Of a stretch of DNA of 64,000 nt, positions 1-64,000 are shown piece by piece; the first letter of the stretch is position 1; each line of letters starts with the position of its first letter. Under the pieces are notes generated by a model. It searched no databases, was not told where the DNA came from, and saw only the letters and a program-made list of their open reading frames with translations. The stretch comes from Nitrosomonas aestuarii (GTDB lineage Bacteria; Pseudomonadota; Gammaproteobacteria; Burkholderiales; Nitrosomonadaceae), in NCBI RefSeq assembly GCF_003046585.1, contig NZ_QAAE01000007.1, positions 62,001-126,000 of the forward strand, written 5' to 3'. The translations under genes and the position numbers were made by a program.

Positions 1-26
1 TGTAAAAAATTATATTTTTCCCGAAT

Positions 27-1085
27 TCATTTTTTTAATAATAATTCATCCGATATTTCAGTTTCTGGAAGATTTCGCGAAGTCATTTTGAAAAGTTGCG
101 TCAATGCCCAATTGCTGGTGGCGAAAATACTGGTTGTCAAGATTGTTGCTTTAACGGTGCGTCGTGTGATCTTAACCTGTTTTCCGTCATTAAAGTCGCG
201 GTGATGGTTTATTTTGTTCAAAGTTAAAATGGCCATACCCAGCGCCCACAGACAAAATTTGCGGATGCCTTTTTCATGGGGTGGAATCATGCAGGTATAC
301 GTTAATGCGTTATGCAAATGTTTCCTGGCTACGCCGATCAGATCTGACAGGCCATCCTGGAAGCGGATATCGGAATGATCAGGATGCAGGTCTCTCAGAA
401 TGAATCCTTTTTCAAGAAAAATATCCTGTGGCAGCCAGCAGGCGCCTCGCCTGCGATCATCCCAGATATCCTTGAGAATATTAGTCATTTGTAAACCCTG
501 GCCAAATGAGACAGACAGTTTCATCAATTCGGATTTATGGCGATTGATCTCGGATGAATAATCACAAAAAAGTTCTGTCAGCATTTCACCGACAACACCT
601 GCAACATAGTAGCAATATAAATTCATCGCGGGCAGGTCTTTCAAGCCATCGAGCGTTTCAGTGTCCTGATAATCGGCCATACCGCGGCTCATTATCCGCA
701 CACAACGCTCCAATGCGTTACGTTGGGCTGAGTTAAAGCTATGTGTCACGCGAATAACGGCGGGTGTGTTTTTGATTAAATCATGTTCTGCCGGGATGGT
801 ATGATCTGAAAGCAGCGGATAGAGCTCATCAACAAATTTTTCTGCCGCGATACGGCCGCATACAACTTCGGAAAACATATCGGATAACTGGCGTGTTTGC
901 GCTGAAGAAAGCGCATTATCATCTTCAATGGTGTCGGTAATCCGGCATAATAAATACGCATTACCAATAACCTGTCGAAGTGCTTCGGGCAGTTGAGGAA
1001 TTGTCAGCGCAAATGTGCGTGATACGTCTTTTAAAATATCATTCTGATACCGGGCTTCATCAAAATTTTGCGATTGACTGATCAT
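27..1085 (-). CDS. Squalene/phytoene synthase family protein (likely squalene synthase)
   Basis: Predicted head-to-head prenyl transferase joining two farnesyl diphosphates to presqualene diphosphate/squalene, the entry to hopanoid or carotenoid lipids. The 352-residue protein opens with the family start SRTFALTIPQLP (residues 22-33). It has the first aspartate-rich motif DTIEDD at 51-56 and the second, NILKDIWDD, at 202-210; both bind Mg-diphosphate. A hydrophobic stretch near residues 280-330 may associate with the membrane. Length and motif spacing resemble the longer squalene synthase branch more than the roughly 280-residue HpnC/HpnD proteins, so I do not assign an hpn symbol. It lies 236 bp downstream of lysA on the same strand. 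No hpn genes are nearby, so the end product is inferred. Confidence 0.85.
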   Translation of the reverse strand: MISQSQNFDEARYQNDILKDVSRTFALTIPQLPEALRQVIGNAYLLCRITDTIEDDNALSSAQTRQLSDMFSEVVCGRIAAEKFVDELYPLLSDHTIPAEHDLIKNTPAVIRVTHSFNSAQRNALERCVRIMSRGMADYQDTETLDGLKDLPAMNLYCYYVAGVVGEMLTELFCDYSSEINRHKSELMKLSVSFGQGLQMTNILKDIWDDRRRGACWLPQDIFLEKGFILRDLHPDHSDIRFQDGLSDLIGVARKHLHNALTYTCMIPPHEKGIRKFCLWALGMAILTLNKINHHRDFNDGKQVKITRRTVKATILTTSIFATSNWALTQLFKMTSRNLPETEISDELLLKK

Positions 1086-1321
1086 GGTAAATTTGTTGAG
1101 CAGGAAGCGAATATATTACTACAACACAAGCCTGTACATCGAGACAGATTATGCGGTTTTTGAAATGTTGTTACAGTTATGATTTTGATGTTAGAAGCTG
1201 GCTGAAAATGATTATTTATCAGGTATAAATGCCGTCTTGTTGCATGTTTTTTCCGGGAATTTGCCGTGTTCATCGCGAATGTGGACAATTTATCAAGAAG
1301 CAGCCAAATGTAGCAAAACAT

Positions 1322-2578
1322 TTACGCGGGCAGGATCGTCTCTGATGCAGTCAGTTGATCAATCGTTTCACGCGCCCTGATCAAGTGAACCATGTCGCCG
1401 TCAACCATGACTTCGGCTGCACGCGGTCGCGTATTGTAGTTTGAACTCATACTTGTTCCATAAGCGCCTGCGGACATGACTGCGAGCAGGTCGGCTGCTT
1501 CCAGACTGAATTTACGGTCATGTCCGAGAAAATCGCCTGTTTCACAGACCGGGCCGACAACCTGATAATTGCATAAGTCGCCGTTTCTTTTTAAGACAGG
1601 TAAAATTTCATGATAAGCATTGTACAGGGAAGGGCGCATCAAGTCGTTCATGGCAGCATCGACAATTGCAAAATGACGATCCGGAGTATGTTTGAGATAG
1701 ATCGTCCGGGTAAGCAGCAGCCCTGCATTTCCTACCAGCGAACGGCCTGGTTCAATTAGCAGACGTACTTTGTTCGTTCCCAATGTTTTGCGCAGTGCAT
1801 TGACATAGGTCTGAATGGAAGGGGGTGTTTCGGTCGAATAGCGTATCCCCAATCCCCCGCCGAGATCCAGGTGCGTTATCTGTTGGTTCCCGGATTTCAG
1901 GCGTTGCAAAAGGTTGACTAATTTTTCTCCAGCCTGTGTAAAAGGGGCCAGTTCTGTCAATTGTGAACCGATATGGCAATCCAGACCAGTAAATCGGATA
2001 TGCGGAAATTGATCGGCTGAAAAATAAATCTGCTCGGCTTCTTCTAGCGGTATGCCAAATTTATTCTCTTTCAGGCCGGTTGAAATATACGGATGTGTTT
2101 TGGCGTCCACATCTGGATTGACGCGCAGACTGACGGGCGCAACTTTGTTCATGGCTGCTGCAATCTGGTTGAGTAGTTGCAGTTCTGCGGCGGACTCAAC
2201 ATTAAAGCAGAGAATATCTGTAGCCAGGGCCATGCGCATTTCATCAGCCTGTTTACCCACACCCGAAAAAACGATTTTTTGCGGGTCACCGCCCGCTTTG
2301 ATTACTCTTTGCAATTCTCCGCCCGAGACAATATCAAACCCACTGCCCAGCCGAACAAGCAGATTCAAAATAGCAAGATTGGAGTTGGCTTTTACAGCGT
2401 AGCAGATCAAAAAATCATCGTCCGCAAATGCTTGCTCAAATGCTTGATAAGTTGTGATTAATGCCGCACGTGAATATACATAGCAAGGTGTGCCAAATTT
2501 GCTGGCAATTGTTTCAAGTGGAACGGATTCGACATACAACGCATTCTGTTGATATTCAAAGTGAGGAAAATCACTCAT
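1322..2578 (-). CDS. lysA: Diaminopimelate decarboxylase
   Basis: PLP enzyme that decarboxylates meso-diaminopimelate to L-lysine, the last step of lysine synthesis in the cytoplasm. At 418 residues it has the usual length. The PLP-binding lysine is K63 in CYAVKAN. HIGSQ (202-206), the glycine loop GGGLG (240-244) and EPGRS (276-280) shape the phosphate site. C345 in CETGD is the catalytic cysteine from the partner subunit. The start codon overlaps the stop of the small lipoprotein gene lptM by an ATGA junction, a pairing common in proteobacteria. No anomalies were seen. Confidence 0.97.
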   Translation of the reverse strand: MSDFPHFEYQQNALYVESVPLETIASKFGTPCYVYSRAALITTYQAFEQAFADDDFLICYAVKANSNLAILNLLVRLGSGFDIVSGGELQRVIKAGGDPQKIVFSGVGKQADEMRMALATDILCFNVESAAELQLLNQIAAAMNKVAPVSLRVNPDVDAKTHPYISTGLKENKFGIPLEEAEQIYFSADQFPHIRFTGLDCHIGSQLTELAPFTQAGEKLVNLLQRLKSGNQQITHLDLGGGLGIRYSTETPPSIQTYVNALRKTLGTNKVRLLIEPGRSLVGNAGLLLTRTIYLKHTPDRHFAIVDAAMNDLMRPSLYNAYHEILPVLKRNGDLCNYQVVGPVCETGDFLGHDRKFSLEAADLLAVMSAGAYGTSMSSNYNTRPRAAEVMVDGDMVHLIRARETIDQLTASETILPA

Positions 2579-2748
2579 TCTTCAGTTCCCGTGGTAACGG
2601 CTGCCGGTGGCGTGGTCGGCTCCATAGATATAGTGGGTGCCTCGCCTTCAGGTAGATAAAGTGGCCCTTTGTTGCCACAAGCAACCAATAAATTCAGTGT
2701 CAGTACCAAAAAAAAAGTTATGTAAAATAATCGTATCAATAAATGCAC
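2575..2748 (-). CDS. lptM: LptM-type small lipoprotein
   Basis: A 57-residue lipoprotein. It begins at a GTG (2748) behind a GGAGAT ribosome site. A hydrophobic stretch (about residues 3-23) leads to lipobox LVAC with C24 as the lipidated residue. The family hallmark CGNKGPLYLP follows directly. LptM (formerly YifL) helps the LPS translocon LptDE mature at the outer membrane. Its stop codon overlaps the lysA start (ATGA), which matches the conserved lptM-lysA order. The tail after residue 35 is short, acidic and Pro/Thr-rich. The signature plus synteny make this call firm. Confidence 0.85.
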   Translation of the reverse strand: MHLLIRLFYITFFLVLTLNLLVACGNKGPLYLPEGEAPTISMEPTTPPAAVTTGTEE

Positions 2749-2826
2749 AAATAATCTCCTTCACACTAACAGGCTTGGGATACTATCATAAGAAATCGTA
2801 AGATTTGTTTAACTTTTTGTTAAAAA

Positions 2827-3480
2827 TTATAAAACTATGGTGCGCTGGATATTTTCCAGTTCGTCATTCAACCAGCGAACCAAATCATCGGTTAATTGAT
2901 CGCTGGTAATCGAAAAAGCTTTGACAGCACCTGCGGCATTTGCTGTCGGCGATGACTGGCTGGCGTTAAAACTTTTCTGGGCGATCAGTCTATGTTTGTT
3001 ATTGATCAGACTTGCGCGAAAACGTACCCATACATGGCTATCTGTCAATGTTTCGAAATTTTGAAAAAAATCCTCCAATTCAATGTGTAATTCAAATTCT
3101 GCCTTAGCCACATTGCTGTCCTGAATAACGAGATGAGCCGTATCAGCTGCAATTTTTTGTTTTATTTGTTGCGTCAATAGAAAGGCGGGTGGTGCAGTCC
3201 AGCGGCTGTCTGCATAAGTGTATGCTTGAGAAGCATTATGGTAAGCAAGACGGTAATGTATTGCCTGGGTATCCAGCCATAAAGGCGCAATGACCTGTGC
3301 AACTAGAATTTTCTTGCCATTTTTACGGGTTTCCAACCCTGATTGCTGTGCTTGTTCAGGGATATGGCTGCCAACAATATCTACAAAATTGTATAACGCA
3401 GGGCCCTTGCCCGGTTTTGGAAATAGCGTACATCCTGACAACAGCAGGATTCCAAGTATGATTGCGACACTTTTATTCAT
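2827..3480 (-). CDS. ABC-type transport auxiliary lipoprotein (Mla/Pqi-type)
   Basis: A 217-residue lipoprotein with a signal peptide and lipobox LLSGC (C17). It resembles the ABC_trans_aux/PqiC family, periplasmic lipoproteins that accompany MCE-type lipid transporters. The visible fold signature is an early ALYNF strand, IAPLW near residue 65 and WTAPPAFLLTQQI near residue 95. The start overlaps the mlaD stop by 4 bp, making it the fourth gene of the mlaE-mlaF-mlaD operon. It probably contacts the MCE protein on the outer-membrane side; that role is inferred from the family and operon position. Confidence 0.8.
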   Translation of the reverse strand: MNKSVAIILGILLLSGCTLFPKPGKGPALYNFVDIVGSHIPEQAQQSGLETRKNGKKILVAQVIAPLWLDTQAIHYRLAYHNASQAYTYADSRWTAPPAFLLTQQIKQKIAADTAHLVIQDSNVAKAEFELHIELEDFFQNFETLTDSHVWVRFRASLINNKHRLIAQKSFNASQSSPTANAAGAVKAFSITSDQLTDDLVRWLNDELENIQRTIVL

Positions 3481-4388
3481 TGCATATTTCCTGAAGGCGC
3501 TATAAAACCTGCTTCGCCTGGCCCCGGCAGCGATTCTGTGTGTCCGAATAACAGCATTTGGGGGTTTTCTTCCAGTTGGTGCAATACGCGGTTCAGACTT
3601 TGAGAATTTCGCATTAAACTGGTACTGGCTTTGCGTAATTGAGGAATGGTGGTTGCGATTTCCTGTGTGCTGTTCGTCAGACTGTCTATAATTCCGTCCT
3701 GTTGATTAACTTTTTTCATGGATTCATTGATTTCGTTGAGTAAGTCATCCAGATGGCTGACCAGGATAGTAGATTCAGTTGTTAACCTGGTAAATGACTC
3801 GAGTCCCGGTTGTAAATTGTTTGCAATGTCGTCAAATCCCCGTGTTACTTTGCCAATATTCTGCAGGATGTTGGCAATCTGTTCTTGATTCTCGTCGTTT
3901 AGCAACTGATGCAACTTAATGACCAGTTCATTGACATTATTGAGAATATTCTGACCATAACCGGTGACTTCATCCAGCAGTGAAGGACGCATCGGAATGC
4001 GTGCGTCCTCAGGGAGTATCTCGGGTGGAATTTTAGTATGTTCAGTATCATTTCTGAGCTGCAGGTAGGCCAGTCCGGTGATACCCTGATAGCCCAATTG
4101 AGCATAAATATTACTTGGCAAATGGATACTGCCGTCAATTGCAATATCGATCAGAATCTGGTTCATGTTATCAGGGTCAAAATAAATTCGATTCACCTTG
4201 CCGATATTAACGCCCCGGTAATATACCGATGCCTGTACCCCAAGTCCGGTTACCGATTCCCGCGAAACCACCTGATAATGATCATGCTCGATAGAATCAC
4301 CTTTGAACCAGTGCGCCACAATGAGTGCGGCAGCACCAAAGCAAATGACAAAAAGACCTGCTATGAGGGCATGTGCCCGGTTTTCCAT
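3477..4388 (-). CDS. mlaD: MlaD/MCE-family substrate-binding protein
   Basis: A 303-residue inner-membrane-anchored periplasmic protein. It has one N-terminal transmembrane helix (about residues 7-27), then an MCE domain with the typical phrase GLGVQASVYYRGVNIGKV near residues 48-65 and GYQGITGLAYLQL near 98-110. A long helical C-terminal region (about 140-290) looks like the pore or coiled-coil part that extends toward the outer membrane. MCE proteins form rings that carry phospholipids between the membranes. It overlaps the ATPase gene by 28 bp and the lipoprotein gene by 4 bp, so translation is coupled. It is longer than E. coli MlaD, closer to the extended MCE type. Confidence 0.88.
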   Translation of the reverse strand: MENRAHALIAGLFVICFGAAALIVAHWFKGDSIEHDHYQVVSRESVTGLGVQASVYYRGVNIGKVNRIYFDPDNMNQILIDIAIDGSIHLPSNIYAQLGYQGITGLAYLQLRNDTEHTKIPPEILPEDARIPMRPSLLDEVTGYGQNILNNVNELVIKLHQLLNDENQEQIANILQNIGKVTRGFDDIANNLQPGLESFTRLTTESTILVSHLDDLLNEINESMKKVNQQDGIIDSLTNSTQEIATTIPQLRKASTSLMRNSQSLNRVLHQLEENPQMLLFGHTESLPGPGEAGFIAPSGNMQ

Positions 4389-5167
4389 GATTGTTCCCTG
4401 TTATCGGTACGTTGAAATTTTTCACGTTCACTCTTGAAAAAGCTTTCTATAAATGGATGTGAGTGGTGACGTATTTGCTGCAATGAGCCAACGGTGACAA
4501 CCTGTTTGTCTGCTAAAACAGCAATGCGGTCGGATAAGGCAATTAAGGTATCGATATCATGCGTGACCATCACGATTGTTAAATCCAGCTCGCTGCGCAT
4601 ATCCTGAATTAATCGTACAAAACTTGCGCTTAATTCGGGGTCCAGGCCTGCGGTTGGTTCGTCCAGAAACAATAGTTCAGGATCGAGTGCCAGTGCACGC
4701 GCCAGAGAAACACGTTTAATCATGCCACCGGATAGATTCGCTGGCATTTTATGAGCATGTTCAGGTTCAATCGCGACCATATTCAACTTGATCATTACGA
4801 GATCATGAATCGTTCGTTCATCAAGTGTTCGTAATTCGCGCAATGGTAGTGCAATATTGTCATATACTGTCAAAGCACTGAACAGCGCGCCTTGTTGAAA
4901 TAATACACCTGTGCGATTTCGAATACTTTTGTGCAAAGCAAAGTCACAATTATAACGTGAGCAGCCGAAAATTTTGACACTTCCTTTGACTAGCTGTTCA
5001 AGCCCCAGTATTTGACGCAACAACACAGTTTTGCCGCTGCCTGAACCGCCGACAATCGCAAGTACTTCGCCTTGTTTAATGTTTAAGTTCAAATCCTGGT
5101 GAACGATATGCTGTCCAAATTGAGTGTGAAGACCTTCTATTTCAATGATGTCAGGCGCTTGATCCAT
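4361..5167 (-). CDS. mlaF: ABC transporter ATP-binding protein, MlaF-type
   Basis: Cytoplasmic ATPase of the lipid transporter, 268 residues. It has Walker A GGSGSGKT (40-47), a Q-loop around Q91-Q92, the signature LSGGM (145-149) and Walker B LLFLDE (165-170). The D-loop and H-switch (MVTHD near residue 204) are also present, so the ATPase looks fully competent. The LSGGM variant is typical of MlaF. It sits between the permease gene (8 bp away) and mlaD, giving the order mlaE-mlaF-mlaD-lipoprotein. Confidence 0.92.
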   Translation of the reverse strand: MDQAPDIIEIEGLHTQFGQHIVHQDLNLNIKQGEVLAIVGGSGSGKTVLLRQILGLEQLVKGSVKIFGCSRYNCDFALHKSIRNRTGVLFQQGALFSALTVYDNIALPLRELRTLDERTIHDLVMIKLNMVAIEPEHAHKMPANLSGGMIKRVSLARALALDPELLFLDEPTAGLDPELSASFVRLIQDMRSELDLTIVMVTHDIDTLIALSDRIAVLADKQVVTVGSLQQIRHHSHPFIESFFKSEREKFQRTDNREQSWKTGHMPS

Positions 5168-5175
5168 AAGTCAGG

Positions 5176-6312
5176 CTAGATAATCCCTACATCTGAAAAT
5201 ACAACTGCAAAAATTGCATCAATGATGATCACCACGGTAATGGATGTTACAACAGACGTTGTTGTACCTTCTCCAAGGCTTTCAGTATTCGGTTTGATTC
5301 TGAGACCAAAATGGCATGCGATCAATGCGATAACCATGCCACTTACAGCGCCCTTGCCAAGCCCAAGCCATAAATTTGCAATGGGTACGGAATCCGGAAG
5401 TGCATGATAAAAATAATAGTAGCTGAGGCCCAGCTGGATTTCAGCCGCAATTATCCCGCCTAATAAAGCAATGGCACTGGTCCAGAGGACGAGCAGCGGC
5501 ATCGCAAGACCCAGGCCGATAATTTTTGGAAAAATCAGTCGCTGACTATGTGAAATCCCCATGACAGTTAAGGCGTCCAGTTCCTGAGTTACGCGCATGA
5601 CACCCAGTTGTGCGGTCATCGATGAGCCGGACCGGCCAGCAACGAGAATAGCGGCGAGCAGAGGCCCGAGTTCCCGGATAATGCTGATTCCCAGAATATT
5701 GACAATAAAGATATCAGCGCCAAACATCTGCAATTGCTCAGAAGACAGGTAGCTGAGTACAATTCCAATTAAAAACCCGACCAGTGCGGTAATTCCCAGG
5801 GCTTGCGCACCGGTGCGATAGAGATTTGCTGAAATCTCGCGCCAGGGGATGTATGCCGGGTGACGTAAAAAATATAGGCAGTCGAGTAGTAATTGACCGA
5901 TCATGATGATGATGCTGGTCAAATTGTCCCACAGCAGCAATCCCAGTTTGCCGACAGCACGTAGCGGCCAGAAAAAATCTTTATTTTCTGTTTGTGATTT
6001 TTTATTCGGCAGGCTTTCGATGCGCCGCAGCATTTTTTCATGTTCAGGCCGTACTATTAAATGCTCGGGACGCTGAGCGTTCCAAACCTGCCATAGTAAA
6101 ACGATGCCTGCAGTATCCAGATGGCGGATGCCACTCAAATCCCAGCACAGGTCACGATTTTCTGCATGCCGGGCGAGCGCTGCTGCAATGTGCCGGTATC
6201 TGTTTTCCAATGCAACCAGTGTAAAATCCCCGGTTAACAGCAGGCGGCCCGAATGGTCATCATCGATCAGTTGATACCAGTCGTTGCCGGATTTTTGTGT
6301 GCTCATCGGCAT
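5176..6312 (-). CDS. mlaE: MlaE-family permease with fused N-terminal STAS domain
   Basis: Inner-membrane permease of the Mla-type transporter. The first roughly 90 residues form a STAS domain (RLLLTGDFTL, then DLSGIRHLDTAG). In E. coli that role belongs to the separate MlaB protein. The remainder is the five-helix MlaE permease, including RELGPLLAAILVAGRSGS and the EMDALT-like segment TQELDALTVMGIS. I start at the ATG at 6312; a second ATG is at 6306. The frame stays open upstream to a TTG at 6393, but that extension adds a low-complexity lead and lacks a good ribosome site. It is the first gene of the operon. A separate mlaB is not needed. Confidence 0.88.
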   Translation of the reverse strand: MPMSTQKSGNDWYQLIDDDHSGRLLLTGDFTLVALENRYRHIAAALARHAENRDLCWDLSGIRHLDTAGIVLLWQVWNAQRPEHLIVRPEHEKMLRRIESLPNKKSQTENKDFFWPLRAVGKLGLLLWDNLTSIIIMIGQLLLDCLYFLRHPAYIPWREISANLYRTGAQALGITALVGFLIGIVLSYLSSEQLQMFGADIFIVNILGISIIRELGPLLAAILVAGRSGSSMTAQLGVMRVTQELDALTVMGISHSQRLIFPKIIGLGLAMPLLVLWTSAIALLGGIIAAEIQLGLSYYYFYHALPDSVPIANLWLGLGKGAVSGMVIALIACHFGLRIKPNTESLGEGTTTSVVTSITVVIIIDAIFAVVFSDVGII

Positions 6313-6451
6313 CAAAGTAATTTCAAGGTTCGTTTGAGGTGGTGCGGTGCAGTGCGGACAAAATTGTAAATTGAATCGTCTACTGTATATCAATTAGTCA
6401 GTAACATTCAAATTTATGGAGAATTATTTAAAGTAATGCGGTGTTTCGTAT

Positions 6452-7870
6452 CTATTGCGCGCGCGCTACCTCAGTTCGCGCCAGCGCAGGATTTGAAGCA
6501 AAGTAATTTTTAATGCCGCCAAAAATCGCCTTTGCCATTTTTCTCTGATAATCCTGATTTTTTAATTTCCTTTCTTCACTGGGGTTGGTGATAAAGGCGG
6601 TTTCAACCAGAATGGAAGGAATATCCGGGGACTTGAGTACTACAAAACCGGCCTGTTCAACTGTTTTTTTGTGTAGCCGGTTAATCTGCCCGAGTTCATT
6701 CAGAACAAGCTCAGCCACTTTGACACTGTCACTGATAGTGGCACTCATGGATAAATCCAGAATGATTTCGCGCATATCCCCTGATTTCGTGGCTATATTA
6801 ACACCACCTATCAGATTGCTGTCCGCATTGTTTTCTTTTTGTGCCAGCCAGCTTGCAGTGGTGGACGTTGCGCCATGCTCTGATAATGTGTAAACGGATG
6901 AACCATGTGCATGCGGCCGGGGACTGCCGTCGGCATGAATGGAAACGAACAAGTCAGCATTTTGTTGCCGTGCAATTTCCTGTCGACGCTTGAGTGGAAG
7001 ATCGAAATCACCATCGCGCGTTAAAATTGCGCGCATAAAGGGTTCCTTGTCAATAATAGTCTTCAGCTTGCGGGAGATCGCCAGCGTAATATCCTTTTCT
7101 CTTGTGCCGTTGTCGCCAACTGCGCCAGGGTCTCTACCGCCATGTCCTGGATCAATCGCGACAATGATGGTTCGGGGCGGAGTGGGTTTGTGGTATTGAG
7201 CAACCTGATAACTTTTAGGTGAAAATCTGTTTGTGTCTTTGGATGTTTGCCTAGATGTCTGCCGTTCAGGCTTCTTCTTGAGCAAAGATGCAACCAAATC
7301 ACCGAGTGCGTCACCGTCCACGTTCTTTCTAGTGCTGGTTTCTTTTATATTTGTGTCCATCTCAGCAATAGCGGCTTTGTCGGGCTGAAAGATGTCCAGT
7401 ACGAGCCGGTATCCGTGATCGTCGGCGGGTTCCATTAAAAATGTCCTTGGCACGACATCGGCTTTCAGGTCAAAGACCAGACGAAGGATATGCGGTTTAA
7501 AACGCCCGTAGCGGATTTGCGCAATAAAGGGGTCGGTTGGGTCTATCTTGGCAGGTAAAGACTTGATTGTCCGGTTAAGTGTTACATTTACCAGGTCAAC
7601 AACAACGCGTCCCGGGTTGCTGAGCATGCTTAGCTCGTACTGGATGGGTTGATCGGATTCCAGTGTGATGCGGGTATGATGATCGGCCAGACCCACCCGC
7701 GCTGCGGTAATGATGGTATCGGTTGCGAGCGCCGGTTTGCTGTGAAATGATATGAAGCAGGTCAGCAGCGCCAGTATGAACAGCAAGTAATATGCTCTGC
7801 GGACAGAAATATCAAGCAATACACAACGTAAGCGTGTAAATGACATAAACGTTGGTGTTGCTGCAGTCAT
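6452..7870 (-). CDS. amiC: N-acetylmuramoyl-L-alanine amidase, AmiC type
   Basis: Periplasmic zinc amidase that cuts the stem peptide from murein and splits daughter cells. It has a long hydrophobic signal segment (YYLLFILALLTCF), an N-terminal AMIN domain (IQYELSMLSNPGRVVVDL), a linker, then an Amidase_3 domain with VAIDPGHGGRDPGAVG, a conserved ExD region, FVSIHADGS and the late SILVETAFITN carrying the catalytic glutamate. The start is uncertain: the frame is open to an ATG at 7912, but the ATG at 7870 lies just after the tsaE stop and avoids a 40-bp overlap. The tsaE-amiC pairing is a common arrangement in proteobacteria. Confidence 0.9.
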   Translation of the reverse strand: MTAATPTFMSFTRLRCVLLDISVRRAYYLLFILALLTCFISFHSKPALATDTIITAARVGLADHHTRITLESDQPIQYELSMLSNPGRVVVDLVNVTLNRTIKSLPAKIDPTDPFIAQIRYGRFKPHILRLVFDLKADVVPRTFLMEPADDHGYRLVLDIFQPDKAAIAEMDTNIKETSTRKNVDGDALGDLVASLLKKKPERQTSRQTSKDTNRFSPKSYQVAQYHKPTPPRTIIVAIDPGHGGRDPGAVGDNGTREKDITLAISRKLKTIIDKEPFMRAILTRDGDFDLPLKRRQEIARQQNADLFVSIHADGSPRPHAHGSSVYTLSEHGATSTTASWLAQKENNADSNLIGGVNIATKSGDMREIILDLSMSATISDSVKVAELVLNELGQINRLHKKTVEQAGFVVLKSPDIPSILVETAFITNPSEERKLKNQDYQRKMAKAIFGGIKNYFASNPALARTEVARAQ

Positions 7871-7872
7871 GG

Positions 7873-8391
7873 TCAATCCGGGTTTTGCCGATGCCTTAAA
7901 CATAGTAAACATTGCTCCCCTGCATCCGTATCAGCGTGAATCGAGATATTGCGGCCGGATTCAAGTATTTGAAAATTGATCTGTAAATCGGCTGCCGGCA
8001 AAAGTCCGGCAGCTTTTTCCGGCCACTCTATCAAGCAAACTGAATTTGCATTAAAGTAATCCCGGAAACCTGCTTCTTCCCATTCATAAGGATCACTGAA
8101 TCGATAGAAATCAAAGTGATACAAGTATAACCTAGAAATTTTATAGATTTCAACTAAATTATAGGTCGGACTTTTTACGGTGTGTTGATGGCCAAGTCCA
8201 TGTAAAATACCCCGTACCAGTGTTGTTTTACCGGCACCTAGATTTCCATTGAGGAAAATAATCAGATTCGGTTTTAAGACAGTGGAAATTTTTTTACCTA
8301 AAGTCAGCGTATCTGCTTCGTTGGCGAGATAAAATGACAATCCTAATTTAGAATCTGGATCATGGATACTGCGCAAGAAAAGACCTCCCAT
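7873..8391 (-). CDS. tsaE: tRNA threonylcarbamoyladenosine biosynthesis ATPase TsaE
   Basis: Small ATPase of the TsaBDE complex that makes t6A at position 37 of ANN-decoding tRNAs. Walker A is GNLGAGKTT (49-57), followed by the family segment VKSPTYNLVEIY and the DFYRFSDPYEWEE region that replaces Walker B. At 172 residues from the ATG at 8391 it has about 17 extra N-terminal residues; an in-frame TTG just before SFYLANEADTL would give a more typical length. It is divergent from queG with only a few bases between the starts, so the two genes share a promoter region. It is followed by amiC. Confidence 0.92.
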   Translation of the reverse strand: MGGLFLRSIHDPDSKLGLSFYLANEADTLTLGKKISTVLKPNLIIFLNGNLGAGKTTLVRGILHGLGHQHTVKSPTYNLVEIYKISRLYLYHFDFYRFSDPYEWEEAGFRDYFNANSVCLIEWPEKAAGLLPAADLQINFQILESGRNISIHADTDAGEQCLLCLRHRQNPD

Positions 8392-8394
8392 AAT

Positions 8395-9498
8395 ATGTCA
8401 GACAATTCCGGACTTGATGTTGCCGGCCTGGCTCTAAACATCAAAGCCTGGGGCAAGGAACTGGGTTTTCAGGAAATTCGTATCGCCGACGCGCATGCAG
8501 ATATGTCCGAAGCGGAAGCCGGGATGTTCAAATGGCTTGATGAAGGATATCACGGTGCAATGGATTATATGGGAAAACATGGCACCAAACGTTCGCGTCC
8601 CGATGAACTGGTTGCCGGCACGAAGCGGGTTATTTCCGTACGAATGAATTATTATCCGCCAAAAGCAAAAGAGAGCTGGACGGTGATCAACAACGGTGAT
8701 CAGGCGTTTATTTCCCGTTATGCGCTGGGCCGTGATTATCACAAGGTTCTACGCGCACGCATGCAGAAACTGGCTGAAAAAATCCAGCACGCTATTGGAT
8801 CATTCAATTATCGCGTTTTTTCCGACAGTGCTCCGGTGATGGAGGTAGAATGGGCGCAAAAATCCGGCCTTGGCTGGCGCGGCAAACATACGCTGTTGCT
8901 GTCGCGTCAGGCCGGTTCATTTTTTTTTCTCGGTGAGATTTATACCGATTTGTTATTGCCTGTTGATGCACCTGTTGGCACAAAAGGCAGTTTTTGCGGC
9001 AGTTGTACTAAATGTATCGACATCTGTCCGACCCAGGCTATTGTCGCGCCTTATCAGGTTGATGCCCGACGCTGTATTTCATATCTCACCATTGAACTGA
9101 AAGAAAGTATACCCGAATCTTTGCGACCACTTATCGGCAACCGTATTTATGGCTGTGACGATTGTCAGCTGGTCTGTCCCTGGAATAAATTTTCTCATCT
9201 TACGGATGAAGAAGATTTTCATGTGCGTCATGGTCTGGATGATATTACGCTGCTTGAATTATTCAGCTGGAATAAAGCAGAATTTGAATCCAGGCTGGCA
9301 GGCAGCCCGATTCGCCGCATTGGCTATCTACAATGGCTGCGTAATATTGCAGTAGGGCTGGGTAATGCACCTTATTCACCGGAGATAATACAAGCGCTGC
9401 AGACACGGCTGGATGACGATTCCGAAATGGTGCGCGAACATGTGCAGTGGGCACTGGAACAACAATACAAAAAAGAAAATAAGGAGTCTACCGAATAG
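8395..9498 (+). CDS. queG: Epoxyqueuosine reductase
   Basis: Cobalamin- and Fe-S-dependent enzyme that reduces epoxyqueuosine to queuosine in tRNA. From the ATG at 8395 it has 367 residues. The catalytic aspartate region is FSDSAPVMEVEWA (D144). The first cluster motif is CGSCTKCIDIC (C201, C204, C207, C211). C227 and YGCDDCQLVC (C254, C257, C261) supply the second 4Fe-4S cluster. A C-terminal HEAT-like tail follows. An upstream in-frame ATG at 8362 overlaps tsaE and is less likely. The stop codon abuts the purT start directly. Confidence 0.95.
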   Translation: MSDNSGLDVAGLALNIKAWGKELGFQEIRIADAHADMSEAEAGMFKWLDEGYHGAMDYMGKHGTKRSRPDELVAGTKRVISVRMNYYPPKAKESWTVINNGDQAFISRYALGRDYHKVLRARMQKLAEKIQHAIGSFNYRVFSDSAPVMEVEWAQKSGLGWRGKHTLLLSRQAGSFFFLGEIYTDLLLPVDAPVGTKGSFCGSCTKCIDICPTQAIVAPYQVDARRCISYLTIELKESIPESLRPLIGNRIYGCDDCQLVCPWNKFSHLTDEEDFHVRHGLDDITLLELFSWNKAEFESRLAGSPIRRIGYLQWLRNIAVGLGNAPYSPEIIQALQTRLDDDSEMVREHVQWALEQQYKKENKESTE

Positions 9499-10731
9499 AT
9501 GTCAATGAATGATCAATTAATACTGGGTACGCCATTAAGCCCAAATGCAACCAAAGTCATGCTGCTCGGCAGCGGTGAACTGGGTAAGGAAGTGATTATT
9601 GCTCTGCAGCGTCTGGGTGTTGAAACCATCGCTGTGGATCGTTACGCCGATGCGCCGGGTCATCAGGTTGCACATCGTGCGCATGTGATCAATATGGCCG
9701 ATGGCCGGGCATTACGCGCGCTGATTGAACAGGAAAAGCCGCATATCATTGTGCCGGAAATCGAAGCCATTGCAACCGATATGCTTGCGGAAATTGAACA
9801 GGAAGGCCTGGCAACCGTTATTCCGACTGCCCGCGCCGCACAATTGACCATGAACCGGGAAGGCATCCGTCTTCTGGCGGCTGAAACACTGCAATTGCCT
9901 ACTTCACCTTACGTGTTTGCAAATACCCTTAATGAACTGCAGGCAGCTATCGATAATAAAATCGGTTATCCCTGTATTATCAAACCCGTCATGTCGTCCT
10001 CTGGGAAAGGCCAGTCCAAAGTTGACAATGCTTCCCAGGTCAAAACGGCCTGGGACTATGCTGCAAGCGGTGGCCGGGTGGATCAGGGACGTGTTATTGT
10101 CGAGGGTGTAATTGAATTCGATTATGAAATCACGCTATTGACCGTGCGCGCGAAAAATGCGGATGGCGATATCGCCACACATTTTTGCGAACCGATTGGA
10201 CATTTACAAGTGCACGGCGATTATGTCGAGAGCTGGCAGCCGCAGGCGATGTCAGCAACCGCTTTGCAATGCGCGCGTGATTATGCCAGAAGAATCACCG
10301 ATGAGCTCGGTGGCCTGGGCGTATTTGGTGTTGAACTGTTTATTCGTGGCGATGATGTCTGGTTCAGCGAAGTCAGTCCGCGCCCGCATGATACCGGTAT
10401 GGTTACGCTTTGCAGTCAGATTCAGAATGAATTCGATCTGCACGCGCGCGCCATCCTCGGTTTGCCAGTGGATACCTCCATGCGTGCACCGGGTGCAAGT
10501 GCGGTGATTTATGGCAGACTCAATTCAAAAGGAATCGCTTTTTCCGGCGTGCAGGATGCACTCAATGTGCCGCAAAGCGATCTCCGTTTATTCGGAAAGC
10601 CCGAAGCATTTCAGCAACGACGTATGGGTGTGGCATTAGCGAACGGTGCAAATGCTGATGAAGCCAGGGTACGCGCCAAGCTCGCCGCCAGCAAAGTGAT
10701 ACCGATAGAAAAAGTGAATCATGAAGCTTAA
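9499..10731 (+). CDS. purT: Formate-dependent phosphoribosylglycinamide formyltransferase
   Basis: ATP-grasp enzyme that formylates GAR from formate and ATP in purine synthesis, bypassing the folate-dependent PurN. The 410-residue protein has the PurT signature: [12 protein letters not shown] near residue 22, [10 protein letters not shown], the ATP-binding loop SSSGKGQS near 172, and [25 protein letters not shown] in the catalytic core. Length and motifs are complete. The ATG follows the queG stop with no gap, so the two are probably co-transcribed. Confidence 0.97.
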
Positions 10732-10823
10732 CGTCTGTACTTTTCGTCAAAAGCATTGATGCGTAAAATCAACAGCAATAGCAATCTAATCTGAATGCAC
10801 AAACAACATTTACAGGAAAAATA

Positions 10824-11726
10824 ATGAATAATGAACAATTAAATGCTGATCACGGTATTGCCGGTCAGGTTGAATTTATCGAGGGTAACGGTGGCTTAAC
10901 CATGATTCAGGTGAGCACACCCAAAGCCAATGCACTGATTTCCATCCATGCAGGCCAGGTATTGTCTTATCAGCCGTCCGGAGAGGAAGACATACTGTTT
11001 TTGAGCAGCAAAGCCTATTATCAGGACGGCAAAGCAATCAAAGGCGGCGCGCCAGTCTGCTGGCCCTGGTTTGGCCCCGATCCGGAAGGCAAGGGGCGGC
11101 CCGGTCATGGTTTTGTGCGTAATCGCCCGTGGAATGTTCTCAGTACTGAGGCCACCCCAGACGATGATATCAAAATAACACTCGGCCTGACCGATACCCC
11201 GGAAACACGGGAAATCTGGCCGCATGCATTTGAACTGACACAGGAGATTGTAGTCGGTGATTCGTTGAATCTGACACTGATTACGCGCAATACCGGCGCT
11301 GAACTGTTCAGCATCACGCAAGCGTTTCATACTTATTTCAAAGTGGGTGACATCACACAAACCAGCGTCATGGGGTTGCAGGATTGTACATATATCGACA
11401 AGGTTAATAGCAGCGCGGAAAAAAAACAGGAAGGCGTTATCACGATCGCATCCGAAGTCGACCGTATTTATCACGATGTCAGCAATACCATGATTATCGA
11501 CGACAAAGCACTGAACCGCTGCATCCAGATACTCTCGCAAGGCAATAAAACCGCCGTGGTCTGGAATCCATGGGAAAAAATATCGGCAGAAATGGCAGAT
11601 CTGGAAGATACGGATTATAAACGGCTGTTATGCGTAGAAACCACCAATGCTGCCAGTGATGTCATCGCCATTGCGCCGGGGCAGGAATTTCGGCTGGTGG
11701 CGGATTATAGCGTAATGAGAGGGTAG
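10824..11726 (+). CDS. D-hexose-6-phosphate mutarotase (YeaD-like aldose epimerase)
   Basis: Interconverts alpha and beta anomers of hexose 6-phosphates in the cytoplasm. The 300-residue protein shows family landmarks: GGAPVCWPWFG near residue 74, PGHGFVRNRPW, then the catalytic histidine segment TQAFHTYFKVGD and late VWNPWEKISAEM with KRLLCVETTNA carrying the catalytic glutamate. It starts 92 bp after purT behind an AGGAAA ribosome site, and may end the queG-purT transcription unit. Nothing odd was seen. Confidence 0.9.
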   Translation: MNNEQLNADHGIAGQVEFIEGNGGLTMIQVSTPKANALISIHAGQVLSYQPSGEEDILFLSSKAYYQDGKAIKGGAPVCWPWFGPDPEGKGRPGHGFVRNRPWNVLSTEATPDDDIKITLGLTDTPETREIWPHAFELTQEIVVGDSLNLTLITRNTGAELFSITQAFHTYFKVGDITQTSVMGLQDCTYIDKVNSSAEKKQEGVITIASEVDRIYHDVSNTMIIDDKALNRCIQILSQGNKTAVVWNPWEKISAEMADLEDTDYKRLLCVETTNAASDVIAIAPGQEFRLVADYSVMRG

Positions 11727-11892
11727 GTGAATTCTGTGTGAACCATAGCGCTTGTCGAATATTGCCTATGAATAGGCGTGATTTCTGCAGGGAAGTGGTG
11801 CCGCGTTTGAATTTAGAACATGTCTGTTTATGAAACAATGCGCAGTCTCATCGATGTTAATTTATTATCATTGGCCTTATACGATATCTGTC

Positions 11893-11931
11893 GTAGATTA
11901 TTGGACAAAATGTCGTATATATTGCGTTATG
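11893..11931 (+). repeat. 39-bp direct repeat, copy 1
   Basis: A 39-bp sequence that recurs at 12658-12696 with 3 mismatches; the first 27 bases are identical. Both copies end in GTTATG. The copies flank the broken DUF2971 gene and the transposase remnant. It could be a duplicated target, an element boundary or a shared operator; the sequence alone does not decide. Confidence 0.75.
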
Positions 11932-11965
11932 TGAGCACGGTCAGTTAAGCCACATCGTAAACGAT

Positions 11966-12238
11966 ATGAAGAAACCAGAAAAGCTATACAAATACGAGCC
12001 AATAACCGTGCAAAGTCTACTAAATCTAAAATCGCAGACTTTGTATTTTGGTTCGCCAGCAAATTTCAATGATCCTTATGATTGCGCTATCGCTGCAAAG
12101 GTCAGAGAGCCATCGGATAAAGAAATCGAGGAGTTCAGGCATCAATACTCACAAGTTGAAGAGATACCTGAATTTACTCGGAATCAGCTCAGGTCAGTCC
12201 CGGCTGGCGCACAGCGCAGCGGGGTCAGGTCTATATAA
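11966..12238 (+). pseudogene. Truncated DUF2971-like gene
   Basis: The first roughly 75 residues read as the start of a DUF2971-type protein: LYKYEPI near the N terminus, then LYFGSPANFNDPYDCAI around residues 31-47, the conserved head of that family. Members are usually 250-300 residues, often accessory or defence-linked and of unknown activity. Here the reading frame runs at about position 12195 into GC-rich sequence that belongs to the neighbouring REP-associated transposase element, and ends after 90 residues. The rest of the gene is absent from the window. It is probably a fragment without function. Confidence 0.65.
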
Positions 12239-12556
12239 GTTGTTCCGTGTATGCTACTATCAGCCGTATGAGTTGACCCATAAGAATTGAATTTTCTGAT
12301 GCTTTCTTTTTATCATTTGACCGCTCGTGGTGATTGTCGTGAAAATATTTATGATGATGATATTGATCGAGCATAGTTTCTAACCATTTTGGGGCAAGTC
12401 ATTGAAGACTTTAATTGGGTTTGTCATGCTTATTGTTTGATGAGCAACCATTATCATTTGTTGATTGAAACGCCAGATGGCAATTTGTCGAAGGGTATGC
12501 GCCAATTGAATGGGGTGTTTACCCAGGCATCGAATCGTCGCCATGACCCTTATTTT
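12195..12556 (+). mobile_element. REP-associated tyrosine transposase (RAYT) remnant
   Basis: Reading from the ATG at 12299, the translation matches the N-terminal half of RAYT (Y1_Tnp/TnpREP) proteins: HLTARGDCRENIY, then NWVCHAYCLMSNHYHLLIE with the HUH-like NHYHLL motif, and GMRQLNGVFTQ. A TAG at 12374-12376 interrupts the frame, and similarity stops after NRRHD near 12550, so it is truncated and inactive. The leader at 12195-12290 has the GC-rich GGGGTCAGGTCT block often seen at the head of such elements. It sits inside the DUF2971-like gene. Confidence 0.8.
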
Positions 12557-12657
12557 TTTGTTGTATTTGCTTGCATAAAATGTCTTGATAAAGATTAATT
12601 ATTGTTCAAATACAAATTGATAATTCATTATTTGCACAATGTAGAAGGCATCTGAAG

Positions 12658-12696
12658 GTAGATTATTGGACAAAATGTCGTATACATTATGTTATG
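12658..12696 (+). repeat. 39-bp direct repeat, copy 2
   Basis: Second copy of the repeat at 11893-11931, 36 of 39 bases identical. It lies 14 bp before the -35 box of the SeqA-like/RAMA gene, so it might instead be part of that gene's control region. The pair encloses the DUF2971 and RAYT debris. Confidence 0.75.
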
Positions 12697-12709
12697 GGCA
12701 AATAAAAGC

Positions 12710-12737
12710 TTGACACCTTTGCTATTAATGCTACTAT
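12710..12737 (+). promoter_or_regulatory. Sigma-70-like promoter of the RAMA-domain gene
   Basis: TTGACA at 12710-12715 and TACTAT at 12732-12737 with 16 bp between them match the housekeeping consensus. The predicted transcript starts near 12744, inside the hairpin described next. No other nearby gene would use it. Confidence 0.55.
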
Positions 12738-12739
12738 TA

Positions 12740-12762
12740 CTCCTACTATAACTTAGTAGGAG
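12740..12762 (+). promoter_or_regulatory. Perfect 8-bp inverted repeat covering start site and Shine-Dalgarno
   Basis: CTCCTACT (12740-12747) and AGTAGGAG (12755-12762) are exact reverse complements around a 7-base loop. The right arm contains the AGGAGG ribosome site of the gene starting at 12771. It could be a DNA operator for the gene product, whose N terminus looks like a SeqA/RHH-type dimer, or an RNA hairpin hiding the ribosome site. Confidence 0.5.
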
Positions 12763-12770
12763 GGTTATTC

Positions 12771-13181
12771 ATGGCAACAATTGAAGTAGATTTTGAGGTT
12801 TTTAAAGAACTTACGGCCCGTCGTACCTCTGAATCCGTAACAGAAAATGACGTTATTCGGGTTCTTCTTGGACTCAATAAATCATCCTCAGCCTCTGTTT
12901 CCCGTCCCGTAGCGGTCGAAACAGGCCGTTTTCCTTGGGTGTGTAAGGGTGTTTCTTTTCCACATGGCACAGAGTTCAGGTCAACTTATAAAGGCCAGCT
13001 ATATACCGGCAAAGTTGAAAATGGTGCTTTGGTTGTAAATGGTGAAAGATTTACTTCACCTTCTGCAGCAGCAGTAGCAATCACTGAAAATGCAGTTAAT
13101 GGTTGGAGGTTTTGGGAGTGCTTATTGCCTGGAACAAACAAGTGGAAAGTAATCGCAGACATGAGAAGGAAAAGTGCATAA
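12771..13181 (+). CDS. SeqA-like N-terminal plus RAMA (DUF4357-like) domain protein
   Basis: A 136-residue protein. Residues 1-38 (TIEVDFEVFKEL, then SVTENDVIRVLLGL) resemble the SeqA N-terminal or ribbon-helix-helix oligomerisation unit. Residues 60-130 form a RAMA-type domain: GTEFRSTYKGQLYTGKV, FTSPSAAAVAI and NGWRFWE. RAMA domains are predicted to recognise modified DNA and occur with restriction or methylation genes. The TAA stop is embedded in an attC-like site, as in integron gene cassettes, and the next gene is nuclease-like. The domain call is fairly secure; a role in sensing modified DNA is inference. Confidence 0.7.
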   Translation: MATIEVDFEVFKELTARRTSESVTENDVIRVLLGLNKSSSASVSRPVAVETGRFPWVCKGVSFPHGTEFRSTYKGQLYTGKVENGALVVNGERFTSPSAAAVAITENAVNGWRFWECLLPGTNKWKVIADMRRKSA

Positions 13182-13254
13182 CAATCACATCCAGCGGGCA
13201 GTCCCGCGTCGCTGCGCGATGCGGTTGCCTTCCACTGATGTGTGGCGTTATCGG
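13176..13254 (+). repeat. attC-like recombination site (integron cassette junction)
   Basis: The two ends pair as an attC should: ATAAC (13178-13182) with GTTAT (13247-13251), and CACATC-C-AG (13186-13194) with CTGATGTG (13235-13242), leaving one unpaired C as the extrahelical base. The GC-rich middle is variable. The upstream gene's stop lies in the left core, and the downstream ATG begins 6 bp after the right core. No integrase gene is present in the window, so this would be a cassette pair without integrase. Confidence 0.6.
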
Positions 13255-13259
13255 CTTGT

Positions 13260-13862
13260 ATGAATCCTAAAGATCTCCATGCAATAGAAGTAAAACGGCA
13301 TACCGGAGCAGAGCCATTTCACTTCAGTTCAAATAAAACTGGCTTTAATCTGCTTTCGTTTTGGCAGTGGTCGTCTTCCGATATAGTCGGTAACGCCCTT
13401 CGCGGCATAATAGCGGAATATTTAGTTGCTTGTGCCATGGGTTGTGAAAGCAGCGTCCGCACAGAGTGGGATGCATGCGATATCAAAACAGCAGAGGGAA
13501 TAAAGATTGAAGTCAAGTCTGGCGCATATATTCAGAGTTGGCACCAAAAAAAACTATCTCCCATTAGTTTTGGTATAGGCCAAACCTATGGGTGGGACGC
13601 AAAGGAAAACGAATTCTCGACTATTCAAATGCGCCAAGCTGACGTCTATGTGTTTTGTGTACTTGCACACAAGGACAAAGCAACTATTGATCCACTAAAT
13701 TTAGATCAATGGGAGTTTTACTGCATATCGGCAAGTACAATAAACGAAAAACTTGGTTCCCAGAAATCTTTAAGATTAGGTTCTTTGCTGAAACTGGATC
13801 CAATAAAAACGACTTACAATAATCTTCAAAATGTTGTTAATGAAATATTCCAAACATGCTGA
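13260..13862 (+). CDS. PD-(D/E)XK nuclease-like protein of unknown family
   Basis: A 200-residue protein that I cannot name. It shows a plausible restriction-type nuclease core: E53 in the helix GIIAEYLV, D74 in DACDIKT, and E84-V-K86 in IKIEVKSG, which fits E...D-X9-EXK. The C-terminal part (QADVYVFCVL, WEFYCISAS) resembles the strands that follow this core in type II enzymes. The ATG at 13260 begins 6 bp after the attC-like core; an in-frame GTG at 13242 lies inside that site and is less likely. Adjacency to a RAMA protein suggests a modification-linked system, but this is inference. Confidence 0.55.
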   Translation: MNPKDLHAIEVKRHTGAEPFHFSSNKTGFNLLSFWQWSSSDIVGNALRGIIAEYLVACAMGCESSVRTEWDACDIKTAEGIKIEVKSGAYIQSWHQKKLSPISFGIGQTYGWDAKENEFSTIQMRQADVYVFCVLAHKDKATIDPLNLDQWEFYCISASTINEKLGSQKSLRLGSLLKLDPIKTTYNNLQNVVNEIFQTC

Positions 13863-13885
13863 TAACAAGCGGTTGCAGTCGGACA
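13858..13885 (+). repeat. Possible half attC site
   Basis: The stop of the nuclease-like gene overlaps TGATAACAAGCGGTTGCAG, which has the look of the left half of an attC site (R'' TAAC with a following pairing arm). I see no matching right half downstream, only a short TTGCCC/GGGCAA stem. It may be a decayed second cassette end. Confidence 0.3.
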
Positions 13886-14269
13886 AATTGCCCGCGGCGC
13901 GTGCGTTTAGCACGAGGGCAACGTAACAAATATTTGCTACTCTGCCCTTTACGAAAAGAAATTTTGAGATGCAATGGCAAGATTAGCCCGGGTTGCTCCA
14001 GTCGACGTGCCGCAGCATATCATACAATGGTGAAAGTAATCGGCAGCCCTGTTACTGGAGTCATTATTTTATTGATAAGCGCCGTAGTCATGTCCTGTTT
14101 AAATGACGTTAAAATTCAATAATCCTGCATTGGTAGGATACTATTCGCTATTCGCGTTGATACGATGTGAAAAATCTGACAAAAAAGTGTATCGTTGAGT
14201 GCGCAATAACTAAATGAATGGTTGGCGCTTTACACATTCGAAGACTTTTAACTGCGACAAAATTTAATC
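13886..14269 (+). other. Intergenic stretch without recognised gene
   Basis: An open frame of 88 codons overlaps the nuclease-like gene's end but is rich in Arg/Cys and lacks any family signature, so I do not call it. The TTGCCC/GGGCAA stem near 13888-13920 is the only structure seen. The sequence reads like decayed cassette or accessory DNA before the core genome resumes. Confidence 0.4.
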
Positions 14270-14761
14270 ATGAACGTATTCAAATCTAAGATCGACAAAG
14301 GGTTATTAATTTGCCTGGTTCTATCAATTATTGCCTGCGTGCTGGGTGCATCCGTGATGCTGAAGGTGGGCGGACTTTTCAATTATGTCCTGGCAGCGGT
14401 TACCTTGATTGCCGGTGCAGGTTTTCCGCTGCAGATACTGACTTCTACCAAGTACATTTTAAAAAACGAAAGTCTGGACATTATAAGCGGGCCGTTCTCA
14501 TGGAAAATTCCTATAGAATCGATCACATCGGTGCAGGAGGTTCAAAACGCATTAATGAGCCCGGCATTGTCATTTGATCGTTTGGAAATAAAATATGGCG
14601 AAGATAAAGTGATTATGGTCTCACCCGCGAATAAAAAAGCATTCATGCAGACGCTGGATGAGATGAGATCAACAGGGACAAACGAGCATACCCAGCCACC
14701 AACCATTGATAAATCTTCCAAAGGCAATAAAAAAATCAAGAAAAAACCGAAAAATGCGTAA
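14270..14761 (+). CDS. PH-domain (YyaB-like) membrane protein
   Basis: A 163-residue protein with two N-terminal transmembrane helices (about residues 10-30 and 36-56), then a small PH-like domain: YILKNESLDIISGPFSWKIPIESI and RLEIKYGEDKVIMVSP, ending in a lysine-rich tail. This layout matches the bacterial PH_6/YyaB family, whose function is unknown. It stands alone between accessory DNA and a MITE-like repeat. Confidence 0.65.
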   Translation: MNVFKSKIDKGLLICLVLSIIACVLGASVMLKVGGLFNYVLAAVTLIAGAGFPLQILTSTKYILKNESLDIISGPFSWKIPIESITSVQEVQNALMSPALSFDRLEIKYGEDKVIMVSPANKKAFMQTLDEMRSTGTNEHTQPPTIDKSSKGNKKIKKKPKNA

Positions 14762-14798
14762 TGTCGTGAAAGGATGCCAGTCATTACATAGTGCGTTA

Positions 14799-14924
14799 AC
14801 AGTTTTTTGAAAAAATGTCTGCAATACGACTGCAGCATTAAAAACAGGTTCAAGCTGCTTGCAGAAATTTTGTCACCTTGTTGGATTGCATTACCTGTTT
14901 CGAAAACGTTTTTCAACGGTCTGT
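14799..14924. repeat. MITE-like dispersed repeat, copy 1
   Basis: A noncoding element of about 126 bp. It begins ACAGTTTTTTGAAAAA and ends TTTTTCAACGGTCTGT, so its ends are imperfect inverted repeats of the form ACAGnnnGTTGAAAA. A related 143-bp copy lies at 32109-32251, sharing the ends and interior blocks such as TTGCATTnCCTGTnTCGA. It has no coding capacity and sits between two genes. Confidence 0.65.
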
Positions 14925-15041
14925 CAGATGCAGATTGTTTTTGACTAATAATACTGAACGCATCAGTCATATTACTGATCTAATTAAATACAGGAATGCA
15001 ATATTCTATTGAGTTTAATTTTAAGGGACGGGGAGGTTACT

Positions 15042-15581
15042 ATGCGGATTTTTCTATTGATGATCATGACCTTTGTGATTTATCCGGCATTTGGCTGCAA
15101 CAGTGCGTTACTTGACCAGAATTTCCGTAAGTTAGCGCAAGCGGATACGGTAAATTTGTGCGAAGCTTATTCTGGAAAAGTGCTGCTTGTTGTCAATACC
15201 GCGAGCAAATGTGGCAACACGCCACAATATGATGGGCTGGAAAAGTTATACCAGAAATATGAACAGCAGGGACTTGTTGTGCTGGGCTTTCCGTCCAATG
15301 ATTTTATGGGGCAGGAGCCGGGAACAGAAACCGAAATTCAGGATTTCTGCCGACTGACCTATGGCGTCAAATTTCCGATGTTTGAGAAAATCACGGTGAA
15401 AAAGGAGGGCGCACATCCATTTTATACAGATTTGGCCGAACTATCAGGCACCTATCCGACCTGGAATTTCCACAAATATTTAATCGGGCGCGATGGTAAG
15501 CTAATCACACAATTTAGTCCGCGCACCAAGCCGTTTGATCCAACCATTGTGAGCGCCATCGAGCAGGCCTTGCAACCCTGA
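15042..15581 (+). CDS. Glutathione peroxidase-like thiol peroxidase, exported
   Basis: Thiol peroxidase reducing hydroperoxides. I start at the ATG at 15042 behind a GGGGAGG ribosome site, giving 179 residues with a signal-like hydrophobic N terminus ending near FGC (residue 19). The active-site tetrad is visible: C57 in ASKCGNT, Q62 in PQY, N86 in GFPSNDF, and the tryptophan of TWNFHKY. The family usually has GFPCNQF; here cysteine and glutamine are replaced by S and D, so a two-cysteine cycle through that position is not possible. It lies just after the MITE-like repeat. Confidence 0.88.
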   Translation: MRIFLLMIMTFVIYPAFGCNSALLDQNFRKLAQADTVNLCEAYSGKVLLVVNTASKCGNTPQYDGLEKLYQKYEQQGLVVLGFPSNDFMGQEPGTETEIQDFCRLTYGVKFPMFEKITVKKEGAHPFYTDLAELSGTYPTWNFHKYLIGRDGKLITQFSPRTKPFDPTIVSAIEQALQP

Positions 15582-15906
15582 GTCGTCGGTTTTGCACAGC
15601 CGGCTTCTGGCATGCCATCAATTGAGACAGCTGAAGCTGGTTTTGCCGACAGAGACTATTCTCTTGTCCTAAGACCCAATACGACCAGTGCGTTGGAACG
15701 CTGATCCCTAATCCGGAGGCAATCACAGGATACGCAGTCATCGTGTCGCAACATGAGCCAATGACCACGTCTGTCCATGAACTGCAACCGTGCATGGTGG
15801 TGGAATCTCCTGTGAATGCTGTGTTTGCCACTATCAGGTTGATGACGGTGTACTATCAGTCAATTATATATAATCATTCTCACAATGTACCAAAGGAGAA
15901 AGTCAC
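15582..15906 (+). promoter_or_regulatory. Upstream region of the catalase gene
   Basis: A 325-bp gap without a convincing gene. Near its end it has a TATAAT at 15869-15874 and a strong AAAGGAGAA ribosome site at 15891-15899 before the catalase ATG. AT-rich ATAATCATTCTCAC next to the -10 box loosely recalls a Fur box half, too weak to assert. A minus-strand frame of 105 codons here shows no family features. Confidence 0.4.
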
Positions 15907-17358
15907 ATGAAAGATGATGAAAAGACGCGGTTGACCACTTCCAATGGTTGTCCTGTTGCCGACAATCAGAATGTGATGACTGCCGGACCGCGCGGCCCCC
16001 TGCTTTTGCAGGACTTCTGGTTTCTGGAGAAAATGGCTCATTTCGATCGTGAAGTGATTCCGGAAAGACGCATGCACGCCAAAGGTTCCGGTGCCTATGG
16101 CACCTTTACCGTGACCCACGATATCAGCCGGTACACCAAAGCAAAAGTTTTTTCCGAGGTGGGTAAGAAAACCGAGGTGTTTGCCCGGTTTTCGACTGTG
16201 GCGGGTGAGCGTGGTGCAGCCGATGCAGAGCGTGATATACGCGGTTTTGCCTTGAAGTTTTACACGGAAGAAGGCAACTGGGACATGGTGGGAAACAATA
16301 CGCCGGTATTTTTTATGCGCGACCCGCTCAAGTTTCCGGATCTTAATCATGCCGTAAAGCGTGATCCCCGCACTAATCTGCGCAGCGCGCAGAGCAACTG
16401 GGATTTCTGGACACTTCTACCGGAAGCTTTGCACCAGATCACGATAGTAATGAGCGAGCGCGGTATTCCACGTACATATCGTCATATGCATGGCTTCGGC
16501 AGTCATACTTTTAGTTTCATCAATGCAAATAATGAACGATGCTGGGTAAAATTCCATTTCAAAAGTCAGCAGGGTATCGAGAACCTCAGCAATGCTGCGG
16601 CCGAAGCGATTATCGGCAATGATCGGGAAAGCCACCAACGCGATTTGTACGAGGCTATTGAACGCGGCGATTATCCGCGCTGGGATTTCAAAGTTCAGAT
16701 CATGCCTGAGCGAGATGCGGAAAATTACCGTTTCCATCCGTTTGATTTAACCAAGGTGTGGCCACACGCTGACTACCCACTAATCAATGTCGGCGTGCTG
16801 GAACTGAACCGGAATCCTGAAAACTACCATGCCGAAGTAGAGCAGTCGGCGTTCAATCCGGCCAGTATTGTGCCTGGAATCGGCTTCTCGCCAGACAAAA
16901 TGCTGCAAGGCCGGTTGTTTTCATATGGCGATACGCAACGTTATCGATTGGGTGTAAATCACGCACAAATACCGGTAAACAAACCGCGCTGCCCGGTGGC
17001 GAGTTTTCATCGCGATGGTATGATGCGTGTTGATGGCAATTACGGAAGTACCAAAGGTTATGAGCCAAATAGTCTGGGATTGTGGCAAGAGTGCCCGGAA
17101 GCTAAAGAGCCACCGCTGGAACTCAATGGCGCAGCTTATAACTGGAATTACCGCGAAGATGATGACGATTATTATACGCAGCCGGGTATGTTATTTCGTC
17201 TTATGACGTCAGTTCAACAAAAAATCTTGTTTGAGAATACTGCGGCCGAGCTGGCAAGCGTTGACGATGCTGTTCGAAAACGTCATATCCATAATTGTCT
17301 GAACGCGGATAAAGCTTACGGAGAAGGCGTGGCCAGAGCGTTGGGAATCTCGCTTTAA
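15907..17358 (+). CDS. katA: Monofunctional heme catalase
   Basis: Breaks hydrogen peroxide into water and oxygen. At 483 residues it belongs to the small-subunit (clade 3) type. Active-site residues are visible: H57 in [15 protein letters not shown]130 in VGNNTPVFF, and the proximal heme tyrosine Y340 in [14 protein letters not shown]. The NADPH-binding-type core is complete, and no C-terminal flavodoxin-like domain is present. No signal peptide was seen, so it is cytoplasmic. It ends about 45 bp before a perfect hairpin that separates it from the convergent ctaA. Confidence 0.97.
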
Positions 17359-17401
17359 CCTCCTGGTGCTGCTGATCGTCGTAAAATGAGCCTGCTATAT
17401 G

Positions 17402-17434
17402 GACAAGAACTGATTTGTTTAATCAGTTCTTGTC
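17402..17434. terminator. Bidirectional hairpin terminator between katA and ctaA
   Basis: Perfect 14-bp stem (GACAAGAACTGATT / AATCAGTTCTTGTC) with loop TGTTT, between the convergent ends of katA and ctaA. It lacks a long T-run on either side, so its termination strength is uncertain, but position and symmetry fit a shared terminator. Confidence 0.6.
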
Positions 17435-17452
17435 AGTGATAGCCAACTGTTT

Positions 17453-18496
17453 TTATATGCGCCTGCTTAGTCTTTGACTTACCCAGAGTGATGCAGTAAA
17501 CAGCAATACTGCCCCTCCTTGATGCGCTGCAGCCAGATGAATAGGCACAACTTTCAAAAGAGTAGCAATACCAAGGCTGATCTGGACGATCAGCATCAAC
17601 AAAAACAGATGGCAGGCCAGGTGTGTTGTACCCGATAGATTCGCCCGGATGGCTTTAAACCAGAACAGTGGTACGGTAAAAGCAAGTATCCAGGCAATCA
17701 TGCGGTGGTCGAATTGCACGGTTGTCATGTTTTCAAAAAAATTACGGTACCAGGGTTCGAGTATAAACAGGTCCGGTGGAATGAAATGACCGTTCATCAG
17801 TGGGAAAGTATTGTAAGCCAGTCCTGCGCGGATTCCTGCGACAAAACCACCCGATAAAATCATGATAAAAACGAGCCATGACAATCCATACGCATAGCGT
17901 CTTAATCCGTTTAACGTATCTGTATTCTGGCCGGTCGTCTCAACAGAGTGAGCTGGTGGTGATAATAATCCCAATGCGACCCAGAACAGGGCTGCGAAAA
18001 TGATAAACGCAAGTCCCAGATGCGCGGTCAGCCGGTATTGGCTGACATTTGGATTGTCAACCAGCCCACTCATGACCATATACCAGCCCATGAAACCTTG
18101 CAGTCCGCCGAGAACGAAAATACCGGCGAGTTTGTAGCCCAGAGGCCTGTCTATTTTCTTTTTGACTAAAAAATAAACGAAAGGGACGAAAAAAACGACA
18201 CCGATAAGGCGCCCCAGCAGCCGATGGAAATACTCCCACCAGAATATGGTTTTGAATTCATCAACGCTCATGCCTTTGTTGATTTGCTGGTATTGCGGGG
18301 ACGTGCGGTATTTTTCCAGCAACTCATCCCAGTCTTGCTCCGTTATCGGTGGCATCGTGCCGACCAGCGGTTGCCATTCGACAATGGAAAGTCCTGAGTC
18401 GGTTAACCGTGTAACACCGCCGACTACGATCATGGCAAAGACCAGGGCGCAGCAAATTAACAGCCAGATTGCAATAGGTTTTTTCTCTGTATTCAT
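17453..18496 (-). CDS. ctaA: Heme A synthase (COX15/CtaA)
   Basis: Membrane enzyme that oxidises the C8 methyl of heme O to give heme A for cytochrome oxidase. The 347-residue protein has eight predicted helices. It has the COX15 signatures [27 protein letters not shown] split across residues 25-51, the histidine segment [11 protein letters not shown] near 87-97, and later [16 protein letters not shown] and AAHQGGAV, which supply heme-ligating histidines. It is the longer type 2 form typical of proteobacteria. No other cytochrome oxidase genes are adjacent. Confidence 0.93.
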
Positions 18497-18559
18497 GGGT
18501 AAATCAGTTACAAAAAATTGAAAAAATAAATGAAAGGTATCTGTTTTGGTAGGTATAAT

Positions 18560-19003
18560 TTACTTAGAGCGCATTAAACGCTGTTTGTCTCGTTCCCATT
18601 CTTTTTGTTTTTCGGATTCACGTTTGTCATGTTGCTTTTTGCCTTTGGCAAGACCGATTTCAAGTTTGATCCGGCCTGTTTTATAATGCATGTCCAGCGG
18701 AACAAGTGTATAACCGGCGCGCTCAACTTTGCCGATGAGTCGTTTGATCTCTTCTGCATGCAATAATAGCTTGCGGGTCCTGACCGGATCAGGAAAGATA
18801 TGGGTCGATGCTGTTTTCAATGGACTAATGTGACAACCTATGAGGTATAATTCTTCATTTCGGACGATAACATAGGCTTCTTTTAACTGAACACGCCCGG
18901 CCCGGATAGCTTTGACTTCCCAGCCCTCAAGCACCAAACCTGATTCGTATTTTTCTTCGATAAAATAATCGTGAAAGGCTTTTTTGTTCTGAATAATACT
19001 CAT
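18560..19003 (-). CDS. smpB: SsrA-binding protein SmpB
   Basis: Binds tmRNA and brings it to stalled ribosomes for trans-translation. The ATG at 19003 gives 147 residues starting [14 protein letters not shown], the normal family start; the frame stays open to 19084 but those residues are not family-like. Conserved segments include [17 protein letters not shown] and RKLLLH, then [13 protein letters not shown] before the basic C-terminal tail that enters the ribosomal A site. It is divergent from ratA, the usual order. tmRNA itself was not found here. Confidence 0.96.
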
Positions 19004-19107
19004 GCAGGTAGTCAAAAATAATAAAAAAGGTGATTGTTCTGTAAATTTTGTGTATTTTATCAGTTTTTCAGTAATAGACCTCATACGAAGGAGAGGTGAC
19101 TGACTTT

Positions 19108-19545
19108 ATGGCAGAAATAGAAAAGACAGTTTTAGTGGAATATTCAGCAGAACAGATGTTTAATCTGGTCGATCGCGTGGAGCAATATCCAGATTTTCTT
19201 CCCTGGTGTGGTGGTACGGTAGTCGACCAGCAAAATGAAACCATTACGCATGCAACCGTCAAGATTAACTATCATCATGTAAAGCATAGTTTTACCACTG
19301 AGAATAAACGAAATCCACCTGAATTGATTGAAATGACTTTGCTGGATGGGCCTTTTGAACATTTGGACGGTCACTGGCGTTTTATTCCGTTATCTGATGA
19401 AGCCTGTAAAATAGAGTTTCGTCTGCACTACACGTTTTCACATAAAATTCTGGAAAAACTGGTTGGTCCCGTATTTCATATGATAGCCAACAGTTTTGTA
19501 GAATCGTTTATTGAACGTGCGGATGCGGTTTATGGCAATAAATGA
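19108..19545 (+). CDS. ratA: RatA/Coq10-like START-domain protein
   Basis: Small helix-grip protein of the polyketide cyclase/START class. Orthologues are named RatA (ribosome association toxin) in E. coli, and the family is related to ubiquinone-binding Coq10. From the ATG at 19108 it has 145 residues, 8 bp after a GAGGTGA ribosome site. Signatures are FNLVDRVEQYPDFLPWC near residues 18-34 and the C-terminal IANSFVESFIERA. It is divergent from smpB and overlaps the rnfH start by 4 bp, the standard smpB-ratA-rnfH arrangement. Which activity applies here cannot be told from sequence. Confidence 0.9.
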   Translation: MAEIEKTVLVEYSAEQMFNLVDRVEQYPDFLPWCGGTVVDQQNETITHATVKINYHHVKHSFTTENKRNPPELIEMTLLDGPFEHLDGHWRFIPLSDEACKIEFRLHYTFSHKILEKLVGPVFHMIANSFVESFIERADAVYGNK

Positions 19546-19826
19546 GCGAATCTATTGAAGTTGAAATCGCCTATGCTTTGCCTGAACGTCAAGTGCTGAA
19601 AAAATTACAGGTGCCGGCAGGCACCAGCGTTGAAGAGGCTATTCATCATTCCGGTATCATGCATCAATTTCCCGAAATTGATTTAAACAATAATCGATTT
19701 GGTATATTCAGTAAGTTTGTTAAACGGGAAACTGTATTGCAGTCTTGTGATCGTGTTGAAATATATCGACCGTTAACTGTGGATCCCAAAGAAGCCAGAA
19801 GATTACGTGTCAAAAAAAGAAAATGA
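19542..19826 (+). CDS. rnfH: RnfH-family ubiquitin-like protein
   Basis: A 94-residue beta-grasp protein with the family landmarks: VEIAYALPERQ at the start, VPAGTSVEEAI near residue 27, and VEIYRPLTVDPKEARRLR near the C terminus with its basic tail. Its biochemical role is not established. It overlaps ratA through ATGA and is translated with it. Confidence 0.92.
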   Translation: MSESIEVEIAYALPERQVLKKLQVPAGTSVEEAIHHSGIMHQFPEIDLNNNRFGIFSKFVKRETVLQSCDRVEIYRPLTVDPKEARRLRVKKRK

Positions 19827-19864
19827 AACAGCAATAGAAACAGCAATTTTAAGGAGCAGGTATT

Positions 19865-20530
19865 ATGAAAGTCATATATTTTTTTGCCATGATATCTGCG
19901 CTGTTTTTGTTTTCGGGAAAAACTGTTGCTCAAGCGATTACTTATCAGGGTTTTGAATGCCTTAGTGCAGCGAATACGAATGACCCAACTCCGACCAATA
20001 TACCTGCTGTTAGCCGATTTGAAGTCATTGAAGTGCTTGACGGTGGAATAGTGCGCTTAATCTTATCTGGTGGTTTGCCCAGATTTGTAAATGATGGTCA
20101 GAGTGTTTGTATTGATAGAGATACAGCAATCGGTTTTGCTGGAATTCCTGAAGCAGTCGGATCAGGGGGATTGCCATTTAGACTGGAGAGCATTGAGGCT
20201 ACAGGTTATTTTAACGGGCAGGATTTACTTATCTCTGTAAATTCAATTTATACTGATTTGAGTGCATCGCGGGGGACATTTTCTTCATTCAGAACAAGCC
20301 GAATTCAACCAGTGTCCAATATACTTATTTTTGACTATCTGGCCAAGACGAATTCGTTTGTACTCGATAAGATAATCCATAACAAAGGATTTACTCAAAC
20401 CAGTGGATCAACAGGTTCTTTAACACCATTTATGGAAACTATTATTCCATCGTTTGGAGAATCAGGGATATTTGCTGTTCCCCTGATTCTGACACCACCG
20501 TCAAGCATAGTTTATCGATTGGATAATTAA
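19865..20530 (+). CDS. Exported protein of unknown function
   Basis: A 221-residue protein I do not recognise. It has a clear signal peptide (hydrophobic residues 4-18, likely cleavage after VAQA near residue 24) and an AGGAG ribosome site. The mature part holds two cysteines (C32 and C78 region), many Gly/Ser/Thr residues and short beta-rich stretches, compatible with a periplasmic or secreted beta protein. It begins 38 bp after rnfH. Its stop codon overlaps the convergent flgL stop, with no room for a terminator between them. Confidence 0.7.
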   Translation: MKVIYFFAMISALFLFSGKTVAQAITYQGFECLSAANTNDPTPTNIPAVSRFEVIEVLDGGIVRLILSGGLPRFVNDGQSVCIDRDTAIGFAGIPEAVGSGGLPFRLESIEATGYFNGQDLLISVNSIYTDLSASRGTFSSFRTSRIQPVSNILIFDYLAKTNSFVLDKIIHNKGFTQTSGSTGSLTPFMETIIPSFGESGIFAVPLILTPPSSIVYRLDN

Positions 20531-21735
20531 ATAAAATCAAATAAGGACAGGCCTGTTACAGTCGCAAAAGATTTCTGTGCAGCTTCAAGATAGACTTGTT
20601 GTCGGTTGAGATCTGAGATTGCTTTAGCGAAATCCACATCCCGCAGTTCAGAAAGTCTTTGTTCATATTGAATCTCAAAGTCCTCTCCCATACTTTCAAG
20701 TGCTTCGACTTCCTGGAGCCTTGATCCTACTGATGCACGAGTGGAAAGTATATTTTCCAGGCTGTTATCCAGATTTCGCAGTGCGGAATTCAGATTGTTG
20801 GTTAGTAGTGTGCCGCCAGGTTGACCACTTGATGGTGCTTCCAGTGTGGTAATCAAATTACCGATTGTGGTAAATATACTTTGATTGGTGCTTGGTGACA
20901 CAGTGAATTTGTCACCGTTTGCCGGATCACCTTTAATGCTGAATTGCAGACCGTCAAAACTGATAGTGTTGTTATTGGCGAATGCATTGCCCGAAGAGAG
21001 TGTGGCGCCTGATGTAGTGTCGACAATATCATAAGTCGCGACATTTCCGGAGACAGAAAAAGTAATATCGTAGCTGTGACCGGTGAGACTGGCTGGTGCA
21101 GTCACTGAGCCGGAATTTATAACACCGCTGCCCGTGTTTGTGGCATTTGCAGCTGTGACGAAAATACCGTTTCCATTTTTGATGCGTTCAAAAACATCTG
21201 TTCCAGAATTGCTGACAGCGATTTGACGGGAAGGTCCTACCTGGTTTAACCGTTGTCCCTGGTCACCGTTATACTGAACATTGAATCCTTTATGGGTGAA
21301 TGGTTGAGTGTTTTCCTGAAAGCCGGAGAATAAGTAATTCCCTGTCCCATCGGTAATATTTGCCTGTCCTAGTAAAGCTTCAAAGTGTCCGCGCAATTCA
21401 ATCGCAAGGCTTTTCCTATCTGTATCGCTTAAGGTGGGGTTGCCTGCATTTACAGCGACTTGCCGAACATCCTGTAAGTTAGAGGTAATACTCTGTAATG
21501 TGGTTTCAACCAGCCCGAGCGATGTCAGAGCATGGCCGCGATTAACAGAATATTGTGAATTTATGGATGCAGCTTGAGAAACATTGAGTGCCTGAGCGGC
21601 AGCAATCGGGTCGTCTGCCGGGGTCAGAATCCGTCTGCCCGTTGAAATTTGCTGTTGTGTTTTAATTAATGCATCCTGCTGGCGTAGCATAGCGATTGTG
21701 CCTGAATCATACATTCCATTTGTACTGACTCGCAT
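20527..21735 (-). CDS. flgL: Flagellar hook-filament junction protein FlgL (HAP3)
   Basis: Joins the hook to the filament, together with FlgK. At 402 residues it has the flagellin-like N terminus MRVSTNGMYDSG with QQQISTGRRILTPADDP and the paired C-terminal coiled coil ending DFAKAISDLNRQQVYLEAAQKS. The central variable domain is Gly/Thr/Ser-rich. It is the last gene of the flgB-flgL run, 19 bp after flgK, and ends against a convergent unknown gene. Confidence 0.95.
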   Translation of the reverse strand: MRVSTNGMYDSGTIAMLRQQDALIKTQQQISTGRRILTPADDPIAAAQALNVSQAASINSQYSVNRGHALTSLGLVETTLQSITSNLQDVRQVAVNAGNPTLSDTDRKSLAIELRGHFEALLGQANITDGTGNYLFSGFQENTQPFTHKGFNVQYNGDQGQRLNQVGPSRQIAVSNSGTDVFERIKNGNGIFVTAANATNTGSGVINSGSVTAPASLTGHSYDITFSVSGNVATYDIVDTTSGATLSSGNAFANNNTISFDGLQFSIKGDPANGDKFTVSPSTNQSIFTTIGNLITTLEAPSSGQPGGTLLTNNLNSALRNLDNSLENILSTRASVGSRLQEVEALESMGEDFEIQYEQRLSELRDVDFAKAISDLNRQQVYLEAAQKSFATVTGLSLFDFI

Positions 21736-21754
21736 AATTTAATCCTTTGGTCTT

Positions 21755-23665
21755 TTAACCGATTCTAAGTATAGATTCAAAAAGGGAACTGCTAATTTGA
21801 ATTACTTTGCTTGAAGCTTGAAATGCATGTTGGTAACGTAATAGGTTAGCTGCTTCCTCGTTCAGGTTAACACCTGAAATAGCTTGTATGGATTGTTCCG
21901 TTTGTGTGACCAGATTTGCCTGTGCCTTGCTGGTAACTTCAAGTTCCCTTGTTTTGTTGCCAATCAGGCTGACCATTTCTCCATAAGATGCTTGAAATGA
22001 AGCTGTCCCTCCGGACACAGTTTTTTGTGTTTGAAGACCGGCTAGCAATAACGCATTGCGATTGTCTGCGTTACCATTGTTATTGGGTTCAATTGTAAAT
22101 ACATCTCCTGCAGCAGGTGTGCCACGAATCTGGGTTGTCCAGCCATTAAAGCTGATATCGGCATCTTCTGTATAGACCTGATTATTAGCAGGCAATCCGG
22201 TACCTGTTCCAGTGACATCAAATTGACCATCATAGGGTGTATGAAATGTGATTGTTACTGGCTGCTGTAGATTTGGATCAATCGGCAGTGGATTGACGCT
22301 GGCCTGATTAATGGTGGCATTGCCTGCATTAGTCAATGCTGCTTCAGTTCGTACAGGTGCAGCCGCAGCTATTTTTGCTGTATCCGAAATATTTACCGAA
22401 ATACTTTTTGCACCGTTAATCGTGGGCTGAATCAGAAAACTTTCAGTGGCATTAATAGCAGCATTTGTAATACTGACGCCATCCATAGTCAATGGAGAAC
22501 CAACTGAAGGCGCAACAGCGCTGTTGATCGAATTGTTATCCGATAATCGAGTGAGTGTATAGTTGGCACCGTCATATGAAAACTGATAATCACTGTTTGT
22601 TAAGGCACCTACATCACTGATGCTGGCAGAGATACTGGATGCAGGGTTGTTGCCGGCAGATGAAAAGACCTGTGGAGCAGGTGTCGAAAAGAAATCAGTG
22701 CCCAAAGCACCGTTGAGATCTAATCCCAGGCGGTGTTGCGCATTAAAAGTCTGCGCAAGGTTGAGCGCAATTCTACCTAATGAATTTTGTGTTTCACTGA
22801 GTGATTCATTGCGAAAGTTCAAAATGCCGCCTAAGCTGCCGCCTTGAATCTGGTTCTCTGGCAGGAGAATCGTTTTGTTGCCGGTAACAAGGCCAATGGC
22901 CACTTCCTGAGGATTGTCTGGCGATGTCATTGCCTTAAGTGACATAAATTGTGTTCCGACAACCAGAGCCTGGCCAGTGCCTATAAAGACATTTAAAGTG
23001 CCATCACGTTGTTTTACGACATCCGTATTGATTAGCTTGCTTAGTTGATTGATCATTTCATCACGCTGATCGAGCATGTCGTTTGCTGGATGGCCGCTGG
23101 TGCTACCCTCTGTCAGGAGTATATTACGATTGAGTTCTGAGATTTGTTTTGACAGTGAATTAATTTCATTAACATGCGTACGGACTTCGGTGTTTGCTCC
23201 CTCTTGCATTTCAGATAAACGCTGGTCCAGGCTATGAAATCGAGAAACCAATGCTTCCGCATTACTGATCATTGCTTGACGGGAAGGGGCTGATGAAGGG
23301 TTTGCTGCTACGTCATTTACGCCGCTGAAAAAATTCTGCAGCGCGGGTGACAACCCAGACACCGGATCGGCAAATAAATTATCAATTTGTTTGATCTGGT
23401 TATAATGACTTTCCAATTGACTGCTTTGTGTTTGTACCTGCAATAATTGGGTGGTCAGGAATTGATTATGGATACGTTGTACTGTTGTTACATTAACGCC
23501 ACGACCAATAAAGCCCGTTCCTGTAGAGAGAGGAGTGCTGGTGCTTTGAAGCACTTGCTGGCGTGTATAGCCGGGTGTGTCCGCATTTGTTATATTATGA
23601 CTGGTTGTTAGCAGATTGGCTTGTGCTGCATTTAAACCTGTGATTCCTGTGCTTAGAATACCCAT
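21755..23665 (-). CDS. flgK: Flagellar hook-associated protein FlgK (HAP1)
   Basis: Hook-associated protein that sits between hook and FlgL. The 636-residue protein has the typical start GILSTGITGLNAAQANL with HNITNADTPGYTRQ and ends with NLLRYQHAFQASSKVI, the coiled-coil tails of axial flagellar proteins. The middle is a long variable region. A sigma-28-like promoter precedes it, fitting expression after hook completion. Confidence 0.96.
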   Translation of the reverse strand: MGILSTGITGLNAAQANLLTTSHNITNADTPGYTRQQVLQSTSTPLSTGTGFIGRGVNVTTVQRIHNQFLTTQLLQVQTQSSQLESHYNQIKQIDNLFADPVSGLSPALQNFFSGVNDVAANPSSAPSRQAMISNAEALVSRFHSLDQRLSEMQEGANTEVRTHVNEINSLSKQISELNRNILLTEGSTSGHPANDMLDQRDEMINQLSKLINTDVVKQRDGTLNVFIGTGQALVVGTQFMSLKAMTSPDNPQEVAIGLVTGNKTILLPENQIQGGSLGGILNFRNESLSETQNSLGRIALNLAQTFNAQHRLGLDLNGALGTDFFSTPAPQVFSSAGNNPASSISASISDVGALTNSDYQFSYDGANYTLTRLSDNNSINSAVAPSVGSPLTMDGVSITNAAINATESFLIQPTINGAKSISVNISDTAKIAAAAPVRTEAALTNAGNATINQASVNPLPIDPNLQQPVTITFHTPYDGQFDVTGTGTGLPANNQVYTEDADISFNGWTTQIRGTPAAGDVFTIEPNNNGNADNRNALLLAGLQTQKTVSGGTASFQASYGEMVSLIGNKTRELEVTSKAQANLVTQTEQSIQAISGVNLNEEAANLLRYQHAFQASSKVIQISSSLFESILRIG

Positions 23666-23712
23666 CGTTATGATTGCGTGCTTAATGATTTGTCAAAAAA
23701 TACCTGTATGTT

Positions 23713-23740
23713 TTAACGGCAAAAAAGTGCGTAGATTAAA
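23713..23740 (-). promoter_or_regulatory. Sigma-28 (FliA)-like promoter before flgK
   Basis: On the minus strand, TTTAATC (23740-23734) is followed 14 bp after its TAAT by GCCGTTAA (23720-23713), 7 of 8 bases of the FliA -10 box GCCGATAA. The -35 part is weaker than consensus TAAAGTTT. It lies 48 bp before the flgK ATG, matching the class 3 regulation seen for flgKL in other proteobacteria. Confidence 0.45.
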
Positions 23741-23756
23741 TTGTTTTTTGAGAGTA

Positions 23757-24824
23757 TTAAATTGAATTATTCAATATACGTATGAGCTTATCTGCATATC
23801 GAGGATCTGTTGCGTAGCCAGCCTGTTGTAGTCCATTAGCAAAATCAGCAGCATTATTCGTATTGAGCACGTCTGCATATCGAGGATTGTTTGACAATAA
23901 CCTGGCATAATCACGAAACCCTTCTTCGTAAGATTGATATGCACGGAATTTCTCAACCGTTTTTTGCGGTACGCCATTGACATATTCCGTTGTAATCGTT
24001 TCAACTGTTTCACCCTTCCAGTTGCTACCGGCTTTAATCCCAAACAGATTATGGCTTGGTGAATTATCAGGGTGACGTATTTCATGTTTCCCCCAGCCGC
24101 TTTCAAGTGCTGCCTGAGCAAGCATAAATCTGGCAGGGATGCCAGTAGATTCTGACGCTTGGCTGGCATGCGGCATGAGCGAACTAATAAAATCGGTTGT
24201 TTTATTGGCAGAAGTGCTTACTAAGTTATTAGATATGTTATAAATAGAGAGTTTTTCTTCTAAATTAGCCGTTTTAACAGGTTCCGGTGTATGTGTTGGG
24301 GTATGTTCACCTGTCCAGAGCTGTCGAGACTTGTCGGACACAGGCGTTGATGAGTTGGTGACTGCATCATCAGATTTTGGCATAATCAATCCCGGGTGAG
24401 TAATTGACCAAGGCTGTTGAAATGGGTTAATTGCGGAAGAAGTATTAGGTTTACTTATTGAGTTATTTGACACAGGATCTTCTGTTATACCAGTCAATGA
24501 CTCTGAATGTTCCGGTGCATTATAAGTGCGTGTTAATTGCTCAACCATGATATCTGCCAGTCCGATTCCTTTAGCCGACATGGTTTGGGCCAGCTGTTGA
24601 TCGTACATTTCTGTGTAAAACTGTGTTTGTTGCGTGTCTGTCAAGCCGCTTTTAAGTGTTGCATCCCGCATGCTTTTTATCAGCATCTGTAGAAACAATG
24701 CTTCAAACTGTTTGGCGGCCTCGCGCAATGCTTTTTTTGAATCCTGTTTTGACAACAGGTGAAGATCGTCGACACTCTTCGTATCGATAGCAAGTCTGCT
24801 GGTTAAATCAAGTGAATTCATCAT
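23757..24824 (-). CDS. flgJ: FlgJ: rod-assembly scaffold and muramidase
   Basis: Two-domain protein of 355 residues. Residues about 30-100 are the rod-capping domain (KQFEALFLQMLIKSMRDA). Residues about 215-350 are a glucosaminidase domain that opens the murein for the rod, with MLAQAALESGWGKHEI carrying the catalytic glutamate E241. A Ser/Thr/Pro-rich linker joins them. The start has two adjacent ATGs. It lies between flgI and flgK as in most beta- and gammaproteobacteria. Confidence 0.95.
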   Translation of the reverse strand: MMNSLDLTSRLAIDTKSVDDLHLLSKQDSKKALREAAKQFEALFLQMLIKSMRDATLKSGLTDTQQTQFYTEMYDQQLAQTMSAKGIGLADIMVEQLTRTYNAPEHSESLTGITEDPVSNNSISKPNTSSAINPFQQPWSITHPGLIMPKSDDAVTNSSTPVSDKSRQLWTGEHTPTHTPEPVKTANLEEKLSIYNISNNLVSTSANKTTDFISSLMPHASQASESTGIPARFMLAQAALESGWGKHEIRHPDNSPSHNLFGIKAGSNWKGETVETITTEYVNGVPQKTVEKFRAYQSYEEGFRDYARLLSNNPRYADVLNTNNAADFANGLQQAGYATDPRYADKLIRILNNSI

Positions 24825-24837
24825 GATCGTTGTGACC

Positions 24838-25941
24838 TTATATTATTTCTAGTTCAGCACGTAAAGAGCCCGCTGCTTTTAATGCCTGCAAAATAGATAA
24901 TAAATCCTGTGTAGTTGCACCGATAGCTGTTAATGCTTTTACAACTTCACCCAAGTCTGCTCCAGTGGATAAGAGCATCAGATTACCTTCATCACTCCGG
25001 ATTTCAACTTGTGCACGCTGTGCTACAACTGTTTCACCGCGTTGGGCAAATGGACCGGGTTGACTTATCACGGGTTCGTTATTAATGATAATGGACAGGT
25101 TACCGTGTGCTATGGCACTGGATTCAAGTGTGACGGCCTGATTCATGGCGACTGAGCCGGTGCGAGAATTAACAATAACTTTTGCTGCATCTCTGGCCGG
25201 TGTAATCTCAAGACTCTCTATCTGCGAGATAAACATGACGCGCTGGTTATTGTCAATGGGTGCTCTAACCTGAACTGATCGACCGTCAATAGCAGCGGCG
25301 GCGTTGGGATAAAAGCCGTTAATGGCATTGACAATAAGTTTGACGTTTGTGAAATTGGTCGTATTGAGCTCCAAGTTAATATATTCAGCCTGACCAAGTG
25401 CTGAAGGAACAGCACGTTCAACAGTGGCACCGCCGCTGATTCTGCCGGCGTTTAGATGATTAACTTGCACGCTGCTTCCAGCGGCAGCAGCACCTGCGCC
25501 GCCAACCAGTATGTTGCCTTGAGCCATCGCATAAACCTGATTGTCAGCCCCTTTTAATGGCGTCATCAACAGTGTTCCGCCACGCAGGCTTTTTGCATTG
25601 CCCATTGATGAGACAGTGACGTCGATCATTTGTCCTGGCCGCGCAAATGCCGGCAAGGTTGCTGTTACCATTACCGCAGCAACGTTACGTAATTGAAGAT
25701 TGGTCCCGGGCGGCAAGTTAACGCCTAGTTGTCCAAGCATGTTGATAATACTTTGAACAGTAAATGGTGTCTGTGTTGTCTGGTCACCGCTGCCATCTAG
25801 TCCAACGACAAGCCCATAACCTATTAGCTGGTTGTTGCGAACCCCTTGTATACTGGCCAGATCTTTGATACGTTCAGCCTGGCTGATGCATGGCGATAAC
25901 AGTAGAAAAGCTACAATAAAAATCACCTTGATTCGAATCAT
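24838..25941 (-). CDS. flgI: Flagellar P-ring protein FlgI
   Basis: Periplasmic P-ring subunit around the rod. The 367-residue precursor has a signal peptide cleaved near SQA-ERIKDLA. Conserved phrases are NQLIGYGLVVGLDGSGD, RNVAAVMVTATLPAFARPG and the C-terminal LGEVVKALTAIGATTQDLLSILQALKAAG. It is 13 bp upstream of flgJ in transcript order. Complete and ordinary. Confidence 0.97.
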   Translation of the reverse strand: MIRIKVIFIVAFLLLSPCISQAERIKDLASIQGVRNNQLIGYGLVVGLDGSGDQTTQTPFTVQSIINMLGQLGVNLPPGTNLQLRNVAAVMVTATLPAFARPGQMIDVTVSSMGNAKSLRGGTLLMTPLKGADNQVYAMAQGNILVGGAGAAAAGSSVQVNHLNAGRISGGATVERAVPSALGQAEYINLELNTTNFTNVKLIVNAINGFYPNAAAAIDGRSVQVRAPIDNNQRVMFISQIESLEITPARDAAKVIVNSRTGSVAMNQAVTLESSAIAHGNLSIIINNEPVISQPGPFAQRGETVVAQRAQVEIRSDEGNLMLLSTGADLGEVVKALTAIGATTQDLLSILQALKAAGSLRAELEII

Positions 25942-25989
25942 GATAGCAACCTTCTCATTTTTATTTGTCGAGCATTAAATTTTGCAGAT

Positions 25990-26697
25990 TTAGAATGGTG
26001 AAACATTAAGAAAAAACCTTGACAGCCATCCCATTGTTTGCGCTTCATCAAGATAACCATTAGCACGATACTCAATACGTGCATCAGCCACCTGGACTGA
26101 AGAAACGGTGTTGTTCATGATATTAATCGGGTTGATGATTCCAGACAGACGGATATATTCGTGTCCCTGATTAATACCAATCTGTTTTTCTCCACTCACC
26201 AATAAATTACCATTAGGAAGTATTTCAATAATGGTAACTGTAATCGTGCCGGTAAAATCATTGTTGCTGGAGCTGGCTCCCTTTCCATCAAATTTATTAC
26301 CGGACGCAGCTTCCAGTTCTGTGCCGCCTAAGAAATTCAAAGGCACGCCCAAGATAGCAGTGGGAATTGAAAAATCGATACTGCCGGATCGATCGACATT
26401 GCTCCCTGAACGTTTACTGGCATTAGTTTTTTCGTTCAGGGTGACAATAATTGTGTCGCCTACGCCACGGGCACGTCTATCTTCAAAAAGAGGTGTATAA
26501 CGGACAACGGGACCACTACTGATCGCCTGAAAAATCCCGCCATTTGCTTCAGTGGCGACTACAGGTTGCTGTGGTCGCGAAGTAATGGGTTGATGGATGG
26601 TGGTTGATGGTGTTATTGCGCATCCAGACGCCAAAAACACCATCGTCAATAAAATTAGCGTTGGTATTTTAGTTTGCAATAGCTGATCGTAAGTCAT
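25990..26697 (-). CDS. flgH: Flagellar L-ring lipoprotein FlgH
   Basis: Outer-membrane L-ring subunit, 235 residues, with lipobox LASGC (C26). Conserved parts are [24 protein letters not shown] and the C-terminal [18 protein letters not shown]. It precedes flgI in the transcript. The N terminus has a few residues before the hydrophobic segment, normal for lipoproteins. Confidence 0.96.
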
Positions 26698-26721
26698 CGG
26701 TCGTTTCAGTTCTCAATCGTT

Positions 26722-27504
26722 TTATAATTGTGCTAACCTTTGCAACATTTGATCTGATGTTTCAATAGACTTCGAGTTAATCTCATATGCACGCTGAGTT
26801 TGAATCATGCCAACCAGTTCTTCCACAACATTTACGTTCGAAGTTTCAACAAAACCTTGATTTAGTAAACCCAGGCCGTTTGTTCCAGGTGCATTTGGAT
26901 TGGCCACTCCGCTAGAGGCTGTTTGTAAATAAAGATTTTCTCCCACTTTCTGCAGACCGGCTGGGTTAATAAAGCTCGCCAGCTGGACATTACCGACCTG
27001 AATAGGTGTTGCAGAACCTGGCACCAGTGCCGACACTGTGCCGTCACGTGCTACGGTAATACTCAATGTATTAGGTGGAATAGTGATAGCTGGCTGTATG
27101 ACAAAACCGCTTGAGGTGACAAGCTGCCCATTGACATCAGATTGAAATGCGCCGTCACGGGTGTAAGCCGTCGTTCCATCTGGCATTAAGACTTGAAAAA
27201 AACCTTCTCCCTGGATCGCGATATCTCGAGGGTTTCCTGTTTGTTGCAGGCTGCCTTGTGTGAAAATATTTTCTGTAGCGACCGGACGAACACCTACGCC
27301 GAGTTGTAACCCTGAAGGTAACTGCGTTTGTTGTGATGATTGGGCACCCGGTTGACGTATCGTCTGATAAAGCAAGTCTTCAAAAACTGCACGTGCGCGT
27401 TTAAAGCCGTTAGTGCTGACGTTAGCCAGATTATTGGAAATGACGTCCATTTTTGTCTGCTGGGCATCAAGACCTGTTTTGGAAATCCATAATGAGCGTA
27501 TCAT
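26722..27504 (-). CDS. flgG: Flagellar distal rod protein FlgG
   Basis: Distal rod subunit, 260 residues, the usual length. The start [35 protein letters not shown] contains the axial-protein signature, and the end [21 protein letters not shown] is the paired C-terminal motif. It follows flgF with a 52-bp gap and precedes flgH. Confidence 0.96.
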
Positions 27505-27556
27505 AATTTACTCCGTTGTTTTTTTCTTGTGGATCAACTGTTTGTCAGCTTGCTGT

Positions 27557-28300
27557 TTATGCTCTGACAACCATTATTTCGCTGGCTTGTTGTGCATTAC
27601 GTTCCGCACTTTCAAGTACTTTCATATGCATATCAAACTGACGGGCAAGTGCAATCATGCTGACCATTTCGTGAACCAGATTAACATTGCTGCCTTCTAA
27701 CGCACCATTTACCAGGCTAACATTGGCATCGGCCAATGGAACAGTGCCATCTTTCATACGAAACAGACCATCAGGGCCTTTCATAAGCTGGTTTTCAGGC
27801 GGATCAACAAGCTTGATTCTGCCAACGATGGCCACTGTATTGGGTAGGGGTGTTATCGGTACAGCCGAAACTGTACCGTCTTTGGCAATGGTGATACGGT
27901 TATCCTGGGGGAGAGAGATGATTCCGGCATCACCTATAACATTAAATCCGTTATGTGTCTGCAAGATGCCGTTAGGGCCAACTTGCAGACTGCCATGACG
28001 TGTATAAGCTTCCTCTCCACCGGGCAATTGTACGGCGATCCAGCCTGAGCCGCGAATAGCGATATCAAGTTCACGGTCAGTTTGCTGGATAGGGCCGGGT
28101 GTAAAGTCCGCCCCTGTTGTGGAGTCTACAACAAAGGCACGTGTTGGCAGCCCATCACCATAAACTGGAACAGCGCGAAAGGCATTTGTTTCGGCACGAT
28201 ACCCCGTTGTTGCTGCATTGGCCAGATTGTGGGAAACAGTCGCTTTTTGATTCAGCGTATGTGCCGCACCGGTCATTGCTGTGTAGATTAAGCGATCCAT
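27557..28300 (-). CDS. flgF: Flagellar proximal rod protein FlgF
   Basis: Proximal rod protein, 247 residues. It begins MDRLIYTAMTGAAHTL with HNLANAATTGYRAE, the FlgF-type head. It ends VHEMVSMIALARQFDMHMKVL, the conserved C-terminal helix. It lies 14 bp after flgE in the transcript. Nothing unusual was seen. Confidence 0.95.
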   Translation of the reverse strand: MDRLIYTAMTGAAHTLNQKATVSHNLANAATTGYRAETNAFRAVPVYGDGLPTRAFVVDSTTGADFTPGPIQQTDRELDIAIRGSGWIAVQLPGGEEAYTRHGSLQVGPNGILQTHNGFNVIGDAGIISLPQDNRITIAKDGTVSAVPITPLPNTVAIVGRIKLVDPPENQLMKGPDGLFRMKDGTVPLADANVSLVNGALEGSNVNLVHEMVSMIALARQFDMHMKVLESAERNAQQASEIMVVRA

Positions 28301-28314
28301 AGTCTATTTACCTG

Positions 28315-29577
28315 TTAGAGGTTTACGAGTGTTTGTAAAATCGCATCTTGTGTTTCAATCGTTTTGGCGTTTGCCTGGTATGTTCGTTGCGTGGTTATCA
28401 TATTTACAAGCTCAGTCGTTAAATCCACATTTGAGCTTTCAACGGATGATGATTGAAGAACACCCATTGTGCCTGTTCTTGGCGCGCCCACCAGCGCTTG
28501 GCCGGAAGCCGGGGTTTCAGTCCACTGATTATTGCCAATTGGTGTTAAACCCTGGGGATTACTAAAGTTGGCTAATACGATTTGGCCGAGCGTTCTTGAT
28601 TCACCGTTTGTGTAGTTTCCGTTGACAAAACCATCGCCATCAATCGCAAAACCGGCAATACTGCCTGATGAATAGCCATCCTGACTTAAGGCGTTGACGC
28701 CAAATGAAGTGCCGAATTGCGTCGATCCTGTCAAATCCAAATCAAAATCCAGTGGCGAAGTGGCGCCTAATGCAGGGTCAATTGTTGCCAGATCAACAGA
28801 CACTGCAATCGGCGCTGCCGGCGCTGTTAAGTTGCCGTTACTGTCAAAAGTCAGTGCTTGAGAAGCGCCACCGCCCAGCGTTACGCCCACTGGCACCCCG
28901 GCGGGTGACGTTTCACCATCTACTGTGGCAAACATATCCCATGAATTCGCAGCATTTTTCTGGAAATATAATGAAAGAATATGTGTATTTCCTAAGCTAT
29001 CAAATATAGTTCCGGAAGTCGTACCATTGTATGTCGTCGGATCAGTCGCATCGAAGGCTGGCAGGGGTGCAGGTACAGCGACACGAGAATCTAGATTTAA
29101 CCCTGTACTAAAGGAAGAGGTTGGGTTAGGTGATAATGCAGCCGTAGAAATTCTTAAGTTTGTGGGATTGGCAGCCAGGATGTTGCCTGTAGCATCTGTG
29201 GAATAGCCGGTCAATTTCAGATTATTATTGTTAACAATAAAACCGCTGTCATCAATATGGAACTGGCCATTACGGCTGTAGGAAATCGCGCCATTGTCAT
29301 TCATGCGAAAAAAACCATTGCCATTAATTGCAATGTCTAACGGATTGTTAGTTTTTTCGACGGCTCCTTGGGAGAATTGCTGTGCAACATTTGATACTTT
29401 GGCACCTATGCCTATTTGATTGCCGCTTGAACCTGACAAAGAATGCGTGTAAATATCGCTAAATTGTGCATGTGCCTGTTTAAATCCGACTGTGTTGGCA
29501 TTTGCGACATTATTACCGATCACGTCAAGGCTTTTCGATGCTAAGTGAAGCCCGCTTAGTCCATGTTGAAAACCCAT
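28315..29577 (-). CDS. flgE: Flagellar hook protein FlgE
   Basis: Main hook subunit, 420 residues. The N terminus GFQHGLSGLHLASKSLDVIGNNVANANTVGFKQ and the C terminus TELVNMITTQRTYQANAKTIETQD are the D0 helices that stack in the hook core. The middle includes a FlgE D2-type segment (ATDPTTYNGTT, then VDGETSPAG). It follows flgD by 13 bp. Confidence 0.96.
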   Translation of the reverse strand: MGFQHGLSGLHLASKSLDVIGNNVANANTVGFKQAHAQFSDIYTHSLSGSSGNQIGIGAKVSNVAQQFSQGAVEKTNNPLDIAINGNGFFRMNDNGAISYSRNGQFHIDDSGFIVNNNNLKLTGYSTDATGNILAANPTNLRISTAALSPNPTSSFSTGLNLDSRVAVPAPLPAFDATDPTTYNGTTSGTIFDSLGNTHILSLYFQKNAANSWDMFATVDGETSPAGVPVGVTLGGGASQALTFDSNGNLTAPAAPIAVSVDLATIDPALGATSPLDFDLDLTGSTQFGTSFGVNALSQDGYSSGSIAGFAIDGDGFVNGNYTNGESRTLGQIVLANFSNPQGLTPIGNNQWTETPASGQALVGAPRTGTMGVLQSSSVESSNVDLTTELVNMITTQRTYQANAKTIETQDAILQTLVNL

Positions 29578-29590
29578 TATTTACTCCTTT

Positions 29591-30256
29591 TTAAAATATT
29601 TGTTTAATATCAGCCATGTTGATGAAACCAAGAGCTCCCATGTCTAGAATCGCATCATGTTTACCGGGAGAAACGCTTTTGACGAGACCTAATGCAAGTG
29701 GGTCGACAGTGATTTCGCGGTCACCCTGTTTTGCATTAATGGCAAAGCTATAGCTCCCATTGGCTGCATTGGCGCCACTATCGGTAACACCATCCCAAAT
29801 GAATGTGTTCACCCCAGATGGCTGTGGACCTAAATTAAGCGTATGTACAGCAACACCTGTACTGTCCAGAATAGTAACGCTTAAGTTATCAACAGATTGT
29901 GGCAATTCAAATCCACCGATGGCTGCATTATTTTCAAGTGATAACATTGATCCGGGGGCTAATGCATTGTGTCCGATCAGGTTGGCTGCCTCCATGGTGC
30001 GACTATCTTCAACACCTGCGAGTAGCTGTTCCAGCGTGTCGTTCAGCTTATCTATGCCTGTTACCGTACTGATTTGTGCCAGTTGACTGGTAACTTCTGC
30101 ATTATCAAGCGGGTTAAGGGGATCCTGGTTTTGCATCTGTGTAACAAGTAGTTTAAGAAACCGGTCCTGGGGATTATCAACACTATTTTTTTCAGACGCA
30201 GATTTGATGTTTGCTGTGGGAATTAGCTGGCTATTGGTTTCTTGAATTGAACTCAT
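29591..30256 (-). CDS. flgD: Flagellar hook-capping protein FlgD
   Basis: Scaffold that caps the growing hook. The ATG at 30256 has a GGAG ribosome site 10 bp upstream and gives 221 residues; the frame extends to 30280 inside flgC but that is less likely. Key phrase: DRFLKLLVTQMQNQDPLNPLDNAEVTSQLAQISTV across residues 33-68, then a FlgD tudor/Ig-like part (TFIWDGVTDSGANAANGSYSF). Confidence 0.94.
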   Translation of the reverse strand: MSSIQETNSQLIPTANIKSASEKNSVDNPQDRFLKLLVTQMQNQDPLNPLDNAEVTSQLAQISTVTGIDKLNDTLEQLLAGVEDSRTMEAANLIGHNALAPGSMLSLENNAAIGGFELPQSVDNLSVTILDSTGVAVHTLNLGPQPSGVNTFIWDGVTDSGANAANGSYSFAINAKQGDREITVDPLALGLVKSVSPGKHDAILDMGALGFINMADIKQIF

Positions 30257-30269
30257 GATTGCGTGACTC

Positions 30270-30674
30270 CTATTGTCCAATGGTGAGCGTTTTTTGCAAC
30301 AATGACTTGGTTGTATTCATCATATCGACATTATTTTGATAGGAACGCGATGCAGACATCATGTTGACCATTTCATCAACAATATTGACATTGGGTTTTA
30401 TGATGTAGCCGTCCTCGCCTGCCAGAGGGTGGTTTGGTTCAAAAACCTTTTTCATTGGCGATGCATCATGTACGACACCAGCTACTTTGACGCCACTTGC
30501 ACCATTCGCGTCCGTTTTTAACGTACTGAAAACAACTTGACGACCGCGATAAGGCTCGCCAGAGGAATTTGTAACGCTGTCAGCATTAGAAAGATTACTG
30601 GCGACTACATTTAAACGCTGAGATTGTGCGGTCATTGCAGAACTTGCAATATTAAATACATTAAATAATGACAT
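30270..30674 (-). CDS. flgC: Flagellar proximal rod protein FlgC
   Basis: Proximal rod subunit, 134 residues, full length. Signature SAMTAQSQRLNVVASNLSNADS near the start, then GEPYRGRQVVF, and the C-terminal NMMSASRSYQNNVDMMNTTKSLLQKTL. It lies 2 bp after flgB on the transcript, so the two are translated together. Confidence 0.95.
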   Translation of the reverse strand: MSLFNVFNIASSAMTAQSQRLNVVASNLSNADSVTNSSGEPYRGRQVVFSTLKTDANGASGVKVAGVVHDASPMKKVFEPNHPLAGEDGYIIKPNVNIVDEMVNMMSASRSYQNNVDMMNTTKSLLQKTLTIGQ

Positions 30675-30676
30675 GA

Positions 30677-31081
30677 TTATCGCTCCTGAATTGCGGACAT
30701 TAGGTTTCTGAATTGACCACTGATAAAGGTTAAACTTGCATCGTATTTGATTGAATTATCAGCAAAGCGGGTGCGCTCTGAGTCCATATCAACCGTGTTT
30801 CCGTCCGCACTGGGTTGGAGAGGAACGCGATACAGAGTATTGTTACTGATACCATTACCCTTATTTGTGCTGATATGCATCGATGAAGTTGTGGTGAGTG
30901 TTGTTGCTTTTGCTTTGGATGAAAGCGTTTCCTGCAACACGCTCGAGAAGTCGATATCCTTAGCCTTGAACTGAGGTGTGTCTGCATTGGCAATATTGCT
31001 GGCAAGTATTTCTTGCCTGGCTGCGCGCAGACTGAGTGCTTGTTGATGAAAGTTTACTGTTTTGTCTAACTTATTGATCAT
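30677..31081 (-). CDS. flgB: Flagellar proximal rod protein FlgB
   Basis: First rod subunit and first gene of the flgBCDEFGHIJKL operon. It has 134 residues with AARQEILASNIANADTPQFKAKDIDF near the N terminus and the C-terminal ASLTFISGQFRNLMSAIQE helix. It is divergent from flgA; the intergenic region contains a sigma-54-like site oriented toward flgB. Confidence 0.94.
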   Translation of the reverse strand: MINKLDKTVNFHQQALSLRAARQEILASNIANADTPQFKAKDIDFSSVLQETLSSKAKATTLTTTSSMHISTNKGNGISNNTLYRVPLQPSADGNTVDMDSERTRFADNSIKYDASLTFISGQFRNLMSAIQER

Positions 31082-31116
31082 TTGAATTCCTGAGTTAAAT
31101 GTTCCATCTCAATTTA

Positions 31117-31134
31117 TGCATTTTGTGTGCCAAC
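31117..31134 (-). promoter_or_regulatory. Sigma-54-like -24/-12 promoter before flgB
   Basis: On the minus strand the sequence TTGGCACACAAAATGCA matches the RpoN consensus TGGCAC-N5-TTGCA at every position but one, with the essential GG and GC 12 bp apart. It lies about 40 bp before the flgB ATG. Sigma-54 control of rod/hook operons is known in other proteobacteria with an FleQ/FlrC-type cascade. Confidence 0.6.
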
Positions 31135-31289
31135 TATGCTATTGCATAAATGCCACTAATAAATGCACGAAAAGAACAGGAAATTACCGCTAGCTCAAAA
31201 TTCTAAGATCACTTTTTATATTTAATATATCGTCTTGATGGCAATAATTGCCGAATGCGGCAAGAAGCGGCAAGAACATTTAGGAAAAT

Positions 31290-32009
31290 ATGATGCGGTG
31301 CTATATATTAAAATTATCGGTTTTTTTGATGTTTGCAAAATTTGCAGTGCCAGTATTTGCAGAAAATCATCGTTTGTTATCGCAATATCAGGAAATACCT
31401 TTAATACAGAAAGCGGTTGAAGAGTTTATTTACAGTCACTCAGTCAGTCCATCGGGCGAAGTAAAAGCTGAAGTTGGTCAGATCGATAAGCGTATTACAT
31501 TGCCAAAGTGTGCAAGGCTTGAGCCTTTTATGCCGCCTGGCAGCCGATTATGGGGAAAAACTTCGGTAGGCGTGCGTTGTAATGAACATGTATCTTGGAC
31601 AATATATGTACAAGCGGAAGTCAAGGTCATGGCGAATGTTTTGCATATTGCACGCCCTGTAACACGTGATCAAACGATTGATTACGGAGATATTGCGCTG
31701 CAGATTGTCAATTTGACTCAGATGCCTGAAGGCGTTCTTACCGAGTATATGCAGGCTGTTGGGAAGATTGCAGTGATGAACCTGCCATCAGGGCAGCCTC
31801 TACGTGGGAATATGTTGCGGGCACCCTATGTCATTTTGCGAGGGCAGAATGTAAAATTGCAAGTAAAGGGGCAAGGCTTTAGCGTAAGTTCGGAAGGCCA
31901 GGCACTGGCGGATGCAGCCGAAGGGCAGGTTGTTCAAGTACGCAATCCATCTGGCCGTATTATAAGCGGTTTTGCAAGACATAATTCTATTGTGGAGGTA
32001 AACCCATAA
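31290..32009 (+). CDS. flgA: Flagellar P-ring assembly chaperone FlgA
   Basis: Periplasmic chaperone for P-ring polymerisation, 239 residues. It has a signal peptide (residues 1-23, ending VFA), then an SAF-like domain: ARPVTRDQTIDYGDIALQIV, the loop LPSGQPLRGNMLRAPYVILRGQNVKL, and the end VQVRNPSGRIISGFARHNSIVEV. It is divergent from flgB and has an AGGAAA ribosome site. Genes flgM and flgN, which often follow flgA, are not here; a MITE-like repeat and a biosynthetic operon come next. Confidence 0.92.
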   Translation: MMRCYILKLSVFLMFAKFAVPVFAENHRLLSQYQEIPLIQKAVEEFIYSHSVSPSGEVKAEVGQIDKRITLPKCARLEPFMPPGSRLWGKTSVGVRCNEHVSWTIYVQAEVKVMANVLHIARPVTRDQTIDYGDIALQIVNLTQMPEGVLTEYMQAVGKIAVMNLPSGQPLRGNMLRAPYVILRGQNVKLQVKGQGFSVSSEGQALADAAEGQVVQVRNPSGRIISGFARHNSIVEVNP

Positions 32010-32108
32010 GGCACAAGCAGATCTGATTGCTTATCTGTATGGTTTATTTTTTTGTTATAGCGTTAAAATAATAAATTGAAATTGATTTCGTTCGTATATG
32101 ATGATTTG

Positions 32109-32251
32109 ACAGTCTGTTGAAAACTATCTGGGTTGCCGCTGTGACGTTGAAACAGGCTCAGAAGGCCTATTTATCAGATATAACTGGTTTTTTGCATAAT
32201 TATGTCTTGTGTCTTGCATTGCCTGTCTCGAGAATTTTTTTAACGTCCTGT
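32109..32251. repeat. MITE-like dispersed repeat, copy 2
   Basis: Second member of the family at 14799-14924. It begins ACAGTCTGTTGAAAACTA and ends with the imperfect complement TTTTTTTAACGTCCTGT. Interior blocks TATCTG, GACGTTGAAACAGGCTCA and TTGCATTGCCTGTCTCGA align with copy 1. It is noncoding and lies between flgA and the ACP operon. Confidence 0.65.
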
Positions 32252-32303
32252 TAATATAAAAAAATTTTGATTAAATTGTTATGAAAATTGGAAGATTCAA
32301 ACC

Positions 32304-32552
32304 ATGAGCCAAGACAAAGCAGCAATATTTGATCAGCTAGCGCTGATTTTCCAAGATACCTTTATTGAAAACAGCTGCACTTTTTCAATTGATACGACCA
32401 GAGATGATGTAGAAGAATGGGACAGTTTAAGTCATATAAGATTGTTGACTGCCATTGAAGCAGGTTTTGGTATCCAGTTTGATCTGGATGAAATCGGAAA
32501 TATGACGGATGTGGCTACTATTGTAGATCTTCTACATGAGAAATTAAAATGA
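32304..32552 (+). CDS. Acyl carrier protein (first)
   Basis: An 82-residue carrier protein. S41 in EWDSLSH is the predicted phosphopantetheine site. The sequence is the acidic four-helix type with ETFGI-like helix III (AIEAGFGIQFDLDEI). It is not the housekeeping AcpP, which has DSLDTVE. It is the first gene of an operon with an FkbH-like protein, so it probably holds the acyl or glyceryl unit used by that protein. The gene starts 52 bp after the MITE-like repeat. Confidence 0.9.
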   Translation: MSQDKAAIFDQLALIFQDTFIENSCTFSIDTTRDDVEEWDSLSHIRLLTAIEAGFGIQFDLDEIGNMTDVATIVDLLHEKLK

Positions 32553-32573
32553 TGGTTTTTTCTGTATTTTCTC

Positions 32574-34469
32574 ATGCATGATCTTCCCTGGTTACTCAAG
32601 CCCGCAGACGATTTTAATGAGCGTTGCGCGCAATTAGCAGATAGCCTGTCACCTGTCGATGAAGTGCTCGCGTTAGCTAATGCTGCATTATCTGTTAATC
32701 AGTCTAATCGGTTATATCGTGCACTACAAAAATTAAGTGCTGAAACACGTGCTGTATTATCCGGTACCTTGACGCCATTTAGATTGGGTATCGCGAGTAA
32801 TGGCACTATGGATTTGATGATACCGTCAATGGTAACAGCAGCCATTCGAAATGGTATAGATCTTGAAGTAATTACTGCAGATTTTGGGCAAGTGGCGCAA
32901 GAGGCATTTGATCCGGTTTCTAAACTCAACCAGTCGCATCTGGATGCTGTTTTGCTCGCTCTTGACTATCGTGCTTATCCAATTTTTGCCGGTGAATTCA
33001 GCAGCTCCAATGAAAAATCCCTAAGTAATGAAGCATTGGGTTACTTACAACAAATACGAGAATCGTTCACAAATTACGGTGGCATGATCTGTATCACGCA
33101 AACTTTGGCTTGTCCACCTTACGAATTAAGTGGAAATTTTGATGCCCAGCTTGATGGCATGCTGCGTAGGGCGCTATCAGAATTTAATTTTGCATTGACA
33201 GAAGACGTAAGAACGTGTGCCGATGTTATGCTTGATATAGCTGCATTGGCGAATATGGTCGGTGTAAATCAATGGTTCGATGAGAGACAATGGTATATGT
33301 CAAGAGTGCCGATGGCCAATACTTTTATCCCGCTTTATACCGAATATCTAACAAAATTGATTGCTGCATTACGTGGAAAAAGCAAAAAATGTCTGGTTCT
33401 CGATCTTGACAATACTCTGTGGGGCGGAGTAATTGGCGATGATGGACTCGAAGGAATTCAGGTCGGACAGGGGCACCCGGTGGGTGAAGCGTTTTTGGCT
33501 GTTCAGCAGTGGGTAAAGGCACTTAAAGATCTGGGAATCATTATTACGATATGTTCCAAGAATGAAAAAAACATAGCACTGGAAGCATTTAACAAACATT
33601 CGGGTATGTTGCTTGAGGAAGACGATATTGCTGTTTTTATTGCAAATTGGAACGATAAGGCGTCAAATATTCGACAAATAGCAGAAATACTGAACATTGG
33701 CCTTGATGCGATGGTATTTGTCGACGATAATCCGGCCGAACGAGAAATTATACGAACGATGATACCTGAAATCAGTGTCCCGGAGTTACCAAAAGATCCT
33801 TCGCAATTTTTGCGCATATTATGTGCGGCACGTTATTTTGAAAAAATAGACTTTACCGATGACGATGCACAACGCAGTGCGCAGTATAAAAGCAATCTTC
33901 GGCGTCAGGAAATGCTGCAAACTACTCCCAATCTGACGGAGTATCTGGCTTCATTGGAGATGCACATCCGTTTTGTACCTTTTGATGAAATGGGCCGTAA
34001 GCGGATTGTGCAATTGATTAATAAAACAAACCAGTTTAATTTGACTACACGTCGTTACACAGAAGCTGACGTATTGGAGTTCGAAAAATCTGATCACTTT
34101 GTAACTTTGCAAGTACATTTGCAAGATAAGTTTGGTGATAATGGTATGGTTTGCGTTGTTATTTGCAAAGTTTACGATGATCATTGGGAAATCGACACCT
34201 GGTTGATGAGTTGCCGCGTTATTAAGCGCAGGGTAGAAGAGGCTGTGTGCGATGAGATAGTTGCACTTGCTCGTTCGTACGGTATCAATAAATTACGTGG
34301 TTTTTATCGTCCTACTGAAAAAAACAAGCTGGTAAAAGAACATTATCATAAACTTGGATTTGAGTTGATCAACTCAAGTGATTCTGAAGAAGTCTGGGAG
34401 CTTCTGACAGATCGATATCACATGAAAAATCCTCCCTTGAATATAGAAAAATCATCTTTAATCAGATGA
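32574..34469 (+). CDS. FkbH-like HAD-IIIC phosphatase/acyltransferase
   Basis: A 631-residue protein of the FkbH/EryCIII-like class. Residues about 60-260 resemble the SGNH-like part. Residues about 270-420 form a HAD-IIIC domain with DLDNTLWGGVIGDDG (277-291, nucleophile D277) and VFVDDNPAERE. Residues about 450-620 are a GNAT-like domain (NKTNQFNLTTRRYTEADV). FkbH proteins load 1,3-bisphosphoglycerate-derived glyceryl units onto ACPs. It lies 21 bp after the first ACP gene, its likely partner. The product of the pathway is unknown. Confidence 0.85.
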   Translation: MHDLPWLLKPADDFNERCAQLADSLSPVDEVLALANAALSVNQSNRLYRALQKLSAETRAVLSGTLTPFRLGIASNGTMDLMIPSMVTAAIRNGIDLEVITADFGQVAQEAFDPVSKLNQSHLDAVLLALDYRAYPIFAGEFSSSNEKSLSNEALGYLQQIRESFTNYGGMICITQTLACPPYELSGNFDAQLDGMLRRALSEFNFALTEDVRTCADVMLDIAALANMVGVNQWFDERQWYMSRVPMANTFIPLYTEYLTKLIAALRGKSKKCLVLDLDNTLWGGVIGDDGLEGIQVGQGHPVGEAFLAVQQWVKALKDLGIIITICSKNEKNIALEAFNKHSGMLLEEDDIAVFIANWNDKASNIRQIAEILNIGLDAMVFVDDNPAEREIIRTMIPEISVPELPKDPSQFLRILCAARYFEKIDFTDDDAQRSAQYKSNLRRQEMLQTTPNLTEYLASLEMHIRFVPFDEMGRKRIVQLINKTNQFNLTTRRYTEADVLEFEKSDHFVTLQVHLQDKFGDNGMVCVVICKVYDDHWEIDTWLMSCRVIKRRVEEAVCDEIVALARSYGINKLRGFYRPTEKNKLVKEHYHKLGFELINSSDSEEVWELLTDRYHMKNPPLNIEKSSLIR

Positions 34470-34483
34470 ATGGTGGTTAGTTA

Positions 34484-35947
34484 ATGACGATGAGTTGGAA
34501 TAAAATTGGAGCATTTCAGGTTGATCATGCGACTAGCTGTCGGTTTGCACAGGCGTCGGGTGATTTTAATCCTTTACATGTTGATTCCATTCTTGCACGT
34601 CGCTACCAATTTGGCTCAACTGTGATACATGGTGTTTGCGGTGTCTTTAAAGCACTCGATCTTCTATGTGGGCATTTAGGTTGTCCGGTATCAATCGCTT
34701 CTATAAAGGTTCAATTCACCAGGCCCATTTTGCCTAATGACAACGTAGAAGTTGTCATGCATCAATCCGCGGCGCACGCCCTGAAGCTCAGATTGTTAGT
34801 TCATGGGAAACGTGCGCAGGATATTGATCTGATATGGATGGGAGACTCTGACAAAAAGTCAGAGATGCCAAAGTATATCTCGATTCCGGTAAACAGGCCT
34901 CAACCTGTAGACTTACAGTTTGAAGATGCGACGGCTTTGGAAAGCCAGTTTAATCTTGTGTGGGATCCAGATTCAATACAATCGTTGTTTCCGCATGTTA
35001 AAAAGTATTTACCAGACAATCAGTCTGCTGTATTACTGGGTTTGACCAACATTGTGGGTATGCAGTGCCCTGGATTGCATTCTGTTTTTGCCGGATTTAA
35101 TGTTCATTTTGTCCAGAATGAATCTTCCAGTGACGCAAAAATGCATTTTAAAGTAATCCGTAGCGATAGCCGTTTTTCAATGGTGACCATTGGCATATCG
35201 CATAATAAAGCGAGTGGCGAAATCACTGCGCTTTTTCGACCCAAACCGATTTCTCAGGAGAAATACACAGAATTCCAGGCACTTGTGTCAAAAGATCAGT
35301 TTGCAGGTCAAATAGCGCTTATCATAGGAGGATCGCGTGGTATTGGTGAGGTTGTGGCTAAATTAATTGCGGCAGGCGGTGGTCATTCTGTAATTACTTA
35401 TCATCAGGGAAAGGACGATGCGGCCAGAATCGTCAATGAAATCCGGTCTCATGGCGGAAAATGCGATACAATTTCATATAATGTCTTATCCTCTGCGGAA
35501 TCAGACATTACGAGCTGTTTTCCGGGCAAACGTATAACGCATATTTACTACTTTGCATCTCCATTGATTGAGAAAGGGGATCATCTAATTTGGGATGATG
35601 CAATTTTTCAGAAATTCTGCAGCTATTATATAAATGGTTTTGTTAATCTCATTGAAAAATTTCTATCTGATGTTGCATACAGTAGAAATTTTTTAACTGT
35701 TTTTACTCCTTCTACAATTTTTCTGGAACAACCTCAAAAGGGGTTTAATGAATATATTGCATCAAAGGCTGCGGTTGAAGCTTTAGTGCGGCAACTGGCT
35801 GCCAAGTATTCTGGCTGGGTATTTTGCGCGCCAAGACTGCCGAGAATGTTGACAGACCAAACCAGCGGTCTGGGTACCGATTCGACGCAGAACACAACTG
35901 AAGTTATGCTGGATGCACTTAACTTGATGAATTGTTTATCCCGTTAG
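34484..35947 (+). CDS. MaoC-like hot-dog / SDR fusion protein
   Basis: A 487-residue fusion. Residues about 10-115 are a MaoC-type dehydratase domain with the hydratase motif FAQASGDFNPLHVD (21-34) and FGSTVIHG. Residues about 150-255 look like a second hot-dog fold without clear catalytic residues. Residues about 275-487 are a short-chain dehydrogenase with GGSRGIG (282-288) and YIASK (424-428, Tyr/Lys catalytic pair). Such fusions handle beta-hydroxyacyl or beta-ketoacyl groups bound to an ACP or CoA. It lies between the FkbH-like gene and an acetyltransferase-like gene in one operon. Confidence 0.8.
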   Translation: MTMSWNKIGAFQVDHATSCRFAQASGDFNPLHVDSILARRYQFGSTVIHGVCGVFKALDLLCGHLGCPVSIASIKVQFTRPILPNDNVEVVMHQSAAHALKLRLLVHGKRAQDIDLIWMGDSDKKSEMPKYISIPVNRPQPVDLQFEDATALESQFNLVWDPDSIQSLFPHVKKYLPDNQSAVLLGLTNIVGMQCPGLHSVFAGFNVHFVQNESSSDAKMHFKVIRSDSRFSMVTIGISHNKASGEITALFRPKPISQEKYTEFQALVSKDQFAGQIALIIGGSRGIGEVVAKLIAAGGGHSVITYHQGKDDAARIVNEIRSHGGKCDTISYNVLSSAESDITSCFPGKRITHIYYFASPLIEKGDHLIWDDAIFQKFCSYYINGFVNLIEKFLSDVAYSRNFLTVFTPSTIFLEQPQKGFNEYIASKAAVEALVRQLAAKYSGWVFCAPRLPRMLTDQTSGLGTDSTQNTTEVMLDALNLMNCLSR

Positions 35948-35950
35948 AAA

Positions 35951-36832
35951 ATGACAAATGATCGATTAATTACCGATAAAACAATGGTGACTGCAATTAC
36001 TCATCATGATCTTGATGAGGTAGCCGGGTTTTTGCATCATCATATGAATAGTCGTTTTACACAGCAGGAATGGAAACAGGGTATCAGTAAGTCATGGCTG
36101 CCTGATGCGCCTAATTTTGGCTTCATGCTAAGATGTAATTCGCAAATTGTAGGTACCTTATGCGCTATTTATTCTGAACAAAATATAGCAGGTTGTTTGA
36201 AACGATTTTGTAATCCACATAGTTGGTGTGTACTATCCGATTTTCGTACGCGCAGTATTGATCTGGTGTTGTCGCTGATACGTCAGGAAGGATACACATA
36301 TACTATGTTTTCACCTAATAAAGATGGGATTGAGATTTTCAAGTATTTAAAATTCAAACCGTTAGATGATCAGATCTTAATATTTTTAAATATGCCTTCA
36401 CTGCTTGGGGCCGGGAAGATCCCGAGTCTACAGAGTTTTAAGCAAATTAAGGCATTATTACCGGAGCATGCTACACAACATTATGTGGATCACATTGATT
36501 TTCCCTGGCTTAATTTCATGTTTTTTAACGAACGGGACCGATACGGGTTTTTAATTTTTAAAAAACAACGTTATAAAAGACTGGCCAGTGCATGGATTAT
36601 GTATGTGAGTGATGCCGCTTTATTTTGTCAGTGTTGGCCTGCTATACGGACGCATTTACTTATTAAACATGGTCTGTTTACCAGCAAAATTGAAGCACGT
36701 TTATTAGAAAACATTCGGATGAAAACATGGCTAGATCCGGAACAGGGTGCTCGAAAGTTTTTTTTGAGTAAGGAACTGTCAGCCGATAGCATTCATAATT
36801 TATACAGTGAATTAGTAACACTGGATCTATAA
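35951..36832 (+). CDS. GNAT-like acyltransferase of unknown substrate
   Basis: A 293-residue protein beginning with a GNAT-like half: AITHHDLDEVAGFLHHHM, FGFMLRCNSQIVGTLCAIYSEQ near residue 57, then GIEIFKYLKFKPLDDQILIF near 128. The C-terminal half has no recognised domain. An in-frame ATG at residue 12 may be the true start. It begins 3 bp after the MaoC-SDR stop, so it belongs to the same operon and may transfer the ACP-bound group. Its substrate is not known. Confidence 0.6.
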   Translation: MTNDRLITDKTMVTAITHHDLDEVAGFLHHHMNSRFTQQEWKQGISKSWLPDAPNFGFMLRCNSQIVGTLCAIYSEQNIAGCLKRFCNPHSWCVLSDFRTRSIDLVLSLIRQEGYTYTMFSPNKDGIEIFKYLKFKPLDDQILIFLNMPSLLGAGKIPSLQSFKQIKALLPEHATQHYVDHIDFPWLNFMFFNERDRYGFLIFKKQRYKRLASAWIMYVSDAALFCQCWPAIRTHLLIKHGLFTSKIEARLLENIRMKTWLDPEQGARKFFLSKELSADSIHNLYSELVTLDL

Positions 36833-36857
36833 TCTTTGTAAGAACTCAATCAAAAAA

Positions 36858-37103
36858 ATGAAACTTGAAGATGAAATAATCAATATTGTGCGTGATGTGT
36901 TGGTGCTTGGAGACCGGGCGGATGACTTTAGCGAATCAACAGCTTTAATGGGTGATATTCCTGAATTTGATTCAATGTCGGTGGTGGCCATTATTACTGC
37001 GTTAGAAGAAGAATATGGCTGTGTTTTTGAAGATGACGAGATTACTGCTGATGTTTTTAAAACAATTGGCAGTTTAACGCAGCTGGTAGAATCAAAACTG
37101 TAG
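36858..37103 (+). CDS. Acyl carrier protein (second)
   Basis: An 81-residue carrier protein with S39 in EFDSMSVVA as the predicted phosphopantetheine site. It resembles the exosortase A-associated acyl carrier proteins that lie beside the two hydrolases that follow here. It differs clearly from the first ACP of the operon (helix II and loop), so the two probably serve different steps. Confidence 0.88.
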   Translation: MKLEDEIINIVRDVLVLGDRADDFSESTALMGDIPEFDSMSVVAIITALEEEYGCVFEDDEITADVFKTIGSLTQLVESKL

Positions 37104-37113
37104 AAGATACCGT

Positions 37114-37947
37114 ATGCACCCAAGATTGAGAATTACACCCAGTTTCATTCAAGGCGGTGTAGGAAAGTTATTTTCCATACACTATGCGCCGGACTGCATT
37201 ACCAGCGAATCTGAGTGTTTTGTTGTGGCATCGTCTTTTGCAGAAGAAATGAATCGCTGTCGTTATATGGGCACAATGCTCGCTCAACAATTGACGCAAC
37301 AGAATTTTGGTTTCTTAGTAGTGGATGCTTATGGCACAGGTGATAGCGATGGAGAGTTCAGGGATTCTAATTGGGAACAAAGCTGTCAAGACTTGATGAC
37401 TGCGGTTTCTTATGCGGATACACTTGGTTATAAACAAGTATCAATAATGGGTGTGCGACTGGGTGCGTTACAGGCAATGCAAATTTCTGGTGCAATTAAA
37501 AACTTGAAACGCTTGATTTTCTGGCAACCTGTTATTAATGGGCAAGCAACACTGACCCAGTTTCTGCGTATAAAAATCGCAGCATCAATGCAGCGGGATG
37601 AAAAAGTTGAAACGACCCAAGAGATGGAAAAGCAGATTGAAAACGGTCAGTATATCAGTGTATCAGGATACGAAGTCGGACCGGACTTGTTTAGAGGTAT
37701 TAAAGCTGCAAAATTTGAATCTTATATTGACGCTGTGTCTGTGCCTGTTGGCTGGTTTACTGTAATCAGCAGTACAGACAGGAAAACGCCACGTGGAGAC
37801 TTGATGATGATTGAGAAGTGGCGCCAAAAAGGTGTGGCAGTTAATCATCAGGAAATTGTAGGCCCGCCGTTCTGGTTGGCACACGAACGTACGCTGGTTC
37901 CAGAATTGGTTGATGCGACTGTACGCTATGTTACCGAATCAGTCTGA
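37114..37947 (+). CDS. Exosortase A system-associated hydrolase 2
   Basis: An alpha/beta hydrolase of 277 residues, like the TIGR03101 family found with exosortase A and polysaccharide genes. Family signatures are CFVVASSFAEEMNRCRYM and LVVDAYGTGDSDGEF. The nucleophile elbow reads GVRLGA (113-118), with arginine where ordinary hydrolases have serine; this is the family form as I know it, so activity is uncertain. It overlaps hydrolase 1 by about 20 bp. The partner exosortase gene is not in the window. Confidence 0.8.
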   Translation: MHPRLRITPSFIQGGVGKLFSIHYAPDCITSESECFVVASSFAEEMNRCRYMGTMLAQQLTQQNFGFLVVDAYGTGDSDGEFRDSNWEQSCQDLMTAVSYADTLGYKQVSIMGVRLGALQAMQISGAIKNLKRLIFWQPVINGQATLTQFLRIKIAASMQRDEKVETTQEMEKQIENGQYISVSGYEVGPDLFRGIKAAKFESYIDAVSVPVGWFTVISSTDRKTPRGDLMMIEKWRQKGVAVNHQEIVGPPFWLAHERTLVPELVDATVRYVTESV

Positions 37948-38827
37948 ACAACCGGTTTCTATTCCCTGCGAAGGAGAGACCCTAATCGGAATTGTCAACA
38001 AACCGGTGAAAGCTTGCAGGACAGGCGTTGTTATTATCGTGGCCGGAGGGCCGCAATATCGTGTTGGTGCTCACAGACAATTTGTAACCCTTGCAAGATT
38101 ACTCGCTGGACGAGGTATTGCTTCCATTCGATTTGATCATCGCGGCACCGGAGACAGCACAGGTAAATTGCGAGGCTTTGTAGATATGAATGCGGACATA
38201 CAAAGTGCAATCGATACTTTATTCGACCGTGTGCCTGAGATTGAGAAGGTTGTTTTGTGGGGAGAATGCGAATCTGCGACCGCCAGCGCATTCTTTAGCT
38301 ACTTGGACACGCGTGTCCAAGGTATTTTTATGGTTAATCCCTGGATTAGAACGGATGTCGGTCTGGCGAAAACCATAATCAAGCATTACTACTGGCAGCG
38401 TATAATGCAAAAATCTTTTTGGAAAAAAGTCATGTCTGGTAAGTTTTCAGCAACAAACTCGTTGAAATCTATCGTGAAAATGATGCAATCAATTTTTACA
38501 AGACCAGAAAATGTTTCACATTCCGAAATGAGCGATAATTTCATCGAGTTGCCCCTGCCAGAACGGTTGGCTAAAAGTTGTGAAAAATTTCAGGGCCAGA
38601 TATTTATTTTGACAAGTGGGTTTGATTTCATTGCAAGAGAATTTAAAGATTATCTTAAATCATCTGAAATCTGGCAAGAAATAATTGCTTCGGGACAAGT
38701 TACTCTAAAAGATATTCCAGATGCAGATCATACCTTCTCCCGACTGGAGTGGCGAAAAGAATTGCTTGATCAAACAGTCGACTGGATAATGCGTCTCGAC
38801 TCAAAACGTAACAATCAATCAATGTAA
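37928..38827 (+). CDS. Exosortase A system-associated hydrolase 1
   Basis: An alpha/beta hydrolase of 299 residues like TIGR03100. It has IIVAGGPQYRVGAHRQF, SIRFDHRGTGDSTG and the elbow WGECESATA (111-119) with cysteine C114 in the nucleophile position. Start chosen at the ATG at 37928, overlapping the hydrolase 2 stop; a start at 37910 is possible. The last gene of the ACP-FkbH-MaoC/SDR operon. In other bacteria this pair lies in the exosortase/EPS locus; here only the accessory genes and one PEP-CTERM protein remain visible. Confidence 0.8.
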   Translation: MLPNQSEQPVSIPCEGETLIGIVNKPVKACRTGVVIIVAGGPQYRVGAHRQFVTLARLLAGRGIASIRFDHRGTGDSTGKLRGFVDMNADIQSAIDTLFDRVPEIEKVVLWGECESATASAFFSYLDTRVQGIFMVNPWIRTDVGLAKTIIKHYYWQRIMQKSFWKKVMSGKFSATNSLKSIVKMMQSIFTRPENVSHSEMSDNFIELPLPERLAKSCEKFQGQIFILTSGFDFIAREFKDYLKSSEIWQEIIASGQVTLKDIPDADHTFSRLEWRKELLDQTVDWIMRLDSKRNNQSM

Positions 38828-38935
38828 GTGTTGAAACAGCGCAGTCTGGCCTTGGTCCTCTACATCGTGAACCTGATACACACCGAAGTGGGCCCCATTT
38901 CTGGACAGGTATCTAAGAAGCTATTTTCTTTCGCA

Positions 38936-39215
38936 TCAATCTGCCTTAGGCAGCTTAATGGACTCATAATAGACCTGATCCGGTATTGCCATCAAGGTCT
39001 GGTGTTTTCGGATCTCATTGTAAAACCGAGAATATCTTGCCAGTGATTGTTTGCCCTCAGACGTTGTTTCATAAGCATTGAGATAAACCTCCTCGTACTT
39101 TACACTGCGCCACTAACGCTCGACAAACACATTGTTTCTTCAGGTGCCTTGCCATCCGGGCTGATAACAATGCCGCGGTCTTTCACTGCATCGGTGAAAG
39201 CCTCATTGAATCGGT
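38936..39215 (-). pseudogene. IS3-family transposase remnant (C-terminal part)
   Basis: On the minus strand the translation NNVFVER-stop-WRSVKYEEVYLNAYE and the following FYNEIRKHQTLMAIPDQVYYESI match the end of IS3-family OrfB (rve domain with the DxxE region). An in-frame TAG splits ERxWRS, and the segment before it (DRGIVISPDGKA) is in another frame. The stop is at 38936. It is a dead fragment between the hydrolase operon and the PEP-CTERM gene. Confidence 0.8.
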
Positions 39216-39649
39216 TTTCATGTGGAATCATAATCTTTGAAACTGCAGGGAGTTTAGCTATATTGGGGGAGGGCGATCTTAAAAGCCTTCTGTACTTCTG
39301 CACGTAAATATGTTTATTTCCGACAAGTTTGAAATAATGAATATGCATGCATCCAGCTGGTCTATTTACAATTTATCCAGCGGATTGATGACCGCTTTGA
39401 TACCCTTTAAGAAGCCATTGCGGATGAATTTGGGGTGTATTATTATGCTGTTTTCTGTCGGGTTGTTAAAAAATCGAATAAGTATATTATATTGCAAGAC
39501 TTGACCCTGCATATACAATATGCACAGCTCCAACGAACGTCAATTCGTTAAACTATATTACTGCTAGTGAATTCGCCCGTTAGGCAAGCCACATTCATCA
39601 ACTATTATCAATTCAATTCTGTCAATGTACAAACCGGGAGGCGTTCAAT
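39216..39649 (+). other. Intergenic stretch upstream of the PEP-CTERM gene
   Basis: This part has no supported gene. Short frames lack ribosome sites and family features. It may contain more decayed insertion-sequence DNA. A GGGAGG ribosome site lies at 39639-39644, just before the PEP-CTERM ATG. Confidence 0.4.
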
Positions 39650-40393
39650 ATGAAGAGGAATACTTATTTCAAACTTCTACCAGCACTATTTTTTGTATGG
39701 GCTGAATCATCAGGTGCTAGCCTCATCAAGGTTGACTTACAGAATATTGGCGCGGCAAACCAGCAAACTCAAGCTGGATGGACCCCGCAAGAATTACCAA
39801 CTGGTCCTGCAGGAGCGGGTGGTTTTGATTTGGTATTGACAAGTGATGGAACTGCGGCTGGTATCAGCGCCACACTTGGCGGTGACAGTGATGGTTGGGA
39901 AGCACGAGGGGGCTCATCACAGCAGCGAGGTCAAATTACAGGAACTTCGTTTAATGACTTACTTGAGGATCTGGTCGCAACGCAAGATCAGGATGCCTTT
40001 GTTTCCATAACCGGCCTTACTATTGGGCAAGACTATCTGTTCCAGACCTGGCATAATGATTCATATCTGGTTAATCAGGGATTTGGGTCTGGTGGCGGAA
40101 CGGTTACTCCTTCAGTCATTGGCGGGATTGAACTGTCAAAGTCTATCGGAACAATTACCAATCTAAAGGGTATCCAAACGGACAGTGCATTCGGAGTTAC
40201 AAGTATCCTGTTTACTGCAACTTCTGCATCTGCTACGATCAATCTCGACGGAACCAACACTAACGGTTTTCTCCCAATAAACGGAATTAGTTTCTCAGAA
40301 TCTATATCTGCAGTACCAGAACCTCCAATCTTTTTGCTATTCAGTATTGGTGCCCTCGGTTTAATAACCTCATTGCGCAGCATTGATAGATGA
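39650..40393 (+). CDS. PEP-CTERM sorted exported protein
   Basis: A 247-residue secreted protein with a signal peptide (cleavage near ASA/GAS around residue 23) and a classic PEP-CTERM tail: AVPEPP at about 221-226, a hydrophobic helix IFLLFSIGALGLITSL, then the basic end RSIDR. Such proteins are cut and anchored or released by exosortase/EpsH, usually for biofilm or EPS. The body is Gly/Thr-rich with DGWEARGG and a WHNDSYL segment and resembles a beta-sandwich. It lies 0.8 kb after the exosortase-associated hydrolases. Confidence 0.85.
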   Translation: MKRNTYFKLLPALFFVWAESSGASLIKVDLQNIGAANQQTQAGWTPQELPTGPAGAGGFDLVLTSDGTAAGISATLGGDSDGWEARGGSSQQRGQITGTSFNDLLEDLVATQDQDAFVSITGLTIGQDYLFQTWHNDSYLVNQGFGSGGGTVTPSVIGGIELSKSIGTITNLKGIQTDSAFGVTSILFTATSASATINLDGTNTNGFLPINGISFSESISAVPEPPIFLLFSIGALGLITSLRSIDR

Positions 40394-40444
40394 CCATACA
40401 CCAAAACCAGAGCATGCGTGCTTTCTTTGGTCACGACTGGCTAA

Positions 40445-40885
40445 GGTGGTCTCTATTGGTGGATTGTTGTGGTTACTGCAATGATGCTTCTGACGACAGG
40501 CTATGGATGGGGTCACACTCTGACACAAATGGGATGGTTTTTTACCAAGGCTGCTTTATTGACTTTCGGAGGCGCATATGCGGTTTTGCCATCTTTTATT
40601 TTTATTCTTGTTGGCGGCCCGTTGGTGGAGTCTACGCATGGTAAACTGAAATTTACTGCACCACTAACTGCAATTTCGGGAGCTGTTGTCGGAGTTATTC
40701 TTAATCTGGCCATGTTTTTTGGTTATCACGTACTATGGCCGGAAGGTTTTACAGGAGCCTTCGATTGGACATCGGTCTTGATTGCTCTGATGGCTGCTAT
40801 TGCGCTGTTTCGCTTTAAACGCAATGTGATTGAAGTCATTTCAGCCTGTGCAGTGATTGGATTTATTCTGAAAACATTTTTTTGA
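40445..40885 (+). pseudogene. Chromate transporter (ChrA) remnant with internal deletion
   Basis: The frame reads WWIVVVTAMMLLTTGYGWGHTLTQ, then FFTKAALLTFGGAYAVLP, as in the second half of ChrA. It then jumps directly to SFIFILVGGPLVESTHGKLKFTAPLTAISGAVVGVILNLAMFF, the C-terminal end. The intervening roughly 100 residues and the whole first CHR domain are missing. The junction at AVLP/LPSF suggests a deletion between short similar sequences. Not expected to transport. Confidence 0.75.
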
Positions 40886-40999
40886 AGTACTAATAAGAAA
40901 TGAACTACTGAGGAATGTTTCAGACTGATCCAGTTACATACATGTTACTGGAGATTATCCGTTTTATCGCTAAGAACCTGAATTCCTTTTCTTTATTGC

Positions 41000-42019
41000 T
41001 TATAAATTGAAACCAAGGCACCGGGATAGAATTTTCTTCAGTTCAGGTATGGAATTTTTATTTTGTAAGTTCATTGCTTTTAGATGGGTCAGTTTTTCCA
41101 CTAAAGCTATGCCTGCCGAGGTGTTTGCTGCGCCGCCTGCAATGATATCGGGTTTGCTTGCAAATGCCGCAATCACACCGGCAACCGCATAAGGATCGGA
41201 AGCGCATAAAACCGTACAGCGAACCCAGGGTTCGAGTTCTTCAACAGCTACGGAGCCATTATAGGGTTCCAGGGGAGAAGCGCCAGCCTCGGCAACCAGT
41301 ACGTCGGCTTTGGTATCGTCAATACGATACATCAGCTGGCGCAGTAGCGGACGGAATTGATCCGGGTCGCAAACCGTGGAAGGCAGGCCGATATCCATGA
41401 AATCAAAAATATGGTCAGCACCGGCGTCTGCAAGGGACAAAGCGTCCCGGTAACGGCCGGCGCCGGTCAGCTTGGCGCCAGCCACCTTGTAACCGGACTG
41501 TTTGAGTAACCGAATAATCACGCGCGCCGAAGTGGTTTTGCCGGCAGACATTGACGTGCCGATCAACAGTATCACCGGTATGTCGAAGGTTTCTGTTATC
41601 GCGGGTCTGACATAATTGGCCATGCAGCTTTTTTTTTCGGCAACCATAACATGCCCCTGATAAGCCAGCGACATGGCCTGCGGCAGATAAGTTGACCGTG
41701 AAGTGATTTTTCCGAATAGCCCGGCCGAAGTCATGATGTCGAAGCGATTGTCCGGTGCGATGTCACGCCAATCGCCGACCGCTTCTAGAGTCGCCGCGCG
41801 CTGACCAAAAGCACCGATTAACAGATCGTCCTCCGACACTTCAGCCATGCGGCCATTGGGTAATTCTATATGGCGCAGGCAACCGCTGGTATTTAATACC
41901 CGGCCGACAACATAATCCCCGGTTTCCCATTGTTCTCTCGGTAACGCATTGACCTCAAAGTCACACGCATCCAGATTACTGATTCGGGTTAACGAGGTAG
42001 AAATATAACGGCATTTCAT
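41000..42019 (-). CDS. P-loop NTPase-like protein, DUF1611-like
   Basis: A 339-residue protein (start at the ATG at 42019; another ATG 6 bp upstream). Residues about 1-110 form a beta-rich N-terminal domain (GDYVVGRVLN, LPNGRMAEVSEDDL). From about residue 152 there is a P-loop domain: ILLIGTSMSAGKTTSARVI is a Walker A, followed by GAKLTGAGRYRD and ADVLVAEAGASPLEPYNG. It resembles DUF1611-type proteins but I cannot give a reaction. It is third in an operon with an M20 peptidase and a flavin reductase, so a role in an amino-acid or dipeptide-like substrate pathway is plausible. Confidence 0.55.
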   Translation of the reverse strand: MKCRYISTSLTRISNLDACDFEVNALPREQWETGDYVVGRVLNTSGCLRHIELPNGRMAEVSEDDLLIGAFGQRAATLEAVGDWRDIAPDNRFDIMTSAGLFGKITSRSTYLPQAMSLAYQGHVMVAEKKSCMANYVRPAITETFDIPVILLIGTSMSAGKTTSARVIIRLLKQSGYKVAGAKLTGAGRYRDALSLADAGADHIFDFMDIGLPSTVCDPDQFRPLLRQLMYRIDDTKADVLVAEAGASPLEPYNGSVAVEELEPWVRCTVLCASDPYAVAGVIAAFASKPDIIAGGAANTSAGIALVEKLTHLKAMNLQNKNSIPELKKILSRCLGFNL

Positions 42020-42078
42020 CAGCATGCCTCCTTATGAAATTTTGTCGAATGTGTTTCGGCACAGGTCAAAGCGTTTAT

Positions 42079-43245
42079 TCATGATTGATGCAAAGCGGGC
42101 GAAAGTACTAATAACGCCAACAATGCGCTGCGTTCCGGCAATTTACTTGGGTCGATATGCTCATGCATGGCATGAGCGCCATCGCCCACTGCGCCCAAAC
42201 CGTCCAGGGTGGCACTGTACAAACTGGTGGTATTGCCATCCGATCCACCACCTGCTGTGCCTTCCTCCAACTGTAAGTCCAGCTGCTGCGCGAGTTGAAC
42301 AGCCACTTTCCAGAGTTTACGGTTAGCTGACGTTTTTTCCAGTGGCGGCCGGCCAATTTTTCCTTCAATTTCCAACTTGACCCCTGGCGTGGCAGGTTGG
42401 ATATTGTATATCGCCTGTTCGATGTGCTCAGCGTCACGTTGCGTCAGCACGCGCACATCGGAGATCGCTGTACTGACAGGCGCGATGACGTTGGGGCGCA
42501 GGCCGCCATCTATCATGCCGACATTGACTGTAATCCCTTTGTCAATATCGTTCAGCTCAAATAATTTTTGGATGACATGCGACAGTTCTAAAATTGCACT
42601 GGCGCCACCTTCCGGATCTAAACCGGCGTGGGCCGCTTTGCCTCTGACTGTAATGGTAAACCGGCCAATCCCTTTTCGTGCGGTTTTGATTTGTCCTGTA
42701 GGCCCCATAGATGGCTCCAGAACAAAACTGCGGTTGGCAACACGCGCCAGGCGATGAATATAACGGGATGATTCTTTGCTGCCCACTTCTTCGTCCGAAT
42801 TAACGAATAATATCGGTGTCACTTCAGGCTCATGCTGAATTGCCTTTAGGGCTTTAAGCACATAAATCATTTGTGCCAGCCCGGTCTTCATATCGTAAAT
42901 TCCCGGACCGTGGAGCTTGCCGCTTTTAAACTCGACAGGCATGGTGTCGATTGTTCCCACCGGCCACACCGTATCGCAATGCCCGATCAAAAGCTGCACA
43001 GGTTTTTTTCTGATACGCTTTGTCGGCCTGGCGTATAAATGACCACCGGAAAGCCTGCCCGGTATCCGTATAATGCGGTAATCAAGTTTTTTTAATTCCT
43101 GGCTAAGCAGATCGAAAACAGATTGTTGTGCAGCCGGAACATCAGAAGGCGATTCCAGTGCGACTAGATGACGGATAAAATTGACCATTTCATCCTGATG
43201 TTGCTGAAACCAAGCGAGAAGTTCACGAGCGCGGGTTTGTGGCAT
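42079..43245 (-). CDS. M20-family zinc carboxypeptidase (glutamate carboxypeptidase-like)
   Basis: A 388-residue metallopeptidase of the M20/ArgE/CPG2 group. Zinc ligands and catalytic residues are visible: GHCDTVWPVG (H, D), DMKTGLAQM (D), SDEEVGS with the Glu pair, and late EEGTAGGGSDGN. The dimerisation domain is marked by GKAAHAGLDPEGGASA. No signal peptide was seen, so it is cytoplasmic. It is 6 bp downstream of the flavin reductase gene and 60 bp upstream of the P-loop gene. Substrate unknown; CPG2 relatives remove C-terminal glutamate. Confidence 0.85.
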   Translation of the reverse strand: MPQTRARELLAWFQQHQDEMVNFIRHLVALESPSDVPAAQQSVFDLLSQELKKLDYRIIRIPGRLSGGHLYARPTKRIRKKPVQLLIGHCDTVWPVGTIDTMPVEFKSGKLHGPGIYDMKTGLAQMIYVLKALKAIQHEPEVTPILFVNSDEEVGSKESSRYIHRLARVANRSFVLEPSMGPTGQIKTARKGIGRFTITVRGKAAHAGLDPEGGASAILELSHVIQKLFELNDIDKGITVNVGMIDGGLRPNVIAPVSTAISDVRVLTQRDAEHIEQAIYNIQPATPGVKLEIEGKIGRPPLEKTSANRKLWKVAVQLAQQLDLQLEEGTAGGGSDGNTTSLYSATLDGLGAVGDGAHAMHEHIDPSKLPERSALLALLVLSPALHQS

Positions 43246-43251
43246 GGGATT

Positions 43252-43842
43252 TTACCGGCTAAAGCCTTTTGGAAAAGGAAAGGAGAAGCTTTGCTCGATT
43301 TTGGCAAACCGGCCAGGATACAGATAAGCCAGCAGTGGCGATGCGTGAATCAGTTCCTGGTCGTCGCGTTCCACGATGCGTATAAATTCATTATCCACTT
43401 GCGCTGCAACGACTTCTCCAATAATCAGGTTGTTGCCACCAATATTGTCAACAATTTTCTCCAGACGGCACTCAAGAAACAAATAGGCATCCTCGATGAA
43501 AACACCATCGATGTTTTCCGCTTTGAAAGTTGGCAGTACTTTGAGCGCGGGTTTGGTGTCATCTTCCGTCCTGGGATCTGCCGCCAGGCTGGTTAGTACA
43601 ATTTGCGAGGGCCGGGGATAGCTGACGGTAAATTCATGCCTGTCACGGATATTCTGGTACGTCCGGTGATGTGGGGCGCAAACAAAACCAAAATGATTGT
43701 TCCAGCTGACCGGCATCGCCATGTGCTTGGGCGCCAGATCGTAACTGCCCTCAGGGTCTCGGCTGCCTATTAACACCAAAGGATAAACGCTAAAAAAGTG
43801 TTCCCAAATTGAAGTACTTGAATCCAACTTTGTAGTTGTCAT
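43252..43842 (-). CDS. Flavin reductase-domain protein (FMN-binding split barrel)
   Basis: A 196-residue FMN-binding protein. The ATG at 43842 with AGGAAAC upstream gives a start TTTKLDSSTSIWEHFFSVYPL; the frame is open further to 43917 but that part looks like an unrelated hydrophobic lead. Family marks are LVLIGSRDPEGSYDLAPKHMAMPVSW and FTVSYPRPSQIV. It resembles flavoredoxin-like proteins. It heads the operon with the M20 peptidase and P-loop gene; the electron acceptor is unknown. Confidence 0.8.
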   Translation of the reverse strand: MTTTKLDSSTSIWEHFFSVYPLVLIGSRDPEGSYDLAPKHMAMPVSWNNHFGFVCAPHHRTYQNIRDRHEFTVSYPRPSQIVLTSLAADPRTEDDTKPALKVLPTFKAENIDGVFIEDAYLFLECRLEKIVDNIGGNNLIIGEVVAAQVDNEFIRIVERDDQELIHASPLLAYLYPGRFAKIEQSFSFPFPKGFSR

Positions 43843-44005
43843 TGTTTGTTTCCTGTTTATTAGTATTAACAGAAATAGTCCCAACAAACAATAACTGAGT
43901 AGGTATGTATAAGTCAATATTGGTTGCTGGACTGCACTGAACCAATGTTACCTGTCATCGCAATTTGTAATAAAGAAGCTGTGTTATAAAGGTGTCTTGT
44001 ATTAC

Positions 44006-44035
44006 ATAGAGTGTAATTATCAGATTACACTCTAT
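44006..44035. terminator. Perfect 12-bp hairpin
   Basis: ATAGAGTGTAAT (44006-44017) pairs exactly with ATTACACTCTAT (44024-44035) around loop TATCAG. It lies between the divergent flavin reductase start and the CHRD pseudogene. No poly-T follows, so it may be a terminator of a lost gene or a protein-binding palindrome. Confidence 0.4.
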
Positions 44036-44154
44036 TCTGGCTCCACCATGAGAAACTGCTGCTTTATCTTGCAAACGGCGCGGATTCTATCCTTCATGTC
44101 GTAAACGGCGTATGATACAGACGGTGGCTTAACCTGGCCGATCAACATCATTCA

Positions 44155-44593
44155 AGTGGCGCGCAAGAGGTTACTAATCCGGCAGGCGGGGTTGTTACTG
44201 ACACTACCGGCGCGCAATTACAGTCGAATTTGATAAGGCGTTAACCAAAGTGCAGTTCCGTATTGCTGTGCGTAACGGTACCGGAATCACACAAGCACAT
44301 TTTCATTGTGCACCTGCGGTGTGAATGGGCCAGTAGTGGCCTTCCTCTTCGGTCCTGTAGATCCGCCAGTGGATGTGAGCAATGGAGCACTTGAAGTTAC
44401 CCTGGACAATAGCGATATCATACTACCTGAAACTATGGATGCATGTGGCGTACCGCTCAATAACATTGCTTCTTTAGCTTTTGCAATGCGTGCAGGAAAA
44501 ATCTATGCGAATGTGCATAGTACGGCTTTTCCAGCCGGTGTGATTCGAGGACAGTTGTTAGAAAATAAGGATAATTACATGGATTTGAATTAA
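44155..44593 (+). pseudogene. CHRD-domain protein, frameshifted
   Basis: Three successive frames together give a CHRD-type domain: SGAQEVTNPAGGVVTDTTGAQ, then VEFDKALTKVQFRIAVRNG and ITQAHFHCAPA, then GVNGPVVAFLFGPVD and FPAGVIRGQLL. CHRD domains occur in secreted proteins of unknown biochemical role. At least two frameshifts (near 44222 and 44318) and no start codon or signal peptide show that the gene is dead. Confidence 0.7.
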
Positions 44594-44942
44594 CTGCAGG
44601 GGAAAGCGTCGCTGCTAATCTGACATTGATTTGAAGGAACGCTGCAAAAAATGAGGTATTCTTCTATCTGATGAGGCAGCTGCGCCATGCAATTTTTTCT
44701 CAGTACGGTGGGTTACGTAGGGGAATATTAGAAATTTTGTGTTACCCCTGTAAAATTTAATCGCAAAAGAATGACGCAGAGTTTCTAAAACTGCCTAATT
44801 TCGAAGCATACTTGATTGACTAACACTGGGAAAATTTAGAACGATAATGCCATCCTTGCTTTCGTTAAGCAGATGGCATATAAAGCACTTGTCACTGCAT
44901 ATGTGCGCAAGTTCATGGGTTTTTATTGGTCTTCTCTAGGCG
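44594..44942 (+). other. Gap without recognised gene
   Basis: No coding frame, RNA fold or repeat that I can support. The base composition is AT-rich and the region lies between two pseudogenes. Confidence 0.4.
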
Positions 44943-45131
44943 CTATCTATTAGCGATACCATTATTATTGCGCATAAACTTGTGTTGTAAGACTTTAATA
45001 TCAATTTTTCCCATTTGTAGCATGGCTTGCATCACTCGACCAGATTTCGTAGGATCAAGATTGTTCATCTACGCGCTTATTTCTGACGGAATAATCTGCC
45101 ATGACACCCCGCATTTGTCTTTGAGTCAGCC
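44943..45131 (-). pseudogene. VOC/PhnB-like (3-demethylubiquinone methyltransferase-annotated) remnant
   Basis: On the minus strand the frame reads LKDKCGVSWQIIPSEIS, then MNNLDPTKSGRVMQAMLQMGKIDIKVLQ, the typical C-terminal half of PhnB/VOC proteins. Two in-frame stops (in place of the W before LKDK and after EISA) and loss of the N-terminal half mark it as a pseudogene. Confidence 0.7.
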
Positions 45132-45389
45132 ACACTGTTGTGCCTTAATTATAAATCAGCTTCCAATATTTTCCGGTATCAGCATCCGTTTTTCCAGTCA
45201 CTAGGCTCCGGTATAAATTTCATCTGGTAAATATGTACGCCATTTTTTGGAAAAATCGGCAGAACTTCAACGCTGATTGGCAATAAAACTTATTCAAACT
45301 AAAACGTCTCCGGAAAAACCGAACCGATGCAGCTCAGATTTCTGAGGCAGATAACAAAACTAATCAGGAAAATCTGAATCATTTTCAAT

Positions 45390-46703
45390 TCACTCATGGC
45401 TCATAACAAGCACACCATGTCGAATAAATTTCACAAGTTTTTCTGAGAATTGATCAATTTTATACAATTGCGCAATTTTTCCCTCGTATACCTCCAAAGG
45501 ACGCCGCCCTCCAGAAAATGCCCTCAATATCTCCAAAACATTATACTCTTCAGTGAAAACCTGGTGTGTACCAATACTTATTTCTATATAATCAATACTT
45601 TCAATTTTGATATTCAAAAGATGCGAACAATTTAATTTCAACCGATCGTCAGATAGATCTATATCTAATTCAAGGCGAAAAATCTCTTGCTCAAGGTCTC
45701 GTATTTTTTGTTTTATTCCTGTCAATACTTCTATTTCTATTTCCCCTGCTATTCCTTGTTTTTCCTTCGGAAGGTGTTCTAAAGGATTCCCATTTTTACA
45801 AAAAACATAGTGATCAATGTTTGTCATCCAGTAATCTCTCCAATGCTTCGGAAGTGCTTTTACCGAATATAATAGTTGTAAAAATGCAAGTTCGGCTCGA
45901 AATCGCTCCACTTTCCCAATATCACTCCACCATAAGTTTGCAGAAACATTCAATCTTTCCGAGCTGACATTGTGCCACCAATTCGCCGGTAAATAGAGCA
46001 TATCTCCAGCGCAAACTTCCGCGACTTGGCTGTTTTCAAGCGCTTCTGAGTATCTCGGAAATGTCTTGTGGTCTGGGTTGTTTGAATCTACAACACTTTC
46101 CGGAATCCCTGAAGGGCCTCCTTCATATGGCCCAGAGTATAATTCCGGTAACAACTTTGGTTCGAAAATATTAAATACCTTCTTTCCGTGCAATACAAAA
46201 TAGAAATTTTCGACTTTGTCATAATGTGTATTCACTCGGTGCTTTCCTGATCCTAACCAGAGGTTCCATATAGCCTCACCCTTAACGTTGAGCTTTGCAT
46301 CCAACGGCCGAACCATAGGGAGTAATTCTGGCATTGAGTTGCCAATATCCAATAACTGACTGTAGAGATATCCAGGCCTCTCATCTCTAGACATCTTTAA
46401 GACTTGTCTCGCGAACTTATCAAAAGCGCATGGGCCGATTAAAGTATTTCTCGTTCGTGTATCTACGTTGGGATTAGAGTAGCTGAGTAATCCTCCATCT
46501 TCATAAAAACCCGACATGACAGACACAACTTTTGAGCCAATTTCATCGGATAATTTATTCATCAGATCCTCCCCGGCTGAGCTATTGTTACCCAGCAATA
46601 ATGAATCTGAGCTTATATTCTTAAATATGACTGGTTGGTGTTCTGAGAGAATCTCACCAAGATTTAAATTCGACACGTCATTGATTTGTTCAGTTTTTCT
46701 CAT
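45390..46703 (-). CDS. JmjC/cupin_8-like Fe(II)/2-oxoglutarate oxygenase with C-terminal winged-helix-like tail
   Basis: A 437-residue protein. Residues about 130-265 form a JmjC-type cupin: NTHYDKVENFYFVLHGKKVF supplies H160 and D162, and LPANWWHNVSS gives H244, completing a HxD...H iron site. The C-terminal stretch (about 365-435; NVLEILRAFSGGRRPLEVYE, then LVKFIRHGVLVM) resembles a small winged-helix or PqqD-type peptide-binding fold. Such oxygenases hydroxylate proteins or peptides. It follows a peptidase gene by 117 bp with no clear ribosome site, so the start is tentative. Confidence 0.7.
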   Translation of the reverse strand: MRKTEQINDVSNLNLGEILSEHQPVIFKNISSDSLLLGNNSSAGEDLMNKLSDEIGSKVVSVMSGFYEDGGLLSYSNPNVDTRTRNTLIGPCAFDKFARQVLKMSRDERPGYLYSQLLDIGNSMPELLPMVRPLDAKLNVKGEAIWNLWLGSGKHRVNTHYDKVENFYFVLHGKKVFNIFEPKLLPELYSGPYEGGPSGIPESVVDSNNPDHKTFPRYSEALENSQVAEVCAGDMLYLPANWWHNVSSERLNVSANLWWSDIGKVERFRAELAFLQLLYSVKALPKHWRDYWMTNIDHYVFCKNGNPLEHLPKEKQGIAGEIEIEVLTGIKQKIRDLEQEIFRLELDIDLSDDRLKLNCSHLLNIKIESIDYIEISIGTHQVFTEEYNVLEILRAFSGGRRPLEVYEGKIAQLYKIDQFSEKLVKFIRHGVLVMSHE

Positions 46704-46820
46704 TTGGAGAACCCGAATACATTATTAACATGCAGGTGCCATAAACGACACCGCTGTCAGTATATTTCTAACCATGATGTCCCGTCACACAACAGACGTT
46801 GGCTTCACTCGATTGAAACG

Positions 46821-47978
46821 CTAAGTTTCGCTATAACGATCGCGCCACAATTTCATTCCATCTTGTGTGAGAATTCCGCAACAATCGTCTTGACAACCAA
46901 CATCAGCTATCCCATCTGGCGAACTAGCATCCTCATCAAGAGTACGCGTTGGGTGTGGTAGGGATGAAGGAGTAATATTTTGCAGATCGAGCGGTTCAAG
47001 ACTGTCGTCAACCCAAACCATTCCTCCTCTCGCAATCAAATCTAAGTGTATATTGCACGAATAACCTACAACACTAGGCGGTTGATTACTTTCACCAAAA
47101 CCTAAATGAATTCCAGTATGACGTTCATTTATGTGAGAGTTCAGAGAAATGGCGGTTTTCACCCCGATATTTGTTCCAAAACCCAGCTCACCCACAATGT
47201 GGGCACAGTCAGTGTTGAAACATTCATCAAGAAATTTTGACATGGATTTATTGTCGCATTCATATCTAACAGCACGATTTCCCTCTATCCATACAGTCAC
47301 CGGATACTGATCGAGTCGTACATCCATATCCGTAATCACATTCAAATTAAATGCAAAATCGGCAACTAAAATCCCTTCAATTGAAACAGGGAAAGTCGCA
47401 ACTTCTCCAGCAGGAAGTATTACAAAACTATCTGGTCGCCAGATTCCACGGTTACTAACCCATCGATACTTACTAGAATCCACTTCAACACGCAGGTCGG
47501 TCCCACCTTCCGTTGTTATGTGTAATTGTTTTTTCCCCATACAACGTTCAAGAATTGTCGTGTTTCTCGCAGATAGCTGTTGCGGAGTAACGTTTAGCGC
47601 ATCTGAAAACAAACTCTCGCAAGCACTAATAGCTCTAAATACAATGGTGTTATTAGCGTCGTATTTCGATAATTCGGAACGAATGATACGGTCATGCGAC
47701 AGCGTATCCATTTCAAAGGTTATAATAACAAGTCGCCCCGGAAGCTCATTGGGATCAGGAAGTGCTGCTGCAAATCGATTACTAAATTCGACATCATGCA
47801 GAGGTGCCATCCATACTTTCGTAGCAGATAAATTTCGCATCTCCAACGCGACCGATACCCAGGCGGCTGCCTCGTGACTATCGCTCGTATAAGCCACAAC
47901 AACTGTGTCATCTGAACGCAGTTCTAAATAATTATCTAGTAGAGATATTACTCCCTTCCAAGCGTTTGAATTAATCAT
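46821..47978 (-). CDS. M29-type (AmpS-like) metallo-aminopeptidase
   Basis: A 385-residue protein related to thermophilic aminopeptidase M29. The metal site appears complete: E192 in LPAGEVATF, E264 in VGELGFGTN, H291 in GIHLGFGESN, and H311 and D313 in HLDLIARGG. The C terminus (about 355-385) has a Cys-rich stretch GCQDDCCG not typical of AmpS. It has a strong AGGAGG ribosome site. It lies between a short ORF and the JmjC gene on one strand; in such a setting it might trim a leader peptide. That role is inference. Confidence 0.75.
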   Translation of the reverse strand: MINSNAWKGVISLLDNYLELRSDDTVVVAYTSDSHEAAAWVSVALEMRNLSATKVWMAPLHDVEFSNRFAAALPDPNELPGRLVIITFEMDTLSHDRIIRSELSKYDANNTIVFRAISACESLFSDALNVTPQQLSARNTTILERCMGKKQLHITTEGGTDLRVEVDSSKYRWVSNRGIWRPDSFVILPAGEVATFPVSIEGILVADFAFNLNVITDMDVRLDQYPVTVWIEGNRAVRYECDNKSMSKFLDECFNTDCAHIVGELGFGTNIGVKTAISLNSHINERHTGIHLGFGESNQPPSVVGYSCNIHLDLIARGGMVWVDDSLEPLDLQNITPSSLPHPTRTLDEDASSPDGIADVGCQDDCCGILTQDGMKLWRDRYSET

Positions 47979-48379
47979 CGTTATCCTCCTGAATATATGG
48001 CCATTAATAAAGCGGTCTCGGTGAAATCAACATTCTATTGGCATCAAGGTCGATTCCAAGAAGGCACAGAAGACGGCATTGCAGGCTTGAGGGCTAGATA
48101 TAAGAGCAAACTCTTCATAGGCTACTAACTGCCTAGATCTGGAGCTGAAGAAAACCCTGTGGACCTGAAGTAATCCTAAACCCATCGTGTAATGAAATAC
48201 TGCTAGGCATCCACGATGGGGTTTTGGTATTTCTGCGTTTAGTTTATGATGTCTGACATGTTGTCATGAACATAGCATACAATTCTCAACAATCTCCCAG
48301 ACACCTACGGAAACACCCCTTGAACCTAACTTAAATGCCAGGGGAATTCCCAATTAATCACTAAATGCAGTCCGGTAAA
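47979..48379 (-). other. Gap between small ORF and M29 gene
   Basis: About 400 bp. It contains an imperfect hairpin, CCCATCGTG (48181-48189) with CACGATGGG (48212-48220) and then GTTTT on the plus strand. A 43-codon plus-strand frame at 47997 reads MAINKAVSVKST and shows no family match. I see no further gene on the minus strand. Confidence 0.4.
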
Positions 48380-48580
48380 TTACACCTGTCTATTAGTAAG
48401 ATTTGGTGCCGCTGCAGTCCAGTAAATTACGTAACGCACATTATCTGCTGGTTGAGTAATTCCGAGCTGCTTACCAGCTGCTTCAACTTCGGACGCTACC
48501 GATTGTTGCGAAAGGTTAGCGACTTCTCGTCTCACAGCTTCTTGAATTGCACTGTTTAGTGCTTCAGAAATATTAGGCAT
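48380..48580 (-). CDS. Small 66-residue ORF, possible modified-peptide precursor
   Basis: It has a near-perfect ribosome site AAGGAGGT five bases before the ATG at 48580. The first roughly 45 residues (ISEALNSAIQEAVRREVANL...) are helical and charged like a leader. The last part (NVRYVIYWTAAAPNLTNRQ) is rich in aromatic and small residues with no cysteine. No homologous family is recognised. It heads the same-strand run with an M29 peptidase and a JmjC oxygenase, so I propose a precursor peptide. A 16-bp sequence coding the VIYWT region is repeated just after the stop. Alternatively it is a frameshifted piece of a longer gene. Confidence 0.45.
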   Translation of the reverse strand: MPNISEALNSAIQEAVRREVANLSQQSVASEVEAAGKQLGITQPADNVRYVIYWTAAAPNLTNRQV

Positions 48581-49023
48581 CACTACCTCCTTATTGGTGG
48601 TTATGAATCATCTACTTTGCCAGATTATTTCAGAACTACTTGAGCCCGTCTGGCAGAGTATTCTTTAGCCTATAAACCTGGCTCTATTGCAAAAATCAAA
48701 GAACAATTTCTACAACAGGTTTGTAGATTACCAATAAGTTGAATATCAACGATGTGAAAAAACCCACAGTCGATATCATAAGATACGAGTATGTCAAGTA
48801 AGGGTAAAAAGTTAGGAAAGGACCAAATGTTATATAGTAATTTTGGTTTTATATTTGTCTGCGACGATTAGAGTATTTTCTGAGATTCCCGGAATCCAGT
48901 ATACTTCTGGTTCGCGTGGTACGCGTTTCATCCACAAACCGACATTTACCGAGCCAATTAATGCAAAAGATGAAAACCGTACAGACTTTTACTCAATCCG
49001 GCTTTCTCAATTACTAATTGCAA
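48581..49023 (-). other. Upstream region of the small ORF
   Basis: No gene supported. At 48680-48693 the sequence GGCTCTATTGCAAA resembles the terminal repeat of IS6-family elements, perhaps a fragment. The plus-strand open frame 48843-49136 overlaps the PQQ gene's end and looks artefactual. Confidence 0.4.
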
Positions 49024-51135
49024 TTATTTTACCAGAACCACCTGTTTCAGTTCGAAAGTCAACAATGGCAAACCAGGTATCAGTTCAAGCTTCGCCGAAT
49101 AGGTCGATACCGAATTATCTGCATTTGAAATATTAACAAACGGAATATTCAAGATACCGGTTTCTTGATCGAACGTGGCATTATCTCCGCGAAAACTTTC
49201 AGCCAGTTTTTCCGCCTGAATCAGTTCGAAACGCAACGGTTGACTACCCTGTACAGCTTGCAGTCGCGCTCGATATGCATCATTACCGCCTGCCTGTATC
49301 AGGTCGATAGCCGGTATATTGAGTGTCCCAGCACTGAAAGCGGCATTGGAAACGAGCTTGTAAACTGCGCCAGTTGTTTCAAACGGTATACCGGTTGCAT
49401 TGCCAAGGACATAGAGTTCACCCGTTGCATCTTGTCCAAAACCAAGCACCCAGAAACCGGGTGTATCACGCAGCGTCAGGTCGAGTTCAAGAATTTCAGC
49501 GCCACGGGTATAGAATATTCGGCCATCACCATTGCCCCTTCTGGCAACATCACCGAACACATAGGACTGTTGCAACGTGCTAATTGACTCACCACGGTAG
49601 ATAAAACCGCCAATTATTGCGGTACCTTCGTTATGATCGTACTGAACGACAGGATCGATCAAGTTCCCTGAAGCCGGCTCGCTGGTCACAAAACCAGCAT
49701 CATTTCCATTGGAATCGAAACGGAAGCTACCCTCCTTAGTACTCCAGCCATAATTACCGCCAGCCTGAATCAGATTCACTTCCTCAATATCGTTTTGTCC
49801 GACATCCGCAAGCACCAGTAAACCGGTTACCGTATCAAATGAAAACCGGAATGGATTGCGAAAGCCGTAAGCGTATATCTCGTTCAGTTCGGTTTCTGAT
49901 CCAGTAAATGGGTTGTCAGCGGGAATGCCGTATTTACCGTTTGCTGCGTTATTTCCCATTGGGTCAATCCGTAGCAGACTGCCGAGTGGGTTTGCGTTAT
50001 TCTGCGCATTCCCTGCCATGCCGTGTCCGATCATCGGACTTCCTGCAAATTCCTGACCATCGCGGTCATCAGCCCCTCCACCATCACCGAAAGCGATATA
50101 GAGCATGCCGTCAGGACCAAAATTAAGTCCACCGGCATTATGATTGAACTGGGGCTGATCAACAGTCAGCAACACACGCTCTTCTGCCACAGTTGCCTGA
50201 TCCTGGATGGAGTCAGCAAAGCTTAATCGCCATTCCCGGATTACCGAACGGTGATTCGGAGCTGAATTCTCCGGTATTGTAGAGAAATCACTCGCTTCAT
50301 CCGCCGGCTCCGAGGTATACGTGTACAACAAGCCATTTTCAGCATACTGTGGATGAAAGGCAAAACCTAAAAAACCGCGCTCGTCAAATGTACTGACTCC
50401 AAACGCCCCCAATGGCACCAGCCGGTCTGAAAGATCCAGAAGAATGGTTTTGTCGCCATTGGACAAATCAATACGCCATAATTTTCCGTTCTGATCGCTC
50501 ACATACAAGTGTTGACTGTCTCCGGGGGCGGCAACTGCCCAGTTCGGCGCGGTCAGACCGTCTGTAATCTGCTTGAGTCTGAGCCGATTAGTTCCTTTCT
50601 GGATCAATGCGGGAATCGGATTTTCCAGGCGCTGGCCTGTCGGTGCTTGTGAAGTAACAGTGATTAAATCATCAAGCACGGCATAACCTTGACTTGACTC
50701 GTTTCGCAGAATCACCCGCGCGACAGGCTTTCCCAGTGACGCCGTATTGGCGATAACTTCTGCCCAATTGGAAGATGAACCTGGAAAACTGATTAGAATC
50801 TGACCGTCACTATCCAAAAGCTCGAGTATACTGTTATTGTTACCGTTTTCTGTACGGAAAAATACCGTAATCTGTTCGGCGGGTGGATTAAAATCGATGT
50901 TCCCTGTTGCGCCTGGCGAGACCATCCAGGCGCTTAAACCCGTATGATAGAGTGAGAAATTACCTACTGATTTGGCTTCGCCGCCACTAAATACTGCGGA
51001 AGCTGATTCGTCAGTGAGTGTAAAAGAGCCGCTGGTGTTGTTGAATTCAAAACTGGTATTGATTTCGGCAGCCTGAGATAAGAAAGGGATACTTAGCAAA
51101 GCGAGAAAGAATTGCATTGAAGTATAAAATTTCAT
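49024..51135 (-). CDS. Secreted PQQ-dependent sugar dehydrogenase-like protein (GSDH family)
   Basis: A 703-residue exported protein. A signal peptide (cleavage after SQA, about residue 22) is followed by a beta-sandwich region to about 165. From about 190 to 590 it is a six-bladed propeller of the glucose/sorbosone dehydrogenase type: HNAGGLNFGPDGMLYIAFGDGGGADD, YAYGFRNPFRFSFD and NYGWSTKEGSF. About 100 C-terminal residues form another beta domain. Such enzymes oxidise aldoses in the periplasm using PQQ and Ca; many homologues lack tested activity. It stands alone. Confidence 0.85.
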   Translation of the reverse strand: MKFYTSMQFFLALLSIPFLSQAAEINTSFEFNNTSGSFTLTDESASAVFSGGEAKSVGNFSLYHTGLSAWMVSPGATGNIDFNPPAEQITVFFRTENGNNNSILELLDSDGQILISFPGSSSNWAEVIANTASLGKPVARVILRNESSQGYAVLDDLITVTSQAPTGQRLENPIPALIQKGTNRLRLKQITDGLTAPNWAVAAPGDSQHLYVSDQNGKLWRIDLSNGDKTILLDLSDRLVPLGAFGVSTFDERGFLGFAFHPQYAENGLLYTYTSEPADEASDFSTIPENSAPNHRSVIREWRLSFADSIQDQATVAEERVLLTVDQPQFNHNAGGLNFGPDGMLYIAFGDGGGADDRDGQEFAGSPMIGHGMAGNAQNNANPLGSLLRIDPMGNNAANGKYGIPADNPFTGSETELNEIYAYGFRNPFRFSFDTVTGLLVLADVGQNDIEEVNLIQAGGNYGWSTKEGSFRFDSNGNDAGFVTSEPASGNLIDPVVQYDHNEGTAIIGGFIYRGESISTLQQSYVFGDVARRGNGDGRIFYTRGAEILELDLTLRDTPGFWVLGFGQDATGELYVLGNATGIPFETTGAVYKLVSNAAFSAGTLNIPAIDLIQAGGNDAYRARLQAVQGSQPLRFELIQAEKLAESFRGDNATFDQETGILNIPFVNISNADNSVSTYSAKLELIPGLPLLTFELKQVVLVK

Positions 51136-51251
51136 GTTGAGCTCCTTCCATGTTGATGCCGGCTTAAAACTGGCCCCCGTTACGGTTGAAAATTGACCAG
51201 ACTGAATTGGTTTTGTGCTTCCTGTTGATGTCCTAATTTGATCGGGACCCG

Positions 51252-51570
51252 CTATAATTCGCCAAGATTATTCTTTGGTGATAATGTGTTTTTTCTCTTT
51301 CCTGTATTTTCATTTTTGCTATTAGCGGTACTCTGTTTGTAGCGTAAAGACTCGTTGCCGATCTCAATAATGTGACCATGATGGGCTAATCAATCCAGCA
51401 GCGCAGTGGTCATTTTGGCGTCGATGAATATGCTGCTTCATTCTGCGAACACCAGATTAGTCGTAATAATGACAGTGGTATGTTCATAAAGTATGGAGAG
51501 TAAATGAAACAGTAAAGCACCACCGGTTTGTGAGAATCACACATAGCTCAATTTATCCAGGATACCAGAC
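51252..51570 (-). pseudogene. IS21-family IstB ATPase remnant
   Basis: The minus-strand translation DKLSYV-stop-FSQTGGALLFHLLS with the continuing TVIITTNLVFAE, SSIFIDAKMTTALLD and HHGHIIEIGNES matches the C-terminal third of IstB. Three in-frame stops (near 51563, 51437 and 51389) show decay. It lies between the PQQ protein and the phosphoketolase gene. Confidence 0.85.
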
Positions 51571-51633
51571 TAACCTGTAAGGTCACCACATGACAAACAG
51601 GACTGTGATCAAAATCAAACCTGCAACTCACCA

Positions 51634-54027
51634 TCAATACGGCCACACCCAGTTACGCATTTCCGGTTTATCAATACCGTGCTCGTGGGCATAGTTGCGA
51701 CAATCGATTTGCATGTCTCGCAGTTTATCTTTGACGTGAGCACCGGCCACCTGTAAATGAGGTACGCGATCGATGGCATCTATTGCAAGTTTGAATCGGT
51801 CGATTTCATTTTCGATGGCGAGTTCCAGAGGTGTGTTGATATTTCCTCTCTCCTTGTAACCGCGCACGTGGAGATTACGATGATTAGTACGCCGATAAGC
51901 AAGACGATGAATCAGCCAGGGATAACCATGGAAGTTAAAAATGATGGGTTTGTTGATGGTAAACAAACTATCAAAGTCACGATCGGAAAGCCCGTGGGGA
52001 TGTTCACCGGCTGACACCATACGGAACAGATCGACTACATTGATAAAACGGATTTTTAGTTCGGGGAAGTATTCGCGCAGCAAGGCGGTTGCCGCCAGCG
52101 CTTCCAGTGTTGGAATGTCTCCGCATCCGACCATGACCAGATCCGGTTCATTGCCCTGGTCGTTACTCGCCCACTCCCAAATCCCCAAGCCCTTGGTGCA
52201 ATGTTTGATGGCTGCATCCATATCCAGGTATTGCAGGTGCATTTGTTTGTCACAAACAATCACGTTTATGTCATTGTAACTGCGCAGACAATGATCTGCG
52301 GTTGAAAGCAAACAGTTGACATCCGGCGGCAAATAAATGCGTGTAACCTCCGGGTTCTTGTTAACCACAACATCCAGAAAGCCCGGATCCTGGTGAGTAA
52401 AGCCGTTGTGATCCTGTCGCCATACTGTAGAAGTGATAAGCATGTTGATGGAGGCGATTGGCGCACGCCAGGGTAAATGCTCGCAGATGGCCAGCCACTT
52501 GGCATGCTGGTTATACATGGAGTCGATGACGTGAACGAAGGCTTCATAAGTTGCGAAGAATCCGTGGCGTCCGGTGAGCACATAACCTTCATACCAGCCT
52601 TCCAGTGTATGTTCCGAAAGCATTTCCATCACGCGCCCATCAGGACTGAGTTCACCACCGTCTTTGTCTTCAGGCAAGTAGTCCGCCAACCATAATTTTT
52701 TACTCACCTCGTAAATTGCATCGAGTTTATTGGAGGAGTTCTCATCAGGGCCAAACACACGGAAGTTATCCATATTCCGGAACATCACATCGCGCAACAT
52801 GACGCCTAAAGGTTTGGTATTCATCGCTCTTTCAACGGCGGGTTTCGACAGCTTCTGGGCATAGTTGCGGAAGTCCGGCATGCGCAAATTCCGGCGTAAC
52901 AGTCCACCGTTAGCGTGGGGATTAGCACTCATACGACGCGTACCCTGGGGCGCCATTGCTTTTAGTTCAGGGATAAGACGACCGTTGACATCAAACAACT
53001 CTTCCGGCCGATAACTGCGCATCCATTGTTCCAGTAGTGTTAGATGGGCCGGATTATCGTGCATACCGGACAAGGGCACCTGATGCGCTCGCCAGGAACC
53101 TTCGACCTTATGCCCGCCAACTTCCTTGGGGCCGGTCCAGCCTTTGGGTGAACGCAGTACGATCATTGGCCAACGGGCGCGTGTGATCGCACCTCCATTA
53201 CGTGCCTTCACCTGGATTTCCCGAATCTCAAGTATACAGCGCTCCATGGTTTCAGCCATGAGCTGATGCATGGTTTCCGGATCATCACCCTCGACGAAAT
53301 GCGGAATCCAACCATAGCCATGGAACAGGTTATCCAGTTCTTCGTGGGAGATACGCGATAAAAGACTCGGGTTATTAATTTTGTAACCGTTCAGGTGCAA
53401 AATGGGCAATACGGCGCCGTCGTGTCCCGGGTGCAGGAATTTGTTGGAGTGCCAGGCCGTGGCTAGCGGGCCAGTCTCGGCTTCGCCATCACCCACCGCT
53501 ACGGTAACAATCAGGTCCGGATTATCGAAAGCAGCCCCAAAGGCATGTGAAATACTGTAACCAAGCTCGCCACCTTCATGGATCGAGCCCGGCGTTTCCG
53601 GCGTGCAGTGGCTGCCAATGCCGCCGGGAAAAGAAAACTGTTTAAAGAAACGTTTCAGGCCTTCCTCATCCTCGCTCTTGTCTGGATAAACTTCAGAGTA
53701 GGTACCTTCCAGATATACCGGCGCGAGCACACCGGGTGCACCGTGACCGGGACCTGCGAGAAAAATAGCGTTGAGGCCATATTTATTGATCAAGCGATTC
53801 ATGTGCACATACATAAACGCCAGCCCCGGACTTGCACCCCAGTGACCGAGCAGGCGCACCTTGATATGTTCAGCCTGTAGCGGCTCGCGCAGTAAAGGAT
53901 TGTCCCGCAGATAAATCATGCCAACGGCGAGGTAGTTGCAAGCACGCCAGTAAGCGTCGAGCTTGCGCAGTTCGTCGGCAGAAAGTGAACTGGCTTGAAC
54001 GGCGGATTTTTTATTACTTGTTGTCAT
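51634..54027 (-). CDS. xfp: Phosphoketolase
   Basis: TPP enzyme that splits xylulose 5-phosphate (and often fructose 6-phosphate) with phosphate to acetyl phosphate plus glyceraldehyde 3-phosphate (or erythrose 4-phosphate). At 797 residues from the ATG at 54027 (GAGGTG ribosome site; another ATG 9 bp upstream) it is full length. Signatures include [53 protein letters not shown] and [17 protein letters not shown]. It is 220 bp downstream of ackA on the same strand, so acetyl phosphate can feed acetate kinase. Confidence 0.96.
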
Positions 54028-54256
54028 TTGCAGCACCTCAGGGTTTGAAGTTTATCTGGATTCCTGCGCTAACAATTAACCATCTGCAAAGCCATAGTGT
54101 ATCGGCTGACTGTGGGCTCATCAGTTCAGGTTAACACTGATCTATATTGTTCTGAATGGCACACATTTAGGAAAGCACTATTCTATTCTGGTTCTGTTAA
54201 TACTATTTAATAATAACGATTGGCTGTTTACTATTGATTACAATGCACCAACCAGT

Positions 54257-55441
54257 TTAACACTCAATACATTCAACTGTCTGTCGCGCAATTTCCAGTT
54301 CTTCGTTTGTTCGCACCACCAGCAGCTTAATGTTTGCATTCGAAGACTGAATCTCACAAACATCGCCTTGGGCCCGGACATTTCTGTTTTCGTCTATGAC
54401 GATACCGAGTGCTTCAAGACCGTGGCAACTTAACTGGCGAACACGCGGTGCATTCTCGCCTATGCCTGCGGTAAATATGATGCCATCGATGCGACCTAGC
54501 GCAGCGAGATAGGCACCGATATATTTCTTAATGCGGTAGCAATACATATCTATAGCAAGTTGTGCAGCATTGTCGCCAGCATCGGCCATGCGTAACACCT
54601 CACGCATATCGTTCTCACCGCAAATACCTTTGAGCCCACTGTCATGGTTATAAAGTGATTCGATGTCTGCGCTACTTTGTCCGGTAACCCGCTGCAAATA
54701 AAACGCAACGGCTGGATCAATGTCGCCGCAGCGGGTACCCATCATCAGGCCTTCCAGCGGTGTCATTCCCATGGAAGTATCGATGCAACGTCCACCATGA
54801 ATTGCGGCAGCGCTTGCGCCGTTACCGAGATGCAGACTGATGAGATTGAGCGTTTCCAGCGGTTTTTGCAAATGCAGTGCAGCCTGTCTGGCGACATAAG
54901 TATGAGAAGTGCCGTGAAATCCATAGCGGCGCACGCCATGTTTTGAATACAGCGAGTTGGGCAAGGCATATCGATAAGCATGTGCCGGCATGCCTTGGTG
55001 AAAAGCCGTATCAAAAACTGCAACCTGTTGAATATCTGGAAACAACTCAAGACAAACCTCGATACCGGCCAGGTTGGCCGGATTATGCAAAGGCGCAAGC
55101 TCACTCACACCACGTAGAATTTCAATAACCTGTGCATCAATACGTATCGGTGCACTGAATGCTTCGCCGGCATGCACCACGCGATGACCAATGGCTGTAA
55201 GCTGCATCGTATCGACCAGTAACTCGGTAATCGCCACCAGGCCTGCACGGTGATTTCGAATGTGGGCCATGTGAACATGTACTTCCATCTTGCCTTCCGC
55301 ATTGCGTCGACGGTGTGTCAAACGGCTTTCAACTTCATCAATACGTTCCACCTGTCCGACAGCCAGCAACATAGCACTTGGCATCTTCAGCAATTGATAC
55401 TTGATGGACGAGCTACCTGAATTCAGAACCAGTATGTTCAT
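54257..55441 (-). CDS. ackA: Acetate kinase
   Basis: Converts acetyl phosphate plus ADP to acetate plus ATP (and reverse). The 394-residue protein has the ASKHA-fold signature VLNSGSSSIKYQ at the N terminus, HRVVHAGE near residue 85, HGTSHTYV, and later GMTPLEGLMMGTRCGDIDP. It lies upstream of phosphoketolase in transcript order, forming a phosphoketolase-acetate shunt that yields ATP without pta. The pair is unlinked to other carbohydrate genes here. Confidence 0.97.
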   Translation of the reverse strand: MNILVLNSGSSSIKYQLLKMPSAMLLAVGQVERIDEVESRLTHRRRNAEGKMEVHVHMAHIRNHRAGLVAITELLVDTMQLTAIGHRVVHAGEAFSAPIRIDAQVIEILRGVSELAPLHNPANLAGIEVCLELFPDIQQVAVFDTAFHQGMPAHAYRYALPNSLYSKHGVRRYGFHGTSHTYVARQAALHLQKPLETLNLISLHLGNGASAAAIHGGRCIDTSMGMTPLEGLMMGTRCGDIDPAVAFYLQRVTGQSSADIESLYNHDSGLKGICGENDMREVLRMADAGDNAAQLAIDMYCYRIKKYIGAYLAALGRIDGIIFTAGIGENAPRVRQLSCHGLEALGIVIDENRNVRAQGDVCEIQSSNANIKLLVVRTNEELEIARQTVECIEC

Positions 55442-55725
55442 CTGTCTTCTGCTCCTGTTTTCGCCTGGGTGGCAGTGATCGCCACGGTATTGAGAATATC
55501 AGTTATCGTGAAACCACGACTCAAATGGTTGATACCGGTTTATAACTGGTCAAACTATTTTCAGGTGTGCTAATTAACATACAACAATTGCCAGGAAAGG
55601 ATCGGAATCTATATTCAAGATTTTCTACCTAATTTCATAGTATATTAAAATACAATGGGTTAAAAATTTTGACTGAAAACTGCTGGATGTAGACAGATGG
55701 TAAAATTTGATTGTAGATTGACACG

Positions 55726-58700
55726 TTAACTATCAATTGAGTATTCCAGTGCGTAAACACGTCTTGATTCATTGGTTTCTTTGAACTCAAATGTCCCTGC
55801 GTCTTCAAATTTCCAAGATTTAACAATATCAATCTGGAAAGACTCATCAATGAGGATAACTTTATTTATGTTTCGAGCAATTTCACCTAACCGGATAGCT
55901 TGATTTACCGCATTACCTAAAATTGTGTAATCCATTTTTATTGACGAACCAATATTGCCTTCTGCTACCATTCCAGAAGCCAAACCAAATCCACAATTCA
56001 TTACTTTATCACTCGGATATAATTTTGCTTGCTCTTTGAACTTGTTAAATGCATCGACGCATGAAGCTATCGCAGAATCTATTTGATGTATTTCAAAATG
56101 AGCGACGAAACACCCACCAGAATACTTTATTACCTGACCGCCATATTCAATGCACGCTATCGAACAAATTTCCAGAAAGTTATTCACTGCACAAACGAGT
56201 TCCTCGTCAGAGAATTGGTTCCGTAGCGCTACAAAGTCGGTAAGACTTCCTGAAACGACTATTTTTCTCGCGCTCTTTATTGGAATAGTCAGTGGATCAA
56301 TCCCTTCCATTAGGAATTTAAGCAAGGCCGGTTGGGTGTATCGCCCCATGGCATTATGTGACTGAGCAATGTTTTGTAACATCAAACTGATGGCCAGCAG
56401 TATGAGATCATTACTTTCATTGAGAGTTACTGCCTTCATGTTCCAGTCTGAAAAAAGTCTCTCTTCACAACCGGTTTCTGCGCTGAGTATGGTCACATCA
56501 CGATGCCGTGGATCGCGACTTATTTTCTCTATCAGCACATTGATAGTTGTTTCCTCGCCTTCCAAAATCTGAAAAAAATAATCTCCTACTCCAATTAGGA
56601 TGCCAGTTACATCTATCTTCTGGTTGTTCAAACTTGCTTTACGTCCTATCTCAAGAATTCCTTTCTGATCAAGCGGTACACTTAGTTTACTAACGTAGGT
56701 TAGTCGCTTCAGCCCAAGCGAGGTATCTGTTAACGAAGTATCAGGTTGAAAATCCCTTAGATTCCGGATTGCCTTACTCATCAACCAACCACTTTTTATC
56801 AATGCACCAAGATCTTCTTGCGAAACATTTTTTAATTCACAATCGGTAAGGCACTGGACTGTTTCTGTGCGTTTATTTTGATGTATCGGCAATATTTCAC
56901 CGAAATGGTCTCCGGGACCCAGTTCTCTTATTTTTATGCCGTTCTGGATTACTTTTAAACGTCCGGATTCAACTACATAAGCCATTTTAGCGGTGTCACC
57001 TTGACTGAAAATTTCATCGCCTGCTTTAAAATGTGATTTTTCCAAACTAGATGAAGAAGTTTGTGCCAAGACTGCAATATCGCTACGAAATGCCAGCACT
57101 AAAAACCAATCAATAATAATGCGCAGATTCCTTTCCAATCCAGGTACTGAGAGCAGATTTATAAAACGCGAAATAAACCAGGCTAGTATTCCGGTAAAAA
57201 TTAACCCACTCACGCGACACAAGGAAAATTGACGCATGTTGTATGGCTGGACAAAATGTCGTTGTTGCTTGAATGGGCGCCGGGAAAATCCTTGTGAATT
57301 TGCCCAGGCATTAAAGCCGGTACTTTGCCCCAAATTGACCTGATCACTGGCAAAAACAAATTGAGGAGTTGTCGCATTTTGATGCGACTCTGCCACCCAA
57401 ATGTTGTTAAAAGATTGCAAACGCAATTCGTTGTCAATTACAAAAGGCCAGTTCAAACTACCATGTTCAACAAAGCGAATGGTTGGATACTCGAAAGAGG
57501 CGTTTATTAGCAGACCGAATGCCTGGGGGTCTCCTTTTTCAAAAACCAGTCCTTTTTGAGTAAGCCCAGAAATTTTTTCTTCCAGGTGTTCGATAACACC
57601 GGCCTTTTTCAAACATTGAGATCGCTTTGAACTTATTTGATGCTCAAATTTGGTTCTGCTTTTATCGTATTCATTAAAAAGATGAACCTGCCACCCTGAG
57701 TTTTGTAAAGCTGGGTACGATGGTTCTGCCGATTGCAGTATTTGACTGACTTCGACAGCGATTGCGGACGCAATTTCACTCGAACCAATGATAGCGAAAG
57801 TAAGTAAACGCTTTTTCTCGTCAGCATCTTTAACCATTTCTGCTTCTTCAACCAGATCAAGAACACGCTGCCTGATGCGAAGCGCGTCAGCAATCGAGTC
57901 GATTGGGCATGCATGATCCATCATGCCTGGAATCTTCGTAATATGAGACGATGGTGTCAATGCCAATATCAAGCTATCGTACTTTAGCTCTATAGTTTCA
58001 TTGTTTTTTCGTTTTGCGATTACTTTTTGTTCTTTCTCGTTAATAGCATCCAAGTGTGCAACAACGACATTTGTTCGTTGAACAATACGACGAAATGGAT
58101 TTACCACATTGCCCGGTTGTACCGTACCGCCGATAACTTCGGGTAAGAACGGTGCGAACAAAAAGTTTCCCTGCTCATGAAGCAGTGTAATACGGACATT
58201 GGAGTACTGGCCGATGAGTTTCTCTATTTTAACAGCAGCTTGCAGGGCAGCAAGGCCTCCGCCAATGATGACAATGTCAGCGGCTTTGTCTCTTGGCACA
58301 GGTCGACGCAAATGACCGGCAGAATTTATAAAGCATGACAAAACAACCCCGTAAAAAAGAATATGTGCGGTAGGTGTTTCCGGAAGTAATAAAGCAAAAA
58401 TAGAAAAGGCACTAATTAAAAAAATCGACAGAGGACGTAACAATATCCCAGCAATTAGCAAAACGCCTGCGCTTACTTCAACAAGCGCCATTAGCAATGT
58501 AAAGGCTTCAGGGTGGATCGACAGAATGGGTAACTGATAAGTTTCGATTATGCCCATTGAAAGATTGGGCTGCAGCAGCTTATAGAATACCCCCAGGTAC
58601 AATATCGTAGTGCCGGTCAGAATGCGCATTATGGCCTGAGCACGTTGTCGGGGTTGGTTAGCCAGAAAAGATTGTATACCACGAAAGGCAGCCGGGATCG

Positions 58701-59355
58701 GCAGTGGTAAAAAATGCCTACCCGCACCTTGTAAAACGAGAAAAATACTTGCGCCAATTATGGCGCCTAAATAGGGAAAAATAGCCTCGCCAAATAAATA
58801 CCAGCCTAAAAGACTTAACAATATCAGCAGGAAAGAAAAAAATCTGACATAAACGCCAAACAAAATGGTTAGGCCTAATATAATTTCAGCCCACCTTATC
58901 CAGGCCCATTCAGAACCTAGCTGATTTAGTTCAAGATCAGGCGCTAAAAAAGTAGGTGAGGTAAATGCTTCTACTCCAAAACGTGGTTCCGCCCCGAAAG
59001 CCGAAGATAATAAAATCCAGCCCACACACACGCGCAATATACGCGGCACATGATCGCCATAAGAAGACAGTCTTGCCTGCAAATCAGGAAAAAGTTCACG
59101 TGCTCCTGTGAAACCAAGCCATACCCAGCCGATGATAAAAGCTAAAAAAGCCGAAATCATCAACACATTAAGAGAAGATACTTGAGTAAAAATGTCTGGT
59201 AGCTTTTGAGCATTCCAGTAATCAATTTGCTCGGGCGTTAAAATCCAGGTTTCATGCGCCAAAACAGCACTGGAAAAAACAAGTAATCCAGAAAAACCGA
59301 AAAGTAAAAAGGCTACATACCAAACAAACCGGATAGAAAAATGTGTATTTATCAT
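55726..59355 (-). CDS. DoxX-like membrane / NDH-2-like / cyclic-nucleotide-binding / BLUF / cyclase-like fusion
   Basis: One 1209-residue open frame without interruption. Residues 1-350: about ten membrane helices of DoxX/SURF4 type. 357-690: pyridine-nucleotide-disulfide (NDH-2-like) flavoprotein, with FAD loop IVIIGGGLAA intact except the last Gly (A370), but the NADH loop reads IIGSSEIASA and the usual GD near 656 is ES. 765-860: cyclic-nucleotide-binding domain (LGPGDHFGEILP). 880-975: BLUF blue-light sensor with Y887, N911, Q929 and W971/M973 at the spacing known from AppA. 1030-1205: class III cyclase-like domain with K1077, D1142, N1151 and R1155 kept, but both metal aspartates replaced (S1037, G1081). 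It may be a light sensor with pseudo-enzyme outputs. Confidence 0.8.
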   Translation of the reverse strand: MINTHFSIRFVWYVAFLLFGFSGLLVFSSAVLAHETWILTPEQIDYWNAQKLPDIFTQVSSLNVLMISAFLAFIIGWVWLGFTGARELFPDLQARLSSYGDHVPRILRVCVGWILLSSAFGAEPRFGVEAFTSPTFLAPDLELNQLGSEWAWIRWAEIILGLTILFGVYVRFFSFLLILLSLLGWYLFGEAIFPYLGAIIGASIFLVLQGAGRHFLPLPIPAAFRGIQSFLANQPRQRAQAIMRILTGTTILYLGVFYKLLQPNLSMGIIETYQLPILSIHPEAFTLLMALVEVSAGVLLIAGILLRPLSIFLISAFSIFALLLPETPTAHILFYGVVLSCFINSAGHLRRPVPRDKAADIVIIGGGLAALQAAVKIEKLIGQYSNVRITLLHEQGNFLFAPFLPEVIGGTVQPGNVVNPFRRIVQRTNVVVAHLDAINEKEQKVIAKRKNNETIELKYDSLILALTPSSHITKIPGMMDHACPIDSIADALRIRQRVLDLVEEAEMVKDADEKKRLLTFAIIGSSEIASAIAVEVSQILQSAEPSYPALQNSGWQVHLFNEYDKSRTKFEHQISSKRSQCLKKAGVIEHLEEKISGLTQKGLVFEKGDPQAFGLLINASFEYPTIRFVEHGSLNWPFVIDNELRLQSFNNIWVAESHQNATTPQFVFASDQVNLGQSTGFNAWANSQGFSRRPFKQQRHFVQPYNMRQFSLCRVSGLIFTGILAWFISRFINLLSVPGLERNLRIIIDWFLVLAFRSDIAVLAQTSSSSLEKSHFKAGDEIFSQGDTAKMAYVVESGRLKVIQNGIKIRELGPGDHFGEILPIHQNKRTETVQCLTDCELKNVSQEDLGALIKSGWLMSKAIRNLRDFQPDTSLTDTSLGLKRLTYVSKLSVPLDQKGILEIGRKASLNNQKIDVTGILIGVGDYFFQILEGEETTINVLIEKISRDPRHRDVTILSAETGCEERLFSDWNMKAVTLNESNDLILLAISLMLQNIAQSHNAMGRYTQPALLKFLMEGIDPLTIPIKSARKIVVSGSLTDFVALRNQFSDEELVCAVNNFLEICSIACIEYGGQVIKYSGGCFVAHFEIHQIDSAIASCVDAFNKFKEQAKLYPSDKVMNCGFGLASGMVAEGNIGSSIKMDYTILGNAVNQAIRLGEIARNINKVILIDESFQIDIVKSWKFEDAGTFEFKETNESRRVYALEYSIDS

Positions 59356-59376
59356 TTCACGATATTTTGACCAATC

Positions 59377-59404
59377 GTTATATTTATGGCGTTGTTAAAA
59401 GCAA
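59377..59404 (-). promoter_or_regulatory. Possible promoter of the BLUF fusion gene
   Basis: On the minus strand TTGCTT (59404-59399) and TATAAC (59382-59377) are separated by 16 bp, ending about 21 bp before the ATG at 59355. It is a plausible housekeeping promoter. The ribosome site is weak (GTGA only). Confidence 0.3.
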
Positions 59405-59749
59405 GGCATAAAAGAGCTATTATCAGGCGAATTTAATTGCCAGGTTAACAACAACACGCTCAGATTCGAATTTATACATTAGAGATAACATATCTGTTGA
59501 CTCTCTTGTCAGATAATCATTAAGGTATTGAATCAATCTACAGTTTTGCATAATTAGTTGGAAAAACCAATGAATAAATTGATGAAACTCCTATCTGCAT
59601 CTGAATTAAACTGGAGCTATGATCATTTCTGGTTGGTGTATGACAATGGAGAAGGAAGCGGTGTAACCTGTTGGTGAATATCTGGGAAAATCAACCAATA
59701 AAAAAGGAAAACACCGCGATGACAGATAGTAATATTTCAGGCTGAACAA
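59405..59749 (+). other. Gap upstream of the BLUF fusion gene
   Basis: No gene was supported. The minus-strand frame 59606-59818 runs against the IS256-type remnant and has no features. The stretch is AT-rich and continues into transposase debris. Confidence 0.4.
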
Positions 59750-59868
59750 ACCGGAAAAAAATGATCCGTTGCGGGAAGTATTACGGGAAGGCGCACGAAA
59801 AATGCTTACTGCAGCCATTGAAGCTTAAGCATCTACTTTTGTCGAGCAGCACGACGCTTTAAAAACAA
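59750..59868 (+). pseudogene. IS256-family transposase remnant
   Basis: The plus strand reads NDPLREVLREGARKMLTAAIEA, a stop, then ASTFVEQH, matching the conserved N-terminal helix of IS256-type (Mutator-like) transposases. Only about 40 codons remain and one TAA interrupts them. Confidence 0.7.
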
Positions 59869-60084
59869 GGTATCCATCGCATACGGAGTCTGCTGGTTTC
59901 CCGGCGGACTGCGCAAGCGAACGAGATCCGAGGGTTATTATTAGAATATGGCGTCATGATCCCCAAAGGAATTGCTTGTATCAGGGCGAGGATGCCAGAA
60001 ATTCTCGAGGACGCAGAAAACGGTTTAACACCATTTTATTTCGTCAACTACTGAATGAGCTCTATGAAGAGATGGTTGTCAATG
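59868..60084 (+). pseudogene. IS110-family transposase remnant
   Basis: The reading frames give RIRSLLVSRRTAQANEIRGLLLEYGV, then IPKGIACIRARMPEILEDAENGL and, after a frameshift, FRQLLNELYEEMVV. This is the central segment of IS110-family transposases. It is fused directly to the IS256 fragment, so two different insertions have decayed into each other. Confidence 0.75.
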
Positions 60085-63072
60085 TCAATAGCTGTTTAAT
60101 AACCCCTCCATCAATTGCAGGACTCTTTTTTTGACCACTCTCCCATAATGCCTGGTGCCTCCCTGCCGGTAACCAACATAAAATAATGACCCGGTGCCTG
60201 AACTTTTGGTGCTTTCTTTTTTTAGAAGAGTTTTTCCCAGCCCTAGATCTAAAAAATTCCTCTTATTTTTCTGAAAAATGTAAGTTGCCAGACAGGCAAT
60301 TTCATAATCTGTCTTAAGAAATAAATCATCCCATTCTTTGTTAGAAGACCGGGTGGCTATTTCGTCCAGTCCTTTTTCTTTGTATTTGCTTTTAAAACTC
60401 TTCACCAACAAATTTGAACTACTATAACCACCGTTTATAATATGGTTAATCAACCATTTATACGTGCCTCTGAATGTAATTTGAGTGAGACCCCTTCCTC
60501 TGAATTTGCAGAAGTCCATTTCCGCAATGATTCCACCCGAACTTACTGATTTGGGGTGCGCCAAGGGGTAATTGCTTTTCCCCTTTAATTTCCATTTATT
60601 GCTATAGGGTTTGGCGGGAACATTTCCTTTGTGGCCATGCGCCGCTAAAAAGACCGGGTTGTGAAGCAGATTATACGCGATGCCCTGATTTCCGTTTGCC
60701 TTGGAATTGTATCTGTACAAATAGGGCAAATTACCGAGCTCTGTTCCAACTGTAAATTTTCCAGCATGCTCATTGATAATAATCGAAGTCAGGGCAAAAA
60801 ATTGAAAAAAGTTGATCTTTGTTTTACTGTATTGGCTCCCATTAAACAGCAGGGGTATATTGTCAAAGACTTTAATAAAATTAGGTTCCTGGCCTTTAGG
60901 AATATTTTTGGGCGTTCTTCCTTTTTTTCCGGTATAAGTAGGGTCATAAGGCATGCTTCCAAAAAAACCACTATTGCCTATTTTTTCTCTAAACCATTGG
61001 CAAAATTCATAACCCGTTGTTTTTTTGAAAAAGGAATTGATGTCACTGGCATCTGAGAATCGGGTGCTATGAAAATTATTTAAAAAATTTTCAAAAAGGC
61101 TGTCTTCTTCGGATGTATTCCAATCCATTTTTTTATAAGAAACCTTAGAAGCAGAACTTGCGGGTTTGCTTTTTGAAGTACCAATACCCAATATCGCCTT
61201 CATTTTATTCCAGGTATTCGTACCGATTTTGCCATCAGGGGTCAACCCTTTACCGTCCTGCCAGTCTGCGACCGTCTGGGCGAATGCGCCCTCGTCGGGA
61301 GAGTAATTGAGTTTTAATATTTGACTGACAATATCATCGTAGTGTTTCTGCCAACCCAAAGTCTTCATTTTGACCCGGTTGTATTCGATAGCGCTATTTA
61401 ATTTGCTGGCCGAAAGCTGTTCTTCTTCCATATGGGCCCCATCATTCAAAACATGGGGGCTCTCTCCGATTTCACCTTGAGAGTCTTTGCACTGATAGTT
61501 GGAAATCGATGGAACAGACACCTTTTTTAAAATAGACCGGTATTTTTCTAAAACACAAAAGCGGACATGAAGATGTTTATTGTGCCCAGACCACGCTGAA
61601 ACTTTTTTAAATTCTTTTGCCAGAACGCTGTCGGTGCAGCCAATGATCTTAATGCCGAGGATGGGATTGCTTAAAATCACTTTGATGAAGTTTCGCAGTA
61701 TATTCTGCTTTTCAAGGGTGTAGGATTTGCCCGCAAGTGTATTGATCTTTGCCCCGTTTTTTAGTAATTGCAGGTCTGCATCTAAACCAATTTGATGTGA
61801 TTTGTGGTACGAAGGCTTACCATTTTTGGTTCCATTTCTTAATGGCCCGCCGCCTTTTTTACTGATATCCCTTATTTTAAGTACTATATCCGGATTGCTT
61901 TTATGCCACTGATTTCCAATCCATTCAATGGCCTCGATGGCCTCAGCAATTCCATAAGCCCTTGAAGATGCATTTACGATATATTTGCTGCCCACTGAGA
62001 CAGGCATCTTGAAACTTATCAAATCCTTTGCCCTGGTAGAGGAGGGGGGCTTTGTTGTACTTTTTGAAGAACCGGTTCCTAGAATCGGCTTCATTTTTTT
62101 CCAGGTACCGGGTCCGATTTTGCCATCGGGAGTCAAACCTTTACTGTCTTGCCAGTCCGCCACCTTTTGGGCGAATTCCCCTTCGTCCGGAGAGTAATTG
62201 AGTTTGAGTATATTGCTGACAATCTCATCAAAGTGTTCTTGCCAGCCCAAAGTCTTCATCTTGACCCGGTTATATTCAATGGCGCTATTTAACTGGCTGG
62301 CTGAAAGTGTTTCTTCCTCCAGATACGTTTCATTTTTAGAATACGCGCTATCCGGATAGGACTCGAATTCCTGATCACTTTCATTCCACAATGCGTCTTC
62401 ATATTCTTCTAATCCGCTTTGTGTTTCGTCATCATATAAGCCTTCCGTTTCAACCCCTGATTCATCTTGTGTGTCGTCATCATCATGGAAGCCTTCGCCT
62501 GCAAGACTGGATTCATCTTCCTGGTCACTTTCATCCCACAGCTCGTCTTCATAATCATCCAATTCGTTTTGGATTTCATCATCATATAAGCCGTCGGTCT
62601 CTATGCCCAGTTCATCTTCCCGATCGCTTACTTTCCACAATTCGTCTTCGTCATCGTTTAATTCGTATTGTGTTTCATCATTATGCAGGTCTTCAGACTC
62701 GATACCGATTTCACCTGTTTCTTCGATTTCATCTTCTACCGCTTCAAAGTTAAAATACGAAAAATCATTTTCAATTCTCGATTCATTTTCTATATCTTCA
62801 TATAAGTCGTCACTTTCAATACCACTATCTTCCAGACCTTCACTTTCCCAGTCAGTTTCCTCAAAGCTTTCTACCTCGCGCTCACTATTTTCGTTTGATT
62901 CGTCTAAAGTAGATTCTTCAAAAACAGCGCCTGAAAAATTTTCTAAAAATGAACTCTCAAAATTCGGACGAGAACTAACTGCTTCTTTCGAAATCAGTTT
63001 GCTTTCAATCAGTTCATCATCCAAAAATTCAGAATAAATTTCAAGATGGCTGGATTTATTAGATTTAGACAT
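60085..63072 (-). CDS. Acidic multidomain murein hydrolase (PG-binding / MepA-like M74 / PG-binding / lysozyme-like)
   Basis: A 995-residue protein with no signal peptide. Residues 1-245 are extremely acidic, with three roughly 32-residue repeats (starting at 123, 156, 206; each ...LYDDE...YEDxLWxESDQE). Residues 255-333 and 551-633 are near-identical peptidoglycan-binding domains. Residues 345-520 match MepA-type M74 endopeptidase (SHQIGLDADL with H426 and D431; HLHV with H500 and H502). Residues 650-995 resemble a GH19/lysozyme-like domain (FRGRGLTQITFRGTYKW). The lack of a signal peptide plus acidic N terminus suggests export by a special route, such as a contractile injection particle; that is inference. 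Confidence 0.7.
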   Translation of the reverse strand: MSKSNKSSHLEIYSEFLDDELIESKLISKEAVSSRPNFESSFLENFSGAVFEESTLDESNENSEREVESFEETDWESEGLEDSGIESDDLYEDIENESRIENDFSYFNFEAVEDEIEETGEIGIESEDLHNDETQYELNDDEDELWKVSDREDELGIETDGLYDDEIQNELDDYEDELWDESDQEDESSLAGEGFHDDDDTQDESGVETEGLYDDETQSGLEEYEDALWNESDQEFESYPDSAYSKNETYLEEETLSASQLNSAIEYNRVKMKTLGWQEHFDEIVSNILKLNYSPDEGEFAQKVADWQDSKGLTPDGKIGPGTWKKMKPILGTGSSKSTTKPPSSTRAKDLISFKMPVSVGSKYIVNASSRAYGIAEAIEAIEWIGNQWHKSNPDIVLKIRDISKKGGGPLRNGTKNGKPSYHKSHQIGLDADLQLLKNGAKINTLAGKSYTLEKQNILRNFIKVILSNPILGIKIIGCTDSVLAKEFKKVSAWSGHNKHLHVRFCVLEKYRSILKKVSVPSISNYQCKDSQGEIGESPHVLNDGAHMEEEQLSASKLNSAIEYNRVKMKTLGWQKHYDDIVSQILKLNYSPDEGAFAQTVADWQDGKGLTPDGKIGTNTWNKMKAILGIGTSKSKPASSASKVSYKKMDWNTSEEDSLFENFLNNFHSTRFSDASDINSFFKKTTGYEFCQWFREKIGNSGFFGSMPYDPTYTGKKGRTPKNIPKGQEPNFIKVFDNIPLLFNGSQYSKTKINFFQFFALTSIIINEHAGKFTVGTELGNLPYLYRYNSKANGNQGIAYNLLHNPVFLAAHGHKGNVPAKPYSNKWKLKGKSNYPLAHPKSVSSGGIIAEMDFCKFRGRGLTQITFRGTYKWLINHIINGGYSSSNLLVKSFKSKYKEKGLDEIATRSSNKEWDDLFLKTDYEIACLATYIFQKNKRNFLDLGLGKTLLKKESTKSSGTGSLFYVGYRQGGTRHYGRVVKKRVLQLMEGLLNSY

Positions 63073-63074
63073 GT

Positions 63075-63998
63075 TTATTTAACATTACTGTAATCACGTT
63101 TGCGGATGTTGTGGCCCGTGGCTTGTTCCCAATCAGCTATAATCTGGTAATTGATGCCACGTAAACTTCCGGGTACATCGTCATATAGCGTCTGCGCTGC
63201 AGGGGCATTACTCACGCCATTTGATTCAATGAATATCAACAACTCGGATAACAAGGGGGCCATTCGAAAAAATTGCTCAGATTTACTATGTGCTGGCATC
63301 TCTACTCGTTTTGCAATATTAAACAAGCGCTGTTCCGGACTAGATCCTTCTGCACGTAAATCTAAAACTACAGATGTGTTCTGCTCTAAAGTGAGATGGA
63401 ACCAGGACATCATGGATACAAACCAAAATTCTTCACGTGCCAGGATGCCGTATTGTTTACGTGTTATCATCAAATCAAAGAGTTGATTGGCATAATTGAA
63501 GATAATGGCATCGTCAGTTGGTTTCGCACCGCTTTCGTTGCTAACGTTTATTAAGCCAATATAGATATGATGAAGCAGGTTCTCCAGTACATTTACGAAC
63601 TCTATGTTTGAAGTCTCAGGCTTGACAAAAGCGTAAGGCATACCTTCTTTCATAGGATGATTAAGCTCCATGCCAAACAATCTCCAATATGCATTCCTGC
63701 GAGTGGCCCCCTGATCAGGGCGTATATCGCTGTCTATTGCAAAAATGAAGAAGGGAGCAGGGGAGCGGTAAAACAGTTCTTCCGTGATACGCATCCAGTG
63801 CTGAGTTTCGGGCCGGGGAATACCTAATTTCTCACCATGCCGAAACTCGTAAATAACTTTGCGGAAAATTTCATAGACTCTCGTATTTTCTATTAAATAC
63901 GCATAAATCAGATGCATCCAGAGCTGAACATTAGTCCAGGAAGCACGATTAAAAGGTTCCAGGGTGGCATCTGAACCGCGTTGCCGAAGGGTGCACAT
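63075..63998 (-). CDS. Protein of unknown function at the window edge
   Basis: An open frame of 307 codons ending 2 bp before the start of the murein-hydrolase gene, so the two are probably co-transcribed. The ATG at 63998 is the last possible codon in the window; the real start may lie outside. The protein is helical (PFFIFAIDSDIRPDQGATRRNAY, FWFVSMMSWFHLTLE) with no recognised domain. It might be a partner of the hydrolase. The upstream region is needed to see its full length. Confidence 0.6.
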   Translation of the reverse strand: MCTLRQRGSDATLEPFNRASWTNVQLWMHLIYAYLIENTRVYEIFRKVIYEFRHGEKLGIPRPETQHWMRITEELFYRSPAPFFIFAIDSDIRPDQGATRRNAYWRLFGMELNHPMKEGMPYAFVKPETSNIEFVNVLENLLHHIYIGLINVSNESGAKPTDDAIIFNYANQLFDLMITRKQYGILAREEFWFVSMMSWFHLTLEQNTSVVLDLRAEGSSPEQRLFNIAKRVEMPAHSKSEQFFRMAPLLSELLIFIESNGVSNAPAAQTLYDDVPGSLRGINYQIIADWEQATGHNIRKRDYSNVK

Positions 63999-64000
63999 TA

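Follow-up and report, generated by a model that had tools for sequence, protein, structure and literature searches.

What could be the function of a single gene in which a DoxX-like membrane module, an NDH-2-like flavoprotein, a cyclic-nucleotide-binding (CNB) domain, a BLUF blue-light sensor and a class III cyclase-like domain follow one another? Such a gene lies in the window, the stretch of 64,000 nucleotides from Nitrosomonas aestuarii that was analyzed here. A first-pass annotation had proposed that its 1209-residue product contains all five modules and could combine light, redox and cyclic nucleotide inputs. The host is an ammonia oxidizer. The inhibition of nitrifiers by light is an old observation, according to an excerpt of PMC9797979, and the consulted part of PMC12943234 describes blue light as inhibiting nitrite oxidizers through BLUF photoreceptors, but not ammonia oxidizers. 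In the literature searched, as excerpts or as listings, we noticed no description of a Nitrosomonas BLUF photoreceptor. Two matches there (PMC3514609 and PMC7564152) proved, in the passages retrieved, to be place names and not photoreceptors; in the portion seen of PMC9020721, BLUF and DoxX both occur, DoxX being among the neighboring genes in the figure legends.

One Gene and Its Occurrence

All five modules of the annotation are confirmed by Pfam and by comparison with the PDB; the gene is on the minus strand, a strand not having been given before (Table 1). The open frame contains no internal stop.

Table 1. Features of the gene and the evidence for each (positions in the window; E, E value).
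Feature	Residues	Position	Strand	Evidence
Whole gene	1-1209	55726..59355	minus	1209 aa + stop; open frame, orthologues
Hydrophobic N-terminus, signal-peptide-like	1-33	59257..59355	minus	Hydropathy peak 14-32; ends ...VLA before His34
DoxX-like multi-TM membrane module	34-355	58291..59256	minus	Pfam DoxX (two stretches, best 241-316; 28.6 bits, cut-off 23.6), hydropathy, relatives
NDH-2-like pseudo-oxidoreductase (Pyr_redox_2)	360-603	57547..58278	minus	Pfam 360-603, E 7.3e-19; motif reading
Sites expected for NDH-2 GD and AQxAxQ	652-673	57337..57402	minus	IWVAES and PQFVFASDQ there instead
Segment aligned to NDH-2 C-terminal membrane-associating helices	700-765	57061..57258	minus	Alignment with NDH-2-CNB relatives
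Cyclic-nucleotide-binding domain	775-854	56794..57033	minus	Pfam cNMP_binding 775-854, E 6.5e-18, 64.9 bits (cut-off 27.5); alignment, G819-E820 and R829 kept
BLUF blue-light sensor	882-974	56434..56712	minus	Pfam BLUF 882-974, E 1.9e-24, 86 bits (cut-off 25); PDB match; Y887, N911, Q929, W971, M973
Class III cyclase-like pseudo-domain	1026-1204	55744..56280	minus	PDB match; Pfam Guanylate_cyc 1038-1201, E 1.2e-4, 22.2 bits (cut-off 21.9); S1037, G1081, N1148, G1157

Is this chain real? The annotation had asked whether homologues share the architecture, and the chain does recur in other Nitrosomonas genomes, with matches in 5 of 85. It is full length in the host and in HTM.4, where it has no stop, and nearly so in UBA6494 (residues 1-1136 and a C-terminal piece, with an assembly gap between them); the other two genomes (G824 and G826) hold fragments that each stop at a contig end. 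A further copy, in Ww601, covers approximately the first 770 residues before its contig ends. A stop or frameshift between the modules, named beforehand as contrary evidence, was looked for and occurs in no orthologue seen. An assembly or gene-call artefact is rejected, as the same chain appears in independent assemblies, and the flavoprotein, CNB, BLUF and cyclase domains exceed the Pfam cut-offs in the HTM.4 protein as well. The counts from a scan for promoters and terminators (16 and 7) gave no signal when set beside those from shuffles (11.4 and 5.1). AlphaFold models of the membrane part (four sequences, pLDDT 38.3) and of the flavoprotein-CNB part (three sequences, 33.0) were unusable; the readings below, including any on the arrangement of the modules and their dimerization, rest on sequence.

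Outside Nitrosomonas, no full fusion was found by a contig scan relying on two short peptide patterns, which more distant full fusions could escape; there were only shorter pieces, namely BLUF-cyclase, NDH-2-CNB, DoxX-NDH-2 and a DoxX-like protein by itself. Bacteria farther removed thus have the modules split among individual genes or joined in shorter fusions. Among 72,556 plasmid records, 11 match and none spans 80% of the protein. In HTM.4, a PAS/LOV-like gene adjoining the fusion was considered as part of a light cluster and discarded, the short protein being matched in 70 of the 85 Nitrosomonas genomes; another gene near that copy is presumably photolyase-like.

A Light Sensor on a Cyclase-Like Domain That Has Lost Key Catalytic Residues

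Residues 881-1204 match OaPAC across the whole BLUF-cyclase length (E 1.8e-68), so that the low Pfam score of the cyclase reflects divergence and not absence. The spacing of Y887, N911 and Q929 had been read correctly: these residues of the flavin hydrogen-bond network align with OaPAC Y6, N30 and Q48, and the BLUF key residues are conserved in every readable copy. The likeness to OaPAC (Oscillatoria) and bPAC (Beggiatoa) thus comprises a co-linear BLUF, connector and class III cyclase and all of the BLUF key residues. Unlike these proteins, whose PDB chains have ∼350-390 residues, the Nitrosomonas protein carries three extra modules in front and has four of the five metal and substrate ligands changed.

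With the ligand roles taken from the consulted part of PMC11533990, the metal aspartates D156 and D200 of OaPAC correspond to Ser1037 and Gly1081, and both are lost in all five readable copies, including the 1209-residue protein. Likewise, D270 and E279 have become Asn1148 and Gly1157, with the loss seen in 4/4 readable copies; none of these four residues is lost in any of three stand-alone BLUF-cyclases. A functional photoactivated cyclase, the known kind of fusion with which the annotation had compared this end, is therefore rejected, while the BLUF-cyclase layout and the key residues of the sensor stand: with both metal aspartates and the counterparts of Asp270 and Glu279 missing, the cyclase part should not produce cAMP as a homodimer. 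In G824 and G826, an Asp lies one column ahead of the D200 position, and a shifted metal ligand may be conceivable there.

Could the domain still act as one half of an enzyme, a light-gated and presumably C2-like partner for a cyclase that supplies the metal aspartates? The base and transition-state residues K1077, T1144, N1151 and R1155 are kept in the 1209-residue protein, G824 and G826, residue 1148 being Asn in contrast to the Asp of OaPAC, and the host genome (G000) encodes a separate, intact-looking class III cyclase (C18) with metal and substrate residues present. However, HTM.4 has Gln in place of R1155 and Ile at 1148, which shows that the family does not conserve the half-site, and the single BLUF match in G000 leaves no photoactivated cyclase as a partner. 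We consider such a half-cyclase improbable.

A Flavoprotein without NADH and Quinone Motifs, and a CNB Domain with Its Key Residues

The second enzyme of the chain was compared with the NDH-2 reference motifs of PMC5299459, the consulted part of which gives the GxGxxA variant of the first motif in 9% of NDH-2s, the E of the second, NADH-related motif GxGxxGxE in 97%, and GD as strictly conserved. In all four copies the first FAD motif is kept as this variant (GGGLAA, 365-370), together with YD at 459-460. The NADH motif is present in 0/4 copies vs 8/8 outside relatives, its place being taken by GSSEIASA (524-531) here and by GSGENASA in the three others; GxGxxA is left at this second dinucleotide site in three of the four, and in the 1209-residue protein the second glycine is gone as well. 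The Glu172 equivalent is Ala in every copy. The GD near the FAD, again present in 0/4 copies vs 8/8 outside relatives, is replaced by ES at 656-657 here, and the quinone motif AQxAxQ or its listed variants is found in no copy (0/4), the APxAxQ variant having been judged by eye on PQFVFASDQ and the relatives. Pfam NDH2_C gave no match up to E 1, and a profile comparison gave only a very weak second stretch; in the alignment with NDH-2 relatives, residues 700-765 face the C-terminal helices.

A canonical NDH-2 is thus rejected. The annotation had seen in the membrane and flavoprotein parts a link to the quinone pool, and this suggestion is not borne out: the loss of GxGxxGxE, GD and AQxAxQ makes a direct passage from NADH to quinone through the flavoprotein part unlikely. 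Of the three inputs proposed, light and cyclic nucleotide keep their key residues, but a redox input is possible by a non-canonical route only.

The CNB part resembles a working sensor. Its phosphate cassette aligns with that of PKG, and the Gly-Glu and Arg are kept in 3/3 readable copies; we take G819-E820 and R829 to be the residues contacting the cyclic nucleotide, and, as read from these residues, the domain would bind cAMP or cGMP. The closest parallel to this stretch is given by four NDH-2-CNB fusions (G221, G592, G465 and G614; 544-576 aa), which align lengthwise, flavoprotein then CNB, both domains being recognized by Pfam in all four. They keep the NADH and GD motifs; the Nitrosomonas protein has neither and is flanked by membrane and BLUF-cyclase parts.

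Two genomes from the order of the host encode DoxX-NDH-2 fusions (G051, 770 aa; G058, a 780-aa frame), with an N-terminal DoxX-type membrane part followed by an NDH-2 that, unlike the Nitrosomonas protein, has GxGxxGxE and GD. Their membrane part has no clear BLAST similarity to the Nitrosomonas module, nor was the AHxxW start seen in it; the G051 protein, the one subjected to a domain scan, has no CNB, BLUF or cyclase domain. Does our protein remain a redox enzyme, in which the flavoprotein binds FAD and moves electrons of a donor other than NADH to the membrane module, or out of it, under the control of light and nucleotide? The two fusions are a precedent for the partnership, and the retained FAD motif with YD, the motif being a variant that occurs in NDH-2s at the frequency given above, the GxGxxA at the second site and a flavoprotein omega of 0.097 agree with it. 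The loss of GD and AQxAxQ, the Ala at the Glu172 position and the missing second glycine of the 1209-residue copy speak against it, and we regard this alternative as unlikely.

The Membrane Module and a Neighboring Copper Protein

In nine of nine aligned sequences, the 1209-residue protein included, the residue directly before the His34 position is Ala (8) or Ser (1). Residues 1-33 are thus a probable signal peptide; if this leader is cleaved, the membrane module would start with His34, and a mature N-terminal His, at a position predicted in all nine sequences, is a putative copper ligand. The relatives of the module are separate genes, unlike the fused version: free-standing DoxX-like proteins in G192 (374 aa, 38% identity), in G512 and G526 (29%) and, annotated as a hypothetical protein of 353 aa, on Phaeobacter plasmids. 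They have an AHxxW-type start, the His of which follows the leader, and K, E, R and H in common. H34, W37, R171, K259, E293, R307 and H331 are shared with five of them. Of the 22 columns invariant in these five, 16 are kept, including every charged residue, and each of the other six differs by a swap of Leu, Ala or Gly; with only the three nearest relatives as reference, 51/70 invariant positions are kept. A profile search with the module gave matches in 4/369 genomes of the class sample, the host among them; the other three frames have 352-424 aa.

A blue-copper protein gene (Pfam run on one) lies directly downstream of the fusion gene in all four other readable carriers; it does not adjoin the 1209-residue copy, and the host has a 47%-identical relative elsewhere only. 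The protein has a leader, as judged by eye, and would be periplasmic. The free-standing genes of G512, G526 and Phaeobacter have instead the gene of a small GHAH-motif protein after them.

Selection along the Chain

How strongly is each module held? Against HTM.4, omega is 0.022 for BLUF and connector, 0.059 for the membrane module, 0.097 for the flavoprotein, 0.161 for the CNB and 0.185 for the cyclase; all are far under 1, with bootstrap upper bounds of 0.05-0.34. These values indicate that purifying selection persists and is strongest on BLUF. Counted over all invariant positions, in comparison sets that differ in depth between modules, 35/57 are kept in BLUF and connector, 38/75 in the cyclase and 22/49 in the flavoprotein, beside the count for the membrane module given above; the contrast between sensor and enzyme is weaker here than at the key residues.

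A former enzyme chain in early decay would account for two degenerate catalytic modules, for the patchy presence among the Nitrosomonas genomes and for the cyclase omega, the highest of all and up to 0.27 vs UBA6494. Such decay, at an early stage, would also look like the relaxed selection seen in the cyclase part. Yet the frames are intact in all readable copies, omega is well below 1 in every module and the sensor residues are kept, which makes decay very improbable.

The same values bear on the direction of the signal. Other BLUF proteins, such as AppA and BlsA, signal by binding to proteins, and dead catalytic domains can turn into interaction platforms. Might light, nucleotide and the membrane module (as a sensor of copper or of the redox state in the periplasm) then all be inputs, and the BLUF/pseudo-cyclase end an output that binds a cytoplasmic partner? 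That end does contain the most constrained part of the protein. Its docking surface, however, would be the cyclase part, the least constrained, and the sole recurring neighbor, the copper protein, would be on the periplasmic side; this reversed signal is doubtful. AppA, BlsA and other protein-binding BLUF receptors are similar in having BLUF without an active enzyme, and differ in that they are not known to have such a membrane module or pseudo-cyclase.

Conclusions and Perspectives

What is new here is that the key residues of BLUF and CNB are intact while key catalytic residues of the cyclase and key motifs of the flavoprotein are lost. Key residues are thus retained in the sensors and in the membrane module but not in the two enzymes between them, which leads, by elimination, to the reading that we tentatively prefer, with rather less than even confidence: a regulator in the membrane that senses light and cyclic nucleotide and has two pseudo-enzymes as its framework, and neither a light-driven cyclase nor an ordinary NADH dehydrogenase. 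In such a regulator, blue light would alter the geometry of the pseudo-cyclase dimer via the connector, as in OaPAC and bPAC, and cAMP or cGMP from the separate cyclase of the genome would bind the CNB. The NDH-2-like scaffold, attached to the membrane, might relay both changes to the membrane module, and the face that this module turns to the periplasm, with the N-terminal His34, would handle copper or electrons. This last role is proposed from the blue-copper protein gene adjoining in other carriers, and the output is placed at the membrane module, which could instead be an input. Counting against the regulator, DoxX joined to an intact-looking NDH-2 in G051 and G058 would favor a redox role.

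A more specific proposal, that blue light and cyclic nucleotide gate a membrane module exchanging copper or electrons with the periplasmic blue-copper protein, appears distinctly unlikely at present. If it were true, light would directly control the supply of copper or of redox equivalents in a nitrifier whose copper-dependent ammonia oxidation is light-sensitive. The protein offers a natural case of a photoactivated-cyclase chain apparently turned into a non-catalytic sensor, alongside a membrane module and another enzyme that seems to be dead, and finding its output would show a route by which a BLUF signal reaches the membrane.

Architecture and distribution

The five-module architecture is real. 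The first-pass annotation had read all five modules into one gene, a claim borne out by a single uninterrupted frame of 1209 residues, in which the Pfam domains run DoxX, Pyr_redox_2, cNMP_binding, BLUF, and Guanylate_cyc. In the PDB search, residues 881-1204 match the photoactivated adenylyl cyclase OaPAC over the whole BLUF-cyclase length (E 1.8e-68), the flavoprotein part resembles type II NADH dehydrogenase (NDH-2) structures (best E 5.8e-14), and the cyclic-nucleotide-binding domain (CNB) resembles PKG and PKA.

Within the collections searched, this architecture is confined to a few Nitrosomonas. Matches occur in 5/85 genomes of the genus sample, source genome included: the protein is full-length in the source genome and G023, the G810 copy comprises residues 1-1136 plus sequence past an assembly gap, and those of G824 and G826 are fragments stopping at contig ends (78-82% identity). 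A pattern-based scan of the GTDB species genomes, with 88 pattern matches, yielded three relatives, in Nitrosomonas sp. HTM.4 (treated as G023), Nitrosomonas sp. UBA6494 (treated as G810), and Nitrosomonadaceae Ww601, 84-89% identical over the parts compared.

At E 1e-20, counting the source genome, 9/369 genomes of the class sample and 7/398 of the phylum sample match. The matches there are a free-standing membrane protein (G192, G512, G526), NDH-2 alone (G307, G302, G206), NDH-2-CNB (G221, G592, G465, G614), and BLUF-cyclase (G237, G092, G344). In G433, also among these matches, a 167-aa DoxX-like gene directly precedes the NDH-2 gene, in frame, with one TAG separating them; weaker matches in G051 and G058, two genomes of the same taxonomic order, are DoxX-NDH-2 fusions, which carry GxGxxGxE and GD. 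Because of these combinations, every neighboring module pair except CNB-BLUF has precedent outside the genus. The full chain was seen in Nitrosomonas only, across the three samples and the GTDB scan.

Locations of the features discussed
Feature	Sequence	Coordinates	Strand
Fusion gene	window	55726-59355	-
Genes following the fusion gene, presumably acetate-kinase-like and phosphoketolase-like, side by side	window	51634-55441	-
Gene upstream of the fusion gene	window	60085-63072	-
DoxX-like and NDH-2 genes, G433	L058	7637-9409	
DoxX-NDH-2 fusions, G051 and G058	L060; L004	6241-8553 (L060)	
Locus of a membrane-module relative	L109	4517-7438	
Locus of a membrane-module relative	L049	7405-10319	
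BLUF-EAL protein, Nitrosomonas G836	L095	577-1785	
Short PAS protein	L063	5405-5854	

Sensors and catalytic sites

Which modules have kept their key residues? The CNB retains Gly819-Glu820 and Arg829, as do all three copies readable there. The BLUF Tyr, Asn, Gln, Trp, and Met are present in each copy readable at the position, and alignment confirmed the BLUF numbering of the first-pass annotation. This is the only BLUF match in the source genome, and BLUF occurs in 13/85 genomes of the genus; Nitrosomonas G836 has a 402-aa BLUF-EAL protein. A short PAS protein, whose NCRFLQ we take to be a LOV-like motif, has matches in 70/85 Nitrosomonas genomes.

The cyclase-like part is altered. PMC11533990 places the OaPAC metal and ATP site at Asp156, Asp200, Asp270, Asn273, and Glu279. 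These align with Ser1037, Gly1081, Asn1148, Asn1151, and Gly1157. Asp156 and Asp200 are missing in 5/5 readable copies, replaced by Ser and by Gly or Glu, respectively, and Asp270 and Glu279 in 4/4; all five residues are retained in 3/3 stand-alone BLUF-cyclases. In G824 and G826 an Asp stands one column ahead of the Asp200 position, and therefore the loop varies between copies. Lys1077 and Thr1144, presumably base-binding positions, are retained, as is Arg1155 in 3/4 copies. Judged from its sequence, the domain should lack activity as a homodimer. A further class III cyclase of the source genome, the 528-aa C18, has its metal and substrate residues and is a candidate source of the cyclic nucleotide.

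Among positions that do not vary across OaPAC and three BLUF-cyclases, 35/57 are retained in BLUF plus connector versus 38/75 in the cyclase, so that the contrast lies in catalytic residues and selection more than in overall similarity.

The flavoprotein was compared with the motifs catalogued for 1762 NDH-2s in PMC5299459. All four copies retain YD and, in the form GxGxxA, the first glycine motif; all four lack GxGxxGxE, GD, and AQxAxQ. Among eight outside relatives (four NDH-2-CNB and four NDH-2, with G465 and G614 near-identical), GxGxxGxE and GD each occur in 8/8, the GD of G592 being counted from the alignment rather than a text pattern, and AQxAxR-type motifs in 7/8. The fusion protein keeps 22/49 positions invariant among these eight; the C-terminal membrane-associating segment of NDH-2 aligns with it, without a Pfam NDH2_C match.

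Membrane module and neighboring genes

Nine membrane-module sequences share 15 invariant residues, including H34, W37, R171, K259, E293, R307, and H331. Sixteen of the 22 columns invariant in five free-standing relatives are retained, a count made without the fusion protein and so not circular; the six altered columns involve Leu, Ala, and Gly only. Against the three nearest relatives, 51/70 invariant columns are retained, the losses including, by column, His126 to Phe. In all nine sequences a signal-like leader ends in a small residue (Ala in eight, Ser in one) immediately before His34, and the mature protein would therefore begin with His. N-terminal His binds copper in cases such as CopC, an analogy that suggests to us a copper link.

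In 4/4 other carriers whose sequence extends that far, the next gene encodes a cupredoxin-like protein of 146-155 aa, whose His, Cys, His, and Met stand in blue-copper order, with Pfam Cupredoxin_1 in the UBA6494 neighbor, the one examined by Pfam. No cupredoxin-like gene adjoins the source-genome copy. After the free-standing membrane protein, G512, G526, and Phaeobacter have a small protein with a GHAH motif.

At loci L109 and L049, relatives of the membrane module have on one side a haloperoxidase-type gene, which the Phaeobacter annotation calls vanadium-dependent and which in G526 falls slightly short of the Pfam cut-off, and on the other a small GHAHxH protein. Upstream of the fusion gene, a 995-aa protein has an acidic, repetitive N-terminus and peptidoglycan-binding and Peptidase_M74 domains; its translation shows a pair of similar peptidoglycan-binding segments.

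Selection and conclusions

The gene is maintained, the light sensor most strictly and the cyclase least. Against the HTM.4 copy, omega (NG86, bootstrap intervals) is 0.022 (0.007-0.051) for BLUF plus connector, 0.059 (0.035-0.096) for the membrane core, 0.097 (0.073-0.132) for the flavoprotein, 0.161 (0.060-0.336) for the CNB, and 0.185 (0.111-0.303) for the cyclase, which reaches 0.27 against UBA6494. The freely varying leader 1-33 is left out of the membrane value, which becomes 0.122 with it.

By the key residues, sensing is retained and canonical catalysis is lost. The best reading is a light- and cyclic-nucleotide-sensing membrane regulator, for which a predicted effector, a role for copper, and the physiological meaning are what we infer.
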